From Marivirga salinae (lineage in GTDB: Bacteria; Bacteroidota; Bacteroidia; Cytophagales; Cyclobacteriaceae), in NCBI RefSeq assembly GCF_030503855.1, contig NZ_CP129971.1, positions 3,596,001-3,660,000 of the forward strand: 64,000 nucleotides of DNA. Direction: 5' to 3'. The position numbers and the translations under genes were made by a program. A model generated the notes under the pieces. The model was not told the DNA's origin and did not search any database. It saw only the letters and a program-made list of their open reading frames with translations. Positions within the stretch are counted from its first letter, which is position 1; each line of letters opens with the position of its first letter. Shown piece after piece: positions 1 through 64,000 of the stretch.

Positions 1-862
1 GCGAAACATCCCAGCCGTATGGGCTTCGTTCCCAATTGAAATCTTGTTTAATCAGTGACTGATAAGGAGCAAGATCAAAATAATTAGCAGAGGCAGTCAG
101 ACTATTATTTTTGCCCACTAGGGTTTGGGTATATCCTCCACCCAAAGACATAATGCTTATATCTCCTTGACTTCGAAGAGGAATATCTACTGTATTTAAG
201 GCCAAGGCTGATGAAAGAGCTTGCCCATATTCTGCTGAGTAACCGCCCGTGCTAAAAAAAGAACCTTTAAAAAGATTTGGGCTAAATCTTGTGCGAGTCG
301 GAACATTTGAAGCTGTAGTGCCAAAGGCATTTCCAACCTGAAGTCCATCAATAAAAATGGCTGTTTCAGAGGCATCCCCTCCTCTTACAAACAAACGCCC
401 ATCATTCCCAACTGTAGAAGTTCCAGGCAGAGTTTGAAAAGCACCAATAATATCTCCCATAGCGCTTGGCGTAGTCACAATATCCAATGGTTTAAGTACT
501 ACTGCTTTGTTTTCATCCGAAGCTTCCATGGCTCCTGCCGTAATGGTTACAGCGTTTAATTGATCAATAGCTTCCTTAAGTTGAATTTCGATTTCAATTG
601 GACTAGCATTCAAATCAATAGGCAATTCCTGATTCTTATAGCCCACTGATTGAGCAACTAAGAATTGACTGCCTGTTGCTGAAGTTTTAAATGAGAAGAA
701 GCCCTTTGCATTAGTTGAGGTTCCATCATAGGTGTTTTTAATATAGATACTCACACCTGGCAAACTGTCCCCTTTATTGGAGGTGATAAAGCCTGTGATA
801 AGATTTTGTGCTTCTGCTCGAACACTTGAGATTAATATTAATATGATAATTATATTTTTCAT
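1..862 (-). CDS. TonB-dependent receptor, N-terminal part (runs off left edge)
   Basis: This is the first ~287 residues of an outer-membrane TonB-dependent receptor read leftward off the window. The ATG at 860-862 opens a signal peptide ending near RAEAQ. It is followed by a carboxypeptidase-regulatory-like beta-sandwich (about residues 22-105, with GDSLPGVSIYIKNT) and then the plug domain (LPGTSTVGNDGRLFVRGGD, about 150-170). This order is the usual one for Bacteroidota receptors that take up oligomers, siderophores or peptides. The substrate cannot be told because the barrel lies outside the window. There is no DUF4249 or SusD partner upstream of the start, where the neighbour is an S8 protease transcribed the same way. 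Confidence 0.9.
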   Translation of the reverse strand, partial: MKNIIIILILISSVRAEAQNLITGFITSNKGDSLPGVSIYIKNTYDGTSTNAKGFFSFKTSATGSQFLVAQSVGYKNQELPIDLNASPIEIEIQLKEAIDQLNAVTITAGAMEASDENKAVVLKPLDIVTTPSAMGDIIGAFQTLPGTSTVGNDGRLFVRGGDASETAIFIDGLQVGNAFGTTASNVPTRTRFSPNLFKGSFFSTGGYSAEYGQALSSALALNTVDIPLRSQGDISIMSLGGGYTQTLVGKNNSLTASANYFDLAPYQSLIKQDFNWERSPYGWDVS

Positions 863-1042
863 GGTGCTAATGATTGCTGATCTATGCACCAAATGTGGGT
901 TAGTTTTCTATTTTTATAAATTAAAGTTGACTGAAGTGTAGTATTAGTAGGATGAAGTGTAGAGAATGAGGGATTGAATTATACGATAGAAATAAAGCAC
1001 AAGTGGACACTTACGCTATCATATATTGTAAGTTATTAAAAT

Positions 1043-1080
1043 AAAAAAAAGCTGTCCTATATCAAATAAAACAGCTTTTT
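1043..1080 (-). terminator. Intrinsic terminator of the S8 protease gene
   Basis: The arms AAAAAGCTGT and ACAGCTTTTT face each other across a short loop. Read leftward, the stem ends in a U-run. It lies just past the stop codon of the S8 protease gene. Confidence 0.75.
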
Positions 1081-1102
1081 ACCATACAGCATTTAAAATA
1101 TT

Positions 1103-2647
1103 TTATTGCACCGCAGTCAGTGCATTTAAGTTTCCGTATCCGAAATCTGAATTTCTGTTTGGATAAAAATCGGATGATTCTCTAAGCTTTTGCAATACTT
1201 GATCTCTATTCCAAGAAGGATTCTTAGACCAAACCAAAGCTGCGATTCCTGCTGTAGTAGCGGTAGCTACTGAAGATCCACCTACTGTTGAAGGCTGATT
1301 TCCATTCATGGCTACTGAAAGTGGATGCGCATCGGAACCAGCTTTTTCCATCACAACAGTAAAATCAACTTTGCTTCCAGAGTGACAAGTGTTACATCTT
1401 TGATATTGCCCTTCTTTTACTCCCGTTACAGCAACCGTCTCATTCATATTAGCTGGGAAAATAACACCATACCAATTAGTCCAGCTAGTGGAAGTTCCAG
1501 CAGCAGCAAAAATCAATTTACCTCTGCCATAAGCGTAACGTATGCCATCCGCTACTTTAGAATTATTAAAAACATCTCCTATCGACATACTGATGATTTT
1601 AACATCAGAACGATTACCAAGATATACTAAAGCTTCTGTAACTCCATCTTTTTCATTACCGCCATTTACTATCACGTCACTTGTACCTCTTACACCTACT
1701 AAGTTAGCATTATAAGCGACACCAACAGCTGAACCATTATTGCTTCTTGGAGCAGTAGCAACACCAGCCATTGATGTTCCATGACCGCATTTATCATCCG
1801 GTCCGTCATATTTTTTCCACCACCAAGATCCGGTTTGGTAAGTTCCTTTTCGTTCAACTGTTCTGTTTTGAGAGTATCCAGAATTGAATTGACTTCCTAA
1901 ATTATCTTGATCAGGTGATAAGCCAGTGTCAATCATACCAATTGTAATTCCAGCACCAGTACTGTAATTCCAAGCTTGGTCAATTCCCATTTGTGGATAA
2001 TTCCATGACATTTTTGAGCCAGGTGCAATATCAGTATAAAGACCTGATAAATTATAGTTAGGATCATTAGAACACCCTGAATCGCTATATCTTTCGCCTT
2101 CTCCATATTTCTGGAACTCTACTTGATAGCCTAGAGGTTCAATATATCGAACATTATCTAGAGATCGCAATCTGCTAATTACTTCTAAATCATAAACCCT
2201 CATTTCTATGAAAGGCAATACTTCATGGGAGAAATTAGGTAATTCCGTATCTGTAATTTCTATTTGTCTTTTTCTTTCAAGTACTGAACGAGTCTCTTCT
2301 ATAATATCTGTTCTTGAACTTATCCAATTAGGATTTTGCACATTAATTGAGGTCATTCGTTCATTGATATTTTGCTCACCTTTGGCTAAATAACCAACTG
2401 TCAGAATACTGTCAGAATGTACTAAAGCACTCCATAGTTGCACATCATTGAGTTCTGACCAGTTGAATTCACTCTTCTTTTCTAATGCGCTTTTAATAAT
2501 GGCATCAATCTCTGATTTCGGGACTATATCAATCTCTTGCTCTGGTTGAATATTTTCATCAATTAGGCTTAAATCTTCATTATCTTGCCTACAAGACCAT
2601 AAAAGAGCTGAAGCAATAAATACTGTTAAAATTTTTCTCATTTCCAT
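1103..2647 (-). CDS. S8 (subtilisin-like) peptidase lipoprotein
   Basis: This is a 514-residue secreted serine protease. The N-terminus is a lipoprotein signal with lipobox LLWSC (Cys19), so the protein is probably membrane-anchored. A ~170-residue inhibitor-like propeptide region precedes the catalytic domain. The triad is visible: Asp240 in MIDTGLS, His289 in GHGTSMAG and Ser459 in GGSSVATA. The oxyanion-hole position that is normally Asn (AAGN) reads AAGT here (Thr385), which is unusual and may lower activity. A CNTCH string at 418-422 lies inside the protease fold and is more likely a disulfide or metal site than haem. It stands alone between a TonB receptor and an intergenic repeat element. 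Its substrate is unknown. An alternative ATG lies two codons downstream. Confidence 0.88.
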   Translation of the reverse strand: MEMRKILTVFIASALLWSCRQDNEDLSLIDENIQPEQEIDIVPKSEIDAIIKSALEKKSEFNWSELNDVQLWSALVHSDSILTVGYLAKGEQNINERMTSINVQNPNWISSRTDIIEETRSVLERKRQIEITDTELPNFSHEVLPFIEMRVYDLEVISRLRSLDNVRYIEPLGYQVEFQKYGEGERYSDSGCSNDPNYNLSGLYTDIAPGSKMSWNYPQMGIDQAWNYSTGAGITIGMIDTGLSPDQDNLGSQFNSGYSQNRTVERKGTYQTGSWWWKKYDGPDDKCGHGTSMAGVATAPRSNNGSAVGVAYNANLVGVRGTSDVIVNGGNEKDGVTEALVYLGNRSDVKIISMSIGDVFNNSKVADGIRYAYGRGKLIFAAAGTSTSWTNWYGVIFPANMNETVAVTGVKEGQYQRCNTCHSGSKVDFTVVMEKAGSDAHPLSVAMNGNQPSTVGGSSVATATTAGIAALVWSKNPSWNRDQVLQKLRESSDFYPNRNSDFGYGNLNALTAVQ

Positions 2648-2835
2648 AGTGATTAGTTTTGGTTTTAATTTATGCTGTATGCAGAGTAATTTGCAAAACT
2701 TAAATTTAACTTACAAGCGTTTGTTAGAATTATATTTGAATTTATCTAAGAAATAGAGAATTAAAATCTAGGAAAATTAGTCTTTAAAGGAGATTACGCA
2801 ATATATTTTAAAATATAAATGGAGTGAGAATTAGG

Positions 2836-3027
2836 AAACACGAGCTGGGAAGCTCACTTCTAGCTCTAAGCACAAGCGGACGCTTTCGCTAGTGCAATTA
2901 GGTTCAATTTTGCTCTGGTCCAAGCGTCCACTTGGACCAATCTAGGCTAGGGCTAGCATTTGAACGTTCTCCGATATCTAATTCCTTTGTAATGCACTTC
3001 CTAGCTAGGAGCCTCCTAGGTCGTGCC
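2836..3027. repeat. Structured intergenic repeat element (long imperfect inverted repeat)
   Basis: This covers most of the gene-free stretch 2648-3058. The outer arms CACGAGCTGGGAAGCTC (near 2841) and GAGCCTCCTAGGTCGTG (near 3010) are imperfect inverted repeats. Between them lie two GGACGC-type palindromes, including GGTCCAAGCGTCCACTTGG near 2920. Similar short palindromes occur near 991, 27815 and 31530. No open frame fills the element. It resembles a REP- or MITE-like intergenic element. The rest of the gap is AT-rich with nothing recognisable. Confidence 0.55.
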
Positions 3028-3058
3028 TTTTATATGATTGTAAATAAAGAATGAATCA

Positions 3059-3835
3059 TTACTTTTTTTCAAAATAGACTTCCTTACCATCATATTTGAT
3101 TAAATATCGGCCTCTTGGTAGTTTTCGAATATCACAGGAAACACCTTTTCCTCTTTTAATTATTCTACTGTTATTATTATAGAGCAAATAACTAACCTCT
3201 TCTGTAAATTCAATAATCCAATTATCTTCATTAATAGCATGGCTTATTTCCGATTTATCTGAATGGAAATTAAAACTTTCTGAAAGTTTGACCTCCATAT
3301 CAGGTTCATGGTATTGCACTCTATATAAATTATCTCCTTTAATATGATCCAGTTCAATACTGTGCTGATTAATAAAAATTCCACCTTTAGTTTTTACAGT
3401 ATCAAGAGGAAACCATCCATCCTCAGTATCTTTTTCCACTATATAAAATCCATCTTTAGATTCCTTGGTGGTAATCCAAATCATCTGATTCTCATCTACA
3501 TAGACTTTTAGCCAGCTAAATTTCAAATCACCTTGAATTACTTCCGGATTTATGAGCTCTGGTTGACAGTCATCATGATGAACTATTCGAATCACAACTC
3601 TCGTTTCTGGTTCGAGATTTTGTAAATCAACCTCATAAGCCGAAACAGTGGGGCTTTCAACCACTAATTTACCATTCAAATATATTTTCTCGATACAAAA
3701 ACCAGAATCTTGCCCTAAATAAGGATTTCTAACAAATACATTTTCTCCTTGATAAAAACCTCTAAAATAGCTGTCTTTACCAATTAGCGAATAGGATAAG
3801 CTAATTAATAATATGAGGAATAAATGTTTTTTCAT
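3059..3835 (-). CDS. Secreted protein of unknown function
   Basis: This is a 258-residue protein with a clear signal peptide (MKKHLFLILLISLSYSLIG). The rest is beta-rich and hydrophilic with no motif I recognise. The last ~60 residues (IIKRGKGVSCDIRKLPRGRY..LIKYDGKEVYFEKK) resemble the compact C-terminal beta-module of secreted Bacteroidota proteins, but the usual T9SS signature is weak. It lies 18 bp downstream of the FtsX-type permease gene on the same strand, so the two may be co-transcribed. No function is proposed. Confidence 0.7.
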   Translation of the reverse strand: MKKHLFLILLISLSYSLIGKDSYFRGFYQGENVFVRNPYLGQDSGFCIEKIYLNGKLVVESPTVSAYEVDLQNLEPETRVVIRIVHHDDCQPELINPEVIQGDLKFSWLKVYVDENQMIWITTKESKDGFYIVEKDTEDGWFPLDTVKTKGGIFINQHSIELDHIKGDNLYRVQYHEPDMEVKLSESFNFHSDKSEISHAINEDNWIIEFTEEVSYLLYNNNSRIIKRGKGVSCDIRKLPRGRYLIKYDGKEVYFEKK

Positions 3836-3853
3836 GGTTCTATTACTTATCGA

Positions 3854-5092
3854 TCATTCATATCTTAATGATTCGATAGGATCTAGTTTTGAGGCTTTAT
3901 AAGCTGGATAATAACCAGACATTAAACCTACTATTAAGCAAATTATCACACCCACAATCATCCACAACCAAGGCACTACGAATCCTCCATCACCTACTAA
4001 TGCGGATATTCCATTCCCAATACTTATACCTAAAATTATGCCAGCTATTCCTCCTAATTGACAAATTACTATAGCTTCCCATAAAAATTGTAAACGGATT
4101 TTTGAAGGGGACGCACCAATAGCTTTTCTAATTCCAATTTCTCTTGTTCTCTCCGTTACGGAAACCATCATAATATTCATTAAGCCTATTGAAGCACCCA
4201 AAAGTGTGATTGCACCTATTGCAAAACCTCCAATTCTCAAGTAGCCTGCTATTTCCTCCATTCTTTCAGCTAAGGATTCACTTTTTTGGATATTGAAAGA
4301 ATTTTCTTGACCGATGCCATCCCCTCTAATTCCGCGCATAACTCCTGTTGCTTCAGCTATACCTTGTTCCATAAAAATAGGATCAGGAACTGAAACCGTA
4401 ATATTATATTGTAGAGTACGGTTTGCAAACAAAGTAGATAGACCAACGGGAATTAAAACAGATTGATCAGCTCCTCCTCCTCCCATTCCACCTTGCTCTT
4501 TTAAAACGCCAATAACCTTAAAACGAGAGCCAAAAAATGAAATATCTTTATTGATAGGATCGACATTTTCTTTGAATAATTTATCGACTACATTCGCACC
4601 CAAAATAACAACCCCACTATTATTCTGAATTTCTAAAGGAGCAAAATTTCGCCCCTTATCAATTTCATAAGCTTTTTGTATTAAGTAGTTTTCATCTGCA
4701 GAATAAACATCTATAGTTGGTGTAGTCTTTTCAGATTTATACTTTAACTCGGCACTGCCTGTCATTCTAGTATAAACAGAAACATCCCCTACAAAATTAT
4801 ACTTATCTTTAAATTGAATCGCTTCTTTGTAGCCAATCGGCTCATAGCTTTTTTCCTTTTTCCCTTCGGAAGTACTTCTTCTTCCATCCAATCCCCTAGC
4901 TTCTATATCAAAATTATTTGCACCTAAACCCGCTAAATTCCCACTTACAGAACTTTGTATTCCGTCAATAGCTGTTAGAATGCCCACCAATGCAGTGATA
5001 CCAATTGCAATAATTGCAGCAGTTAAAATCGTTCTCAATCGATTGCCTTTAATCGACCTTACGCCTTCTTTAATATTTTCCAGATAATCCAA
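3854..5092 (-). CDS. ABC transporter permease, MacB/FtsX type
   Basis: This is a 412-residue inner-membrane permease with the MacB architecture. There is one N-terminal membrane helix (about residues 18-40), a large periplasmic domain (MacB_PCD, about 45-265), and three C-terminal helices forming the FtsX domain (about 280-400). The marker sequence [17 protein letters not shown] is present at about 312-328. Such proteins pair with a LolD/MacB-type ATPase for lipoprotein release or mechanotransmission, but no ATPase gene is adjacent. The partner must be elsewhere. The ATG start follows an AT-rich leader. Confidence 0.9.
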
Positions 5093-5327
5093 AAGCAGTT
5101 ATTTTTTTTGTAAATTTTAGCAATTTAATGTGATTATGCACGATATATTACATAAAAGTAAGAAACTTTGATTTGAAACTCCATTTATATTATTTTGTTA
5201 TACATTTAAGAATCAAACTTAATTAAATAGTGACTATTAGTCAACTACATATAAAAACTATGTAATATATTGATATTCAGAAACATAAATAATATTTTGT
5301 GTGACTAAATTTTAGAACCTATATAAT

Positions 5328-6597
5328 ATGACTCAAAAATTTTTCCTATTTATATTTACTATTTTCATTTCGTCTCAAAGTTTGAAAGCCAATCAAATTT
5401 TAATCCCTATGGATGAGGAACAGTCCAATCACTTGAAAGCTTATGGATTAGCCTTTTGGGTATTGGAAAAGGAAATACCTGTTGATTGGTTATTGAATTA
5501 TAGAGGTGGTAGCTTTTTGATTGAAAGTAAACAATCCATCATCAATGAATTAATCATAAGAGGAGTTTCTTATGAAATAATTTCAGATGCTGTTGCCAAT
5601 AATATGTTGGATGAAATTGCCAGTCCATCATTCTAATAAAGACGCTATGCGATTGGATAAAGTCCCGAAAATTGCCGTTTATTCTCCAAAATCAAAACAA
5701 CCCTGGGATGATGCAGTAACACTAGTATTGACGTATGCCGAAATTCCTTATGATGTGATTTTCGATGATGAAATTATGACGGAAGGATTGACTGATTACG
5801 ATTGGTTGCATTTACACCATGAAGATTTCACTGGACAATACGGAAAATTTTACAGAAGCTATGCCAACCAACCTTGGTACATACAACAACAAAAAGAATA
5901 TGAAGCCATGGCCAAAAAACATGGTTTCAGAAAAGTATCGCAACTTAAACTTGCTATAACCCAGAAAATAAGAGGCTTCGTGAATAAAGGAGGTTTTCTA
6001 TTTGCTATGTGTTCTGCCACGGATACTTACGATATTGCATTGGCTGCAGCAGGAGTTGATATAGCGGCCAGAATGTATGACGGAGACCCAGCAGACCCAA
6101 ATGCTCAGGAAAAACTAGACTATGAGCAAACTTTAGCTTTCGAGGATTTCAAACTCGAAATGAATCCGCTAGAATACGAATATTCCAATATTGATCAAAA
6201 TCAAATTGACAGACCTGGAATGAAAGAAGGGAATGATTTCTTCACACTATTTGAGTTCTCTGCAAAATGGGATCCTATTCCTACTATGCTTACCCAAAAT
6301 CATGAGAAACTAGTGAAAGGATTTATGGGACAGACTACCGCATATAAAAAGAGCTTGATAAAACCTGATGTGGTGATTTTAGGTGAAAACTCTTCCGTAA
6401 GTGAGGCGCGTTACATTCACGGAATTTTCGGTAATGGCTTTTGGACATTCTATGGCGGACATGATCCAGAAGATTATCAGCATTTTGTAGGTGAACCGCC
6501 AACCGATTTAAATTTGCATCCTAATTCTCCAGGATATCGATTGATCCTAAACAATATATTATTTCCGGCTGCTAAAAAGAAAAAGAAAAAGACTTAA
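5328..6597 (+). pseudogene. Frameshifted secreted protein of the family annotated 'asparagine synthetase B'
   Basis: Two overlapping frames form one gene. Residues 1-101 (signal peptide, then ILIPMDEEQSNHLKAYG and LLNYRGGSF) stop at a TAA at 5634. The downstream frame continues with RLDKVPKIAVYSPKSKQPWD through LHLHHEDFTGQYGKFY to the stop at 6597. Skipping one base near 5631 joins ..IASPS to SNKDAMRLDK and gives about 422 residues, the length I expect for the family. The family label is doubtful because no N-terminal Cys or ATP-pyrophosphatase motif of real AsnB is visible. It looks like a secreted glutamine-amidotransferase-like or unknown domain. The disruption may be genuine or a one-base sequence error. 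Confidence 0.75.
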
Positions 6598-6655
6598 TTA
6601 GATAAATACAATTAAAACATTTGGCTAATTCGGTTGTTATCAAATTAAACTTCTG

Positions 6656-6696
6656 AGAATTATGATAATTTAATAGTCATATTTTATCATAATTCT
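6656..6696. terminator. Perfect 13-bp hairpin downstream of the frameshifted gene
   Basis: AGAATTATGATAA at 6656-6668 and its exact reverse complement at 6684-6696 form a stem with a 15-nt loop, 60 bp after the stop codon. The U-tract is weak, so it is a possible terminator or mRNA-stabilising hairpin. The remaining AT-rich sequence up to 6820 shows nothing else. Confidence 0.5.
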
Positions 6697-6825
6697 TACC
6701 TCTATTCCTTTCTTTATTTTCATAACCGTCCGAATAATTATATGTATATATTTATAATATAATTAATTATCCCATGATTTATTTAATCGGTTAAAATACA
6801 ATATTACAGATAGTTATACTTTTAC

Positions 6826-6855
6826 TTGTATTGTAATTTTGAGAATCTACCTTTG
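6826..6855 (+). promoter_or_regulatory. Bacteroidota-type promoter for the small peptide operon
   Basis: TTG at 6826-6828 and TACCTTTG at 6848-6855 are 19 bp apart. This matches the TTG-N19-TAnnTTTG layout of primary-sigma promoters in Bacteroidota. The predicted transcript starts near 6862, about 33 nt before the ATG at 6895. Confidence 0.65.
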
Positions 6856-6894
6856 CGCTCTGAAAATTTAAAATAACCCCAAAAAGTACAAGAA

Positions 6895-7020
6895 ATGAAC
6901 ACTACTACTACAAAAAACAATTCTAAAGCAAACACAGAAAAAGAACAATTTTTGAACAAAATCTTAACTAAAAAGAAATCACTTTCTCCTATTTGTTCAG
7001 CTATTTGTTCAATTAATTGA
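6895..7020 (+). CDS. 41-residue Cys-containing peptide, candidate modified-peptide precursor
   Basis: This short gene reads as a hydrophilic, Lys/Thr/Asn-rich N-terminus of ~28 residues followed by the compact C-terminus SLSPICSAICSIN with two Cys and five Ser. That leader/core split is typical of ribosomally made, post-translationally modified peptides. It has its own promoter, is followed after 21 bp by a GRDP-like gene, and shares a terminator with it. No lanthipeptide cyclase, radical SAM enzyme or exporter is adjacent, so the modification is a guess. The competing antisense frame (6822-7025) lacks any such context. I do not recognise the peptide family. Confidence 0.55.
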   Translation: MNTTTTKNNSKANTEKEQFLNKILTKKKSLSPICSAICSIN

Positions 7021-7041
7021 TCCATTTTACTTTAGGTAAAA

Positions 7042-7548
7042 ATGATTCAAGAAATTACAAAAACAAATAAAACACTATTGTCTGCTTTAGATTGTGATGA
7101 AGACAATATTATCATTGAAGGTTTTATGGATAGATATACCGTAAACCGAGAAGAAGCAACTGAAATTTTACAAGAAACCAAAAAATGGTTGTGGTTAGCT
7201 TCAGAAAACATCAAAGAGAAAAAAGGGTTTCGACTTTTTATAGACAATTCTCTATTGATCATTGATGAGATGTGGCATAATTTTATATTGCATACAAGGA
7301 TTTACCAAAAATTCTGCAATGAAAAACTGAACTTATTCGTACACCATGAACCTACACCAGCTTCTGAGAAAATAATAGGTTTTGATAGCGAGGTCGAAAA
7401 ACATAAGTTTCAGAATGAACAGGAAGAAAAATTAAGTCAGCAATTATCCTATATTTATGACAAATTGGGAGCTGAAACTGTAAGTAAATGGTACGAGGAA
7501 TTTCCTGAGAAATTTAATGAAGAGAAAATTCATGATTTAAAAAGATAA
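7042..7548 (+). CDS. GRDP-like (glycine-rich-domain-protein N-terminal type) protein
   Basis: This is a 168-residue cytosolic protein with no signal or membrane segment. The central motif LIIDEMWHNFILHTRIYQKFC (residues 72-92) followed by a second histidine pair in FVHHEPTP (101-102) matches the conserved Asp-x-x-Trp-His ... Tyr-x-x-Phe-Cys ... His-His pattern of the GRDP-like/DUF1399 family. These residues could form a metal or catalytic site, but the biochemical role of the family is not established. It starts 21 bp after the 41-residue peptide gene and is followed by a strong terminator, so the two form one unit. It may act on or regulate the peptide. Confidence 0.7.
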   Translation: MIQEITKTNKTLLSALDCDEDNIIIEGFMDRYTVNREEATEILQETKKWLWLASENIKEKKGFRLFIDNSLLIIDEMWHNFILHTRIYQKFCNEKLNLFVHHEPTPASEKIIGFDSEVEKHKFQNEQEEKLSQQLSYIYDKLGAETVSKWYEEFPEKFNEEKIHDLKR

Positions 7549-7570
7549 CTTATCCTTTTATAACTTATCT

Positions 7571-7614
7571 AAAAACGGTAGCAGTAATATCATTTACTTC
7601 TACCGTTTTTTTTT
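7571..7614 (+). terminator. Intrinsic terminator of the peptide/GRDP-like operon
   Basis: AAAAACGGTAG and CTACCGTTTTT form a perfect stem followed by a run of T. It lies 23 bp after the GRDP-like stop codon. Confidence 0.85.
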
Positions 7615-7726
7615 AACTCAATAAATTTATAGAAAATCATACTTTTAGCCCCATATATCATAAAGACTTAAAAATTTTAATTTTAATTCTATATATTTCT
7701 ATTTCAGAGAAATTTTATCCAGCGTA

Positions 7727-10700
7727 TTGCAAAAAAAATATCTACATAATGGTAAATCCTTCATAAACAGAAAGACGGCTGTCTTCCTATCAATTGTATT
7801 TTTATTGTTTTTAAATTCATCAATAGGTAAAAGTCAATCGTATTTCACCCCCCTGATGCAACATTATTCGGCTAAAGATTATAAAGCAGGGATATCAAAT
7901 TGGGATATGGCTTCATCCAATGATGGTCTATTATACTTCTCCAATTTAAATGGGATACTACAATTTGATGGAAAGGAATGGCAATTTATTAAGATAAAAG
8001 GTGGAAAGATTTCGCGTGCCATACATAAAGATTATCATGGAAGAATATTTGTAGGAAGTACTGATGAATTTGGATATTTGAATATTGACAGCACAGGAAC
8101 CACATATTTTCAATCGTTAAGTGACCAACTAAATCTTGACAGAATTGGATCTGTTTTTCAAATTTTAAGTATTAAAAATGATATATATTTCATCACCTTA
8201 AAATACCTTATCCGATTTAACCAAGATGGATTTAAGCATTGGAAATTAAACAGAGGATCTGGAGGATTTATATATCAAAATAATTTATACATCAAGGATG
8301 TAAATCAAGTTTTATTAAAGCTTAAAAATGATAGCTTAATCAATATAAACGGAAGCAATAAAACCCCATCATTAATAAGAAGTAATATTGTTAATGGATT
8401 TGATGCAGATGAAAAATACATTATTGGGAAAAGCCAAAACAAAGGCTATATTTTCAGAAACGATTCAATAATAGAAACTCAACAGCAGTATCCATTTGGA
8501 AATTCATTTCTTTCTCTAAGTAAAAGTAATTCAGTTAAAAATTCCATTTGGGCTTCCACATTAAATAAAGGCATTTTCAATTTTAATATAGGAGATACCG
8601 TCTTTAATAAAATCAATATTGAAAAAGGCTTACCTACCAATATTACCTTCAATATCTACTCTGATAATCATAATGGGGTTTGGGCATTGCATCAAGAAGG
8701 AATCACGAGAATTCAAGCATCAAAAAATTTAATGCTTTGGGGTAAAGATTTAGGTTTTGACGCTATAATTACGAAAATACTAAATTGTAATAATCAAATT
8801 TTCCTACCCTCATTTGATGGATTGTTCACTTTAAATAAAGATAAAAAAATACACCTAACTTATAATCCAAAAGACAGGCTTTTTAATGTTTTTAACTATA
8901 AAGATATTATAATCATCACAGGAGATAAAGGACTTTATAAGTATAAAAATTCTGAAAATATTAAGACAATCCCTATTGCTGGAGGAACTAATGAATTTCT
9001 CTCTAATAATAAGTTATTTATCACCACAGCCAGAAATGGCATAATTCAATATTCACCTGATTCTGATCAAACTCAAGAATATATATCAGAAATCAGTGGT
9101 TTTTGTAACAGTATTTTAAGTTTAGATTCCAAACATTGGCTCAGCTATAAATCGGAGGGTATTTATTTAATTGATGAAAATAATGGTAATCCTAAATGGA
9201 AGTTCTTTAACCAAAATCATGGTTTGCCTGATGTTAATGCCATCAATATTTTAAAGTCTGTTGAAGGTGAAATCCTTTTCACCACCTCAAAAGGGTTTTA
9301 TACCCTAAATAAAAACCCCAAAGCTGATTCCAGCAATCTATTTATTCCCCATTCAAAAATCACGGATGAAAAGCTGAATATCAACAATATAGACCAGGAT
9401 CAAAACGGTAATTATTGGTTGACCATAACCGAAGAATCTCAGAGGCAATTGGTTATAAAATTTGAAAGAAAGGATGATGGTAGTTACGAAAAAATAGAGC
9501 GGTCTCTAAAAGCTATCCCAAATCAAAATTTCACTAGCATTTATGTGGATCAATTAGAAGATAGTATAGTTTGGATAGCGGGAAATGAAGGTTTATACCG
9601 ATTTGATGAGAAAGAGAATGTAGACTTAGATATCCCATTCAAGACCTTTATAAAGAAAGTGAGCCTAAATGACTCCATATTATCACAAGGATTATATAAA
9701 GAATTTAGGTCTTCGGATAGCATTCCAACCTTAATAATTGATCAACCTAATGCATCTGTTCCTAAAATTAAATTTTCGGATAATAATATAAAATTTGAAT
9801 TTAGTGCGCTTTTTTATGAGCAGCCGGAAAGAAATCAATATTCCATCTACCTTCAAGGTTTTGATAAGGAATGGTCAGCTTGGTCAAGTATGAACCATAA
9901 GGAATACACCAACTTGCCAGCAGGTAAGTATCAATTTAAAGTGAAATCAAAAAATTTATACGATACAGAAGGGAAAACAGCTATTTACAAATTTGTAATT
10001 TTACCTCCTTGGTATCAGACTACTTGGGCTTACTTTTTCTTTAGCATCATAATCGTCACTATTATCTGGCTTTTGATGTTAGCCTATACTTATAGAGTTC
10101 GACAACAAAGAAAACGCCTTAAACTGATAGTGGCTGACCGTACCTACGAAGTAATGCAGCAGAAAAGGGTTATTGAAAAGCAATTGCTTAAAATGTCAAA
10201 TCTGAATGAGGAAATTAGCCAACAGCGAGATGATATTTTAGAAAAAAATCAAGAGCTAGAAAGCTCACAAGAGGAGGTTTTATCTATCAATAACAAACTC
10301 CAAGAACTTAATCAGGCTTTAGAAGCAAGGGTGGAAAAAAGAACGGCAAAGATTAAAGATACCATTCAAAAACTACAGCAAACCAATAAAGATTTAGATA
10401 CATTCACTTATAAAACATCGCATGATTTAAAAGGCCCTATCAGTAGAATTAAAGGAATTTTAGCTTTAGCTCGCTTTGAAAATCCGGAAGCCAAAACTGA
10501 TAAGTATTTGGACTTGATTGAAAAAACGACCAAAGAGATGGATATCCTATTGAGTAAACTAACTCAAGTACATAATATCTATAACTCCAAAGTTGAATAT
10601 AATGCCATTGATATTCCAACTATCTTCAAAGAGGTAATGGAAAAGATCAGTCCGTTAGTAGAGCAATCTAAATTCAAATTTCAATTTGATTTGAAGAATG

Positions 10701-11062
10701 AAAATGAATTGAAAACGGATGAAAAAATGCTAGAGTTGATTTTACTCAACCTGCTAGAAAATGCGCTGATCTATGCCGATGATAAAAAACCACAACAAGA
10801 GATAAAGCTTAGTACCCTTAAAAAAGAAAACATCTTTTCCCTCTCTATTGAAGATAATGGTGTGGGGATTCCTGAAAAACAGCTCCCTAGAATATTTGAA
10901 ATGTTCTTCAGAGGTTCGGAAAAATCAATCGGAAACGGACTTGGATTGTATTTGGTTAAGGTTGCCGTTGAGAAGATTGGGGGTACGCTTAAAGTCGAAA
11001 CTAAAGAATTTGAATTTACCAGGTTTACTATTGAGTTTCCTTTGAAGGGGTGGAAAGTTTGA
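7727..11062 (+). CDS. Beta-propeller / Y_Y_Y sensor histidine kinase
   Basis: This is a 1111-residue membrane sensor. The order is a signal peptide (to about 37), a periplasmic Reg_prop beta-propeller (about 45-670), a Y_Y_Y domain (about 689-745), one membrane helix (about 764-790), a long coiled coil (about 800-890), HisKA with phospho-acceptor His899 in TSHDLKGPISRI, and HATPase_c with N-box LLNLLENALIYAD (about 1005-1018), G1 DNGVGIP (about 1042) and G2 GNGLGLYLV (about 1069). Unlike the hybrid two-component systems that control polysaccharide utilisation, it has no receiver or AraC domain, and no regulator gene is adjacent. The start is a TTG at 7727, because no ATG lies in frame before the propeller. 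Confidence 0.9.
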   Translation: MQKKYLHNGKSFINRKTAVFLSIVFLLFLNSSIGKSQSYFTPLMQHYSAKDYKAGISNWDMASSNDGLLYFSNLNGILQFDGKEWQFIKIKGGKISRAIHKDYHGRIFVGSTDEFGYLNIDSTGTTYFQSLSDQLNLDRIGSVFQILSIKNDIYFITLKYLIRFNQDGFKHWKLNRGSGGFIYQNNLYIKDVNQVLLKLKNDSLININGSNKTPSLIRSNIVNGFDADEKYIIGKSQNKGYIFRNDSIIETQQQYPFGNSFLSLSKSNSVKNSIWASTLNKGIFNFNIGDTVFNKINIEKGLPTNITFNIYSDNHNGVWALHQEGITRIQASKNLMLWGKDLGFDAIITKILNCNNQIFLPSFDGLFTLNKDKKIHLTYNPKDRLFNVFNYKDIIIITGDKGLYKYKNSENIKTIPIAGGTNEFLSNNKLFITTARNGIIQYSPDSDQTQEYISEISGFCNSILSLDSKHWLSYKSEGIYLIDENNGNPKWKFFNQNHGLPDVNAINILKSVEGEILFTTSKGFYTLNKNPKADSSNLFIPHSKITDEKLNINNIDQDQNGNYWLTITEESQRQLVIKFERKDDGSYEKIERSLKAIPNQNFTSIYVDQLEDSIVWIAGNEGLYRFDEKENVDLDIPFKTFIKKVSLNDSILSQGLYKEFRSSDSIPTLIIDQPNASVPKIKFSDNNIKFEFSALFYEQPERNQYSIYLQGFDKEWSAWSSMNHKEYTNLPAGKYQFKVKSKNLYDTEGKTAIYKFVILPPWYQTTWAYFFFSIIIVTIIWLLMLAYTYRVRQQRKRLKLIVADRTYEVMQQKRVIEKQLLKMSNLNEEISQQRDDILEKNQELESSQEEVLSINNKLQELNQALEARVEKRTAKIKDTIQKLQQTNKDLDTFTYKTSHDLKGPISRIKGILALARFENPEAKTDKYLDLIEKTTKEMDILLSKLTQVHNIYNSKVEYNAIDIPTIFKEVMEKISPLVEQSKFKFQFDLKNENELKTDEKMLELILLNLLENALIYADDKKPQQEIKLSTLKKENIFSLSIEDNGVGIPEKQLPRIFEMFFRGSEKSIGNGLGLYLVKVAVEKIGGTLKVETKEFEFTRFTIEFPLKGWKV

Positions 11063-11124
11063 AGTTAGAAGTGGGAAGTTGGATGAAACAATTCTTACCT
11101 ATAAACTAATCAATTCAATCTGTG

Positions 11125-11291
11125 CGTCATCCCTGCGGAGGAAGGGATCTATTGATTTTAACCTTTGGTTAAAATATTAAGAAAGCAGGCTACCAATCTA
11201 ACTAATTGAGTAATCAATATCCATTACAGCAAAAAAAAATATTAAAACGTAGTTTTAATAAGAAAAGATCCCTGCCTTCGCAGGGATGACG
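11125..11291. repeat. MITE-like intergenic inverted repeat with CGTCATCCCTGCGG ends
   Basis: A 26-bp arm at 11125-11150 beginning CGTCATCCCTGCGG is matched, as a reverse complement with two mismatches, at 11266-11291 ending CGCAGGGATGACG. Inside are smaller hairpins, TTTTAACC/GGTTAAAA near 11157 and ATTAAAAC/GTTTTAAT near 11241. It occupies most of the gap 11063-11403 and encodes nothing. The ends resemble the CGTCATCCCTGCGAAGG intergenic repeats common in many bacteria. Confidence 0.65.
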
Positions 11292-11403
11292 ATCTGTTCT
11301 GGCTTCATTTATTAAATTATAACCGGAGTATTATTGAAGATAGAAGTATAAAGTGTTAGAATTACGAATAGTGGGAAACCAATAATCTATTAAAATTATA
11401 AAC

Positions 11404-11847
11404 TCACCCCTTCTTCTTAGCTATTAACTTTTTTTCTCTGTCTAGTAGTCCTTTGAGGGTCTGTCCTTTAAAAATTTTAACGGTTTCATTACGAACTTTT
11501 AAAAATGCTTCTCTTATAGAGCAGGTCTCTTCATCCTTGCATTCTTCACATCTTTCATAAAATTTGAAGGTAACACAAGGAAGTAAAGCAATAGCCCCAT
11601 CAAATAATCTCAAAATTTCAGCTAGATTAACCTCTTCTGGATCTTTGCGAAGGTAATAACCTCCACCTTTTCCTTTTTTACTGCCTAAAATACCGTCATT
11701 TTTTAAATCAAGGAGTATAGCTTCCAAAAATTTTTGAGGGATGTTTTCTTCCTCCGCAATGGTACTTATTAATGTGGGCCCTTCTCCGTATTTTCTGCCC
11801 AAGTGGACTAATGCATTAATGGCGTATTTTGACTTTTTGGAAATCAT
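11404..11847 (-). CDS. Rrf2-family transcriptional regulator with cysteine cluster
   Basis: This is a 147-residue protein. The N-terminal winged helix (ISKKSKYAINALVHLGRKYG) and wing (GSKKGKGGGYYLRKDP) are typical of Rrf2/IscR/NsrR proteins. Cys91, Cys100, Cys103 and Cys109 lie where family members bind an iron-sulfur cluster, so it may sense iron-sulfur status, oxygen or nitric oxide. It is the last gene of a leftward run with a dihaem cytochrome, a DUF5777 barrel and a haem-motif lipoprotein, which suggests it controls that respiratory or electron-transfer set. The gap to the cytochrome gene is 65 bp. Confidence 0.88.
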   Translation of the reverse strand: MISKKSKYAINALVHLGRKYGEGPTLISTIAEEENIPQKFLEAILLDLKNDGILGSKKGKGGGYYLRKDPEEVNLAEILRLFDGAIALLPCVTFKFYERCEECKDEETCSIREAFLKVRNETVKIFKGQTLKGLLDREKKLIAKKKG

Positions 11848-11912
11848 ATTGGCAAATATACGCTTTGAAAGGGATTTTTAAGGGTAAATTCTTAAAAAGT
11901 ATAGGAGGTATT

Positions 11913-12935
11913 TTATTTCAAATTCGATTCAATATAGGCACGCAAATCTTCCACTTGCTGATGACTCATTTTTTCCAAAGTATAATTAGGCATATATTCT
12001 TTATGGCCTAATTCAGAATAAGATCCATTTCTTATAATTTCGTAAATCGACTTTTTGCTATTCTCTGGCATATGTTTTTTAAGCCACTTAAAAGTCAGTA
12101 TTGAATTATCTAAAACTAAATCACTTTCGCCATAAGCATGATGGCAATGCTGACAGCCCAGCTCATAAATAGCCTTTCCGTATTGAGGTCTACCTTCAAA
12201 TGGATACCCCTTCTCTTTACTTTCAGGTAAATCCGCAAATGTTGCAGGCGATTTTGTTAAATAATGAGATTTAATAAATGCTATCGCACTATCATTATCA
12301 GATTCTGCTAAGGTATTGATATGGTCAATTTCTTTTTCACTCAAATCTAAATCCTCCACCTTCATTTGAAGGCTCCATAAATATGAGAGAATACTTTTCA
12401 TCTCCCAATCTTCAAGTTCTCTTCCTTGAGAACACACAGTAGCACATAAATTGATACTTTCTTTTAAACTTCCTGAAGCTTTTTCTACCAAACTGCCATA
12501 CTTCAAGACGTAGTCATCATTATACCATGACTCCTTATTAACCGCACCCCAGAAAGTAGTGCCTTGTAAATAAGGGAGCTCATTTTTCATAGCATATTCC
12601 AATCGAGCATCCTGATCAACCAAAGTCAAATCAGGATCTTCTCTTTCTACATTATGGCAGCTGGTGCAGGTATAAAACTTACTGATCGCATTTGAAGCAA
12701 ATCCATCAGGTGGTGTAGTTTTACCTACATGAATTAAATCATATCCTCTTTTAATATCCATCGAATCAGGATTCTCTATATAATGCTCAGGATATTCTTG
12801 CCCTAAAGACTTCAATACCTCTACCAGATTTTGCTGAGGTTTTATTTCCTGATTACTCAAAGGAGTAAAAGAAAATATCAAAATCAACAAACTTAAAGAT
12901 GATATGCCCCAATATTTATATTTCAATTTATACAT
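11913..12935 (-). CDS. Dihaem c-type cytochrome
   Basis: This is a 340-residue exported protein with an N-terminal membrane anchor or signal (about residues 8-24). Two c-type haem motifs are seen: CTSCH at 90-94 and CQHCH at 261-265. Each lies in a separate cytochrome domain. Candidate Met axial ligands lie downstream (MPNYT near the C-terminus for the second). A Cys164/Cys168 pair between them lacks a following His and is not a haem site. It probably shuttles electrons in the periplasm. It lies 9 bp after the DUF5777 gene and is clearly co-transcribed with it. Confidence 0.85.
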   Translation of the reverse strand: MYKLKYKYWGISSLSLLILIFSFTPLSNQEIKPQQNLVEVLKSLGQEYPEHYIENPDSMDIKRGYDLIHVGKTTPPDGFASNAISKFYTCTSCHNVEREDPDLTLVDQDARLEYAMKNELPYLQGTTFWGAVNKESWYNDDYVLKYGSLVEKASGSLKESINLCATVCSQGRELEDWEMKSILSYLWSLQMKVEDLDLSEKEIDHINTLAESDNDSAIAFIKSHYLTKSPATFADLPESKEKGYPFEGRPQYGKAIYELGCQHCHHAYGESDLVLDNSILTFKWLKKHMPENSKKSIYEIIRNGSYSELGHKEYMPNYTLEKMSHQQVEDLRAYIESNLK

Positions 12936-12944
12936 CTGAAAAAT

Positions 12945-13775
12945 TTATTTTCTTGCCCCAATTTTAAAATCCCTTGTGATATTGAATCCAAAATGAATAT
13001 CTCCGTTTTCAATTCTTCCTGTCGTTTCTGCAACATATAAAGGTGCAATCATTCCTAAAGAATTCGTAAAATTCAATTGGAAAATATGCCCCTTCGTTTC
13101 TAATTCAATTCCCAAACCGGCTGAAGACTGATACTGACTAGCTAACTGATCAGGCAGATTGAAATAATACTCCAAGTTAAAAGCTAAAACTTTGGTGACT
13201 TGAATTCTACTTGCAGTTCCAATGCTATAAATATCATTATTGCTTTCTAAATCCAAGACAAAATTACGGTGGACGTAAGTCGGCATAATTTGAAAACTTA
13301 TAAATTCATTAAATTTTCTCGCTACCAGCAATTGGTGTACGAAAGTTAAATTATTGGTAAAGTTTAAATCTTCAGTTTGAGGAGTTTGAATTGTTCTAAC
13401 AGCGGCATTGGTATAATAAACCAAAGAGATTGGACTTCCCCCCTCCTTCTTTTGTTGTAGGAATCTATATTTTAAATAAAAATCATAATGCTTTTGCAAT
13501 GAGCTTCGTCCAAATCCGACATTCATATTATCAGTAAAAGCATAATCCAAACCAATTCTAATTGTGGAATTATCCAAACCCCAGAGTTGCTGTACTCCAG
13601 AACTTATAGCACCAAATCTATGAGAAATGATAAACTTCATCATACCCTTTGGCAGAACTTCAGTAGAATGTCCGTTTACTACGCGAGTATCTCTAAATAC
13701 TTTTTCTCTATCTTCTTGAGCATATAAATTGAATACCCAAAATTGTACAATTAAAATTACTAGTATTTTTTTCAT
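12945..13775 (-). CDS. DUF5777-family beta-barrel protein
   Basis: This is a 276-residue protein with a signal peptide (to about residue 19) and alternating hydrophobic beta-strands throughout. It opens with VNGHSTEVLPKGMMKFIISH and FGAISSGVQQLWGLDN, the N-terminal signature I associate with DUF5777. It is predicted to be an outer-membrane barrel. Members are often found beside cytochromes and other periplasmic redox proteins, as here. It is separated by 4 bp from the upstream lipoprotein gene and 9 bp from the downstream cytochrome gene. Its precise role is unknown. Confidence 0.85.
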   Translation of the reverse strand: MKKILVILIVQFWVFNLYAQEDREKVFRDTRVVNGHSTEVLPKGMMKFIISHRFGAISSGVQQLWGLDNSTIRIGLDYAFTDNMNVGFGRSSLQKHYDFYLKYRFLQQKKEGGSPISLVYYTNAAVRTIQTPQTEDLNFTNNLTFVHQLLVARKFNEFISFQIMPTYVHRNFVLDLESNNDIYSIGTASRIQVTKVLAFNLEYYFNLPDQLASQYQSSAGLGIELETKGHIFQLNFTNSLGMIAPLYVAETTGRIENGDIHFGFNITRDFKIGARK

Positions 13776-13779
13776 AATA

Positions 13780-14583
13780 TTAATTTTCTAAAGCCCCACC
13801 ATCAACCCAACAAGCAATTGCTTGAATTTCCTCTTCTGTTAAATCTGGTCTGCCAGCTGGTGGCATGGTTCCGCTTCCTGTTCTGTTTTTAATTCTTGAA
13901 GCATTTTGAATAATATTTTCATCTATAGTGAAATTAGGTGATTGAGTTCCATTATGACATCCATTCACTGCGCAATTTGTAGCAATTATAGGTTTAACAT
14001 CATCTGAAAAACTGATGTTGGTACTAATTTCTATACCTGATAATTCAGCTTCACAACCGTTAGCATCACGTGCTAAAATAGTGTATTCACCACTTGATAA
14101 GCCTGTAAACTCAGGAGTACCTTGAGGTTCAGCACCATTAATTAAATATTCTATAGGCTCAACTCCATCTTCTTGGCTTATTAAAATAGTACCTGTATTG
14201 TCACCACATTCAGATTCACTTTTTTCAATTAACGAAATTTGAATGCCATCTTCATTTTCAATGCTTACTTCAATTGGTTCGCTGACACATTGTGTGTTTT
14301 GATCAATTGCTTGAACAGTATAATTTCCAGCTCCTAATTCTGTAAACACATTATTTTCAGCAAAATCACCATCATTTAATCGATATAAGTATTGATCAGT
14401 ACCATTTACACTGGCAACAATTTCACCTGAAGAAGTGGCACAAGCAGTATTTTGAACTGATTCAACTACAAGCTCGAATGATTCACACTCGATTTCAGGT
14501 TGTGCAATTCTTTCATATTCACAACCATAAATAAAGATCAGCAGTGATGAAATGATGAGTATTATATTAGATTTTTTATTCAT
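13780..14583 (-). CDS. Lipoprotein with adhesin-like repeats and a CX4CH haem motif
   Basis: This is a 267-residue lipoprotein (lipobox FIYGC, Cys21). Two SprB-type beta repeats (about 35-105 and 110-185, each ending in GxYTVxAxDxNxC) precede a small C-terminal cytochrome-like domain. That domain has CAVNGCHNG at 204-212, spacing CX4CH rather than CXXCH, and GTMPPAGRPDLT, whose Met240 is a candidate axial ligand. This resembles the surface-exposed cytochrome domains of Bacteroidota lipoproteins. It is first in the operon with DUF5777, dihaem cytochrome and Rrf2. Haem attachment is inferred from the motif only. Confidence 0.75.
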   Translation of the reverse strand: MNKKSNIILIISSLLIFIYGCEYERIAQPEIECESFELVVESVQNTACATSSGEIVASVNGTDQYLYRLNDGDFAENNVFTELGAGNYTVQAIDQNTQCVSEPIEVSIENEDGIQISLIEKSESECGDNTGTILISQEDGVEPIEYLINGAEPQGTPEFTGLSSGEYTILARDANGCEAELSGIEISTNISFSDDVKPIIATNCAVNGCHNGTQSPNFTIDENIIQNASRIKNRTGSGTMPPAGRPDLTEEEIQAIACWVDGGALEN

Positions 14584-15013
14584 AGAAATTTATTTCAGAT
14601 TAATCATAATCTACCTACGCATTTACTTATTGAATTGGATTAATAAAATAACTAGTCATACAATATCCTTTAGTTAATCATTTTTTATGCCTCACCCTTC
14701 TTCTCATCCAAAGGCAGGCCAGCCTTTGGATGAGAAGAAGGCCTTACCTAAACGACATTGACTAGTCAATATATAAAAGAATTTGTTCTGAAAATAATTA
14801 TAAACATATAAATAAAATATAACTCGAATAACAGCCTCTCCCTTATTACTAAATTTTTAAAACATTTTGATCAAACATAATATTCTAATAACCATGAACT
14901 TAAATAGCTATATTAAATGTAGTTTGATAATAATCTGAAAGAAATTCATACTTCATGAAATCTGGATTTCAATAAGGTGCGTAAATCAATTCGAAATCAA
15001 AAACATAAAAACG
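14584..15013. other. Gene-free divergent promoter region
   Basis: This 430-bp gap lies between divergent genes. Apart from the long hairpin listed separately and two copies of ACTAGTCA on either side of it (about 14651 and 14761), it is AT-rich. No open frame or clear TAnnTTTG promoter was found by eye. Confidence 0.5.
14696..14741. repeat. Perfect 20-bp-stem hairpin
   Basis: CCTTCTTCTCATCCAAAGGC at 14696-14715 is followed by a 6-nt loop and its exact reverse complement at 14722-14741. The core CCAAAGGCAGGCCAGCC is related to elements near 30150 and 30402. There is no T-run, so it is an interspersed palindrome rather than a terminator. Confidence 0.7.
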
Positions 15014-17851
15014 ATGATAATTAAAAAACAAAACTTAAAAGCTTTAATGAAAAGCACACTGCTAGCAATAGCAGCATCAAGCTTGGTATTTACGGCTTGT
15101 GATCCCGAAGAAGAGATGACCCCAGAAATGCCGACTGGATCAATTTCTGTATCAGATCAAACTTTGGATGGAAATACAATAATTGTTGATAATGTAACGC
15201 TCAACAAAGCAGGTTGGGTTGTAGTACATGCATCTAATGCAGCTGGTGATGGTCCACAAGTACCAGAAATAATATCTGAGCCATTATTAGTTGAAGAGGG
15301 AATGAACAATGATGTTGAAGTTACATTGACGAACCCAGATGATATTGAAGATGGAGATCAAGTTTGGGTAATGCTACATACGGATGATGGAGAAACGGGT
15401 GTTTATGAATTTGATGGCTCAAACGGATTGGATGGTCCAATTTTGAATGATGACGAATCTATTGTTGTTAGTCCATTGACTTTAACAATTGACACACCAA
15501 TGCCAATGGGAATGTTAACGGTTTCTGACCAAACACTTTCTCAAAACATGGTGAAAATAGAAAATGTAAATCTTGACCAAAATGGTTGGATTGTAGTACA
15601 TGCAAGCAATGAATCAGGTGATGGGCCACAAGTGCCTGAAATCATCTCAGAGCCATTATTAGTGGAAGCTGGAGAGCAAAATAATTTAATGGTTGCATTA
15701 TCTGATGGAGTAGAACTTTCTGATGGAGATCAATTGTGGATAATGCTTCATACTGACACTGGTGAGGCAGGAATTTATGAATTTGATGGGGCAAATGGAT
15801 TTGACGGTCCTATTTTAGACAGTGAAGGCAATATTGTAGTAACTCCAATCACAGTTTCTGCGGCATCCATAACTGCAAGTAATCAAGTAGTTAATGAAAA
15901 CTCGGTAGTAATTGATGAAATAAATGCTGCTGTTGATGGATGGATCGTAATTCATGCGGATAATGAAGGCGCGCCTGGTGCGGTTCTAGGACAATCTTTT
16001 GTAGAAGCTGGAATAAATGAAAATGTTTCTATCGATTTAGGTGATGCAGTGTTTGCAGGAGGTGAAGTGCTATTTCCAATGTTACATATTGAAAGTCCAG
16101 CGGATGGAGAATATGGATTCCCTGACAATGGTGATGGGCCAGAAGTATTTGGTGAAGATGTAGTAGTAGTAAGTATGGAAACAATTGCACCTACTGGTTC
16201 AATTACAGTTGAAGACCAAGCTGTAGACGCAAATACAATAACTGTTAGTGATTTGACAGTAGATGCAACATCTTGGGTAGTAGTACATGCAAGTAACGAA
16301 GCTGGAGATGGTCCGCAAGTTCCAGAAATTATCTCTACTCCAGTACAATTGGAAGCAGGTTCAAATAGCAATGTAGAAATAACATTAACTGAGCCAGTTG
16401 CAGGAGATGATGTTTTATATGTAATGATTCACACAGATAATGGTACTATAGGTGAATATGAATTTGACGGTGCAAATGGTTTTGACGGACCTGTTGTAAC
16501 AGAATCCTTTACTGCCACCCCACCTCAAGCAAATATATTTGTTGCAGCTGAACAAGCAATTGATGCTAAAACGATTACAGCTGATGAGATTTCAGTCAAT
16601 GCTACGTCATGGGTAGTTGTACATGCAGGTGATGGAAATGGTAACCCTATTGTACCAGGTATCATTTCAAATCCTGTTCAAATTGAACCAGGTACTAATG
16701 AAGATGTTATTTTAGAATTGACTGAAGAAGTTTCAGTAGGTGACAACTTATTTGTAATGGTACATACTGACAATGGTGTAATTGGAGAATATGAATTTGA
16801 TGGTGCAAACGGATTAGATGGTCCTGTTAATACAGTAATGACTACAGTTCGCAATCCTTCTGTATTGATTACAGTAAATGATCAAATAATCCAAGGGAAC
16901 ACGATTACTGCTGAAGTATTGTCAGTTGATGTAACAAGTTGGGTTGTAGTACATGCCAGCAATGCTGCTGGAGATGGACCACAAGTCCCGGAAATTATTT
17001 CTGAACCGCTTCAATTATTGCCAGGAAATAATACTGATACTGAGATTACATTAACAGAAACAGTGGATGCAAATTCTACTATCTATGTTATGGTTCATAA
17101 TGATAATGGTGTAATAGGAGAATATGAATTTGATGGTGCAAACGGATTAGATGGCCCACTTTCAACTCAATCTATAGTTACTCAAGCACCAACTGGCTCA
17201 TTTACTGCAAATGATCAAACTTTAACTAATGGAAATGTAATTGTTGAAAGTATCACAGTAGGTCAGCCATCTTGGGTAGTGATTCACAGAGATAATGGAG
17301 CAGGCTCATTTGAAGCACCCGGTATCATTTCAGAACCGGTGGCTTTAGAAGCAGGAACTTCAACAGATGTTGAGATTTCTTTTGCTGATGGTGAAACTGT
17401 TGCTGACGGTGAAACTATTTGGATCATGTTGCACAATGACAATGGAGTTGTAGGTAGTTATGAGTTTGATGGTGCCAATGGCTTAGACAATCCAATCACT
17501 TTCTCATCCATTGTAGTATCAGAAGCAAACGCAATCAATTATGATGTGACTAATGATGGAGCAAGTGCTTACTTATTCTCAGGAAATGGATTAACTAATT
17601 CATCAAACCCTGATATTACGCTTGTGAGAGGTGAAACTTATACTTTCACTGTAAACGCTTCAGGACATCCATTCTACATAAATGATACACAAGGAACCGG
17701 AACAGCTAATGCTTATAATAATGGAGTAAGTAATAATGGAGCTCAATCAGGAACTGTGACTTTTACAGTTCCTAATGATGCACCTAGCACATTATTCTAT
17801 AATTGTGAATTTCATGGGTCAATGACTGGCACTATAACAATTACCGATTAA
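15014..17851 (+). CDS. Large surface lipoprotein: seven repeats plus cupredoxin-like domain
   Basis: This is a 945-residue lipoprotein (lipobox VFTAC, Cys29). Seven ~105-115-residue repeats follow, between about residues 42 and 825. Each starts like SITVxDQxxxxNTI, continues with SWVVVHASNEAGDGPQVP and ends YEFDGANGLDGP, close to what is called DUF7282. The third repeat is the most divergent. The last ~105 residues form a plastocyanin-like domain with possible copper ligands His885 (ASGHPFYIND), Cys931, His934 and Met937 (YNCEFHGSMTG). It is probably outer-membrane or surface-exposed, and copper binding is inferred. It is monocistronic, with a strong terminator 112 bp downstream. Confidence 0.88.
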   Translation: MIIKKQNLKALMKSTLLAIAASSLVFTACDPEEEMTPEMPTGSISVSDQTLDGNTIIVDNVTLNKAGWVVVHASNAAGDGPQVPEIISEPLLVEEGMNNDVEVTLTNPDDIEDGDQVWVMLHTDDGETGVYEFDGSNGLDGPILNDDESIVVSPLTLTIDTPMPMGMLTVSDQTLSQNMVKIENVNLDQNGWIVVHASNESGDGPQVPEIISEPLLVEAGEQNNLMVALSDGVELSDGDQLWIMLHTDTGEAGIYEFDGANGFDGPILDSEGNIVVTPITVSAASITASNQVVNENSVVIDEINAAVDGWIVIHADNEGAPGAVLGQSFVEAGINENVSIDLGDAVFAGGEVLFPMLHIESPADGEYGFPDNGDGPEVFGEDVVVVSMETIAPTGSITVEDQAVDANTITVSDLTVDATSWVVVHASNEAGDGPQVPEIISTPVQLEAGSNSNVEITLTEPVAGDDVLYVMIHTDNGTIGEYEFDGANGFDGPVVTESFTATPPQANIFVAAEQAIDAKTITADEISVNATSWVVVHAGDGNGNPIVPGIISNPVQIEPGTNEDVILELTEEVSVGDNLFVMVHTDNGVIGEYEFDGANGLDGPVNTVMTTVRNPSVLITVNDQIIQGNTITAEVLSVDVTSWVVVHASNAAGDGPQVPEIISEPLQLLPGNNTDTEITLTETVDANSTIYVMVHNDNGVIGEYEFDGANGLDGPLSTQSIVTQAPTGSFTANDQTLTNGNVIVESITVGQPSWVVIHRDNGAGSFEAPGIISEPVALEAGTSTDVEISFADGETVADGETIWIMLHNDNGVVGSYEFDGANGLDNPITFSSIVVSEANAINYDVTNDGASAYLFSGNGLTNSSNPDITLVRGETYTFTVNASGHPFYINDTQGTGTANAYNNGVSNNGAQSGTVTFTVPNDAPSTLFYNCEFHGSMTGTITITD

Positions 17852-17963
17852 GAACAATTCTAAGTTTGTTTAGGATAAAGTTAAAATGCCCTTAATGAAA
17901 GGATATTTTATCAAGTTTAGCCAAAACAAATTTAAACCTATTTTCATAGTAGTTTAACGGTTT

Positions 17964-17993
17964 AAAAGCGACTCAAATGAGTCGCTTTTTTTA
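17964..17993 (+). terminator. Intrinsic terminator of the repeat lipoprotein gene
   Basis: AAAAGCGACTC and GAGTCGCTTTT form a perfect stem with a T-run. The region 17852-17963 before it holds nothing recognisable. Confidence 0.85.
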
Positions 17994-18152
17994 TTAAAAA
18001 CTAATGATGCTTGAGAATACAATAACTAATGCCAAATTGCCTAAAATAATGGCTAATGTTTCGAGTATAATTCCAAAATAGTAGAATACTCCAACTATAA
18101 TGGCTAATAAAATTATAATGGTTTTATCAGCAGTCCTCCTATTGGCTTGCAT
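17994..18152 (-). CDS. Small membrane protein, 52 residues
   Basis: A short frame starts at ATG 18150-18152. It encodes a basic N-terminus (MQANRRTADK) followed by two hydrophobic stretches (TIIILLAIIVGVFYYFG and ETLAIILGNLALVIVFSS), consistent with one long or two short membrane helices. It follows the RamB-like regulator gene on the same strand after 91 bp. Its stop codon touches the terminator of the opposing gene. I do not recognise the family. The good membrane topology and positive-inside start support it being real. Confidence 0.45.
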   Translation of the reverse strand: MQANRRTADKTIIILLAIIVGVFYYFGIILETLAIILGNLALVIVFSSIISF

Positions 18153-18243
18153 AGTGATTTATCTCAATAAATTTAATCAATCGAAGAACTAAGGGTATAA
18201 CTTATGGTATTAAGGAATTATCTCCAACTTTTCCATTATTCAA

Positions 18244-19731
18244 TTATTGGTGAGTCAAAAGTTCAACCGCTTTTTTCATAGCGTTCAGTTGTTGTTTTTG
18301 CTCATAAATATGGGCAGGTGCAGCTCTTTCCTGGCAATCATAAAGCGGGCAAGTCTCGCAAGTTTCATTGACAATTCTAATAGGGATTACAGGATCACTG
18401 TAAAATTTCACTTTGCGTTTCATAGCTGGAGTGATTAACAAACCAATAGACACACTGCTATTCTGACCAATGTTTTTATTACTTGGCTTAGCCAAACTGA
18501 TAATCAAATATTCATTATCAGAATTGACATATTGACTGCGCTGTACTTTGCACTTTACTTTATCTTGCCCATCCCCTGCTTGACTTCTTAATTCTTTTAG
18601 AATTTCAATAGACGCCCATCTTCGGCAGTAGTGTTGATCTAGTGCAGTTCCATGAGGATTATGCAGACCTGAAAGGTGCATTTCCTTTGTCAGTTTGAAT
18701 GTTTCTTCATTGGATGTGCTAAAACGCAGAAAGAATAATTCCTTAATGCCAAAAACTTTGGGCAATAAATTGGTCATTCTATGCATCAGCATTTCAGGTG
18801 TGCATTGATATGTTTCTAGAATATCTAGTAACAAATTGGGATTAAACTTTGGCTCAGATAAAAAATTTTTCAAGTCTTCTACTATTGCTTTTTCAGGTAA
18901 AGCCAGTGCACAAGCAAAATATGAAGCTTTATAATTATTCAATACTTCTTCAAATGAGTTTACAGATATCCAGCTAGAAGTAAAAGGTCTAGGACTTAAA
19001 CTTAAATTATGATATCCGAGCTCCTTTGCCATGGTAAAAAGCTTCTGTGATTCTGTTAATTTTGGATTCATCAATAGCTGTGGAGCATCTCCAGGTATGG
19101 TCATAGAACGCAGTGGCTTTAACTCTTGCTGATGTTCCAATCCATTTGGTAAAACCTGATAATTAAATTCTGAACTCAATATTTCCTGAAATTGCTGGAA
19201 TGTATAAGGATATGAAATATCATTGAAGAATTGAGTTCTGAATGTCTCAACCGCTTCTTCAATACTTTCAAAATAATTATCGTGCATTTCCTGAAAAGAA
19301 CGCAACATATTGAGATACAAACTTTCGACCCTCAATCCATAATTCCTACTAATTTCTATCAGAGTGCTTAAAAAAGCTCCCAATTTTGCGGGGGCATTAC
19401 TTAGTAAATCCAATAAATGAGCAGGCTCAATTCCAAATAGCTCTAAGGGCAGTTCTTTAAAAAGGTTGGATTGCAATAATTCTCCCAAAGGAGCCAGTTT
19501 TTTACTTAATTGCAGGGAAACCAAATCATCAAAACTGACTTCCAATGTTTCTGAAAGTTTATTGATTTTCTCAATTTTAGGATATTTTTTACCCTTTTCT
19601 ATTTCGTTTAGGTAAGAGGCTGACAAGCCTGTTTGCTTTGATAATTGTGCAAAAGACAAGCCTTTTTCTAAGCGTAACTGCCGCACTTTTAAACCAAAGA
19701 TAAGTTTTACATTTTCTTGAGATATAGCCAT
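18244..19731 (-). CDS. RamB/ScfR-like XRE transcriptional regulator of the glyoxylate bypass
   Basis: This is a 495-residue regulator. The N-terminal XRE helix-turn-helix (about 14-68, GLSFAQLSKQTGLSASYLNEIEKG) is followed by an ImmA/IrrE-like domain whose metal motif HELGH is replaced by KELGY (236-240), so it is not a protease. A C-terminal short-chain-fatty-acid-regulator domain ends in CETCPLYDCQERAAP. This architecture is that of RamB, PrpC-type and ScfR proteins, which control acetate or propionate metabolism. It is divergent from aceB-aceA with palindromic sites between them, so it very likely controls them, and itself because one site overlaps its own -7 element. Confidence 0.88.
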   Translation of the reverse strand: MAISQENVKLIFGLKVRQLRLEKGLSFAQLSKQTGLSASYLNEIEKGKKYPKIEKINKLSETLEVSFDDLVSLQLSKKLAPLGELLQSNLFKELPLELFGIEPAHLLDLLSNAPAKLGAFLSTLIEISRNYGLRVESLYLNMLRSFQEMHDNYFESIEEAVETFRTQFFNDISYPYTFQQFQEILSSEFNYQVLPNGLEHQQELKPLRSMTIPGDAPQLLMNPKLTESQKLFTMAKELGYHNLSLSPRPFTSSWISVNSFEEVLNNYKASYFACALALPEKAIVEDLKNFLSEPKFNPNLLLDILETYQCTPEMLMHRMTNLLPKVFGIKELFFLRFSTSNEETFKLTKEMHLSGLHNPHGTALDQHYCRRWASIEILKELRSQAGDGQDKVKCKVQRSQYVNSDNEYLIISLAKPSNKNIGQNSSVSIGLLITPAMKRKVKFYSDPVIPIRIVNETCETCPLYDCQERAAPAHIYEQKQQLNAMKKAVELLTHQ

Positions 19732-19833
19732 TATTAGTTGTATTTATTGTTATTTCTTGTTCTCCTAAAAAGCGAAGAAACTTTTTTCAATTTTTTTTCA
19801 ATGCCTTAATTACTCATTACTTCTTTTAAAGTC

Positions 19834-19906
19834 ATTCGCAAATATAGCGAATAAAATCCAATAGCGAATATTCGCTTGTTATTTAATTTTCGCTAACCTA
19901 CATTTG
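19834..19906. promoter_or_regulatory. Operator/promoter region between regulator and aceBA
   Basis: Three sites share GCGAA/TTCGC. ATTCGCAAATATAGCGAAT (19834-19852) is a 6-bp inverted repeat around 7 bp. AGCGAATATTCGCT (19863-19876) is a perfect 14-bp palindrome. A half-site TTTCGCTAA lies at 19888-19896. The aceB promoter appears as TTG at 19876-19878 and TACATTTG at 19899-19906 (20-bp spacer), so the palindrome touches the -33 box and the half-site sits in the spacer. On the other strand TATATTTG (complement of 19839-19846) would be the regulator's -7 box, inside the first site. The layout fits binding by the RamB-like protein with autoregulation. Confidence 0.7.
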
Positions 19907-19938
19907 AAACATCAATCATCTTAAAAACTGATAATCAA

Positions 19939-21531
19939 ATGGAAACTACGTCAGCACAATTAAAAAAATCGAAAAAGAAAAATGAAGACTTTAGCTTATT
20001 GACAGATGAAGCCATTTCATTCTTAAATAAACTGCATGAAAGGTTTAATGAAAAAAGATTTGAGCTATTAGGGAGAAGAGAACAAGTTTATGATCAAATC
20101 AAACAAGGTAAGGATTTAGATTTCCCGAAAAGCACCGAAGATGTCCGCAATGATCCTGATTGGAAAATTGCTCCTTTACCTAAAGACTTACAGGATAGAA
20201 AAGTAGAAATCACGGGTCCTGTAGATAGAAAAATGATTATTAATGCGCTAAACTCTGGAGCTAGAGTTTTTATGGCAGATTTTGAAGATTCTACAAGCCC
20301 TACTTGGAAAAACATAACCGAAGGGCAGCAAAATTTATATGATGCCATCAGAAAACAAATTGATTTTACAGCTGATAATGGCAAGGACTACAAGTTAAAA
20401 GATAAAACTGCGGTTCTAAAAGTTAGACCTAGAGGATGGCATTTATCGGAAAAGAACTTTTTAGTAGATGGTGAACCTATTTCTGCTTCACTATTTGATT
20501 TCGGATTATACTTCTTTCATAATGCTCATGAATTAATAAGAAATGGAAGCGGACCTTATTTCTACTTACCAAAATTGGAGCATAGATGCGAAGCCAGATT
20601 ATGGAATGAGGTATTTGTATTTGCTCAAAATGAATTGGGAATCCCAATCGGCACTATAAAATCTACTGTATTAGTAGAAACCATCACAGCTGCTTTTCAG
20701 ATGGAGGAAATTATCTATGAATTGAAAGACCATATGGCTGGTCTTAATGCAGGTAGATGGGATTACATTTTCAGTTTTATCAAGAAATTCAGAGATAGAC
20801 CTGATTACATCTTACCAGATAGAAATCAAGTGACTATGCAAGTTCCCTTTATGAAGGCTTATGCCAATCTTTTGGTAAAAACTTGTCATAAAAGAGGTGC
20901 TCATGCAATTGGCGGTATGTCTGCTTTTATTCCAACTAAAGATGAAGAGCAAAATCAGAAAATATTCGATAAAGTTAGAAATGATAAAACAGAAGAAGCA
21001 CTAGCAGGATACGATGGAAGTTGGGTAGCACATCCGGCATTAATTCCAGCAGTTGAAGCTGTATTCGATCAAATCATTGGAGATAAGCCTCACCAAAAAC
21101 ATATTTTAAAAGAAGATTTTAGCACTACGCCTTCTGCTTTAACTAGCCCAAATGTGATGTATGGAGAGGTTACTGAAAAAGGGGTTCGGATGAACATCAA
21201 TGTAGCTTTATTGTATATCGAATCTTGGTTACAAGGAACAGGTGCAGCAGCCATCTATAATCTTATGGAAGATGCAGCCACTGCAGAAATCAGTAGAGCG
21301 CAATTATGGCAATGGTATCATCACCAAGTATCCTTTAAAAACGGAAAGATTTTTAATAGAGCCCTTTTCTGCATGCTATTAGAAGAAGAAACTGCAAAAG
21401 TAAAAGAAATGCTAGGTCAGGTAAGAGTGGAAACTGGAAAGTTGGCAATTGCCAGAGATCTTTTGAAAAACCTGGTGAAGAGCGAAGATTTTGAAGACTT
21501 CCTTACTCTTAAAGCATACCCACACATATAA
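19939..21531 (+). CDS. aceB: Malate synthase A
   Basis: This is a 530-residue enzyme, close to the ~533 of E. coli AceB. It condenses glyoxylate and acetyl-CoA to malate in the glyoxylate bypass. Signature regions are FMADFEDSTSPTW, LKVRPRGWHL, and the strongly conserved DHMAGLNAGRWDYIFSFIKKF (split across about 259-280), with GSWVAHPALIPA and a C-terminal EISRAQLWQWYHH helix. It is cytosolic. It is first gene of an aceB-aceA operon (35-bp gap) that faces the RamB-like regulator, indicating growth on acetate or fatty acids. Confidence 0.97.
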   Translation: METTSAQLKKSKKKNEDFSLLTDEAISFLNKLHERFNEKRFELLGRREQVYDQIKQGKDLDFPKSTEDVRNDPDWKIAPLPKDLQDRKVEITGPVDRKMIINALNSGARVFMADFEDSTSPTWKNITEGQQNLYDAIRKQIDFTADNGKDYKLKDKTAVLKVRPRGWHLSEKNFLVDGEPISASLFDFGLYFFHNAHELIRNGSGPYFYLPKLEHRCEARLWNEVFVFAQNELGIPIGTIKSTVLVETITAAFQMEEIIYELKDHMAGLNAGRWDYIFSFIKKFRDRPDYILPDRNQVTMQVPFMKAYANLLVKTCHKRGAHAIGGMSAFIPTKDEEQNQKIFDKVRNDKTEEALAGYDGSWVAHPALIPAVEAVFDQIIGDKPHQKHILKEDFSTTPSALTSPNVMYGEVTEKGVRMNINVALLYIESWLQGTGAAAIYNLMEDAATAEISRAQLWQWYHHQVSFKNGKIFNRALFCMLLEEETAKVKEMLGQVRVETGKLAIARDLLKNLVKSEDFEDFLTLKAYPHI

Positions 21532-21566
21532 ATCAATTTCAAATCATACTATAAAATATAAACGAC

Positions 21567-22841
21567 ATGGATACTCAAGAAAAAATTCACCAAATAAAAA
21601 CAGATTGGGAAACTAACCCAAGATGGAAAGATGTAGAACGTACATACACTGCTGAAGAAGTAGTGAAATTAGCAGGAACTGTGAAAATTGACCATAGTTT
21701 AGCCCGATTAGGTGCTGAAAGATTATGGGATTTATTAAAAAAAGAAGAATTTGTTTCTGGCTTAGGTGCTCTAACTGGAAACCAAGCCATACAAGAAGTT
21801 CAAGCTGGTTTAAAAGCCATTTACTTAAGTGGATGGCAAGTAGCAGCTGATGCTAACCTAGCTGGCCAAATGTACCCTGATCAGAGCTTATATCCTGCCG
21901 ACAGTGTACCAAATGTTGTAAAGCGTATCAACAATGCCTTACTAAGAGCAGATCAAATTCAATCCGTAAGCGGAGAAGGTGATATTCATTGGATGGCTCC
22001 TATAGTAGCAGATGCTGAAGCAGGATTTGGAGGTAATTTGAATGCTTTTGAATTAATGAAAGGTATGATTGAAGCTGGAGCAGCTGGTGTTCATTTTGAA
22101 GATCAATTATCTTCAGCTAAGAAATGTGGTCACTTAGGCGGGAAAGTTTTAGTACCCACTCAGGAGGCAATCAATAAACTAATCTCAGCAAGACTTGCAA
22201 CAGATGTGATGGGAGTTCCTACTATCATCATTGCAAGAACTGATGCTGATGCTGCTAATTTATTAACCTCGGATGTAGATGAAAGAGATCGTCAATTTCT
22301 AACTGGTGAAAGATCCGATGAAGGATTCTTTGGTGTGAAAAATGGATTGGAGCAGGCCATCAATAGAGGTCTTGCATATGCACCTTATGCTGATTTGGTA
22401 TGGTGTGAAACCTCACATCCTGATTTGGGTGAAGCAAGGGAATTTGCTCAAGCGATAAAAGAAAAATATCCTGATAAAATGCTTGCTTATAACTGCTCAC
22501 CATCATTCAACTGGGCCGCAAAACTAACTGAAAGTGAAATGTTGGAGTACCGCGAAAAACTAGCTGAAATGGGATATAAATTCCAGTTCATCACATTAGC
22601 TGGATTCCATGCTTTAAATACTGCGATGTTTGAATTGGCTACTGCTTACAAAAACAAAGGAATGGCCGGATACTCTGAATTGCAGGAAAGAGAATTTGCT
22701 TTACAGAAACAAGGTTTCAAAGCAGTAAAACACCAAGCTTTTGTGGGAACAGGCTATTTTGATGCCGTTCAAAATGCTGTTACACAAGGAAAATCTTCTA
22801 CTACTGCCCTAAAAGGCTCAACTGAAGAAGCTCAATTTTAA
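21567..22841 (+). CDS. aceA: Isocitrate lyase
   Basis: This is a 424-residue enzyme, of the short bacterial class. It cleaves isocitrate to succinate and glyoxylate. The catalytic loop KKCGH (Cys187) is intact, as are the metal-binding [24 protein letters not shown] and the [11 protein letters not shown] segment. It follows malate synthase by 35 bp in one operon and ends at a terminator, so the whole bypass is in one transcript under the upstream operators. Confidence 0.97.
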
Positions 22842-23241
22842 AATATCGTTTCCGTAGTTTACACCGAAAGGTGTTTCATGTAAAAAAGGCTTCTGAAAGG
22901 AAGTCTTTTTTCATTATAACTCTCCTATTTCAGTCTCTTTCAAACTCCATTTAACATCTTAATTTTATTAATAAACCCATCAAGTTAATTAAACTCAGGT
23001 TAATACTTGAATATCTCATTTTGTGTAATTTGTCTGTTAGGCTCTTTTAAAGTTCATTTCTTAATTCGTGAATATTTAAGGTGACAGCAATGAAAATGAG
23101 ACTACTTCGCTGCTGTTTCATTTTGAATGCAGACTTGCTTACCACCTCAAACATTACTCTCAATAATGCACAAATTCACATTTTATTCAACATAATGTAG
23201 TTGAAGTAGTATAATAACATAGACTAACCATAAACATTCAT
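22842..23241. other. Gene-free stretch after aceA
   Basis: Besides the aceA terminator, it contains a short ACACC/GGTGT hairpin at about 22861-22874 and an imperfect inverted repeat around GCAATGAAAATGA and TCATTTTGAATGC (about 23088-23132). No coding frame or clear promoter is visible. Confidence 0.4.
22882..22911 (+). terminator. Intrinsic terminator of aceBA
   Basis: AAAAAAGGCTTC and GAAGTCTTTTTT pair with one G-U wobble and end in a T-run, 40 bp after aceA. Confidence 0.75.
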
Positions 23242-24195
23242 ATGAGAAATTTAACTTTTAGAAACGGTGATATTTTACCCGCTTTAGGACTAGGAACCTG
23301 GAAATCAGAGACTGGAGAGGTTTATAAAGCAGTATTGGAAGCCATTAAGGTAGGTTACCGCCATATTGATTGCGCCTACATATATGGAAATGAAAAAGAA
23401 ATCGGGGATGCTCTTCAAAAAGCTTTTAATGATGGTTTGTGCACTCGAAAAGAAATATTCATCACTTCTAAATTGTGGAACAATGCCCACTTGCCAGAAG
23501 ATGTGGAACCTGCGCTTAAGCAAACTTTAAAAGACTTACAGTTAGATTACTTAGACCTATATCTAATGCACTGGCCGGTGGCTCAAAAGCCTGAATCACA
23601 ATTCCCAGAATCAGGGGATGACTTTTTAGGACAAGACAATGCCCCTATTCAAAAGACCTGGAAAGCTATGGAAAAATTGGTAGACGCTGGGCTCACCAAA
23701 CATATAGGTGTAGCAAATTTCAATATCACTAATCTGGAGAAATTAAGAGAAATTGCCACCATCAAACCTGAAATGAATCAGGTAGAGTTACATCCTAGAT
23801 TGGTTCAAGAAGATTTGGTTACATTCTGCAAAAAGCATGACATTTTGATGACGGCTTATTCTCCTTTAGGTTCGAAAGATAGAGCCAGTCAAATGAAAAA
23901 GGATGATGAACCGGATTTATTTGAATTGGATGTTATTAAAAATATTGCAGATAAATACAATAAAACTCCAGCACAGATTTTAATTGCTTATGCCTTAAAT
24001 CGTGGTATTTCAGTTATTCCAAAATCAACAAATCCTGGAAGAATAAAGCAAAACCTAGAAGCAGATAAGATAGATTTAAGCAGAGATGAAGTAGAAGCCA
24101 TCAGCAAAGAAGATGAGAATTATCGTTTTGTAGATGGTAGCTTCTGGACACAGGACGGCTCTCCTTATACTATGGAAGATTTTTGGGGAAAGTGA
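23242..24195 (+). CDS. Aldo/keto reductase
   Basis: This is a 317-residue NADPH-dependent carbonyl reductase with the complete AKR catalytic tetrad: Asp43 and Tyr48 (HIDCAYIYGNE), Lys77 (ITSKLWN) and His110 (LMHWP). The cofactor-binding IPKSTNPGRIKQN segment is near the C-terminus. The overall length and LGLGTWKS start are typical of AKR families 1-4. It is cytosolic and monocistronic, with its own terminator. The physiological aldehyde or ketone cannot be inferred. Confidence 0.93.
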   Translation: MRNLTFRNGDILPALGLGTWKSETGEVYKAVLEAIKVGYRHIDCAYIYGNEKEIGDALQKAFNDGLCTRKEIFITSKLWNNAHLPEDVEPALKQTLKDLQLDYLDLYLMHWPVAQKPESQFPESGDDFLGQDNAPIQKTWKAMEKLVDAGLTKHIGVANFNITNLEKLREIATIKPEMNQVELHPRLVQEDLVTFCKKHDILMTAYSPLGSKDRASQMKKDDEPDLFELDVIKNIADKYNKTPAQILIAYALNRGISVIPKSTNPGRIKQNLEADKIDLSRDEVEAISKEDENYRFVDGSFWTQDGSPYTMEDFWGK

Positions 24196-24234
24196 TTAAT
24201 TAATAATTAGTAATTTTTTAATTAATAATTTAAC

Positions 24235-24267
24235 CAGCCAACGGAAGTGGATTTCGTTGGCTGTTTT
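24235..24267 (+). terminator. Intrinsic terminator of the aldo/keto reductase gene
   Basis: CAGCCAACG and CGTTGGCTG form a perfect 9-bp stem followed by TTTT. The sequence is strikingly similar to the terminator at 26192-26229. Confidence 0.8.
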
Positions 24268-24335
24268 AGTTTATAGAGATACTATTCATTTAAAATAAAA
24301 AATTACCCTAGGGATTAAACCTTAATAAAAATCAA

Positions 24336-24440
24336 TTATTGATTTACTGCTCCCCTCCTACCAGCTTCTTTCTTATTCACATAATCCTCTATCAATCAAT
24401 ATAAATGCGTGTAAAAGAATATGAAATAATATCCTTTTAG
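24336..24440 (-). pseudogene. Decayed copy of the 41-residue membrane protein gene at 27423-27548
   Basis: Read leftward the frame gives ..FIFFYTHLY, a TGA stop, then LIEDYVNKKEAGRRG..NQ and a TAA. The intact paralogue reads ..VFFNTVLYILIEDYVNKIEGRK. The DNA is near-identical over the ATTCACATAATCCTCTATCA block. No start codon is preserved upstream. It is therefore a remnant of a duplicated small membrane gene. The rest of the gap 24268-24608 is AT-rich with nothing else recognisable. Confidence 0.6.
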
Positions 24441-24608
24441 ATTCATCTGGAAAGTTATAGCCTTAATCTTATGATTAATGGCATTAAACTAAACAATAAT
24501 AAAATATTCATATATGAACCATTTAAATAAACAATTTATATTAAGTTTACGAGATTAAACAAAAAATCATTTCTATTAAAACCTAATTGTTCAAATTAAT
24601 TTTTTTTT

Positions 24609-26171
24609 ATGCGTATTAAAGCAATTGCGATACTTTTTATCGCTATAATTTTCAGTTCAAGCTGTGCAAGTATTCTAAACCCAAAGTATCAAAAAATAGA
24701 GATTCAAAAAGAGAAAGGGAGTAAAGTATTGGTGAATGGTGAGGATCCTAAATTAAAAAAAGGGCAAGTAGCCCTTGAAAGAAATAAAAAACCAAAACAA
24801 ATAACCATCATTAAGGAAGGGAAAAAAGATGCTAACTTTGTAGTCAATAGTTATAAAAAAAGTCCACTTTACATCCTTTCATGGATACCATTTGGTATAT
24901 ATGGGACATTTTTGTTAGACAATTATCCAAGATCTTATAATTATGATAAGATTCTTACTGTTGGTAAACTCGAATCAGCTTTAATACTAAAACCTGAGGG
25001 AGCAAAAGATATTAAAATCAATACTGTCAGCTTAAATATAAAACCTGAAGATTATAAATACAGATCTATTAATGGATATAAAAGTTTTAAAAAGAAACCG
25101 AATAAGGTAGAGCTAGAGCCCTTCGATACTGATGAGGAGATCAAAATAGAAGAATCTATTTTTTCTCATAGTCTTAATGAATTACTTAAGAATAACGGAT
25201 ATATAGATACTACTAGAAATGTTCTGAAAAACAGCTTTTCTAATAACTTATATATAAATGCCAATGTAAATAAAGTTTCTATTCATGAAATATTTACGGG
25301 TTATAAAAACTCAGTATATAATAAAGGGTCTTTCTATTATGTAGATTTAAATATTGAATGGGAAATATTAGATATCTATAAAGAAACTATCTATACCCAA
25401 ACAACTGAAGTAACCTCTGGTGAATTTGCTGCATTAGGTAAATCTGATTCAAAAGAAATTGATGCCTTAAGATTAGCCGTTGATGATGGTGTTGAATTAG
25501 GCCTGATCAAATTCATAAACTCAGAAAAAGTACAAGAAGCTTTAATGGACAAATCTTTTGAAGAAGAAAGCAATTCTTTCGAAGAATTAAGTATTAAAAA
25601 TAACAATAATTATGTTAGCAATCTAAATGAGGCAGTACAGTCATCTGTAACAATTAAACACGACAAAAGTCATGGAAGTGGATTTGTTATTGGTTCAGAC
25701 GGGTATATTTTAACTAATTACCATGTTATAAATACGGCAAATGAAAATAGTAGAGTTGTATTCAATGATAAGTCTGAATATGAATTTGAGGTAGTTCGGT
25801 CTAGTAAGCTATATGACTTGGCATTGGTAAAAGTAGAGAAAACCAACTTGATGCCTTTTAAAATGAATATGGATAAAAACATCCCAATTGCGACAGATAT
25901 CTATGCAGTGGGAACTCCTACTGCTCAAGACTTATCTCAAACAGTTTCTAAAGGAATTATTTCAGGATTAAGAGACTATGTAAATGGCTCTAAGCTAATT
26001 CAAACGGATGCCAGTATCAATGGTGGAAATAGTGGAGGTGCATTAGCAACAAAAAATGGACTTGTTTTCGGAGTTGTAAGTGCAAAATTAAAAGGGATTG
26101 GAATAGAGGGTGTTGCCTTCGGTATTCCTGCCTATGAGGTAACAGATAAATTAAAATTAAATATTAATTAA
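24609..26171 (+). CDS. Trypsin-like (S1C) protease lipoprotein
   Basis: This is a 520-residue lipoprotein (lipobox SSSC, Cys19). The first ~330 residues are a lipoprotein domain I do not recognise, with a hydrophobic patch SPLYILSWIPFGIYGTFLLD at about 96-115. The C-terminus is a Deg/HtrA-type trypsin domain with the triad His372 (TNYHVIN), Asp403 (YDLALV) and Ser475 (GNSGGAL). There is no PDZ domain after it. It is probably periplasmic, tethered to a membrane, and may process or sense envelope proteins. It is monocistronic with its own terminator. Confidence 0.85.
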   Translation: MRIKAIAILFIAIIFSSSCASILNPKYQKIEIQKEKGSKVLVNGEDPKLKKGQVALERNKKPKQITIIKEGKKDANFVVNSYKKSPLYILSWIPFGIYGTFLLDNYPRSYNYDKILTVGKLESALILKPEGAKDIKINTVSLNIKPEDYKYRSINGYKSFKKKPNKVELEPFDTDEEIKIEESIFSHSLNELLKNNGYIDTTRNVLKNSFSNNLYINANVNKVSIHEIFTGYKNSVYNKGSFYYVDLNIEWEILDIYKETIYTQTTEVTSGEFAALGKSDSKEIDALRLAVDDGVELGLIKFINSEKVQEALMDKSFEEESNSFEELSIKNNNNYVSNLNEAVQSSVTIKHDKSHGSGFVIGSDGYILTNYHVINTANENSRVVFNDKSEYEFEVVRSSKLYDLALVKVEKTNLMPFKMNMDKNIPIATDIYAVGTPTAQDLSQTVSKGIISGLRDYVNGSKLIQTDASINGGNSGGALATKNGLVFGVVSAKLKGIGIEGVAFGIPAYEVTDKLKLNIN

Positions 26172-26191
26172 GATTTAAACTTAATAATTGG

Positions 26192-26229
26192 AAAAGCCAA
26201 TGGAAATGGATTCCGTTGGCTATTTTTTT
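26192..26229 (+). terminator. Intrinsic terminator of the trypsin-like lipoprotein gene
   Basis: GCCAATGGAA and TTCCGTTGGC pair (one G-U), flanked by AAAA and a T-run. It shares the CCAA..GG..GTTGGCT core with the terminator at 24235. Confidence 0.85.
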
Positions 26230-26288
26230 ATATTTTTATTCACAGCAAAAGTAAAAATTGGACTTATAACCACATATACACCTAACAT

Positions 26289-27230
26289 TTATATCGAAAT
26301 TGATGGATCTAGGCTTACTTCTGATTTTAATTGATTCAAAACGTACTCATAAAACACTTCTTTATCTACATCAATTGCTATTTTTAAAGGATGACCCGTT
26401 TCACTCAATAGCGTTTGCCCCGCATTAGGAGGTCTGTCACTTACAGAAGCTTTCACTTCCTCTACTGTAAAATTCTCAGGCATCGAAATAAAGCAAGTCG
26501 CTAAAACATCCCACATAAAATATACATAGTGATAGCTAGGAATAGTGTCAATAGTTAAGGCCCATAATTGACCAGCTAAATTTGATAAAAAGTGATCTGA
26601 TTGATAGGCTAACTTTGACAAAAAATCTTTAGTTACAGGAACATGGTTGGTAACATCCAAGGGAATACAAACCAATGGAAGCTCTAATTCAAATAATTCT
26701 TTTGAACTTTTGGGATCCCAATATATATTCCATTCTGCCGTTCCATTATGTTGGTAAGTCTGTACATTTCCTTGCGTTCTAAATGCCCCAGCCATCCATA
26801 CTACTTGCTCAATTTTATCTTTTATATGGGGCGCTCTTTTTATTGCTTCTACTAAATTTGAGCATGGGCCTGTAATTAAAATAGTTACAAGGCTTTTCGC
26901 ATTTGTCAATTGATCAATTAATAAATCGACTGCCTCTGGAAGGGAATAAGGATTTAAATCATAGCTCGCATTGATGAGAGAAGGTAAAGCATTAATCACT
27001 TCTGGCCTTGCTCTCCATTCATTAGGAAAAGCATTTATCCCATTTTTATCACTTCGCCCTATAGGAATATTTTCTTCGCCAAACAGTTGTAATACTTTGT
27101 AAGAACTCTCAATTGCTGGCTCTATAAAACAATCAGCCGGTGTTACATTTACCCCAATAACTTCTACATCTTTCATGGTAAGCAGTAGCAATTGAGAAAG
27201 TAAATCATCAATTGCGCCATCATGTTCCAT
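26289..27230 (-). CDS. Nucleoside hydrolase, N-terminus apparently frameshifted
   Basis: This is an inosine/uridine-preferring nucleoside hydrolase family enzyme of at least 313 residues that cleaves the N-glycosidic bond of nucleosides. The acidic metal motif appears as MEHDGAIDD right at the first ATG, normally preceded by a beta-strand. Upstream, ATG at 27253-27255 starts MKDK in another frame. Dropping one A from an A6 run (27241-27246) joins it as MKDKNLVFMEHDGAIDD, so the real start is probably 27255 with a one-base insertion or sequence error. The first acidic position is Glu rather than Asp. Other conserved parts are ILITGPCSNLVEA, VWMAGAF and EWNIYWDPKSS. No purine-uptake genes are adjacent. 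Confidence 0.85.
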   Translation of the reverse strand: MEHDGAIDDLLSQLLLLTMKDVEVIGVNVTPADCFIEPAIESSYKVLQLFGEENIPIGRSDKNGINAFPNEWRARPEVINALPSLINASYDLNPYSLPEAVDLLIDQLTNAKSLVTILITGPCSNLVEAIKRAPHIKDKIEQVVWMAGAFRTQGNVQTYQHNGTAEWNIYWDPKSSKELFELELPLVCIPLDVTNHVPVTKDFLSKLAYQSDHFLSNLAGQLWALTIDTIPSYHYVYFMWDVLATCFISMPENFTVEEVKASVSDRPPNAGQTLLSETGHPLKIAIDVDKEVFYEYVLNQLKSEVSLDPSISI

Positions 27231-27422
27231 GAATACTAAGTTTTTTGTCTTTCATGTGTTTAAATTTATTTCCTAAGGCCACAACTTGTCCCGTATTCAT
27301 CGGAATAAAACTTATGCTCATTTCATATTAATTTCCTTTTTATTGATAATTTACCTTGAAACATTCTTGGTTAAAAGGATTTAGCTAGCCTATGATTTGA
27401 TTGCTAAATATAAAAGAAATAA

Positions 27423-27548
27423 TTATCTCACTAAAAGATTCTTCCTACCTTCTATCTTATTCACATAATCCTCTATCAAAATATATAAAACCGTGTTAAA
27501 GAATACATAAATACCAAATCCAAATAATATTACTTTCCTAACAAACAT
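27423..27548 (-). CDS. Small membrane protein, 41 residues
   Basis: ATG 27546-27548 is preceded by a good ribosome-binding site (TTAGGAGAAAATA). The product is MFVRKV, a hydrophobic helix (ILFGFGIYVFFNTVLYILI) and a charged tail EDYVNKIEGRKNLLVR. This is a single-pass inner-membrane topology. A decayed paralogue lies at 24336-24440, where the EDYVNK tail is conserved, which supports selection on the protein. Upstream lies an array of phased TTAGGAA repeats. The function is unknown. Confidence 0.6.
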   Translation of the reverse strand: MFVRKVILFGFGIYVFFNTVLYILIEDYVNKIEGRKNLLVR

Positions 27549-27656
27549 TATTTTCTCCTAAGTTATTTTAGTACTTCCTAATTCTGTACAACTCTTTCCT
27601 AAATATTTTTTGGCTTTCCTGAGTAATAATTTACACTTCCTAAAACTTAGGAAGTG
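27533..27656 (-). promoter_or_regulatory. Phased array of TTAGGAA-type repeats
   Basis: On the plus strand, copies of (C/A)(T/C)TTCCTAA-like 9-mers begin at 27533, 27554, 27573, 27594, 27614 and 27635. The spacings are 19-21 bp, close to two helical turns. The second (TCTCCTAAG) and fifth (CTTTCCTGA) are variants. The last copy forms a hairpin with an inverted copy ending at 27656 (CACTTCCTAA/TTAGGAAGTG). The array lies directly upstream of and into the 41-residue membrane gene. It may be binding sites for an oligomeric regulator. The rest of the gap to 27906 holds a GGACGC palindrome near 27815 and nothing coding. Confidence 0.5.
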
Positions 27657-27906
27657 ATTTTTTTCATCAGGACTTATTTAAAGCAGGTTTAGCATGTTTA
27701 AAGAAATGCTTGAACTCCTAATATTTGTAGATATATTAAGGGTTTAGGCATGAGGATTTCATTTCAAACCGAAAAGTTTAGGAAGAAAAGAGTGATTACG
27801 GCATTAAGGGAAAAGTCCAAGCGGACGCTTGAACTATAGGGGGTTAGCCATAAAGAAGCTCCATAACTAAATAGATAAGTCAGAAGAGAATCTTTTCGTC
27901 ACAGAT

Positions 27907-28479
27907 TCAAGCATTGATTGGTTGTGCAATGTTTTTTGCATCTTTTCTGAATAAAAGTAAAGCAAGTCCAGTAGCAAAAACTAAACAACTGAATAACATT
28001 AAATTTCCATTATTCCAGATAAAAAAGGAAAGACCAACAAAGGGTGCGCCTATTATTACCATAGTCGCACTTATGGGATTTGTTTTTATAAAGTTTAAGG
28101 CGTGAGTTGATAGTCCTAAAAAGAGTAAAGATGGCCCAACAATAACAAATGGATACAAAATTGATGGAGTATTACTTATTTGCTCGCGTAACAGGTCTCT
28201 TCCAACATTATCCGTTCCAAAACTCCACATAATAAAGTCAATAGTGCAAAGTCCAATGTGCCCAATAACTCCTAATGCAGTTATTACTGAGGCAACGGAA
28301 TTAATCCTGTTTTTTGGAAACACATCATTAAATGAAAACAGTAAAACTGCACCAATCAAATTAAACCAATGCGCTAAATCGATATGTTTTTGAGCATTCA
28401 AGGAAACTTGAGAAAAAAGCACATAACTCAAAACGAAAAAAAATAGGCCTATTGAACAAAGGGTTCTTGTTTTTGTCAT
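27907..28479 (-). CDS. Integral membrane protein of unknown function
   Basis: This is a 190-residue protein with about five or six hydrophobic helices (starting TLCSIGLFFFVLSYVLF and ending LMLFSCLVFATGLALLLF) and few charged residues. No motif is recognised. It lies 64 bp downstream of the Lnt-like gene on the same strand, so it may be co-transcribed. It is somewhat like small DUF-type membrane proteins of Bacteroidota with a conserved Asp/Trp pair (IDFIMWSFG) in the middle. Confidence 0.7.
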   Translation of the reverse strand: MTKTRTLCSIGLFFFVLSYVLFSQVSLNAQKHIDLAHWFNLIGAVLLFSFNDVFPKNRINSVASVITALGVIGHIGLCTIDFIMWSFGTDNVGRDLLREQISNTPSILYPFVIVGPSLLFLGLSTHALNFIKTNPISATMVIIGAPFVGLSFFIWNNGNLMLFSCLVFATGLALLLFRKDAKNIAQPINA

Positions 28480-28543
28480 AATTTAAATTTTAAAAAGTGT
28501 GTTTGATATTTTTATTAGGTTAAAGAGGGCGTTTTGCAATGAG

Positions 28544-30034
28544 CTAAGCATTAATTTTTTCAGCTTTTTTCTTTCTAATTACTGTTATGACCAAAATAAG
28601 TGAGAGCAAACAGAAAACAATAAAACTATCTCCAATGATAGAATATATGGTCTTCGTCCCTTTTGTGGGGAGTTGTGTAATCATTACTTTACTATTATCC
28701 GTAAAATGATTCATTTCACTCATCATCTTTCCTGTATAATCTGCTCCTATGGAATGGCCTAAGCTAGCTTGCCTTACCAAATTGAAGCCTTGTTCTAAGG
28801 CTCTAAATTTAGCCATATTAGTATGTAATTGGTCAATTTCTTTATAATCATTACTTGGTGCCAACAGAATGTCAGAACCTTTAGCCTCTTTTAAATAATT
28901 AGGAAAATCTAAATCAAAGCAAATTACTCCTGCAATCGTTCCATACTCAGTTTCAATTTTTTGGATTCCAGTAGCTTTATTATTACTAATTGGAGCCTCT
29001 ACACCAGGAACTGAAATACCCTTCCAATAATCCATAACTTTGCTTCCATTCTTGTCAAATAATACAAATTTATTTTCAAGATATTTGCTGTTTGAAGGGT
29101 CTACTACGGCTATACCCAAACCTAAATATATATTTTGCTCAGAAGCTATTTGACTCGCTTGTTTATATAATTTATTTTCGTCCTCCTTTAGTATTACAGC
29201 ATTCCCCTCTGCCCAAAAAACTATTTTGGCTCCAGCTTTTGCTTCTGCAATACTTCTTTCAAATAAATAGTCATTTAATTTCGATGTATTTCTTCTCGCC
29301 TTAATTTTAGCATCATTTGCAGTTTCCTTGTCATTAATTCCCTGAATATCAATCCCAGCATTAAGGCTATCTAATGCAGAAATAGACGCTATTCGGATAG
29401 TTTCAGAATTGGGTTTTTGAAATTGCACACGATAACCACCATAGCATAAGGTGAAGACCAAAACAAGACTATAAATAAGCACTCCCTTTTTTACAGTTCT
29501 CCATTCATTTCTTTGCTCATAAATCCAATTGCTAACAGAGGCAAACCAGGTAATTAAAAAAGTGATATACCCCATCCCAAAAACAGAAATAGACTGCAAT
29601 AAAATATGCTGTGATTGCTGTGTATAGGCAAAATGACCCCATGTACCGTATTGATTCAATTGATGATAGGCATATTCCATTAAAACAGCAGCAGTTGGAA
29701 AGATAAGTGTGGTGAGAAATGAATTATTCTTCTTTGAAAAAAATGAATCTATTAAATAAGGAAGTGAGGCAAACAAACTAAATATTGCAGCAATAAGTAA
29801 GGAAATACTTATAGGTATAAAAGGAACTACATCAAACCCTATATAATAGCCTATGCCAATAACCAAAAAAGCCATTAAAAATCCCTTCCACCTAGGTAAT
29901 TTCCGAACTGCATAAAGCAACATGGCTGTAAAAACCCAAATAGCAAAAAAGACAGCGTATTGTCCATTTGAAAATATAGAAAGAATTAATAAAGTAAGGG
30001 CAAACAGAATTTTTTTGATGATATTAGCTGTCAT
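28544..30034 (-). CDS. Apolipoprotein N-acyltransferase-like membrane nitrilase
   Basis: This 496-residue protein has the Lnt layout: about six N-terminal membrane helices (residues 1-195), a periplasmic carbon-nitrogen hydrolase domain (about 210-455), and a C-terminal helix (IIGDSFIVFCLLSLILVITVI, split). The Glu-Lys-Cys triad is present: Glu276 (FWAEGN), Lys338 (YWKGIS) and Cys372 (VICFDLDFP). It may acylate lipoproteins, but the sequence is divergent and it sits with an unknown membrane protein rather than corC. It may therefore be a paralogue rather than the essential lnt. I leave the gene symbol blank. Confidence 0.8.
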   Translation of the reverse strand: MTANIIKKILFALTLLILSIFSNGQYAVFFAIWVFTAMLLYAVRKLPRWKGFLMAFLVIGIGYYIGFDVVPFIPISISLLIAAIFSLFASLPYLIDSFFSKKNNSFLTTLIFPTAAVLMEYAYHQLNQYGTWGHFAYTQQSQHILLQSISVFGMGYITFLITWFASVSNWIYEQRNEWRTVKKGVLIYSLVLVFTLCYGGYRVQFQKPNSETIRIASISALDSLNAGIDIQGINDKETANDAKIKARRNTSKLNDYLFERSIAEAKAGAKIVFWAEGNAVILKEDENKLYKQASQIASEQNIYLGLGIAVVDPSNSKYLENKFVLFDKNGSKVMDYWKGISVPGVEAPISNNKATGIQKIETEYGTIAGVICFDLDFPNYLKEAKGSDILLAPSNDYKEIDQLHTNMAKFRALEQGFNLVRQASLGHSIGADYTGKMMSEMNHFTDNSKVMITQLPTKGTKTIYSIIGDSFIVFCLLSLILVITVIRKKKAEKINA

Positions 30035-30089
30035 GATAAGATTTTTGTTTTGTCTGTTTCAAAACTATTATCATAAAATCATTATAATG

Positions 30090-30105
30090 CTACACCAGAG
30101 TGTAG
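30090..30105. promoter_or_regulatory. Short palindrome upstream of the Lnt-like gene
   Basis: CTACACCAGAGTGTAG is a 6-bp inverted repeat around 4 bp, 55 bp upstream of the Lnt-like start. It is a possible operator. There is no further support. Confidence 0.3.
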
Positions 30106-30135
30106 TTCTATACTATTATTTTAAATCTCTCTAGC

Positions 30136-30440
30136 AACACCCCTATCCAGCCAGAGGCTGACCAGCCGCTGGCTGGAATCGCCTCAAGGGGATAGCCCTC
30201 ACAGATTTAAATTATCAGGAAATTTTAAGCTTTATATCTCTTTTTCAATTATTAAGCAAAAAAAAATAACAAAGAGATATGTTAATTCAAATCAAAGAAT
30301 CAAGTGTGATTCCGTGCTGCTCCCCCCTTGAGGGGGGCTACGGAGGGTGTCGCAATCTGCTTTAGTAAACTTCAAGTTATCTCTTTCGAGGTTCAGTTCT
30401 CGGCCAAAGGCTGACCAACCTCGAGTTGGAAAAACTGCTA
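30136..30440. repeat. Cluster of interspersed palindromic repeats
   Basis: Three palindromes are seen in the gap between the Lnt-like gene and the broken LuxR gene. One is CAGCCAGAGGC/GCCGCTGGCTG near 30150-30176. One is CCCCCCTTGAGGGGGG near 30325-30340. One is CCAAAGGCTGACCAACC near 30402. The first and third share an AGGCTGACCA core with each other and AGGCAGGCCA with the hairpin at 14696. They look like REP-like intergenic elements. No coding frame is convincing here. Confidence 0.5.
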
Positions 30441-30545
30441 GGACTTGAAACAAAAGAAACAATTCCGTAGGCATCCCTATGATAAATAGTAGAATTACCA
30501 TTAAATTCGTGGTAGAGCCTTTAAATAAAGTATCACCAAGGATTA

Positions 30546-31304
30546 ATGGATAATAAGGATTCCTTTTTCTCGAATAGAAATACCGTAAGAGACTTGACAG
30601 CTGCAGATGTGCAAAATGCAAGCGATTATCTCGAAGTGGTGAAAGCTATCTCAAGAGCTACGAACCAAAGTATTTATATTATAGATTACCAAACAAAGGG
30701 ATTTGAATACGTTAGCGATAATCCGCTTTTTTTAAGTGGCCATACTGCCGAAGAAGTTTGTGAAATGGGCTATGCCTTTTATTTCAAATATGTGCCATAA
30801 GATGATTTAGAATTGCTATTGAAAATAAATACGGTTGGTTTTGATTTTTATGAAACCCTTCCTTTAGAAGACAGAAAAGACTACTCTATATCTTATGATT
30901 TCCATTTGACTAATAATGAAGGGAAATTGATTCTGATCAATCAAAAGTTAACGCCCATATTTTTAACGGAAGAAGGTAAAATATGGAAAGCAATTTGTTT
31001 AGTCTCCTTGTCAACGCAACAGCACGCTGGCAATATTATAATACAGCGGAATAGATATAATGAAACGTATAAATATGATTTAAGTAGCTGTTGCTGGAAG
31101 CGAATAGAAAAAATAGCCTTATCAGATAGAGAAAAGGAAATACTACGATATTCAATTAGAGGATATAGTATAAATGAGATTTCCGAAAAACTATTTATTT
31201 CTTCCGATACCGTTAAGTTTCATAGAAGAAAATTATTCGAAAAATTAGAGGTGAGTAACATAAGTGAAGCTATTTCATATGCCTCTCAAAATGAGCTTAT
31301 TTGA
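30546..31304 (+). pseudogene. PAS/LuxR-type regulator interrupted by an in-frame TAA
   Basis: A single reading frame runs 30546-31304 except for TAA at 30798-30800. The first 84 residues (IDYQTKGFEYVSDNPLFLSG) are the start of a PAS-like sensor domain. After the stop, DDLELLLKINTVGFDFYETL continues the PAS domain, and the end is a complete LuxR helix-turn-helix (LSDREKEILRYSIRGYSINE, then LFISSDTVKFHRRKL). A single G-to-T change in GAA would explain the stop. Without the stop it would be a 252-residue one-component regulator. Downstream expression of the HTH part from TTG codons is possible but unlikely. Confidence 0.8.
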
Positions 31305-31613
31305 TGGTTTAATAGAGTTTTTAAAGCAGATTTAAGTTTATTGGGTAGTGGTCATAAAAATATCGAAAATGCTTGTCCAGGGTGCTGGGATTGGGAGGAG
31401 GAGTTTGTGGGAGTTTTTCATGGGGTGGTTTTATGATTTACCTATAAAACCTGCTATGATGAGCGGGGATTAAAAAGCTCTAACCTTTTGTCTCGCATAT
31501 AGCCACGCCTTGTTTTAAATTTATCACTTGTGGCGGACTTTACAAGTGCCACCAAAGTATCCTGACCGATTAAACCCCATTCATAGTCCCTATGTTGTGA
31601 GGAGTTTAATATA

Positions 31614-32345
31614 TTAGAATCTCACCTCTAATATTTGTAATTCCTTGTCAAGAAATTGATTCAACTCATTGTTTTCGAGCATTTCCTTAATTTTCTTTAA
31701 TCCATCAATATACTCAGATTCAGCTTCGGCATTGGTTATAATATCTTTTTCAAAGTTTAATTCGGTTTCTATTATGTAATGACAGAAACCAAGTAAGGAA
31801 ATATAATCCTTAGTGTCCTTAAGCAATTGTTGATCTTGGAGCTTAGATGTATCAGTGTTTAGGTTTTGAATTAATTTCTTGTAATTGGCTGAGTTATGAA
31901 AGCAAAAATTTAGTTGATCATAAAGTCTACTAGGTAAATGTTTTGGATAAATGTCAGATTTTAAAATCGTCTCTAGTGTTACTGGGAAGGGAATTTCAGA
32001 ACTACGTAAAATCCCAACGTTCAAAACACTATCATGCTTGATAATATGCTTTCCATAATACTTACCAAGTTCATCTTTGTACCCATCAAACATCATTCCT
32101 TGTACAGTTTCTACATCGCTTAGGGCAACTTCCAAATATTTGAAAGTGCTAGCCCTATTTTGACGTTCAACTTCAATTTCATTAAAGTAGAGTCCAAGTG
32201 TGATACCCAGAAACGTACTTGATAAGCCAATAATAGATGTAAAAAATGTGTTGTAACGTTCTTTTCTTTCCTTTGAACCTAGAATTAAGTTAAAGATTAT
32301 ACTAATAATTAATATCCCTAAACTGATTATAGCAATTAGTTTCAT
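31614..32345 (-). CDS. Membrane-anchored protein of unknown function (cassette-like gene)
   Basis: This is a 243-residue protein starting MKLIAIISLGILIISIIFNLI, with a second hydrophobic helix at about 38-55 (TSIIGLSSTFLGITLGLYF) and a long, mainly helical, acidic cytosolic part. An upstream GTG (32366) would add seven residues but lies in the inverted-repeat spacer, so I prefer the ATG. Two N-terminal helices with a cytoplasmic domain resemble effector-type membrane proteins of accessory regions, but no family is recognised. It is the first of three solitary same-direction genes separated by palindromic spacers. Upstream gap 31305-31613 holds a CACTTGT/ACAAGTG hairpin near 31527. Confidence 0.65.
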   Translation of the reverse strand: MKLIAIISLGILIISIIFNLILGSKERKERYNTFFTSIIGLSSTFLGITLGLYFNEIEVERQNRASTFKYLEVALSDVETVQGMMFDGYKDELGKYYGKHIIKHDSVLNVGILRSSEIPFPVTLETILKSDIYPKHLPSRLYDQLNFCFHNSANYKKLIQNLNTDTSKLQDQQLLKDTKDYISLLGFCHYIIETELNFEKDIITNAEAESEYIDGLKKIKEMLENNELNQFLDKELQILEVRF

Positions 32346-32374
32346 AGCCTGCTTGATATTCCTCACAACGTTAA

Positions 32375-32483
32375 GTATAAGCCTGGTGCAGGATTTCGGA
32401 GCAATTCACTATACGGTTACTGCTAAGTTTATTAGGAGTAAAAATGCTCAATTTTAACGATTCGACCCACATTATGCTTATAC
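32375..32483. repeat. Long-range inverted repeat in the spacer between cassette-like genes
   Basis: GTATAAGC at 32375-32382 and GCTTATAC at 32476-32483 bracket ~93 bp of non-coding sequence, with AACGTT beside the outer end. The position, size and orientation relative to the genes match those of the spacer at 34058-34172 and recall integron attC sites, but the match to attC core boxes is imperfect. Confidence 0.4.
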
Positions 32484-32500
32484 AATATTGTACAGCGATT

Positions 32501-34042
32501 TTACATTATTTTTTCGTCCTTTAGTCTTTTTTGTTTCCATTCTGGTAATTTGTCAAACTTATGTCTCCATTGAGCCAAATTATCTCTTTCTTTTTTAAAA
32601 GTCCCTGCTGGTGGATTTAATACTGGATATTGATATCTGAAACTTAAAAATTCTTGTAATTGTTTTTCAAAAGAATCAATATGTTTATTTGTCTCATGGT
32701 CAAAATCAACTCCAAGTTCTAGTAATAAATCAACCCTTTCTCCATCTAGGTATCTAATAGTTCCATTTGACTTTTTTCTTCCTTTTCTCTTTAAATGTCT
32801 TTGATCATTTAACCATCTACCAAGTTTATTTTGAGTACCATCAGGGTTAGTTTGGGGGACATGGGCATCTCCGTGCATTACTGTCCATTCTTTTAGTTCC
32901 TGATACCTATCCATCCATTGATTATTTCTTGGATTAAACTCTGGTAAGTCTTTTGACCATATAAAATCCAAATCATTCAACTTTTCAATTTTATAGTCAC
33001 TCAAAACTTCTTGATTGTTATAGGTTCTTTGCATTGCGACCCAATTACCTAAAGAATAAAATGTATCATTCTTATCTCTAGTGTGTGGAACATCAGAGTT
33101 TCCGTAATCATCAAAATATGCTTTTAAAAGTTCATAATTTTCTTCCCATATTCTAGCCCATCTTATTTCGTGGCCATCACCAAAATAAAAACCAACCTTT
33201 TCTAACTTTTTCTTATGGTCGAGAGGGATAGTTCCATTAGTATTAAAAATTTTTTGTTTCCTGTACCATGTATAAAGAGAACGGTTTTCATAATCACGAG
33301 GAACAGTTACTTCGTTATTTTTCTTTTTGAATTCTACGAATTCATTAAAGAAATTTTGCCATGTTTCAAGGTATTGTTTAGTTATTTTATATTCGTAAGT
33401 TCGATATGAACCGCCACCGCCATTAGATTCACTTTTCTTTTTTTCAGCCCCTTCTGTTTCTAAGTATTCTGTTAAATCAAGGTCAATATCATCATCATCT
33501 GGTTCACCATTGGCATTAATAAATGAATTCAAATGATTTAGTAATCGAAGGATACTTTTGTGTGATAGAATTTCAAATTTTGGCTCAATGGTATTTTTTA
33601 TTGAGTTTTCAAGTTCATTTAATCCATCTTCTTCAGTTACAGTAACACCCCATTCATGGTTTATGTAAAGTCCACTGTCCGTGAAATTTGCAGAACTAAT
33701 TAAACCTCCAACATAGTTACTTGAATTCTTGAAAATGTAAATTTTACCATGCAATTTATTATTAAGGGATATCTTACACTCAATTTCACCTGATTTAATT
33801 TTAGGTATTTCAATTAGTGATTTAAGAGAATAGACCTTCTTTATTTGGTCAATAGAGTTAGGCTGTAAAGTGGTGATAAGATTGATTTTTTTTAATCCAC
33901 TTAAAACTTCATTGTTAAATAGAATATTAAAGTCTCTCATTAAATATGGACTTGCAATAAACAACTCATCTGACTTTCTAATCATGTCAAGTATATATTT
34001 CTTGTGATTACTGTTTTCAGATAGATTGTCAATTATTTTCAT
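32501..34042 (-). CDS. PLD-like nuclease domain fused to helicase-associated (HA) repeats
   Basis: This is a 513-residue protein. Residues 1-150 form a phospholipase-D-like domain with His98-x-Lys100 (LHGKIYIF), SSANFTDSGL (Asn119) and INHEWG (about Asn128, Glu130). This is the HxK...N...E set of BfiI/NgoFVII-type nucleases rather than a full HKD. After an acidic linker (DDDDIDLDLTEYLE) and SNGGGGS, three or four Trp-rich helicase-associated domains follow (about 225-500, for example WMDRYQELKEWTVMHGDAHV and LGRWLNDQRHLKRKG). HA repeats probably bind DNA. No helicase motor is present. The fusion suggests a DNA-targeting defence or repair protein. Confidence 0.75.
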   Translation of the reverse strand: MKIIDNLSENSNHKKYILDMIRKSDELFIASPYLMRDFNILFNNEVLSGLKKINLITTLQPNSIDQIKKVYSLKSLIEIPKIKSGEIECKISLNNKLHGKIYIFKNSSNYVGGLISSANFTDSGLYINHEWGVTVTEEDGLNELENSIKNTIEPKFEILSHKSILRLLNHLNSFINANGEPDDDDIDLDLTEYLETEGAEKKKSESNGGGGSYRTYEYKITKQYLETWQNFFNEFVEFKKKNNEVTVPRDYENRSLYTWYRKQKIFNTNGTIPLDHKKKLEKVGFYFGDGHEIRWARIWEENYELLKAYFDDYGNSDVPHTRDKNDTFYSLGNWVAMQRTYNNQEVLSDYKIEKLNDLDFIWSKDLPEFNPRNNQWMDRYQELKEWTVMHGDAHVPQTNPDGTQNKLGRWLNDQRHLKRKGRKKSNGTIRYLDGERVDLLLELGVDFDHETNKHIDSFEKQLQEFLSFRYQYPVLNPPAGTFKKERDNLAQWRHKFDKLPEWKQKRLKDEKIM

Positions 34043-34057
34043 GTTCGTTTAAATGCT

Positions 34058-34172
34058 GTCCAACGTCCAACTAAAATGAGTATGCGCCCAAAGTGCTAGA
34101 AGCACGTGAGTTGCTATTTTGAATTATCCCTGCAAAGTACTCAGATCGCATATTCATTTTAGTGTTTGTTAG
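34058..34172. repeat. attC-like hairpin spacer between PLD and NTPase genes
   Basis: ACTAAAATGAGTATGCG (34070-34086) pairs with CGCATATTCATTTTAGT (34147-34163) with one mismatched position, across a ~60-bp loop. In the gene-sense strand, GTTGGAC (34058-34064 complement) lies at the 3' end and GCTAAC at the 5' end. These resemble the GTTRRRY and RYYYAAC boxes of integron attC sites, though the 5' box is incomplete. Confidence 0.45.
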
Positions 34173-34187
34173 CAATATTTTTATATT

Positions 34188-36062
34188 CTATTTTGTTGGA
34201 AAGTTAGCCAATGATTGATCTATATACTTGATAAGAAATTTCCAAGTAGAATTTCTTAAATTATTGGTTTTCATGCTTTTCCTCGACTCAAGTCGTTTTT
34301 TTAATTTCTCTAGGAAGTCCTTTTCTGGAAACAACTTTTCGTAAATGTGTTGTCTATACCTTTCCTGAAAAAGAAAAGCTATTTCAATGATTTCCTTGTT
34401 TGATAAATTCAAAATGGCAGAATAAACTTTAGTAAATGAGAGTTTTGTCCAGAAGGGTTGAAATCTGAACATGTTTTCTCTACTTCTCGCCTCTTCAACA
34501 AACTTGTTAAAGTCTGTCTTCATAATTTGAAAAAGCTCTTCCGTTTTATCAGTATTACGGTTTGTCTCAATTTGGTTATTTACTTCAAGGCAGTATTTCA
34601 TTATCTCGATCACATCATCTTTAAATTCTGTATCCTCACTAATTGAAAGTTGAAACCTTAAATGAGACACATGTTTGAAATTCTCTTTTCCTTTTGAGAT
34701 CCCCTTTTTTATTCTACTTTTTAAGCGATCTAGGTCATATCCAAGGACATTGTTAAACCTTGAAGAAAAATGGAAAACAGTAGCATAATCCTTCAAAGGG
34801 TATTTCCCTTGTTCTGCAAATTCTATCATTTGGTTAGTTAACTTTCTATATGACTTATCAGAAAGATCAAGACAATCAAAATAACAAAGTTGATTATAAA
34901 CTTTTTGATAATCTGGAACACTCCCATCCTCAACGATGAAATAACCTTTTAGCTCCTCCTTTAAACTTGCCTCAATAAAGGCATTTTGACCAGTTAGGTA
35001 CGTAAGTATTGAATGAAAATAATAGTACCTTTTGCTTCCAAAGTATACTTCCTTAAAGGTTTGTGAATAGCTTTTTTGCTTCTCACCATCTTCATTGCCT
35101 GAATCATTTCTTAGGAATTCATTAAAATTAGGTACATTCCTTTGGTTTTCCATTATTTCATTGAAATTGGTGGAATTAAGTTTGCCTAACTTGTACTCAA
35201 ATGATGCAGCCAATGAGAAATTCAGTACAGCTTTCTGTTTCTCCCTCTCATTGATCTTAAAATCTTTATCGGATTGAAAGAGATTGGTTAATCCATAAAA
35301 TATGATCTTAAAATGCTCTAAGAAAAAAATAAGGTTTCTTAGGTTGTCCTCATTCTTCTTAATTACTTCGACAATCAAAGATTTGTTCTCGGTGAGGAAC
35401 TTATGATAAAGTTTGAATGGGCTTTTATAACGTTGGTCAATTATCTCGTCAAATGCACTCTTGCTTTTTGGTTTAAATTCAACAGAAACCCCAATAACTT
35501 TTTCCTGAAGTTCGCTTTGATAGTCGTCATCTTCAAGAAGTTTCTGAATATTGGCGATTAAAATGATCTTAGCTCCTTGGTTTTCAACAAGGGTATTAAT
35601 AAAGCCAAATACTTCTTTGATATTAAGGTTGTCGCTTTTTCTATCAATGTCATCAAAACAAAGGACAAGTTGATCATAATTGATCCAATCCTTCTTTGTG
35701 ACATTGACATCTGCAATGTACTTATCAATGTCACCTAATTGATTTATCTGGGCAATACCTCTTATGATGGATTTACCTACTCCAGCCGCCAACTTAACTG
35801 CGCCATTTTTCAGAAAAGGGTGTATTGAAAGAAATATCTCTGTTTGAATATCTTCCAAACTTCTAATACCAAAAAGAGAAATATGAACAGGAATTAGCTT
35901 TTTACGATCATCCTGTAGTGAACCCAATTTAGAAATCATTGGAGCCAGATGCTCCTTAAAAAAATGGGTTTTGCCAATTCCATACTGACCGTTAATTATC
36001 ACTGCATAGTTTGACTCAATCTTGAGGTATTGTTCGATGACTACTTTCAAATTATCATTCAT
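34188..36062 (-). CDS. KAP-like P-loop NTPase
   Basis: This is a 624-residue cytosolic ATPase. Walker A is GQYGIGKTH (25-33) and Walker B is QLVLCFDDIDR (131-141), with AKIILIANIQKLL as a sensor-1-like segment at about 163-175. The C-terminal ~400 residues are helical without a known domain. KAP and related STAND-type NTPases are frequent in anti-phage systems and plasmid or transposon loci. It is encoded alone between palindromic spacers and next to the PLD-HA gene. Whether they act together is unknown. The upstream GCTAAC/GTTAGC motif near the start resembles the neighbouring spacers. Confidence 0.75.
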   Translation of the reverse strand: MNDNLKVVIEQYLKIESNYAVIINGQYGIGKTHFFKEHLAPMISKLGSLQDDRKKLIPVHISLFGIRSLEDIQTEIFLSIHPFLKNGAVKLAAGVGKSIIRGIAQINQLGDIDKYIADVNVTKKDWINYDQLVLCFDDIDRKSDNLNIKEVFGFINTLVENQGAKIILIANIQKLLEDDDYQSELQEKVIGVSVEFKPKSKSAFDEIIDQRYKSPFKLYHKFLTENKSLIVEVIKKNEDNLRNLIFFLEHFKIIFYGLTNLFQSDKDFKINEREKQKAVLNFSLAASFEYKLGKLNSTNFNEIMENQRNVPNFNEFLRNDSGNEDGEKQKSYSQTFKEVYFGSKRYYYFHSILTYLTGQNAFIEASLKEELKGYFIVEDGSVPDYQKVYNQLCYFDCLDLSDKSYRKLTNQMIEFAEQGKYPLKDYATVFHFSSRFNNVLGYDLDRLKSRIKKGISKGKENFKHVSHLRFQLSISEDTEFKDDVIEIMKYCLEVNNQIETNRNTDKTEELFQIMKTDFNKFVEEARSRENMFRFQPFWTKLSFTKVYSAILNLSNKEIIEIAFLFQERYRQHIYEKLFPEKDFLEKLKKRLESRKSMKTNNLRNSTWKFLIKYIDQSLANFPTK

Positions 36063-36342
36063 GCAGGTAAATTATTGCTAACATTTGAACACGTACCAAT
36101 CGATTTACATGAATTCGCTAATATATAGGAATAAATACACCTTGGTATATGTATTTCGCTTATGTTTTTCAGAGTCTTAAAAACCTCAGGTGTACTGTCA
36201 AAGTGAAAAGTACAATGTCGGTTTTGGGCATCAATGAACTAATAGCCTAAATATAAAAGAATTAATTTTACTTCCATCCCATGAATTATACTTTTAGTCG
36301 AAAATTTTGTACTGAATTCGATAATGAATGCTAAGTAAGCTC
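36063..36342. other. Non-coding spacer upstream of the NTPase gene
   Basis: It begins with AATTATTGCTAACATTTG, resembling the outer end of the 34058-34172 spacer. A partial inverted repeat is formed by AATAAATACACCTTGGTATA and ATGTATTTCG. Near the end is GAATTATACTTTTAG (36283-36297), repeated at 36652. No gene was found. Confidence 0.4.
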
Positions 36343-36537
36343 TCAACTCTTTACATCTTGAATTTCTTTAGTGGTGTCAAATACTTTTTTGGCAAAAGGG
36401 CAAAGGGGTATGATTTTCACATTGTTTTCTCGGGCATATTCAACTGATTTCATTACTAACTTCTTGCCTAGTCCTTTTCCGGCAAATTTTTCGGATACCC
36501 CAGTATGCATGTGCATTTCTCTGGTTTCCATAAACAT
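36343..36537 (-). pseudogene. N-terminally truncated GNAT acetyltransferase (YjdJ/COG2388-like) remnant
   Basis: The 64 residues match only the C-terminal two-thirds of a small GNAT protein: HTGVSEKFAGKGLGKKLV (acetyl-CoA loop), AREN..VKIIPLCPFAKKVF and a short tail. Family members are usually 90-100 residues with two beta-strands before this point. Upstream the frame runs only a few codons to a TAG. It is flanked by 15-bp direct repeats (36283 and 36652). It is probably a remnant, though a short functional form cannot be excluded. Confidence 0.55.
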
Positions 36538-36651
36538 GGGATAATGACATTTAAACTATCATTATTTAGCTTTTACCACTCACCTTTTTCATTAAGGCTT
36601 GAGTGGCTGATGGACTGCACTTGAGACTTTTTAAGCATTCCCTATATATAG

Positions 36652-36666
36652 AGAATTATACTTTTA
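36652..36666. repeat. Second copy of a 15-bp direct repeat flanking the GNAT remnant
   Basis: GAATTATACTTTTAG occurs at 36283-36297 and 36652-36666. The following bases are also similar (TCGAAAA versus CCAAAAA). They bracket the truncated acetyltransferase and could be traces of an insertion or duplication, or shared promoter-like sequence. Confidence 0.4.
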
Positions 36667-36727
36667 GCCAAAAAGTGGCGGTTACTTTCTGAATTGCTAT
36701 TCCGGACAACTTCACTCCCCATACCAT

Positions 36728-37405
36728 TTATGAAAACAATGGAAACTCATCTACTGAAATCAAATGGTGTTGGGCGGCATATATCACTAAGCCGGCTGTA
36801 TTTTTTGCTTCTGTTTTCAAGAGCAAATTATTCCGGTGCCCTTCCACCGTTCGCTTAGAGATGAATAAGAGTTCACTTATTTCCTGTGCTGTTTTTTGTT
36901 GACATATTAATTTCAATACCTCGAGTTCTCGACTGCTTAAAGCGCTTTCTGAATTGAGGATTGGTGCAGGTGAATTTGATGTTACTTGATTTCTGATAAA
37001 TTCAACTTGTTCTGACAAAAAGTAGAAGCCTTTTTCATGGACTTCAGTAATAATTTCCACCAAGCTTTCTTTGCTAACTCCTTTCGGAATAAAAGCCGAA
37101 ACGCCTAACTTAAGCATGAAACCAGTATAGGCTGGTTTATAATGTGAAGACAATATAATGACATTAATTTCTGGATAGTTTTTTTTCAATTCATCGGCTG
37201 TTTCAACGCCATTCTTACCTTCCATCTTTAAATCTAGAAGTACAATTTCGGGAAGCACTTCAAGCTCTTTTAATGTTGAAAGAAAATTGGTTCCACTTCC
37301 ATAAGTCCCCATGACTTCAATAGTATTTTGCTCTTTCAGATAATTTGAAATCAATTCTAACAAAAGAATATCATCTTCAACAATTGCTAATTTTATCGTA
37401 TTCAT
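36728..37405 (-). CDS. NarL/LuxR-type response regulator
   Basis: This is 225 residues from ATG 37403-37405 (MNTIKLAIVEDD). A longer frame exists, but this start overlaps the kinase stop as ATGA, so it is preferred. The receiver domain has the acidic pair near Glu10-Asp11-Asp12 and phospho-acceptor Asp58 (IVLLDLKM). The C-terminal LuxR helix-turn-helix begins LSSRELEVLKLICQQKTAQE and includes LFISKRTVEGH. It is the output of the cognate kinase encoded immediately upstream and is last in a four-gene operon. Confidence 0.93.
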   Translation of the reverse strand: MNTIKLAIVEDDILLLELISNYLKEQNTIEVMGTYGSGTNFLSTLKELEVLPEIVLLDLKMEGKNGVETADELKKNYPEINVIILSSHYKPAYTGFMLKLGVSAFIPKGVSKESLVEIITEVHEKGFYFLSEQVEFIRNQVTSNSPAPILNSESALSSRELEVLKLICQQKTAQEISELLFISKRTVEGHRNNLLLKTEAKNTAGLVIYAAQHHLISVDEFPLFS

Positions 37406-38154
37406 TCTAATTGATTTTGCTTGAAATGATGGAATAAAAACATGGAACAACTTCCTCTATTGATTCGGGAGTTTATTCTATAGTCCCCCTTCAGGTATTG
37501 AACTCTTGTTTCAATATTTTTCAATCCCAATCCTCTTTTATGCAATTTTGAATCAAAACCTATCCCATTATCTTTAATCCTAAGAATAAGATGGTTGTCT
37601 GATTGCCTTAAATGCAAAAAAATGCATGTTGCCTGAGCATGTTTAATGATATTCGTTAAGGTTTCTTGAATAATTCTGATAAACTGAATCTTAAAATCCA
37701 CTGTATATTCAAACTGCTTACGGATATCCAATTTGGTTTTAAATTCAAATTTTGCTTGAAGTGGCGCTATGGTTTCTTGAATAAGTTCTTGCAGGGTAGA
37801 AAGCTCCATTAAAGGTGGGCTTAAATCATGGGAAATTCTTCTTGCCAAACTTATAGAATCCTCCATCAAGACTGCAATGCTGTGGTTATCCTTAAACTCC
37901 TGCTCTGCTTTAATTTGAACGGCCAATAGTTTACCTATTAATGCATCATGAATTTCTGTAGCAATCCTTTTCCGTTCTTTTTCTTGTGTGGTGATGGTCG
38001 ATTGTAAAAGATCCTTTTGATGTGCGGTTTTTGCCTTGGCTTCTGCAATTTTTGTAGCAGCAATTTTGCGATAAATAAAGCGCACCAAAAGCACAATAAA
38101 GAGGATTAAAAATGATAAAAAGAAAAGGACAATTAAGATCCATTTACTAATCAT
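37402..38154 (-). CDS. HisKA_3 sensor histidine kinase (NarX/LiaS class)
   Basis: This is 250 residues from ATG 38152-38154, the start that overlaps the upstream stop as ATGA. An alternative ATG at 38178 would add eight residues. One N-terminal membrane helix (WILIVLFFLSFLILFIVLLV) is followed by a coiled linker, the dimerisation/phospho-acceptor helix ERKRIATEIHDALIGKLLAV (His69) and a HATPase domain (LRIKDNGIGFD, RGLGLKNIETRVQYLKG). It has no sensor domain of its own, so the signal probably comes from the multi-helix protein encoded just upstream. Confidence 0.92.
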   Translation of the reverse strand: MISKWILIVLFFLSFLILFIVLLVRFIYRKIAATKIAEAKAKTAHQKDLLQSTITTQEKERKRIATEIHDALIGKLLAVQIKAEQEFKDNHSIAVLMEDSISLARRISHDLSPPLMELSTLQELIQETIAPLQAKFEFKTKLDIRKQFEYTVDFKIQFIRIIQETLTNIIKHAQATCIFLHLRQSDNHLILRIKDNGIGFDSKLHKRGLGLKNIETRVQYLKGDYRINSRINRGSCSMFLFHHFKQNQLE

Positions 38155-38795
38155 TTCAGGATTTTGCCATTTTTCCATATCAAAGAGGTTAAAATGCTAT
38201 AAAAAGTAAATAGAAATATGATTCGCAATACCCAGATAAAATACACCGCCATTAAATCTTCATTGATTAGAAAATTCAAGGGCAATAAAAAGATAAGCTG
38301 AAAGGCAAAAAAGACTAAACAAGCCATATTCAAAAAGGAAAAATATTGGGGCATGGGCTTGGCATGTGTAAGAGATTCAGTTAATAATAGTATACTCATG
38401 GAGACGATGGAAAATGACACCACCACACTAGAATACTCTTGAAATGCCTGCACATCATCAACATTTGTTTGGATCAGTTCTACCGCAATAAAAATGACTC
38501 CTATAATTCCGATCAGTAAGACGATGAGTTTCCTTTTAGTGACCTTATAATAGATGTAAGTAAAGATCAGGAGATCCAGCAGCCCTACCACAAAGAATAA
38601 AACAAGATTATTATTATCTAATTGACTTAAAATCCTGGAGCTTAAATCGATTATTAGGCATCCAATTAAGTACGCCCATAGCACTCGATGTATTTTATCT
38701 AATTTATTGAAGTATAAAGCACCTATAATAATGCCAAAGCATAAAATTATAGGTGAAATATAGGTGAGGTATTCAGCGTATTGTTGAAAACTCAT
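38151..38795 (-). CDS. Multi-helix membrane protein, probable sensor partner of the kinase
   Basis: This is a 214-residue protein with seven predicted membrane helices (from ISPIILCFGIIIGALYF to IWVLRIIFLFTFYSILTSLI) and short loops. No family is recognised. It overlaps both neighbours by 4 bp (ATGA), so it is translationally coupled between an unknown soluble protein and the histidine kinase. It is likely to deliver a membrane or small-molecule signal to the kinase. Confidence 0.7.
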   Translation of the reverse strand: MSFQQYAEYLTYISPIILCFGIIIGALYFNKLDKIHRVLWAYLIGCLIIDLSSRILSQLDNNNLVLFFVVGLLDLLIFTYIYYKVTKRKLIVLLIGIIGVIFIAVELIQTNVDDVQAFQEYSSVVVSFSIVSMSILLLTESLTHAKPMPQYFSFLNMACLVFFAFQLIFLLPLNFLINEDLMAVYFIWVLRIIFLFTFYSILTSLIWKNGKILK

Positions 38796-39496
38796 TTAAT
38801 ATCGAGCTCAACCAGAACCCCATAGTCATTATAATCACCACCAAAGGGAGGTACAGGTCTTGCCAAATCTTCATAACTGGAATCCGCAGTGTCGATTGTA
38901 TTTTGTGAATTCAATATTTTAAAATTGTCTGTATTGTAGACTACGATATCAGCAACATATTTTGAATTAACTTTCTTCAGAGCTAAAAAACACTCATGCT
39001 TTGTTCCTACAACGAAATCTGAGGAATCAATTCCAAAAGCCAGCATTATGGTATTATTTTCTGACTTACTACTGAAATGAGCCTCTATCCACTCTCCTCT
39101 TATTTTATCATCATTCCAATTCTCTACCCATTTAGCCACTTTTTCATATGGAAGTTTAGCAGCGTGATCTATGCTGTTTTCCAACAAATTAGAGGGTAAT
39201 GGTTCTTTATGAGGTGATATTGCAGTTTTTGACAACCAGTCATTCTTTTTTTGCTTATCATCATTTTCTTCGATAAAATAGAAATTAAGCTCTCCCTCAT
39301 CGGTCATTGCCAAATAAATATGCAAATAATCTGAAATTTCCCTATTCGGTTTAAAAGAGAACCTATTGCCAGCCTTCGTAAAGTAAGATTCTAAGAATGA
39401 TTTGTCTTTTCTTTTATCATTCCAATTCTTAATATTTTTTTTGGGATTGCCTTTTTCAGCTGATAGGTCTAATGATGATTTGGGTTGATTTTCCAT
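38792..39496 (-). CDS. Soluble protein of unknown function, first gene of the two-component operon
   Basis: This is a 234-residue hydrophilic protein with no signal peptide. It reads like a compact alpha/beta domain (YLHIYLAMTDEGELNFYFI, IMLAFGIDSSDFVVGTKHEC, YVADIVVYNTDNFKIL). No known motif was seen. It overlaps the following membrane gene by 4 bp. Being first in an operon with a membrane sensor, kinase and regulator, it may bind the ligand or act as the regulated output. Confidence 0.65.
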   Translation of the reverse strand: MENQPKSSLDLSAEKGNPKKNIKNWNDKRKDKSFLESYFTKAGNRFSFKPNREISDYLHIYLAMTDEGELNFYFIEENDDKQKKNDWLSKTAISPHKEPLPSNLLENSIDHAAKLPYEKVAKWVENWNDDKIRGEWIEAHFSSKSENNTIMLAFGIDSSDFVVGTKHECFLALKKVNSKYVADIVVYNTDNFKILNSQNTIDTADSSYEDLARPVPPFGGDYNDYGVLVELDIK

Positions 39497-39797
39497 TTGG
39501 TTAAAATATTTAGGTTAAGATTGAAATAAGTATTAATTCTTACATGCGAATATAGAAGTTATAGTTCACTTTTTTAAAGCAACGAATGATTTTTTTATTG
39601 AGGCTGCGAGATCTTAACTACATTACTAGCATGCCAGCTCATCAGAATTAAATTCACAATAGTGTAAACCAATTCAATTCTCTCAAAAATTGATGGGCTA
39701 CTTACAACATCTGACAGATAATCTAGAAAACTACTATTCAACAATTAGAGGGTGGAAAACCGTCAAATCTCACCACACAAATACCGCCCTTAAATCG

Positions 39798-39837
39798 TGG
39801 GTATTTTTACTTGTTTTTAAAAATTGGGTATTTCTAC
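39798..39837. promoter_or_regulatory. Direct repeat TGGGTATTTYTAC upstream of the Cys-rich secreted protein gene
   Basis: TGGGTATTTTTAC (39798-39810) and TGGGTATTTCTAC (39825-39837) are 27 bp apart and differ at one base. They lie in the 495-bp gap 39497-39991, which otherwise holds no credible gene. A CAAAG/CTTTG pair near 39858 is also seen. They may be operator half-sites for a LuxR- or LytTR-type regulator. Confidence 0.45.
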
Positions 39838-39991
39838 GCTCAAAAATACAGACTCAGACAAAGAACTTTGATTCATAATCAAAGCAAAATATTCGATTGA
39901 GTAGCTACTATCATTGCTATTGGTTGCAAAGGCGGAACCCGAAAAGCCTTTTCAAATAGAGTAGGAAATTAAAATCAAAAACTTAAAAATC

Positions 39992-40351
39992 ATGTCAAAA
40001 TATTATTCATTTAGTGACGAAGCAGTAAAAAATGCAATTGAAGCGGCTCAAAACACACATAAAGAAACTCAACTTAATGCAACTCAGTCAGATTTTAACG
40101 TGCATCGCGGTGGATGCATGTTGGTAGCTGCTGAATGTGTTAAAGTAACTACCGAGGGACATAGTGTTTGTGTAGAATTACCTTTAGGCTTTGGAAAACA
40201 CTGTTTTTCTTTACCAGTAAGCATTCCAAGTGGATCAGTTGGTCAGGCTTGCTTAAGTATATGTACAACTTGGGGAATTCCTACTGGAGTTAAAGTAAGT
40301 GTTGTAATTGCTGGAATTACAGTAGTAAGCCAATCATTTGGTAAATGTTAA
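39992..40351 (+). CDS. Cys-rich small protein with possible double-glycine leader
   Basis: This is 119 residues. The first ~41 are charged and helical without a Sec signal (MSKYYSFSDEAVKNAIEAAQ ...) and end in HRGG. A GG motif like this is where peptidase-containing ABC exporters cut bacteriocin leaders. The remaining 78 residues are hydrophobic and beta-like, with seven Cys (42, 49, 60, 71, 87, 91, 119) in patterns such as GGCMLVAAEC and CLSIC. It is monocistronic with its own hairpin terminator. There is no exporter, modification or immunity gene nearby. I do not recognise a family. Candidate secreted antimicrobial or structural peptide. Confidence 0.65.
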   Translation: MSKYYSFSDEAVKNAIEAAQNTHKETQLNATQSDFNVHRGGCMLVAAECVKVTTEGHSVCVELPLGFGKHCFSLPVSIPSGSVGQACLSICTTWGIPTGVKVSVVIAGITVVSQSFGKC

Positions 40352-40361
40352 TTCAATAATT

Positions 40362-40395
40362 TTGATAAGGGGATTTATTCTCCTTATCAATTTAT
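40362..40395 (+). terminator. Terminator-like hairpin after the Cys-rich protein gene
   Basis: TTGATAAGG and CCTTATCAA form a perfect stem with a T-rich tail, 10 bp after the stop codon. Confidence 0.7.
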
Positions 40396-40658
40396 CTTCT
40401 CAACTGGGTTATGGATTAGAAAAAGAGGTTCTTGTGTCCTAAAGTTAAATACTGAAGGGAGGCACAGGTGTTGTTTTCATTTTCAATGAAAGAAATATCT
40501 ATTGCTGTCGATGCAGATGGTAAGCATACCGATGAGAAGAAGTCAATGAATTTGAGATGATTGAGACTTCCTTTCAATAAGCCATCATAATCGAGAATTC
40601 TTAGAGAAATCTTAAACAAACAGTAAATAAAAAACAGCATAACGAAGTATTGAGCACA
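40396..40658. other. Gene-free stretch
   Basis: A 74-codon leftward frame (40416-40640) is open here but lacks a ribosome-binding site, signal or family resemblance, so I do not call it. Nothing else was recognised. Confidence 0.35.
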
Positions 40659-40683
40659 AAAAAACCGGTATTAACCGGCTTTC
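40659..40683 (-). terminator. Intrinsic terminator of the DUF3592 gene
   Basis: Read leftward, AAAGCCGG..CCGGTTTTTTT forms a stem with a U-run 22 bp after the stop codon. It is nearly identical to the terminator at 49057. Confidence 0.8.
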
Positions 40684-40704
40684 CATTTTAATTAAAATAT
40701 TTTA

Positions 40705-42411
40705 TCACGCTTCATTCTGATTCATTTTATAATATTTATCAAAGAAGTCCTTCATCTGTTCAGCTGTTGTTCTGTTTTTTAGCCTGATAGCAACATTCGT
40801 TTTCTCATCATTTCCAAAGACTAAAGAAATTTTATGATAAGAATTAGGACTGCTACTACTTCCGCCTGATTGAAGAAAATCACCAATTTTAAAACCCTTA
40901 ATTTCTTCTTTGAGAATAGATCTTATTTTGTAAGGAATCCCCATCCATTTATGTTGAACTTCCATTTTTTCTGGGGTCAAGCTGACTTTCAAGGTATAAA
41001 AGCTCTCAAAAATCGTCAAGCCAAATGTAATCAGACCGAAAAAGCCTAGAACAATTGTTAGAGCCAAAGGCCATTCCTCTTCTGTCATGCTGTAGCCTGC
41101 AAGCGCTAACATGCCACCTCCCAATAGAAACCCAAATATCAGTAAGGTTTTAAGGATCCTGAAATTTGGGAACCTTATTGTGTATTCTTCTCCATTCTCA
41201 GTGAATTCAGTTACATCATTAATCAATTGAAAAGCAAATTTCTTAGTATCTGGATGCTCTTTAGAATCTAATTCTATAGTCGATAATTCAGATGTGTTGT
41301 AAACCGGAATTTCAAATTGCCTGCTGAAGTGATCATTATCATAAGACACAGTACTTACTACATTCCAGTGGATTCCCGCTTTTGAAAGGCTTGATTCACT
41401 TTTATCCGATGGAATATCAAATCTAAATTGTGCGCTATGAGAATCATTATTTAAATATGCAAAGCCTGTGGTTTGCCAAATGAGATTTTCGTGTCTTTTC
41501 CTATCGTTCCCCGATCTACTATATCTCACGCTCATACAATTTACTTTTAACTCAACTGTACTATTTTTTGGAATGGCTTTCTTAAAATTAATAACTCCAC
41601 CAAGATGACCACCAATAGAAGCAGGAAAAGGATCCAAAACCATAGTGCCGGTTCCATTTTTTACGATATCAAAAAACTTAGATAAAACACTAAAAATTAA
41701 AATCACACCTATTAAAGGAAACAATCCTACTAGCCAAATCGCAGGATCATCAGTCCCCTCTTCTTTTAGGAATAATACCAAAATCGGAAATGAAATTAAA
41801 TTCCAAAGTATTGTAAAGAAAACCATACCTCGATTACTTGCTGCTGTATTGCAAGAAATTTGATTTCTTTTCCATTTACTTTTCTCAAGCCAAGGCTTTG
41901 CGATAGTTCCTGTTTCCGACTTTTTATTCCTGATTGCTTTTATAACCATAAAAAGACCTATAAAAACAAATAAACTAGGCAATAAAATGGTCATTATCAA
42001 TACTGGAATTTCCATATTTTGCATCTCCTGCTGTAATTCAGGTGATGCAGGATCTATGTAAAAAACTTTCTCAGGCTCACTCTTCCATTCCTCAAGGATT
42101 GTTTCTTTATTCCTTTTGGTCATCTCATGTTGGCTGGAATCCCGAACATCGGTTTCTTCTATTTGAAGGGTGTAATCTTTTCCATTATATTGATACTCGT
42201 AATCGGCAGTAAGGGTGTAAACAAATTGTCCATCATTATTTGTTGTCCAATCTAAATTGGTCTCCTTAATTGTACCCTTTACTTCCACATAGGATTTTTG
42301 ATCAAACCACTTTGCGACAAGAGGATAGCTTACTTGACTTAAAAAAAATAATCCCATGCCTAAAAAAAGCATAGGAAAAATGATGGCAATTATTTTCTTC
42401 GGATTCATCAT
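40705..42411 (-). CDS. DUF3592-containing membrane protein
   Basis: This is a 568-residue protein. An N-terminal helix is followed by a DUF3592-type extracytoplasmic domain (about 38-120, VEVKGTIKETNLDW, YEYQYNGKDYTLQ). A helix at about 130-158, a pair at about 190-245, a beta-rich domain (about 255-405) and a final helix pair (about 418-470) follow, then a cytosolic PH-like C-terminus. Proteins of this layout are widespread but uncharacterised. It is monocistronic with its own terminator. The role is unknown. Confidence 0.75.
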   Translation of the reverse strand: MMNPKKIIAIIFPMLFLGMGLFFLSQVSYPLVAKWFDQKSYVEVKGTIKETNLDWTTNNDGQFVYTLTADYEYQYNGKDYTLQIEETDVRDSSQHEMTKRNKETILEEWKSEPEKVFYIDPASPELQQEMQNMEIPVLIMTILLPSLFVFIGLFMVIKAIRNKKSETGTIAKPWLEKSKWKRNQISCNTAASNRGMVFFTILWNLISFPILVLFLKEEGTDDPAIWLVGLFPLIGVILIFSVLSKFFDIVKNGTGTMVLDPFPASIGGHLGGVINFKKAIPKNSTVELKVNCMSVRYSRSGNDRKRHENLIWQTTGFAYLNNDSHSAQFRFDIPSDKSESSLSKAGIHWNVVSTVSYDNDHFSRQFEIPVYNTSELSTIELDSKEHPDTKKFAFQLINDVTEFTENGEEYTIRFPNFRILKTLLIFGFLLGGGMLALAGYSMTEEEWPLALTIVLGFFGLITFGLTIFESFYTLKVSLTPEKMEVQHKWMGIPYKIRSILKEEIKGFKIGDFLQSGGSSSSPNSYHKISLVFGNDEKTNVAIRLKNRTTAEQMKDFFDKYYKMNQNEA

Positions 42412-42674
42412 CCAAAAATAGATTAAATATCATAAATCCAAAATAAAATATGTTTTTATTTAGATAATATGTTCGTTTAAATATAGGACTCAAAGGTAAG
42501 CTTGAGAGAAGAAAAAAGGATATTATCGATTAAATATGCACTTTTCTTACTCAAATAGCGTTATAAGAACATTCATTTAAATACAATTAAGTGTCTAATT
42601 GACTATTTTGTGACTTTTTATTATCCACATTCATTAAATATTTTATAAATTCACTTTATCAAAAAAAGTATAAA

Positions 42675-43139
42675 ATGGAATCTAGATCAAATAAATCAGA
42701 AATTATTGATACATTCTCAAATGTTAGATATTTTTCTTTTGAGGAAAAGAAGGCTCCATTATTAGATACTGAAGGAGTTAATAGACTTTTAGATGCTATT
42801 ATTGATTTTAAAAGCGTTTTGAATGAAAAGACTCATTAAATAAACTCATTAAATGATAGAATTGAAAAAATAACTTGGTTCAATGATTTAGATGAAGAAA
42901 GTTTGATACTTTTAAATGATATCATTTCTTCTGCCAAGGATTTACGCACTTCTCTGATAAGACAATATATTTCATTGAATTTCTTAATAAGCAACGGAAT
43001 TGCAAAAGATGAAATTAAAGAATTTAAGAATTCAATCGATGAATTAAAAGAGTCTTATGAGGATTTAGAGTCTGTGTTTTTCTTTCTCCCCGAAATGCCA
43101 GACTTTGTTGAAACCACAAAAAAGCTCTCCCTTATTTAA
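42675..43139 (+). pseudogene. Antitoxin-like gene interrupted by an in-frame TAA
   Basis: One frame runs from ATG 42675 to the stop at 43137-43139 except for a TAA at 42837-42839. The first 54 residues (SEIIDTFSNVRYFSFEEKKA) and the rest (INSLNDRIEKITWFNDLDEE ... FFFLPEMPDFVETTKKLSLI) read as one 153-residue, helix-rich acidic protein. The stop lies in a 13-bp near-tandem repeat (ACTCATTAAAT at 42831 and 42844). It is followed after 2 bp by a second gene with the same kind of damage. The pairing, sizes and order suggest an antitoxin preceding a RelE/HigB-like toxin. This is inference from layout. Confidence 0.6.
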
Positions 43140-43141
43140 AG

Positions 43142-43549
43142 ATGGATTTATATTGTTTAGAGGACTTTAAGGTAGAATTCGATAAACTAAAATCTAAAAA
43201 ATCCTATAAAACATTAGAGCAAAATGTAATTGATTACTTCTTTGGAAAAACCAGTCAAGAGCTTTGTTCGGGCGTTAGACTAAATAATAGTAGTGACACT
43301 CCTTATATCAAAAAACGTCTGGACGGTAGAGGTGGCTTCAGAGTTTATTTTCTTTTAATAATAAAAGGAGATTCTTAATATTTGATGTTTGTTCACCCTA
43401 AAACTGGTACTCATGGTTCTGACAATATAACTGATGAGTCAAAAGCTTACCTATACAAGAAGGTGCTAAATTGTATTAAGTCAAATAAGTTGTATAAAAT
43501 GACTTTGGATGAATCAAAGGCAACCATAAAGTTTGACAAACTATCTTAA
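43142..43549 (+). pseudogene. RelE/HigB-like toxin gene interrupted by an in-frame TAA
   Basis: The frame 43142-43549 is open for 135 codons apart from TAA at 43376-43378. Before the stop it reads DYFFGKTSQELCSGVRLNNS and YIKKRLDGRGGFRVYFLLII. After it comes YLMFVHPKTGTHGSDNITDE and a Lys-rich tail. The joined sequence KGDS-x-YLMFVHPKTG fits the beta-sheet core of RelE-type mRNA interferases, where a TTA-to-TAA change would give the stop. It begins 2 bp after the antitoxin-like gene. Both members of the pair being broken points to a decayed module. Confidence 0.6.
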
Positions 43550-43620
43550 AGATATTTACCTAAACCAAATAATACAGCAAAGTTTAATTTTTACTAGTAC
43601 TAGATAAAGTAACAAAACTA

Positions 43621-43654
43621 ATTATCGGCAGTAAAATACTTTCACTGCCGATAA
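43621..43654. terminator. Perfect 12-bp hairpin between convergent genes
   Basis: ATTATCGGCAGT and ACTGCCGATAAT flank a 10-nt loop between the toxin-like remnant and the DUF4249 gene. It probably serves as a bidirectional terminator. Confidence 0.75.
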
Positions 43655-43669
43655 TTTGATATCAAATAT

Positions 43670-44557
43670 TTAATCTTCAACCATCACCGTATTCCGCGTG
43701 ATGTTAATGGCCTCTACTACTCCATACCCTCCATTTACATTGGAGTAATGAGGAGCAGGCTCGCTAAAAACAAGATCAATAAATTCATATTCAAAATTGT
43801 AAAAACCAGCTTCATAACCCGATTCGTTTATGGAAATCATTTCTACTATGTAGCCTTCATAAATATTTTCAGCTTCTATCGGGAAATTAGATGTATACTT
43901 CGCTACTCTAAGAGGATAGTCAACACTTTGGTTCTTATAACATTCATTAGTAAATTGATATGCAAGCGTACAAGGGCCATCTGTTTCATCCGACTGTATA
44001 CTCCAGGCGCTACTTAGCTCTTCAGTTGGCTCACCGTCTATAATACCTTTGACTCTGAAGCTGTAATAAGGTATTTCTTCATCAATAAAGAGATTTAGAT
44101 TAAGCAACCAAGCATCATTAGATTGAGGAGGATCAGATTTTGTATAATTAGAGAGTGTAATACTATTAACCTGAGGCGCTTTATAAAAATAAACCAAATC
44201 GCTTTCCACTTCACCATAAGGAGTGTTAACCTTTATAAGGTAGCTATTTGAAATTTCAAAATCATATTCTAAACTATAATTCCCTTCCCCTTCTTCTATA
44301 AAAGAAGTAAGATGACCATCTGTATCATGCAATTGTATATCTGCATCCTCAATTGCTCTATTGGTTTTAAACTCTCCTTTTATGAGAGCACTATAAGTCA
44401 ATCTTGCGTAAGATACCCCATTATTATTGAGAGAAACAAACAGCACTGGCTTAATTTCCTCCACTTCAAAATCATAGTCCAAAGGTCTCTCACATGCAAA
44501 GAACAGCAGTGGAATGGCGATACATAAAAAGCCAGTTAATTTATTCAAATTAATCAT
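43670..44557 (-). CDS. DUF4249-family lipoprotein, partner of the TonB receptor
   Basis: This is a 295-residue lipoprotein (lipobox LFFACE, Cys22). Beta-rich domain with the typical DUF4249 start KPVLFVSLNNNGVSYARLTY and the internal ADIQLHDTDGHL segment. Such proteins sit on the cell surface and are encoded next to TonB-dependent receptors, probably as substrate-capturing lids. It overlaps the receptor gene by 4 bp (ATGA). The substrate is unknown. Confidence 0.88.
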   Translation of the reverse strand: MINLNKLTGFLCIAIPLLFFACERPLDYDFEVEEIKPVLFVSLNNNGVSYARLTYSALIKGEFKTNRAIEDADIQLHDTDGHLTSFIEEGEGNYSLEYDFEISNSYLIKVNTPYGEVESDLVYFYKAPQVNSITLSNYTKSDPPQSNDAWLLNLNLFIDEEIPYYSFRVKGIIDGEPTEELSSAWSIQSDETDGPCTLAYQFTNECYKNQSVDYPLRVAKYTSNFPIEAENIYEGYIVEMISINESGYEAGFYNFEYEFIDLVFSEPAPHYSNVNGGYGVVEAINITRNTVMVED

Positions 44558-46887
44558 TTGTTCTTAAATAAGTTCATGCCAAAAGAAACATAGGGAAGTA
44601 CAGGGATAAAGCCTATACCTCTATAATTCGTATAACTATTCTCTTCATCTAGATATAGTAGCTCTGGAGCAAATACATTCGGGTTTATATGATTATAAGC
44701 ATTTATCACCCCAAAAGACCAAGTACGATCTCTGCCCTTTTTTTCAAAACTATAGGTAGCTCCTAAATCCAATCGATGAAAAGCAGGCAATCGGGCGTTA
44801 TTGCGATCTCCATAAATCATATAATCACCCCATTCTCCGTCTATAATGGCAATTGGAGCTGTAAAAGGTCTCCCTGTTTGAAAATTCCATACAGCATTAA
44901 ACTTCCAGCTTGCATTTAGGTCATAGTTCACCATCACACTTAAGTCATGCGTTTTGTCGAAGCTTGAAGGATACCAATCCCCTTCATTAATCTCCAGAAA
45001 TTTACGTTCAGAACGAGCCCAAGTATAACTGACCCAGGCATCCCAATTTTTATAATCTAAAGTAATCATGTTTTCAAAACCATAAGCAAATCCCATTCCG
45101 TTAGTAGCCAATTCATTTTCCCAGTCTAAAGATGGGGACAATTGAAGCAATGAGCTTCTTGAATAATCAATTAGGCTCGTCATGTTTCGAATATAGGCTT
45201 CGGAAGAGAAAGTAATCGATCTATTCTTTGAAGACTTACTAAAGCCCAAACTGGTTTGACTTGCCCTTGATGGTGGGATTAATTGAGTAGATGGTAGCCA
45301 TACATCATTTGGTAAACCTACAGAATTAGCGTTCAATAAATGTAAAAATTGGCTGGTTTTAGCATAGGCCAACGACCAATTCCAACCTTTTAACCCTTCC
45401 CTATTGATGTTGAACCGGTACTCTGGGCTTTGATAATTTGCACCCTCCACGAAAAAGTTTACATATCTAAAACCTGTACTCATACTCCAATATTTACCCC
45501 ATTCAAAGTTTGTCTGCATGTAAGCAGCTACTTCCTGTCCGCCTAATACTTGTCTATTAATTGAGGTTTGATCGGTTGAACTGTTCTTTACTTCGGAAAC
45601 AAAAGGTTTGAAGCCCAGGTAGGCCGCTTCCAGTCCTGCACTGATATCGATCCATTTATAAATAGGAATAAATAGTTCTGTTTTTAAACGGCTATCTGAC
45701 ACTGAGCTGCCTACTTCATTGGAATTTTCTTCCGTAGCTTCCTGCCCTGGCTCAGGGTCTTCTATGCTTATAATATTACTTATATCAGATTGATATCTAT
45801 AGGTAGAGTAGGATAATGTATTCTTCCAGAAAAGTCCCTTTCTTAGTTTTTTATTGTGTCGTAGGCTAGCCACTGTATTGCCCCAATTCAGATTAAATGC
45901 CGTAGTTAAACGGTCTGATCTTTCTCCAACCTGCCAAGTATCATTGCTGTTATATAAACTCAAGTAGATATGGTCGGTGTCAGAAAACTTATAATTAATT
46001 TTCGCATTGATGTCGTATAACCAATAATTAAATCGATAATCACCTGTGCCCAAACGATAAGCAATATTGAAAGGCAATGTAAGTAGATTCAAATAAGAAC
46101 TTCTTGCGGACAGAAAGTAAGATCCGCAACCATCATCAACAGGCCCTTCAATTTGTCCTTTAGAGCTAATAATTCCAACATCTAATTTACCTTCCGTTTC
46201 ATTACGATTCCCTTCCCGCATGGTCATATCAATTACAGATGACAAGCGACCACCATAACGGGCAGGGAAATTGCCTTTATAGATATCAACGTTTTTTATA
46301 GCATCACCATTAAAGGTAGAAACCAAACCGAACAAGTGAAAGGGGTTAAATATGACAGCATCATCGAGCAGAAAAAGGTTTTGATCAGGGCTTCCTCCGC
46401 GCACATATAGGGCAGCTGTACCTTCTTGACCACCCGTTATACCAGGTAGTAAGGCCATCGATTTAATGATATCTTTCTCACCCATAATGGCCGGAGCTTC
46501 TTGTAATTTAGCTACATGAGGGCTCAACTTACCTAATTGCTGGCCGTGTTGAGGTCGACTTGCTTTTACCTCCACCTCTTGCAAAGTGATGGGGCTTAAT
46601 GATATCACGAGACTACTGTCATTTTGACCACTAAAATCTATTTGTTGAGGTTCAAATCCTGTATATGAAATGAGTAAGCTTGTTTTTTCATTACTTTTAA
46701 CCTTAACAGAAAAGTAACCAAAATTATTAGTGATGACACCTTGGGTAGTTCCCAATAATTGAACAGTTGCACTCACCAATCGCTCAGCTGAGGATTTATC
46801 TTCAACAAAACCGCTAAGCGTAATTTGCTGAGCACTTAAGCTTCCTAGAATAAAGAAAGCAATTAAAAAGGCAATGTTTTTTTTCAT
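44554..46887 (-). CDS. TonB-dependent receptor with carboxypeptidase-regulatory-like domain
   Basis: This is a complete 777-residue outer-membrane receptor. Signal peptide (to about 20), regulatory-like domain (about 21-110, ITLSGFVEDKSSAERLVSAT), plug (about 118-225, with LPGITGGQEGTAALYVRGGS and ALLDD-type loop FLLDDAVIFNPFHLFG), and a 22-strand barrel ending in SFGMNLFKNK. It forms an operon with a DUF4249 lipoprotein, a FecA-like arrangement in Bacteroidota without sigma/anti-sigma genes. The substrate could be a siderophore or other small organic ligand. Confidence 0.92.
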   Translation of the reverse strand: MKKNIAFLIAFFILGSLSAQQITLSGFVEDKSSAERLVSATVQLLGTTQGVITNNFGYFSVKVKSNEKTSLLISYTGFEPQQIDFSGQNDSSLVISLSPITLQEVEVKASRPQHGQQLGKLSPHVAKLQEAPAIMGEKDIIKSMALLPGITGGQEGTAALYVRGGSPDQNLFLLDDAVIFNPFHLFGLVSTFNGDAIKNVDIYKGNFPARYGGRLSSVIDMTMREGNRNETEGKLDVGIISSKGQIEGPVDDGCGSYFLSARSSYLNLLTLPFNIAYRLGTGDYRFNYWLYDINAKINYKFSDTDHIYLSLYNSNDTWQVGERSDRLTTAFNLNWGNTVASLRHNKKLRKGLFWKNTLSYSTYRYQSDISNIISIEDPEPGQEATEENSNEVGSSVSDSRLKTELFIPIYKWIDISAGLEAAYLGFKPFVSEVKNSSTDQTSINRQVLGGQEVAAYMQTNFEWGKYWSMSTGFRYVNFFVEGANYQSPEYRFNINREGLKGWNWSLAYAKTSQFLHLLNANSVGLPNDVWLPSTQLIPPSRASQTSLGFSKSSKNRSITFSSEAYIRNMTSLIDYSRSSLLQLSPSLDWENELATNGMGFAYGFENMITLDYKNWDAWVSYTWARSERKFLEINEGDWYPSSFDKTHDLSVMVNYDLNASWKFNAVWNFQTGRPFTAPIAIIDGEWGDYMIYGDRNNARLPAFHRLDLGATYSFEKKGRDRTWSFGVINAYNHINPNVFAPELLYLDEENSYTNYRGIGFIPVLPYVSFGMNLFKNK

Positions 46888-47000
46888 TTTATACTACTAG
46901 GGAAAATAGTTGGCTTATTATATATTTTTATAAATTAAGGATTCAATCTAAAGTACTGATTTCATTTATATTATATCGGTATGAATTCGAATTCACTTTG

Positions 47001-47432
47001 CTATAAATTTTCTGCAACCACTGGGCTTTTCAATTTCTCAAGTATAGCTTTTCCTTCTTCCTTCAAGATTTGAGATAAAGTTGGAGTCGCTCTAAGCACA
47101 CCTTCAAAAATGTTAAATCCATGACGAACATAATATGTTTCTCCTGGTTTCAAATAAAGATGAAGCTCGGAAGAGGGTCCTGCTTCACTGAGCAAATTAA
47201 TCGATTTCTGATTAGTTGACCATGTGAGGTAACTTCTAGACTTCAGTTTGCCGATCTGTTGCTCATTCGAATAAATATTAGCTGTAACTAGATTAGCACA
47301 CCTGCTATCACGAATCACATAAATTGTTGAGTTTTCTGCATTATCCGAATCTGAGGGTAAATTCACCAATTGTTTTGATGGTGCACAACTTATCAAGCTA
47401 ATTAAGGCAGATACAATAATTAAAAATTTCAT
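47001..47432 (-). CDS. DUF2846-like lipoprotein
   Basis: From ATG 47430-47432 this encodes 143 residues, MKFLIIVSALISLISCAPSK, with lipobox LISC (Cys16). A longer frame to 47519 adds an unlikely hydrophilic N-terminus, so I use the lipoprotein start. The core STIYVIRDSRC, YSNEQQIGKL, SYLTWST and LKPGETYYVRHGF matches the DUF2846 pattern. The function is unknown. It lies upstream of the TonB receptor operon with a 113-bp gap. Confidence 0.75.
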   Translation of the reverse strand: MKFLIIVSALISLISCAPSKQLVNLPSDSDNAENSTIYVIRDSRCANLVTANIYSNEQQIGKLKSRSYLTWSTNQKSINLLSEAGPSSELHLYLKPGETYYVRHGFNIFEGVLRATPTLSQILKEEGKAILEKLKSPVVAENL

Positions 47433-47814
47433 TAATGGATGATCTATTATGTGTGGTTCTAAAATTAATATCGAATTGAAATGCCCCTCTAAATCTAAAA
47501 CATTGGAAACTTTATTCAAGCGTCAATGGGGTTTTGGTCGAGTGGAATTATTTCAAAAATATATACTAAAAATTACATGTAGTATACATTTGTTATTAAA
47601 TATTTTAAAAAATTTTTAGTCTCTTAAACTGCAGTTATAGTAAGAAAACACTCAGTTTAGATTTAATGCTTTAACCATTTTAATATATGTACTATTACTT
47701 CGGAATTATTTTATATAATAGAGCTAAACAACTAATTAGAATTATAGAATCTTGTTTATAAGCTGATTCGTTCAAGGAAATCATTTCTACTATGTAACTA
47801 TCCTACTTATACAA
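47433..47814. other. Gene-free stretch with a fragment copied from the DUF4249 gene
   Basis: Mostly AT-rich. At 47765-47796 it contains a 32-bp piece (GATTCGTT..GGAAATCATTTC..) matching 43821-43852 inside the DUF4249 gene with two mismatches, in the same orientation. No gene or promoter is clear. Confidence 0.5.
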
Positions 47815-48390
47815 TCATCGGATTTCTTGTTCCAAAGCTAAAAAATGTGAAATCCGATTTTCGGAATCATGAAGAGGAAATATATCTACCTTACAGTCAT
47901 ATTCCTCTCCATTTTTGCGATAGTTTTTGATACTGATACTAAAATTCCGATCTTCTTGAAGCTTTTGCCTAAAAATTGACCGAGTGTTTGAGTCAGTATT
48001 TTTCCCTTGCAAAAAAGTAGGTGTTAATCCAACAGCTTCTTGCGCTTTGAAACCTGTCATTGCTTCAAATCCGCTATTTACCCAGAGAATTTCTTTTTCT
48101 AGATTGGTTAAGACAAGCGCCTCAAAAGGGTTTTTCAGTATCTTTTGGATATTCTCTTGCCACCTATTTCGCTGAGCATATTTTTCCAGACAAGATAAGT
48201 CTATTTTAATTTTGGAGAGAACATTGGCATTACTCATTGCGGCAATATCATGACAATGTAATACATTTTTGAAATCCTTAGGAGTGTCCAGTATTTTGGT
48301 ATGCATTTTATGATATTCTTGAGGACTTAAGTCCATCAAATAAATATCTAAACACATCATATTACTCAAGTTATTCTGGTACTTAATCAT
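47815..48390 (-). CDS. LOV-like PAS protein lacking the photoactive cysteine
   Basis: This is a 191-residue protein. The N-terminal ~80 residues (NMMCLDIYLMDLSPQEYHKM) are a helical region I do not recognise. The C-terminal PAS domain aligns closely with LOV flavin photoreceptors: ILWVNSGFEAMTGFKAQEAV, then GLTPTFLQGKNTDSNT where LOV has GRNCRFLQG, then SIKNYRKNGEEYDCKVDIFP. The adduct-forming Cys is replaced by Pro124, so it cannot run the usual photocycle, though it might still bind flavin. No output domain is present. It lies downstream of a cobalamin riboswitch on the same strand. Confidence 0.75.
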   Translation of the reverse strand: MIKYQNNLSNMMCLDIYLMDLSPQEYHKMHTKILDTPKDFKNVLHCHDIAAMSNANVLSKIKIDLSCLEKYAQRNRWQENIQKILKNPFEALVLTNLEKEILWVNSGFEAMTGFKAQEAVGLTPTFLQGKNTDSNTRSIFRQKLQEDRNFSISIKNYRKNGEEYDCKVDIFPLHDSENRISHFLALEQEIR

Positions 48391-48569
48391 TGATAATTTT
48401 TATTAAAAATATGCTTGCATGCTTTATTACTTTCTATCGTAAGATAGTTAAAGTCGTGATTTTGCATTGCAATAAATATTTGAAGTTCTAAACACACTGT
48501 CTCAAAACTTCCTAATGCACTAATGATACAGATTGGAAATAAGAAAAGAGCTAACAAGTAGAGATCCAC
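48387..48569 (-). CDS. Possible small membrane protein between riboswitch and PAS gene
   Basis: A 60-codon GTG-started frame (VDLYLLALFLFPICIISALG as its start, then FETVCLELQIFIAMQNHDFN) overlaps the PAS gene start as ATGA. It would carry one membrane helix. Support is weak: the start is GTG, there is no homology I recognise, and an ATG at 48607-48609 in another frame (MSSYYYKLAFYRLSG..) is an equally good alternative reading of the same sequence. It may be a degenerate gene. Confidence 0.25.
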   Translation of the reverse strand: MDLYLLALFLFPICIISALGSFETVCLELQIFIAMQNHDFNYLTIESNKACKHIFNKNYQ

Positions 48570-48651
48570 TTAACCTATAAAAAGCAAGTTTATAATAATA
48601 ACTACTCATCAGACCTGAAGCTTACCCCAATCCACGAGGGCAACTATCAAT

Positions 48652-48822
48652 ACTTTACAGGCAAGTCTCCTGACTTGTAACAATTTTTGCTAACCTTCTC
48701 AACCTGAATGCTCAGGAAAATGGTATCTGAGGCAAAAACCTATGTGTTACATACAGTTGCGGGACAGTTCGTGATTCTCACACGATTCCTTATTAATTAG
48801 CATCTCTGCCAAACCTGCTAGG
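48652..48822 (-). ncRNA. Cobalamin riboswitch
   Basis: Read leftward, the hallmark elements appear in order: CAGGTTTGGC near the 5' side, TTAATAAGGAATCGTGTGAG (consensus TTAA-AGGGAA..GTG), AACTGTCCCGCAACTGT (core CCCGCAACTG, complement of 48754-48763), and the B12 box GTCAGGAGACTTGCC (complement of 48660-48674). Spacing is as in class-I cobalamin aptamers. Downstream in the same direction are only the small frame and the LOV-like PAS gene. No vitamin B12 transport or synthesis gene is recognisable there. The flanking sequence 48823-49056 contains GCAGC/GCTGC hairpins and no gene. Confidence 0.88.
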
Positions 48823-49056
48823 TGTCGATGAAATTATGAAACATAATAATTCTCTATAAAAGTATCTTATTAATCATTAATCGCAAAACATTGAATAATA
48901 AATCTTTAATGGCATTATTCTGTTAGCAGCAGCAATTTAAGCAAATGGCTGCTGTGTCTCCAACCAATGTTAATCCTTGGGATAAATGAAACTTGATTTC
49001 AAATAAACAAGATCTATTTCTTCATAAGGATGACCTCTCAATCGGGCATTAAGCAT

Positions 49057-49084
49057 AAAAAAAGCCGGCATCAACCGGCTTTTC
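49057..49084 (-). terminator. Intrinsic terminator of typA
   Basis: Read leftward, AAAAGCCGGTTGATGCCGGC is followed by a U-run, 36 bp after the typA stop. Confidence 0.85.
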
Positions 49085-49119
49085 ATTTTTAATAATATGT
49101 TTTTAATCAAGACTTGTCT

Positions 49120-50916
49120 TTATTTCGACATTCTTTTACGCTCGTTTTCGTCAAGATAGATTTTACGCATTCTGATGCTTTTTGGCGTTACTTCCAAATA
49201 CTCATCTTTCTGAATAAATTCCATAGCCTCCTCTAATGAGAAATTGATTTTCGGAGCAATTCTCATTGCGTCATCAGTACCTGATTTACGCATATTGGTT
49301 AACTGCTTTCCTTTATTGATATTCACATCCAAATCATTATCTCTTGAGTGCTGACCAATAACCTGACCTTTGTAGATCACATCACCCGGATCAACGAAGA
49401 ACACACCTCTGTCTTGCAATCTATTGATCGCAAATGCTGTAGAAGCTCCCTCCTCCATGGAAATTAGTGATCCTTTGTTCCTTTCAGGAATATGTCCTTT
49501 ATATGGAGCATATTCTTTATATCTATGATTCATTACAGCTTCTCCAGCTGTAGCAGTCATCATGTTATTTCTTAGGCCTATAATACCTCGTGCTGGGATT
49601 TCAAATTCCAAATGCTGAACATCACCTTTTGGCTCCATCACTAACAATTCACCTTTTCTTTGGGTCACTAACTCAATAGCTTTACCTGAAACATCATCTG
49701 GCACATCAATAACCATATGCTCAATTGGCTCACAACGAACACCATCAATTTCTTTATATAATACTTGTGGCTGACCTACTTGCAATTCATAGCCTTCTCT
49801 TCTCATGGTTTCAATCAAGACAGACAAGTGCAAAATACCTCTACCGTAAACCAAGAATCGATCTTCAGAATCTGTAGATTCTACACGCAAGGCCAGGTTT
49901 TTCTCAGTCTCTTTCATCAAACGATCACGCAAATGACGAGAAGTAACGAATTTACCTTCTTTACCAAAGAATGGAGAGTTGTTGATAGTGAAAAGCATAC
50001 TCATGGTAGGCTCATCAATAGAAATTCTTGGTAATGGCTCTGGATTTTCAGGATCAGTTACCGTATCTCCAATATCAAAACCCTCTAAACCAATGATTGC
50101 ACAAAGATCTCCTGAATGTACTTCCTCCACTCTCTTTCTTGCTAAGCCTTCGAAAGTATGCAATTCTTTGATTCTCATTTTCTTAACAGAACCGTCCTTT
50201 TTACATAGACCTATTTGCATGCCTTCTTTCAAGGTACCTTGGTATAACCTTCCAATAGCAATTCGCCCTACGAAAGATGAATAATCCAAAGATACAATCT
50301 GTAATTTAGGGATACCTTCTTTAACAGGTGCTGCAGGGATTGTTTTAATGATTTCATCCAAAAGAGGGAAAACATTATCAGTCTGCTCTTTCCAATCAGT
50401 GCTCATCCAACCGTTTTTACTTGAACCGTAAATGGTTTGGAAGTCTAGCTGATCTTCAGTAGCATCTAAGTTGAACATTAAATCGAAAACTTGCTCGTGC
50501 ACTTCATCAGGACGACAGTTTTCTTTATCCACTTTATTGACTACAACAATTGGCTTCAAGCCTAAGTCTAATGCTTTTCCTAATACAAAACGAGTTTGTG
50601 GCATTGGTCCTTCAAAGGCATCCACTAAAAGCAAAACACCATCGGCCATTTTCAAAACTCGCTCTACTTCTCCTCCAAAGTCAGAGTGACCAGGAGTGTC
50701 AATAATATTAATCTTAACCCCGTTATAAGTAACGGAAACGTTTTTACTCAAAATGGTAATTCCACGCTCTCTTTCTAGATCATTATTATCTAAAATTAAT
50801 TCGTCTGATTCCGTTCCTTCACGAAATTCCTGACAAGCATAGATAATTTTGTCAACCAAAGTAGTTTTACCGTGGTCAACGTGGGCAATAATCGCCACAT
50901 TTCTAATTTCTGACAT
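49120..50916 (-). CDS. typA: Translational GTPase TypA/BipA
   Basis: This is a 598-residue ribosome-associated GTPase of the EF-G superfamily. G1 AHVDHGKTTL (11-20), switch I RGITILSKN, G3 DTPGHSDFGGEV, G4 NKVDKENCRP and the C-terminal BipA-specific domain (RGIIGLRNNMMTATAGEAVM, YKGHIPERNKGSLISMEEG) are intact. It is involved in ribosome assembly and stress or cold adaptation. It is monocistronic with a clear terminator. Confidence 0.97.
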   Translation of the reverse strand: MSEIRNVAIIAHVDHGKTTLVDKIIYACQEFREGTESDELILDNNDLERERGITILSKNVSVTYNGVKINIIDTPGHSDFGGEVERVLKMADGVLLLVDAFEGPMPQTRFVLGKALDLGLKPIVVVNKVDKENCRPDEVHEQVFDLMFNLDATEDQLDFQTIYGSSKNGWMSTDWKEQTDNVFPLLDEIIKTIPAAPVKEGIPKLQIVSLDYSSFVGRIAIGRLYQGTLKEGMQIGLCKKDGSVKKMRIKELHTFEGLARKRVEEVHSGDLCAIIGLEGFDIGDTVTDPENPEPLPRISIDEPTMSMLFTINNSPFFGKEGKFVTSRHLRDRLMKETEKNLALRVESTDSEDRFLVYGRGILHLSVLIETMRREGYELQVGQPQVLYKEIDGVRCEPIEHMVIDVPDDVSGKAIELVTQRKGELLVMEPKGDVQHLEFEIPARGIIGLRNNMMTATAGEAVMNHRYKEYAPYKGHIPERNKGSLISMEEGASTAFAINRLQDRGVFFVDPGDVIYKGQVIGQHSRDNDLDVNINKGKQLTNMRKSGTDDAMRIAPKINFSLEEAMEFIQKDEYLEVTPKSIRMRKIYLDENERKRMSK

Positions 50917-51142
50917 CTAAATAATATAAATAAATTAACTGATATTCAATTAGTTAATACTATTATTAAAAAGTTTCAACTAATCAAGTTGCAAAGGTAA
51001 GTAAAATAGTTTGCGGGATAATGCTTTTAGAAAAATATTAATGATTCCGTAATCTAATATCTTACCTAAACAGTCCTGCAATTACTAACGTAATGAAATC
51101 TTAATTACAACCATTGCAACTCTTGCTAAACTACAAAATTGA

Positions 51143-52015
51143 TTACTTACCCGGAAATATTTCTAAAGCCAACCTCTGAGCCTCAGAAAATGCTTCTTGA
51201 TTTATCCCTAAATCAATATTATTTTGGTTGAAATAAGCTACCATATCTTCAGTTACCATATTGCCTACCAAATCATCCTTTGCCATAGGACAGCCACCAA
51301 ATCCTTTTATGGCTCCATCAAATCTTCTGCAACCAGCTTTATAAGCCGCTTCTACCTTCTCCCAAATCGTAGCAGGATTACTGTGTAGATGCGCTCCGAA
51401 CTCTATATGCGAATATTCAGGAATCAACTGCTCAAAAATCCATGAAATATTATCTGGATTGGAGACTCCAATTGTATCAGAAAGCGAAATTACTTTCACA
51501 TCAATTTTATCTAATTTCTCTACAAATTCCTGTACAAATCCTGCGTCATACGGATCTCCATAAGGATTCCCAAAACCCATAGAAAGGTAAACCACCAAGG
51601 TTTTCCCGTTTGCAATTGTGAGTCCTTGAATTTCAGATAAATCTTCCATGGCGGTAGCAATTGAGCGTTTGGTATTGCGCTGCTGAAATGTTTCCGATAA
51701 TGAAAGAGGATACCCCAAATAAGAAATCTGCTCGAACTTCACTGCATCAGAAGCTCCCCTTTGATTTGCAATGATGGCTAATAATTTTGAACTAGATTTT
51801 TGCCAGTCAATTTTATCAAACACTTCAGCGCTATCCCTCATTTGTGGAATGGCCTTAGGTGAAACAAAACTCCCTGCATCAATTGTATCAAACCCCACTG
51901 TGAGCAATTGATTTATATAATTTATTTTTTGCTCGGTAGGAATAAAATCATGCAATCCTTGCATGGCATCTCTTGGGCATTCTATAAGTTTAATGTTTTC
52001 ATTTTTCGTTTCCAT
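51143..52015 (-). CDS. Hydroxymethylglutaryl-CoA lyase family protein
   Basis: This is a 290-residue TIM-barrel enzyme of the DRE-TIM metallolyase superfamily. The first motif is IECPRDAMQG (Arg15, Asp16, Gln19). SFVSPKAIPQM, VISLSDTIGVSNPDNI, GAHLHSNPATIW (metal His pair) and the catalytic loop GFGGCPMAKDDLVGNM follow. This fits HMG-CoA lyase, which splits HMG-CoA to acetyl-CoA and acetoacetate in leucine degradation. It stands alone, and related hydroxyacyl-CoA or citramalate-type activity cannot be excluded. Confidence 0.85.
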   Translation of the reverse strand: METKNENIKLIECPRDAMQGLHDFIPTEQKINYINQLLTVGFDTIDAGSFVSPKAIPQMRDSAEVFDKIDWQKSSSKLLAIIANQRGASDAVKFEQISYLGYPLSLSETFQQRNTKRSIATAMEDLSEIQGLTIANGKTLVVYLSMGFGNPYGDPYDAGFVQEFVEKLDKIDVKVISLSDTIGVSNPDNISWIFEQLIPEYSHIEFGAHLHSNPATIWEKVEAAYKAGCRRFDGAIKGFGGCPMAKDDLVGNMVTEDMVAYFNQNNIDLGINQEAFSEAQRLALEIFPGK

Positions 52016-52155
52016 ATTCCAAAGCTAAGCAATAGGATTTTTAGCTAAAAGAATTATTTATTAGGATTGAATTTTCATTAAAGATAAATCATAAGTATAA
52101 TAGCAGTTTATTAAATGCATCTTCTTAATTTTCAGCTTCGAATTAAAAAATATCC

Positions 52156-53640
52156 GTGGGAGTTATCATCAAACAAAGTGCTTATGCCTCTATCATCAAC
52201 TACATTGGAGTTGCAATAGGTGCTGTCAATATGATATTTCTTTTCCCTGAATTCTTGAGCAAAGAAGAATTAGGCCTTACCAAAGCAATGATTTCTATGG
52301 CTGTTATATTATCTCCATTTGCTCAAGTAGGACTTGCTAGAAGCACTCTAAGATATTTCCCAAGGTTTAATAAAGGACCCAATTCATCAGGCAGGTTTTT
52401 TACTTTCGTGTTGATCATGGCTTTCTTCACTATTACCCTCTTTATTGGCTTTTTTCAATTAATTGACCAATGGATTTTTGAGTTTTTTGAAAAGAATGCG
52501 CCTGAGTTAATCCATCAATATTGGTTGATTATCATTTTGGCTGCTATTATGGTTTATATCTCCATATTTGAAGCCTATTTCAAAGCGCAGTTAAATGTGG
52601 TGATCCCAACCTTTATAAGGGAATTTCTATTGCGGATATTAAGCAGTTTATTAGCTTTTATTTATTTCTTAGATGTCATTTCCTTTGAATGGTTTTTAAG
52701 ATTCTCAATCGCTACATATGCGTTTAGTCTTTTATTGATGATATTAATATTATTATTCAAAGGGCAATTACGATTCGATTTTTCAATCTTCCATCTCAAA
52801 AAATCTTTCATTAAAGAAATGATGAAATATATGGTTTTTATTATGGCGGGTGCTGTGGGTTCAGTTATTGTTTTACAAATTGATCAACTAATGGTAACAG
52901 GATTTCTTGGGTTAAAAGAAAATGCCGTTTATGTTATTGCTTTTTTTATGGGAACCGTAATTGAGATTCCTAGGCGGAGTATTTCACAAATGTCTGATGC
53001 TATTATTGCCAATGCCTTTGAAAATGAAAGACTAGATGAGATCAAAAAGATCTATAAGCAAAGCAGTATCAATCAGCTAATTTTAGGGAGCTTTGTGTTT
53101 ATATTGGTAGTAATCAACTTAGATAATATCTATGCCATTATGCCATCCGGGGATGATTATTCAAGTGGGAAACTAATTGTTATTATTATTGGACTGAGTA
53201 AGCTTATTAATATGGGATTTGGGGTTAATTCAGAAATCATTATTTCTTCAAAACACTATAAAAGTAATATCTATTTTGTATTGATTTTAGCGACATTAAC
53301 TATTGGGCTTAACGTTATATTAATTCCGAAATATGGATTAACAGGTGCTGCACTAGCGACTTTTGCATCCGTATTTTTATTTAATTTAATCAAGATGATT
53401 TATATCTATTACAAATTACAATTTCATCCGTTTTCTATTCATACTTTAAGTGCCGTGCTGCTGTCTGGATTATGTTTTTTTATAGTGAGTATAGTCCCCC
53501 AATTCTCTAACCCAATTTTAAATGGAGCTTATTTGTCAATCCTCACGGTTATGATTTTTGGTTTATTGATGCTGTTTTTTAAACCTTCAAAAGAAATCAC
53601 TAAAATAATTCAGCCGATTAGAGATAAGTTTAACCTTTAA
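52156..53640 (+). CDS. Polysaccharide flippase (Wzx/MATE-like)
   Basis: This is a 494-residue integral membrane protein with about 14 helices, starting from GTG 52156 (VGVIIKQSAYASIINYIG). The pattern of paired helices, the internal VLQIDQLMVTGFLG segment and the LIPKYGLTGAALATFASVF segment near the end are typical of the polysaccharide exporter/flippase family (PST/MOP). It probably moves lipid-linked sugars across the inner membrane. It converges with a DegT aminotransferase gene (11-bp tail overlap) that may supply amino sugars for the same glycan. Confidence 0.88.
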   Translation: MGVIIKQSAYASIINYIGVAIGAVNMIFLFPEFLSKEELGLTKAMISMAVILSPFAQVGLARSTLRYFPRFNKGPNSSGRFFTFVLIMAFFTITLFIGFFQLIDQWIFEFFEKNAPELIHQYWLIIILAAIMVYISIFEAYFKAQLNVVIPTFIREFLLRILSSLLAFIYFLDVISFEWFLRFSIATYAFSLLLMILILLFKGQLRFDFSIFHLKKSFIKEMMKYMVFIMAGAVGSVIVLQIDQLMVTGFLGLKENAVYVIAFFMGTVIEIPRRSISQMSDAIIANAFENERLDEIKKIYKQSSINQLILGSFVFILVVINLDNIYAIMPSGDDYSSGKLIVIIIGLSKLINMGFGVNSEIIISSKHYKSNIYFVLILATLTIGLNVILIPKYGLTGAALATFASVFLFNLIKMIYIYYKLQFHPFSIHTLSAVLLSGLCFFIVSIVPQFSNPILNGAYLSILTVMIFGLLMLFFKPSKEITKIIQPIRDKFNL

Positions 53641-54715
53641 AAAAAGCTTTCACATTTTCAGCTACATATTCTATTTCTTCTTCGGAGTGATTAGGGTGAA
53701 TAGGAAGAGATAAAACCATTTTAGAAGCTTTGGAGGCGTTATAGAAATTCTCTTTTATTTCAAATACTTTCATATCCGAAAGTGCAGCTGGATAATGAAT
53801 ATCAGTTTCAATTCCTTTTTCTAATAGAAACTTCTGAAGTTCATCTCTCCTATCTGTTCTTATTACAAACTGATGATAAACATGACCATCTGTTTTAGGG
53901 GGTAGAATACAATCGGTATCAGCCAATATATTATAATAAATAGCTGCTAACTTTTGTCTTTTTTCATTATCAGAATCAAGGAAAGGGAGATTAGCACATA
54001 AAACAGCGGCTTGAACTTCATCCATTCTGCTATTTCTTCCTAATTGTAGATGCTCATTACGAGTTTGCTGACCATGATTAGCCCACAGAAGGCACTTTTT
54101 AGCTAGTTTTTCATCATTTGTAGCAATAGCACCTGCATCACCCAAAGCAGCTAAATTTTTGGTGGGATAAAAACTGAAAGCTGTAACGTCTCCAAATGTC
54201 CCAGCCAGTTTTCCATTTAATGTTGCCCCGTGAGCTTGTGCACAATCTTCTATCAATACAACATTATACTTGGCGCAGATAGAAACTATCTTTTCAATTT
54301 CAGGATGAACCAACCCAAATAAGTGAGGTAGAATTAATGCTTTGGTGTTATCATTAATCTTTTTCTCTAAATCAGAAAATTGGATTCCGAAATGGATGAT
54401 ATCAATATCGCAAAACACCACTTTTGCCCCCACTAATTGGATGACTGAAGAATCAGAAAACCAACTAAAAGCTGTAGTTATCACTTCATCGTCTTGCTTT
54501 ATTCCCAAACTTCTCAATATTATTTCCAAAGCATCGGTACAATTTGCAGTAGGTATGATATGTTGAAGCTTTAAATATTTCGAGAATTCTTCCTTAAATC
54601 TGACCAAATAATCGCCATTCATCATGACTCCCTTATCTAATACATCATCTATTACCGCTTTTACTTCTTGACGGATAGGCGTTAACTTTAAAAAAGGAAC
54701 TGATTCAATCATCAT
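53630..54715 (-). CDS. DegT/DnrJ/EryC1/StrS-type sugar aminotransferase
   Basis: This is a 361-residue PLP enzyme that aminates nucleotide-keto-sugars. The PLP lysine lies in SFYPTKNLAALGDAGA, and LIEDCAQAHGATLNGKLAGT, FSWFSDSSVIQLVGA and NSRMDEVQAAVL are characteristic. Full family length. The last 11 bp overlap the flippase gene tail-to-tail. It may contribute an amino sugar to a surface polysaccharide, but no other glycan genes are near. Confidence 0.9.
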   Translation of the reverse strand: MMIESVPFLKLTPIRQEVKAVIDDVLDKGVMMNGDYLVRFKEEFSKYLKLQHIIPTANCTDALEIILRSLGIKQDDEVITTAFSWFSDSSVIQLVGAKVVFCDIDIIHFGIQFSDLEKKINDNTKALILPHLFGLVHPEIEKIVSICAKYNVVLIEDCAQAHGATLNGKLAGTFGDVTAFSFYPTKNLAALGDAGAIATNDEKLAKKCLLWANHGQQTRNEHLQLGRNSRMDEVQAAVLCANLPFLDSDNEKRQKLAAIYYNILADTDCILPPKTDGHVYHQFVIRTDRRDELQKFLLEKGIETDIHYPAALSDMKVFEIKENFYNASKASKMVLSLPIHPNHSEEEIEYVAENVKAFFKG

Positions 54716-54893
54716 ATCGTAATTTATGATTAGTATTTATTTCAAATATATAGTGATTTTTATTTGCATTAACAGCATCGCTTTTCCAATTTTAAATTTG
54801 ATTTAGAAGTGATTGAGCAATAAAAATCATTAAATTGAACTTATATTATTAATATTTCAAAGATTGAAATTTTTACTTAAAAATAAGCCATAA

Positions 54894-55865
54894 ATGAAGA
54901 AAGTAGCAATAATGACCTCTGGTGGTGATGCACCTGGCATGAATGCATGCCTAAGGGCAGCTGTAAGAGGCGCGGTATATCATGGAGTAGAAATGTATGG
55001 AATATATAGAGGTTATGACGGAATGATTGAAGGTGACATCATTAAAATGAATTCTCATTCTGTAAGTAATATAATTCAAAAAGGAGGGACAATTCTGAAG
55101 TCTGCTAGAAGTGAAGAATTTAAGACCAAAGAAGGAAGAAAAAAAGCTTTTGAGAATTTACAAAAACACGGTATTGAAGGTTTAATCACAATTGGTGGAG
55201 ATGGAACTTTCACTGGAGCCAAAATTTTCTACGAGGAATATGGAATTCCTACGGTTGGTGCTCCTGGCACTATTGATAATGATCTATACGGAACTGATTA
55301 TACCATAGGATTTGATACAGCAGTCAATACAGCTTTAGGTGCGATAGACAAAATACGAGATACGGCAGATTCTCACAACCGCCTCTTCTTTATTGAAGTA
55401 ATGGGAAGAGATTCTGGTTATATAGCTATTCGTTCAGGTATTGGTGGGGGCGCTGAATTAGTAATGGTTCCGGAGACTTCAACTAGCATCAATGAAGTAA
55501 TTAGCACTTTGAGAGATGGATGGGCTCGTGACAAAACCTCCTCAATCGTAGTGGTTGCAGAAGGAGACGAAGAAGGAAATGCCATGGAAATAGCTGCAAA
55601 GGTAAAAAAGGAACTCAGTCAGAAGGATATTAAGGTTTCCATTTTAGGACATATACAACGAGGTGGCTCACCTAGTGCTCAAGATAGAATTCTTGCCAGC
55701 AGATTAGGATTGGGAGCATTAGAAGGCTTAATGAAAGGTGAAAAAAATGTAATGGCTGGAATTATCAATGATAAATTGGTTTATACTTCTTTTGAGGACA
55801 GTATCACCAAAAACAAGCCTCTAAACCAGGAATTAATTCATATGGTTAAGGTGTTGAGCGTCTAA
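54894..55865 (+). CDS. pfkA: 6-phosphofructokinase
   Basis: This is a 323-residue ATP-dependent phosphofructokinase. ATP-binding TSGGDAPGMNACLRAAVRG, catalytic PGTIDNDLYGTDYTIGFDTA, the fructose-6-phosphate loop MGRDSGYIAIRSGI and C-terminal GHIQRGGSPSAQDRILASRL are intact. It commits fructose-6-phosphate to glycolysis. The GGD triple (Gly-Gly-Asp) at positions 10-12 suggests ATP rather than pyrophosphate use. It is likely monocistronic. Confidence 0.97.
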   Translation: MKKVAIMTSGGDAPGMNACLRAAVRGAVYHGVEMYGIYRGYDGMIEGDIIKMNSHSVSNIIQKGGTILKSARSEEFKTKEGRKKAFENLQKHGIEGLITIGGDGTFTGAKIFYEEYGIPTVGAPGTIDNDLYGTDYTIGFDTAVNTALGAIDKIRDTADSHNRLFFIEVMGRDSGYIAIRSGIGGGAELVMVPETSTSINEVISTLRDGWARDKTSSIVVVAEGDEEGNAMEIAAKVKKELSQKDIKVSILGHIQRGGSPSAQDRILASRLGLGALEGLMKGEKNVMAGIINDKLVYTSFEDSITKNKPLNQELIHMVKVLSV

Positions 55866-55976
55866 TTTCCTTGAAAAAAACATAGAATTGACTATTCAAG
55901 AAACTATTATAATTATTTAACGCTCATACAAGCTTAAAGGAAACCAAAATTAAGAATCCATATAACTGGGGGAAAA

Positions 55977-56966
55977 ATGGAATTAAAAACTACACTTGAA
56001 ATAAAGCCAACTGAAGAAAAAATCCATCCGCACGATAGGATTACTTCTATTGGGAGTTGCTTTGCAGATCACATTGGCAGTCGCTTTGAAGAAATGAAAA
56101 TGGATATATTAAGTAATCCTTATGGGATTATTTACAACCCGATTTCTCAGATGCGATTGATTAAAGCTGCATTAAATGAAGAAGATCTCAATGAAGAACA
56201 CATCATTGAAAACCGGGATATTTACAACCATTTAGATGCACATTCAATTTTTGGAAAGAAAAATCTGATTGAACTTAAAGATGGAATTAGGGAAGCTTCT
56301 ACAAAGCTAAAAGAGTATTTGGAAAGCTCTAAAGTTCTGATTTTAACTTTTGGCACCGCTTGGGTATATCGCTATGAAAAAACTCAACAAATCATAGCAA
56401 ACTGCCACAAACTGCCCTCTCAAAATTTCCAAAAGGAATTACTTGAATTGGATGACATAGTGAATGAAGTTACTTCAACTTTAAAATTCCTCAAAGAAAG
56501 AAATCCTGCACTTAGAATAATATTGACTGTGAGTCCAGTTCGTCATATTAAAGATGGGATACCCGAAAACAGTTTAAGTAAGGCTATTTTGCGATTAGCT
56601 ACTAATAAAATTAAGAAAGCCATCGACAAAACTTATTATTTCCCTGCATTCGAATTAATGATGGATGATTTAAGGGATTATCGTTTCTATGCTGAAGATA
56701 TGATTCACCCGAATAATATGGCAAGAAATTTTATTTGGCAACGTTTTAGAGAAACCTTCTTTTCAGAACCGCTTTTTGCCTATTGCGATAAATGGCAATC
56801 TATTAAAAATGATTTAAATCACAGGGTTATGAATCCAGGTTCGGAAGAACATGTCCAGTTTTTAGAAGCCTTACAGAAAAAGTTAAACCGATTTTCGGTT
56901 ATGGGCAATGTAGAAGAGGAAATAAAACATGTTGAAAAAGAATTAGAAAATGCCAAAAGCCAATAA
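55977..56966 (+). CDS. GSCFA-domain protein
   Basis: This is a 329-residue cytosolic protein that carries the family signature [20 protein letters not shown] (residues 23-42) and [35 protein letters not shown] and [20 protein letters not shown] follow. GSCFA proteins belong to the SGNH-hydrolase-like superfamily; the Ser in GSCFA and the C-terminal DMIHPN segment (Asp, His) could form the active site. The substrate is unknown. The stop overlaps the YyaL-type gene by 17 bp, so the three genes to priA form one operon. Confidence 0.9.
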
Positions 56967-58977
56967 ACTCATTCACGAAAGCAGTCCTTATTTATTACAA
57001 CATGCTAACAACCCAGTTGATTGGCAGCCTTGGGGAGAGGAAGCATTAAATCAAGCCAAAAAAGAGGACAAACTTATTTTATTAAGCATTGGCTATGCAG
57101 CTTGCCATTGGTGTCATGTGATGGAACATGAGAGCTTTGAAGATGAGGAAGTAGCCAATGTGATGAATGAGAATTATGTCTGTATTAAATTAGATCGTGA
57201 AGAAAGGCCTGATATCGACCAAATTTATATGGATGCCATTCAAAATATGGGCTTAAACGGAGGCTGGCCATTGAATATATTTTTGATGCCTAATCAGAAA
57301 CCATTTTATGGTGGCACTTATTTCCCAAAGAATAAATGGCTAGAAATTCTAGACAAAGTTGCAATGGCTTTTCAGAGTAGCAGAAGCCAACTAGAAGAAT
57401 CAGCTGACAAGTTCGCTCAAGCACTAAACGTAACAGATGGAGAAAGACTAAATTTAGGTGCTCTGGAAGCAGAAAAATTTGAACCCAGAATATTATCTGA
57501 AGCCTATCAAAAACTGAGTTCATTCTTCGATTGGGATAATGGCGGAACTTTGGGAGCTCCTAAATTCCCTATGCCTGTCATTTGGCAATTCCTCATGAAA
57601 TACGCCTTCCACAGCCAAAATCCGGAAGCTAAAAAAGCATTAGAATTTACCTTAACTTCAATGGCTGATGGTGGAATCTATGATCAAGTTGGCGGAGGAT
57701 TTGCTCGTTATTCTGTAGATGCGGAATGGTTTGCCCCTCACTTTGAAAAAATGCTTTACGATAATGGACAATTGATAAGCCTTTATGCAGATGCCTTTCG
57801 ATTCACGAAAAATCCTTATTTCAAAGAGATATTTGAGGATAGCATAAGATTTAGCGTAAGGGAAATTATGGATTCATATTGTAGATTCTATTCTGCTTTA
57901 GATGCTGATTCAGAAGGTGAAGAAGGGAAATTCTATACATGGACTTATGATCAACTAATCAAAATATTAGGAGATGATGCCACATCAGTATTAAAATTCT
58001 ACAATGTTAGTGAGACTGGAAATTGGGAAAATGGAAGAAATATATTATTCCGCCACAGCACTATTGAAGATTTTTGTAAGGCTGAGAAACTAGATGCTGA
58101 GAAATTTGAAGAACAACTTCAGTCTGCAAAAGATGAAATACTGAATGCCAGAGAAGAACGAATTAGACCAGCTATGGATGATAAAATTCTCACTGGATGG
58201 AATGCTTTACAAATGCATGGAATATGTGATGCCTATAAAGCACATCAAGATGAAAAGTACAAAGCCATAGCCCAAGACAATTTCGTTTTCTTGAGTGATT
58301 TTGTTTGGGATGGAAATCACTTATTCCGAAGTTTTAAAAATGATCAGGTAAAAATTAAAGCCTATTTAGAGGATTATGCACTCACAATCCAAGCTTCATT
58401 AGCTTTATTTGAGATTACGGCTGATTCAAAGGCTTTAGACTTTGCTGAAACTTTAGCAAATTATACTATCCAGAACTTCTATGATGAAAAGGAAAAACTG
58501 TTTTTCTATACAGATAGATTGAGTGAGGAGCTAATTGCAAGGAAAAAAGAGATCTTTGATAATGTAATTCCTTCTTCTAATTCTGTGATGATTGAAAATC
58601 TGCATTGGTTGGGAATCTTAAAAGGAAATTCTAGTTATACCGAAATATCAGAGCAGATGTTGAAACAAATTCAGCATTTATTGCCAAGAGAACCTAAGTT
58701 TATGGCAAATTATTCTTCAGCTTATGCTTTAAAAGCTTACAGAAGTTATGATATTGTGATTGTCGGAAAGAAAGCAAAAGAACTTCAAAAGGAATTGTGG
58801 AGTCATTATTTGCCCAATACTTTTGTAATGGCTATACCTGAAGAAAGTGACAAACAATTGGTTTGGAAAGGAAAGGAAATCATCAATACCAAAACTACCA
58901 TATATGTTTGCGAGAATAATGCTTGTCAAAAACCTGTTTATTCTGTGGAGGATGCCTTAGATCAAATCAGAAAATGA
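56950..58977 (+). CDS. Thioredoxin-domain / YyaL-type (SPATA20-like) protein
   Basis: This is a 675-residue protein. The N-terminal thioredoxin-like domain (DsbH type) has a CHWCH site at 52-56 (CXXC plus His). The rest is an alpha/alpha-toroid of the six-hairpin glycosidase kind ([61 protein letters not shown]). Members are widespread but their reaction is unknown. It is encoded between GSCFA and priA with short overlaps at both ends. Confidence 0.92.
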
Positions 58978-61496
58978 GCCAACTCAACTTGAATACAATT
59001 GAGGAAGAAAGTTTGAGAAAAACCTTTTTTGTGCAGGTTTTATTACCTGTTCCCATTCCAAAAACTTTCACCTACCGTGTTCCACAGAAATATGAGGAAC
59101 ATATTCAAGTGGGTATTCGAGCCATTGTTCCTTTTGGTAAAAAGAAAATTATCACTGGTGTCATTAGTGCAATTCATCAAGATGCACCAAATGATTATGA
59201 AGCCAAGTATTTATTAGAATTGCTTGATGAATATCCAGTCGTCAGCAGACAACAATTTCAGCTTTTTGAGTGGATGTCGCAATATTATATGGCTACTGAA
59301 GGGGAAGTGCTAAATGTTGGACTTCCTTCGGGATTGAAATTAAGTAGCGAATCAAAAATCCAGTTAAACCCTGCCTTTCAATTAGAGCAATCGCCTTACA
59401 TTTTTAGCCAAATTGAAGAAGTGGTTATAAACCTACTGAAAAAAGAAGGACTCCTCTCCTATGAGCAATTTGCCGAAATTACAAATACAAAACAGACCAG
59501 TGTTTTAATAAAAGATTTACTCAAGAAGCAAGTGATAATGCTTATTGAGCAAGTTCAAGAACGCTATAAACCTAAAACAGAGAAAAGATTAAGATTACAA
59601 AAAGATTGGCTTGATAAAGCTCAATTGAACAATTTAATGCAGCAGCTTGACAAAAAGCCCAAGCAGTTGGATGTGCTGTTGAAATATTTACAAGTAGTTC
59701 CCGTATTTAATGATAGCAGCAAAAATGAAATAGGTGTTGCTAAAAGCATTTTTAAAGAAGAGCAATTTTCAACCTCTTCAATTAATACGCTAATTAAAAA
59801 TAAGATTTTTGAGGAATATGAAGTTATTACTTCTCGCTTAGACTACCTCAACAGACAAGAAAACCTTGACCATGAAATAACTTTAAGTCCAGCTCAAGAA
59901 GCTTGTAGAGATGAAATCAATACTATTTTTGCAGAAAAAGATGTAGCTCTTTTGCATGGAATCACTGGAAGTGGTAAAACAGAAATTTACCTTTCCCTCA
60001 TTCGAGAAGTGATAGAAAGCGGATCGCAAGCATTGTTTCTACTTCCCGAAATTGCCATTACCACTCAAATGATTCAGCGTGTTCGTAAAATATTTGGTGA
60101 TCAAGTGGGCATTTACCATTCCAAATTTTCTGATGCAGAACGAGTAGAAGTTTGGCAAGGTGTTGCAGAAGGTACTATCAATTTTGTGATAGGCGTTCGC
60201 TCTTCCATTTTATTGCCTTTTAATAATCTTTCCCTTATTGTTGTGGATGAGGAACATGAAAGCAGTTATAAGCAATATGATCCTGCTCCGCGCTACAATG
60301 CCAGAGATACAGCAGTTGTTTTAGCTAATATCCATAAAGCTAAATTGATTTTGGGATCTGCCACTCCTTCATATGAGAGTTATTATAATGCCAAAACTGG
60401 TAAATATGGCCTTTCAGTTTTAACAGAAAGATATGGAGAAGGCACTATGCCTGAAATTGAAGTGATTGATATGCGCAGGCAAAAAGCTAAAAAGCTGGTA
60501 AAAGATGATTATAGTCACAGCTTGCTAGCAGCTTTAGAATCAGAAATGAATAAAGGCAATCAAGCCATTATTTTTCAAAACAGAAGAGGTTATGCCCCTT
60601 ATCTACAATGTGAGACTTGTGGATGGATTTCCGAATGTGAGAACTGCTCGGTTAGCCTAACTTATCACATGCATCAGCATGAGTTAAAATGCCATTACTG
60701 TGGCTATCGTCAAAAAAGTCCTAGTGCCTGCTTAAGTTGTGAATCTACTGCTTTGGTTATGAAAGGCTTTGGAACAGAGAAAATAGAGGATGATTTAAAA
60801 CTTCATTTCCCGGATGTTAAAATCCAAAGAATGGATAGAGATACAACCAGGAAGAAATATTCCTATCAGCAGATAATAGAATCTTTTGAAAGTGGGGAAA
60901 CTCAAATTCTAATCGGTACTCAAATGGTCACCAAAGGTTTGGATTTTGAAAATGTGAGTCTAGTAGGAATCGTAGATGCAGACAGAATGATGTATTACCC
61001 TGATTTTAGAGCACATGAACGTGCTTTTCAGATGATGCTTCAGGTTAGCGGAAGAGCCGGTAGAAGCCATAAAAAAGGCAAAGTTTGGATACAGAGTTTT
61101 CAAGAAAATCATCCCTTATTTAACTATCTTTTGAAATATGATTATGAAGGATTTTATGAACTGCAGCTTCAAGAAAGACATTCTTTCTTCTATCCTCCAT
61201 TTTGCAGATTAATCAAGATTGTCTTAAAAGGTGCTCAAGCTGATTCAGTGCGAAATGGAGCGAGATTATTGTATGAATCACTAATTGGTAAATTGAGCAG
61301 TCAAAGAGTATTAGCACCGCATGAGCCTATGATTGCCAAAATCAGAAACATCTATCATATGGAGATTTGGATAAAATTAGAAAAGGGTTATCCACTGGAA
61401 AGCACCAAAAGCCAAATCAAAGCATCTGTGAATAAATTGCAGGAAAACAGTCAATTCAGGAAATTAAGGGTTGTTTTTGATGTGGATCCGCAGTAA
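58974..61496 (+). CDS. priA: Primosomal protein N' (replication restart helicase)
   Basis: This is 840 residues from ATG 58974, which overlaps the previous stop as ATGA. A frame open from 58923 is less likely. The N-terminal DNA-binding domain ([20 protein letters not shown]), Walker [18 protein letters not shown] box [24 protein letters not shown], the zinc-binding Cys cluster between [13 protein letters not shown] and [15 protein letters not shown], and C-terminal helicase motifs GTEKIEDDL and [12 protein letters not shown] are all present. It restarts stalled replication forks. Confidence 0.96.
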
Positions 61497-61535
61497 AGGT
61501 TCTTTATTTACTTCAAACAGTTGTAAAATTTAAGC

Positions 61536-61559
61536 GTCAGACGGTTCCAACTGTCAGAC
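61536..61559. repeat. 24-bp GTCAGAC..GTCAGAC repeat, copy 1
   Basis: The unit is GTCAGACGGTTCCAAC followed by TGTCAGAC, with GTCAGAC at each end. The reverse complement of 62419-62442 matches it at 21 of 24 positions. It lies in the short gap after priA. This is a probable interspersed intergenic repeat. Confidence 0.6.
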
Positions 61560-61588
61560 ACTATGCAAGTGGTGTGTGATTATCTGGT

Positions 61589-61780
61589 CTACTTCTTCTT
61601 ATCATAAATCTTCTTCACTCCAAATAAAGCTCCAGCCGCTACCAAATACCCAATACCTGAGATAGGTACTGGGTTACTTTCGCCATCTGGATTTGGTGGA
61701 TCTCCAGGTTGAGCACTTACAGAAAATGAGCCTATAAATAATAGGCATAATACTAAGGTTGATTTGATAGTTTTTTTCAT
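61589..61780 (-). CDS. PID-CTERM-like small secreted protein, copy 1
   Basis: This is 63 residues: signal peptide (MKKTIKSTLVLCLLFIGSFS, cleaved near SAQ), a Pro/Gly/Asp-rich spacer, and a C-terminal NPVPISGIGYLVAAGALFGV helix followed by KKIYDKKK. A VPI-x-G motif, hydrophobic helix and basic tail at the C-terminus is the tripartite layout of the PID-CTERM sorting signal of Bacteroidota. The sorting enzyme is not in this window. It is a close paralogue of the 62620-62823 gene. It follows a decayed T9SS-sorted gene, as copy 2 follows an intact one. Confidence 0.75.
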   Translation of the reverse strand: MKKTIKSTLVLCLLFIGSFSVSAQPGDPPNPDGESNPVPISGIGYLVAAGALFGVKKIYDKKK

Positions 61781-61837
61781 CTTATAGTTCTTATTGATGA
61801 AAGCAACAGCGGTTCAAACTGCTGCTTATTAATTCAA

Positions 61838-61990
61838 ATTCTATACTTCACCTTCCTGATCTCAAATGAATTCAATAAGTCCCTTCTAAAAAAAACGGAT
61901 TGTTCACTATTCAATTTGCCTTATTATTGAATTTCCCAGACAATGTGTAAATCACAACTTCTACTTCATCGGAAATCCCAATTAATCTAC
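61838..61990 (-). pseudogene. Remnant of a T9SS C-terminal sorting domain gene
   Basis: Read leftward one frame gives LIGISDEVEVVIYTLSGKFN and a stop. A one-base shift then gives LNSEQSV, and another frame gives FLEGTY, a stop, and IHLRSG. The intact gene at 62867 ends with IKEIEVTIFTLSGKFMDKMN, LNSEKEQS and FSKGTYLLQLKSG. It is a decayed paralogous end, 58 bp before the start of small-protein copy 1. Nothing of the upstream part of that gene remains recognisable. Confidence 0.65.
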
Positions 61991-62619
61991 CTTAGGACAA
62001 GGGGTAGTTTTAAGTATGCTGCAACCGGTATTAAGAAATTCTAGAATAAATGGATAAAAATCAGTTTCACTTAATTTAAAACGTAATTTTTTTACTTTTT
62101 TTCAACCGAAATTATCAAAATAAATTATTATTCATTTGACTTTACAAATAATACTAATACAAGCTATATCGTTCAACGGAACTATCAATACATAGTTCGA
62201 TATTAAAATACCAAGAGAATAAAAATGACTTAATTGAATTAAAAAGCCTATTTCATATATTAAATTGTTAAATTATAAGTGTACCATTTTACAATATTTT
62301 TAAATATTAATATTTATATGAGAATATTCTAATTATGGATTTTAAATCGCAGGGGAATTATTGAAGAATTGCACCAGCCTTAGTGTATTTCATCTTGTAC
62401 TATATGGATTAAACTTTCGTCTGACTGCTGGAATCGTCTGACTGATAAATGGTTTCCATCTTTGAGATTGGTGATAAGAGGATTCCAACATCTAAAGCCG
62501 ATACTATATGAATGGTAAAAATACAAGGCATTAAAAAACCTTTCCCGAAGCTTTAAACTCCAAAAAAGGTCTTTCAAAATAATTTAAGAATTACTAGAGA
62601 TTAAAAACCTCTGGTCGGT
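61991..62619. other. AT-rich gene-free stretch between the two duplicate units
   Basis: It presumably occupies the place of the body of the lost T9SS gene. It contains the second copy of the 24-bp GTCAGAC repeat (62419-62442, inverted relative to copy 1). A 65-codon leftward frame (62380-62577) overlaps that repeat and is not convincing as a gene. Confidence 0.45.
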
Positions 62620-62823
62620 TCACTTTTTCTTATTATCGTATATCTTTTTTGCACCAAATGCAGCGCCAGCCGCTATCAGGTATTCAATACCTGTAATGGG
62701 CACAGGGTTGTCTGGTTCAGTAGGTGTACCTCCATCTCCCCCACCGCCTGGTTGAGCGCGTAAAGAAAAATACCCCATAAATAAAAAGCTTAATATTAAA
62801 GTCGATTTTATAATTTGTTTCAT
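62620..62823 (-). CDS. PID-CTERM-like small secreted protein, copy 2
   Basis: This is 67 residues with the same plan as copy 1: signal peptide (MKQIIKSTLILSFLFMGYFS, then LRAQ), a Gly-rich spacer (PGGGGDGGTPTEPD), and DNPVPITGIEYLIAAGAAFG plus AKKIYDNKKK. It starts 44 bp after the stop of the T9SS-sorted protein gene and is probably co-transcribed with it. The function is unknown. The conserved association suggests an accessory to the large secreted protein. Confidence 0.75.
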   Translation of the reverse strand: MKQIIKSTLILSFLFMGYFSLRAQPGGGGDGGTPTEPDNPVPITGIEYLIAAGAAFGAKKIYDNKKK

Positions 62824-62866
62824 CTTGTAACCCCTATTCGTTTAAGCAACAGCTAGTTATTTAACA

Positions 62867-64000
62867 CTATTGCTTGATAATTCTTTTAGTTATAGTTCCT
62901 TTTCCTGATTTCAATTGCAATAAATATGTTCCTTTGGAAAATTTAGACATATCAATTGATTGTTCTTTCTCGGAATTCAAATTCATTTTATCCATGAATT
63001 TTCCAGATAATGTAAAAATAGTAACTTCTATTTCTTTAATATTTTCCATATCAATTTTTAATACATCTTTAACAGGATTAGGATACAAATGAACAGCATT
63101 TGCTAAAGCTTTATTAGCATTCAATACCTCTTCACTAAATGTATAAGCATCACTTATTTTAGTACAATTAGCTTTGCTAACTTCAACGCTATATTCACCA
63201 GACTCTTGTGCTACTAATACTTTACCTCTTTCACCTTCTAAGATCTCTCCATTCAAATACCATTGATAACTGTCTCCTTCAACTGAACTCTCTAGTACAT
63301 TGTTTGAAACCAAAATTCCTGGAGTTGCTAAATCAGTTACTTCAATTGTGAAATTAATAGTATTTACACCGCATCCATTTTCAGGAATTCCAGTCAGGGT
63401 ATAAGTTGTGGTTTCTGAAGGAGTTAAGCTCAATGTTGAAGTGGATGATTCTGTAATCAAATCCTCACCTACATAAAGTTGATAACTATTCATAGCTACA
63501 TTTGCTGATAAGTCGATAACAATACTCTCGTCCTTGCATACATTTTGATTTTCAACTTCCGAAATCACACCAGCTTCAAACAATTCAAATTCAACTATTT
63601 GATTAGCAGTGAGCGTTCCACATTTATCATCAAGAATATTGATAGTCATTGCATGATACCCCATTCCAAAAAGATCAGATGGCAAATTAAAGCTTAAAAC
63701 ATCTTCATTAGTTGCTTTTTCAGTTGCTATCATCGTTCCAGCATCCATCAATCTGTAAGTTTTTCCAGCTTGCGGATTAGTGATTTCTATATTTACCTGA
63801 TCACCTGTACAAACATTAGGAGATTGAATTTCTAAATCAGGATTAATAGGTTCATAAATAGTAAGTACTGCCTGATTTGCAGATAATACAGCACCACAAG
63901 CTTCACCCTCTATTTGAATATCCAATTCATTTAATCCAACACTTAATTGAGATGGATTAAGATTAAATACTAATTCTCCTTTAGTTTCAGCAGTCAAACT
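62867..64000 (-). CDS. T9SS-sorted extracellular protein, C-terminal part (runs off right edge)
   Basis: At least 377 residues of a larger secreted protein whose start lies beyond the window. Several ~90-residue beta-sandwich repeats are visible, each with patterns like PNVCTGDQVNIEITNPQAGK and NQNVCKDESIVIDLSANVAM, and a YTLTG..NGCGVNTINFTIEV segment. The last ~75 residues are a type A T9SS sorting domain: HLYPNPVKDVLKIDMENI, IFTLSGKFMDKMNL and FSKGTYLLQLKSGKGTITKR. It should be exported by the type IX system and anchored or released at the surface. Confidence 0.88.
   Translation of the reverse strand, partial: SLTAETKGELVFNLNPSQLSVGLNELDIQIEGEACGAVLSANQAVLTIYEPINPDLEIQSPNVCTGDQVNIEITNPQAGKTYRLMDAGTMIATEKATNEDVLSFNLPSDLFGMGYHAMTINILDDKCGTLTANQIVEFELFEAGVISEVENQNVCKDESIVIDLSANVAMNSYQLYVGEDLITESSTSTLSLTPSETTTYTLTGIPENGCGVNTINFTIEVTDLATPGILVSNNVLESSVEGDSYQWYLNGEILEGERGKVLVAQESGEYSVEVSKANCTKISDAYTFSEEVLNANKALANAVHLYPNPVKDVLKIDMENIKEIEVTIFTLSGKFMDKMNLNSEKEQSIDMSKFSKGTYLLQLKSGKGTITKRIIKQ

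Follow-up and report, generated by a model that had tools for sequence, protein, structure and literature searches.

A short cysteine peptide and its GRDP-like partner protein recur together in three bacterial phyla

Does a 41-codon open reading frame in the genome of Marivirga salinae encode a functional peptide, and what might the protein encoded directly behind it do with such a peptide? The frame lies in a stretch of 64,000 nucleotides (the window; contig NZ_CP129971.1, positions 3,596,001 to 3,660,000, forward strand), in which an earlier note, made from the DNA letters alone, had proposed a closed unit of two genes between a consensus promoter and a strong terminator. Both of the open reading frames it named are present: a putative precursor peptide gene at 6895..7020 (+; 41 aa, MNTTTTKNNSKANTEKEQFLNKILTKKKSLSPICSAICSIN), and a gene at 7042..7548 (+) for a GRDP-like protein of 168 aa that is predicted to be all helical and carries the precomputed Pfam assignment PF27765. 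A search with this protein identified a single gene in the 4.49-Mb genome of the window. The promoter (6825..6855, +) consists of CTTG (6825-6828), 19 nt, and TAccTTTG (6848-6855), and the proposal of a consensus promoter is supported by nine Marivirga upstream regions in which CTTG, TA and TTTG are invariant and the spacer is variable; these elements match what we take to be the Bacteroidota promoter consensus. A generic sigma-70 scan was uninformative here, with 19 sites found against 14.2 expected. Nine bp 5' of the promoter lies a 43-bp element (6773..6815, +) with long invariant runs in the nine aligned Marivirga loci, a candidate activator site whose activator may be connected with the sensor kinase described below. 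The terminator was also correctly recognised, as a hairpin of -18.2 kcal/mol (z -9.4) followed by T's lies at 7571..7610 (+); a simple terminator scan found none, perhaps because it allows loops of no more than 8. The unit cannot be called closed, however, because the next gene, for a sensor kinase (7727..11062, +; Y_Y_Y, HisKA and HATPase domains, with the HisKA match weak and below cut-off), is a conserved neighbour found 3' of the partner homolog in 17 loci.

On comparative grounds the 41-aa ORF behaves as a real gene. It occurs at the same place in ten Marivirga loci, and the CxxxC pair of its core (Cys34 and Cys38; 6994..7008, +) is kept in 10/10. Across nine of these loci, with the diverged L010 left out, dN/dS of the peptide is ~0.42, a value that carries no significance test; for the core it is 0.38, with the core evolving faster at both silent and replacement sites. 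The earlier description of a Cys/Ser core thus stands for its cysteines. The window peptide itself has a Ser N-terminal of Cys in its core, but the core in locus L003 has no Ser or Thr ahead of the Cys pair; Ser is therefore not conserved, and the core is better termed a Cys core. Such a Ser/Thr residue is expected of a lanthipeptide, and its absence from the L003 core bears on whether the peptide belongs to a known RiPP class, as a lanthipeptide or an MNIO-modified peptide. Ser/Thr and Cys do occur together in some cores, and Cys-rich precursors are typical MNIO substrates according to the portion of the literature consulted (PMC12452194). However, besides the L003 core, no MNIO gene is present in 8/8 Marivirga genomes or in 19/23 of all genomes tested, and no LanB/M/K-like ORF was noticed by eye beside the unit, so that membership of these known classes is highly improbable. 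With an MNIO gene in 0/8 Marivirga genomes and 4/23 genomes overall, MNIO enzymes are not needed, and the lanthipeptide and MNIO readings were set aside. A database search with 28 peptides returned 45 relatives at E <=10, 11 of them at <=1e-3, with no name beyond hypothetical or uncharacterized protein among the matches listed.

If the peptide is functional, its pairing with the larger protein should be visible in other genomes. The 168-aa protein is one of 151 similar proteins, and 199 loci yielded 163 distinct domain genes, of which 59 are close (profile score >=170; Bacteroidota, Gammaproteobacteria and Cyanobacteria), 10 middle (100-170) and 94 remote. A loose test for an upstream ORF was too permissive, being positive in 28/89 remote genes too, and was therefore replaced by a strict test with controls, which required an ATG start, 25-90 aa, >=2 Cys in the last 25 residues, a stop <=330 nt upstream and the same strand. 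This strict test was positive for 53/57 testable close genes (L050 and L184, at contig ends, lie outside the 57) against a background of 22/118 among control genes taken from those loci (p 3.5e-22 by Fisher's test, with related loci counted as independent), and for 1/9 middle and 23/88 remote genes. The proposal that a short Cys peptide is paired with a GRDP-like protein is therefore borne out. By hand inspection, 56/57 close genes have their own short Cys ORF alongside, 53 of them upstream and three downstream, a count composed of the strict positives plus L038 and the peptides that lie downstream in L031, L037 and L039, minus a chance upstream ORF in L039. The single testable close gene without its own peptide is a second copy in L044, right behind a copy with three peptides. 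The parts of the open-access literature covered by our searches hold no description joining GRDP-like proteins with short peptides, consistent with the earlier claim that the pairing is undescribed.

A short upstream ORF could instead regulate translation or transcription of the next gene without giving a functional peptide, and its position directly upstream in most loci would suit this role, as would the hairpin that follows it: 34/43 spacers of >=25 nt after the peptide ORF fold with z < -2 (nine further spacers are shorter). Such a role is nevertheless very unlikely, given peptide genes 3' of the partner (L031, L037, L039, L186, L188), multiple peptide copies, the conservation of leader and Cys from phylum to phylum, and double-glycine leaders found with C39 exporters. 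The hairpins also fit a peptide product made in excess over the partner; no strong hairpin was found in the Marivirga spacers, which are 14-29 nt long.

A leader block is common to most of the peptides. After four leaderless ORFs (L028, L030, L027, L014) and the upstream ORF of L039 were dropped by eye, 62 distinct peptides aligned gap-free in one leader block with the consensus KxxLIxxLL, which in the window peptide is EKEQFLNKILTK (residues 15-26; 6937..6972, +). Their cores differ, with examples including FCFELCFEFC, HCSNCGHC and ICSAICS. A matrix built from 36 Bacteroidota peptides scored 22/26 gammaproteobacterial and cyanobacterial peptides above the 95% shuffle level and 11/26 above the 99% level, which 0/26 chance ORFs exceeded; the three cyanobacterial peptides (L030, L047, L150) and L186 failed at the 95% level. 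The strict test combined with the leader score selected 49/57 close genes and 2/118 controls, one of the latter being L037's own downstream peptide, although this comparison is partly circular, since 36 of the peptides scored had gone into the matrix. The conserved leader and variable core of a RiPP precursor are thus found here, to a moderate degree for members outside the Bacteroidota.

What kind of protein is the partner? PF27765, a family already known by its Pfam accession, is given for the window protein and for the others among the 120 matches listed (accession precomputed). The earlier label of GRDP-like holds at the level of the superfamily but not as a direct match to PF07173, which has no direct Pfam match in the window protein and is not among the best 25 of 36 families listed for 56 homologs. 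In its favour, the homologs P0024 and P0085 are named 'glycine-rich domain-containing protein', the best structural match in BFVD, a viral library, is a 'Glycine-rich domain-containing protein-like' entry (prob 1.00, E 7.3e-3, TMq 0.48), and the remote relative L157 matches both PF07173 and the profile used here. By the BFVD match and the double match of L157, fold and motif are shared with proteins named GRDP-like. The model of the 168-aa protein, a confident one (pLDDT 89.6, pTM 0.86), is all helical and gave no match to a solved fold in a PDB structure search. Ten residues are invariant in 56 homologs: D75, M77, W78, H79, F81, Y88, H102, P104 and two others. The set of Asp-Trp-His and His-His residues noticed earlier is thus indeed invariant-looking, and is corrected to two motifs, D75-E-M-W-H79 (7264..7278, +), in which D75, M77, W78 and H79 are invariant, and H101-H102-x-P104 (7342..7353, +), in which H102 and P104 are invariant and H101 is present in >=90% of the 56. 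Close genes read DEMWH, once DQMWH.

The fate of this motif outside the close family is instructive in both directions. L097-L100, from the family of a Chryseobacterium, have EEMWN or EEMWR in place of DEMWH, and no leader-bearing Cys ORF was found on either side in the available locus DNA (4/4). As judged from these sequences, 4/4 copies that have lost the Asp and His have lost the peptide too. Counting against this rule, L187, L189 and L190 keep DEMWH and have no leader-bearing peptide within ~1.4 kb on each side; L189 is the sole strict-test positive among the middle genes, and its ORF has no leader. In L186 and L188 the peptide is downstream and an S9-like gene lies between it and the partner. 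These two, the seven just named and L151, at a contig end, make up the 10 middle-scoring genes (100-170), which are outside the 56/57 count. Homologs lacking a conserved short ORF, which the earlier note had proposed to look for as counter-evidence, therefore do exist, as seven diverged proteins, but the close family has the peptide.

In the remote relatives a Cys-rich segment is often part of the same chain. At least three Cys in the last 45 residues are present in 49/94 remote proteins, against 0/59 close proteins and 19/267 control ORFs, and 30 of the 49 end in GGD. D-x-x-W-H is kept in all 49 and in 42 of the remaining 45, and a profile comparison of nine remote proteins with the close family gave 99.2% probability. 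The 45/94 remote genes without such a tail count against a same-chain parallel. Arabidopsis GRDP2, a protein of 787 aa described as of unknown function, is laid out in this way too, having a C-terminal domain with interspersed Cys and the consensus [CG]GGGCGG[GC], and two Arabidopsis DUF1399 proteins have no Gly-rich region, according to the sections available of one account (PMC4299439). The bacterial pair resembles such GRDP-like/DUF1399 (PF07173) proteins in the D-x-x-W-H ... H-H-x-P of its remote bacterial relatives and, going by the same sections, in the Cys-bearing Gly-rich segment that accompanies the domain of GRDP2, but differs in that its Cys segment is encoded as a separate peptide gene with a leader. 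The Cys tails of the remote proteins and the layout of GRDP2 together suggest that this domain is often accompanied by a Cys-rich segment, which is either attached to it or encoded as a peptide of its own. One remote relative (L171:1258-2793) joins a GRDP-like region to a TIGR04222 domain and carries a Cys tail as well. The TIGR04222 'near_uncomplex' proteins share a Cys/Ser/Gly C-terminal tail, and L171 combines all three features; they differ in being membrane proteins with no separate peptide, and subsets of them have been proposed as MNIO substrates in the portion of the literature consulted (PMC12452194).

The genes around the pair recur in four arrangements. In type B, that of the window, the peptide and partner are followed by the sensor kinase (17 loci, 24-100% identity across the matched stretch; an 18th match, in L037, covers the kinase part only). 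In type A, the peptide (HCSNCGHC and similar) and partner are accompanied by a ~300-aa MSIFPKR protein (11 loci) and a TonB receptor, its domain confirmed in L042 and recognised by eye elsewhere; methanobactin uptake follows a similar TonB receptor logic. The MSIFPKR protein (L042:3457-4353 and the other loci of the 11) belongs to no family and has a beta-rich model without informative matches. In type C the third gene encodes an S9-type hydrolase; there are 8 such loci, of which two come from the Shewanella family, and the hydrolase of L049 has a Pfam match. In type D, in gammaproteobacteria, double-glycine peptides and the partner are found with HlyD and a C39 ABC exporter. HlyD matches were obtained in 13 loci (one weak) and C39-ABC matches in 13, four of these just 42-45 aa at the locus end, and the exporter domains were confirmed in L034. 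Across the four arrangements the partner and the Cys peptide are the constant part. C39 export is likely in type D, whose members share GG leaders, HlyD and C39 ABC with known double-glycine peptides and differ from them in the added GRDP-like partner. The window peptide also differs from these in having no GG, and no exporter adjoins the Marivirga unit; the single C39 match in the genome of the window is ~338 kb away, and in two Marivirga genomes carrying the unit no C39 match was obtained.

The double-glycine leaders and C39 exporter would also suit a bacteriocin with its cognate immunity protein, in which case the peptide would be a toxin against other bacteria and the helical protein the producer's protection. 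Small helical bundles are known among class II immunity proteins, and in Shewanella there are tandem partner paralogs, each with its own peptides. However, immunity proteins normally vary with their toxin, and here the partner is conserved while the cores vary, one partner may follow two peptides (a clearly different pair in L036), and the Zur-like box, TonB receptor and same-chain Cys tail are unsuited to immunity. We regard this explanation as rather unlikely. Still less credible is a toxin-antitoxin pair of peptide toxin and helical antitoxin: the two small adjacent genes would suit it, but exporters, receptors and kinases recur as neighbours, and the two different peptides before one partner in L036 also argue against it. 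A common leader and a conserved partner, set against cores that vary, speak more for a leader-guided enzyme or loader than for an immunity protein. Of the roles of maturase, immunity or binding partner raised earlier, the evidence favours, short of proof, a maturase or other handling of Cys.

A possible link of the Cys core to metal is suggested by type A. The palindrome TGCAAYANYRTTGCA is present in 8/8 type A genomes searched, each strand giving 1-6 matches where the reversed control gave 0-1. In 6/8 it is ~220-320 bases 5' of the partner gene; in the other two it precedes the TonB receptor of that locus. It also occurs beside a CobW-type GTPase, at MerC with a Fur-family regulator, and at Fur-family regulators with a TonB receptor or with cation-transporter-like ORFs, and at some sites (L211, L212, L213, L216) the genes have no apparent connection with metals. 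COG0523 GTPases and TonB receptors are counted among Zur regulon genes in the excerpts consulted (PMC6103462). The palindrome may therefore be the Zur box of type A bacteria, and the type A peptide probably serves zinc acquisition. Two forms of the palindrome were searched for and found in no paper within the open-access text covered. The Zur-like box was not found in the window, so a metal role in Marivirga would be an extrapolation from type A; given the TonB receptor and Zur-like box of that type, metal binding would be the likeliest property common to the cores. Ribosomal Cys peptides with a dedicated partner are a known kind, as in methanobactins and bufferins, MNIO RiPPs with a metal link according to the portion of the literature consulted (PMC12452194), whereas the type of partner is new: it is from another family, no MNIO gene is found in those 19/23 genomes, and the box appears to be of a zinc type instead of copper.

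Taken with the pairing and the leader, these features lead us to favour, at slightly better than even odds, a unit of precursor peptide and dedicated partner, in which leader-guided modification or metal loading of the Cys core is followed by release. The ribosomal precursor peptide would be recognised through its common leader helix, KxxLIxxLL, by the GRDP-like partner (PF27765), which would act on the variable Cys core, most likely by thiol modification or metal loading, through the D-x-x-W-H / H-H-x-P site. The product would leave by the C39-peptidase exporter in gammaproteobacteria and by other routes elsewhere. In Marivirga the peptide would be expressed from its own promoter, exported, and probably tied to the neighbouring sensor kinase, to which it may signal. 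That six type A proteins have Ser or Thr in place of C92 counts against this reading, as does the missing match to a solved fold. The partner could alternatively be a chaperone, escort or metal-delivery protein that binds leader and core, keeps the thiols reduced or metallated and passes the peptide on without covalent change. This is consistent with a predicted helical protein without a solved-fold match, with the zinc-type regulation in type A, with the absence of MNIO genes from 19/23 genomes, and with there being no known RiPP enzyme noticed by eye among the neighbour ORFs of 31 loci, but D-x-M-W-H and H-H-x-P are fixed in 56 homologs from three phyla, which would seem to exceed the needs of simple binding. 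We give this alternative roughly a one-in-five standing, well below the leader-guided modification or loading preferred here.

Peptide and partner resemble a peptide system of an undescribed kind, exported and probably either modified or metal-binding. In peptide natural products it is the partner enzyme that defines the class, so that a small partner lacking a solved-fold match and conserved with Cys peptides in three phyla would make this a new class, one that escapes ordinary gene finding. Its type with the Zur-like box suggests ribosomal zinc-binding peptides. A broader and more speculative proposal, to which we attach a distinctly lower probability, is that GRDP-like (DUF1399) is an unrecognised enzyme module acting on a separate peptide in bacteria of the PF27765 clade and, in GRDP proteins of plants and remote bacteria, on the C-terminal Cys/Gly tail of its own chain; the peptides of bacteria would then form a new ribosomal class that includes zinc metallophores controlled by Zur, and the Marivirga peptide would feed the propeller sensor kinase. 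The same-chain tail in remote relatives provides a hypothesis for the plant GRDP/DUF1399 proteins that is testable in bacteria.

Several further observations bear on the distribution and control of these loci. In a phylum-wide sample of 296 genomes, besides the window's own genome, only remote relatives were found (11 genomes). Two genes 5' of the GRDP-like gene of L152, a remote relative from the cyanobacteria, there is an ORF that ends in CQSYCWTCQSYCLRCRSYCW, so that the pairing may extend further. The Zur-like palindrome forms a small set of sites (L200-L219) in Cytophagales, Mucilaginibacter and Chryseobacterium genomes. Finally, the DUF805b RNA (RF02914), which is a cis element only and in this differs from the pair, had no match in the Marivirga locus L001, and DUF805b-like sequence in L032, L041 and L042 scored below the gathering level. 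At gathering score it was found in 9/14 scanned loci, in which one match is placed just 5' of the peptide ORF, and it precedes type A and some type C peptide ORFs (L012:1235-1269, L046:809-843, L049:2695-2728, L035:2651-2682 and others).
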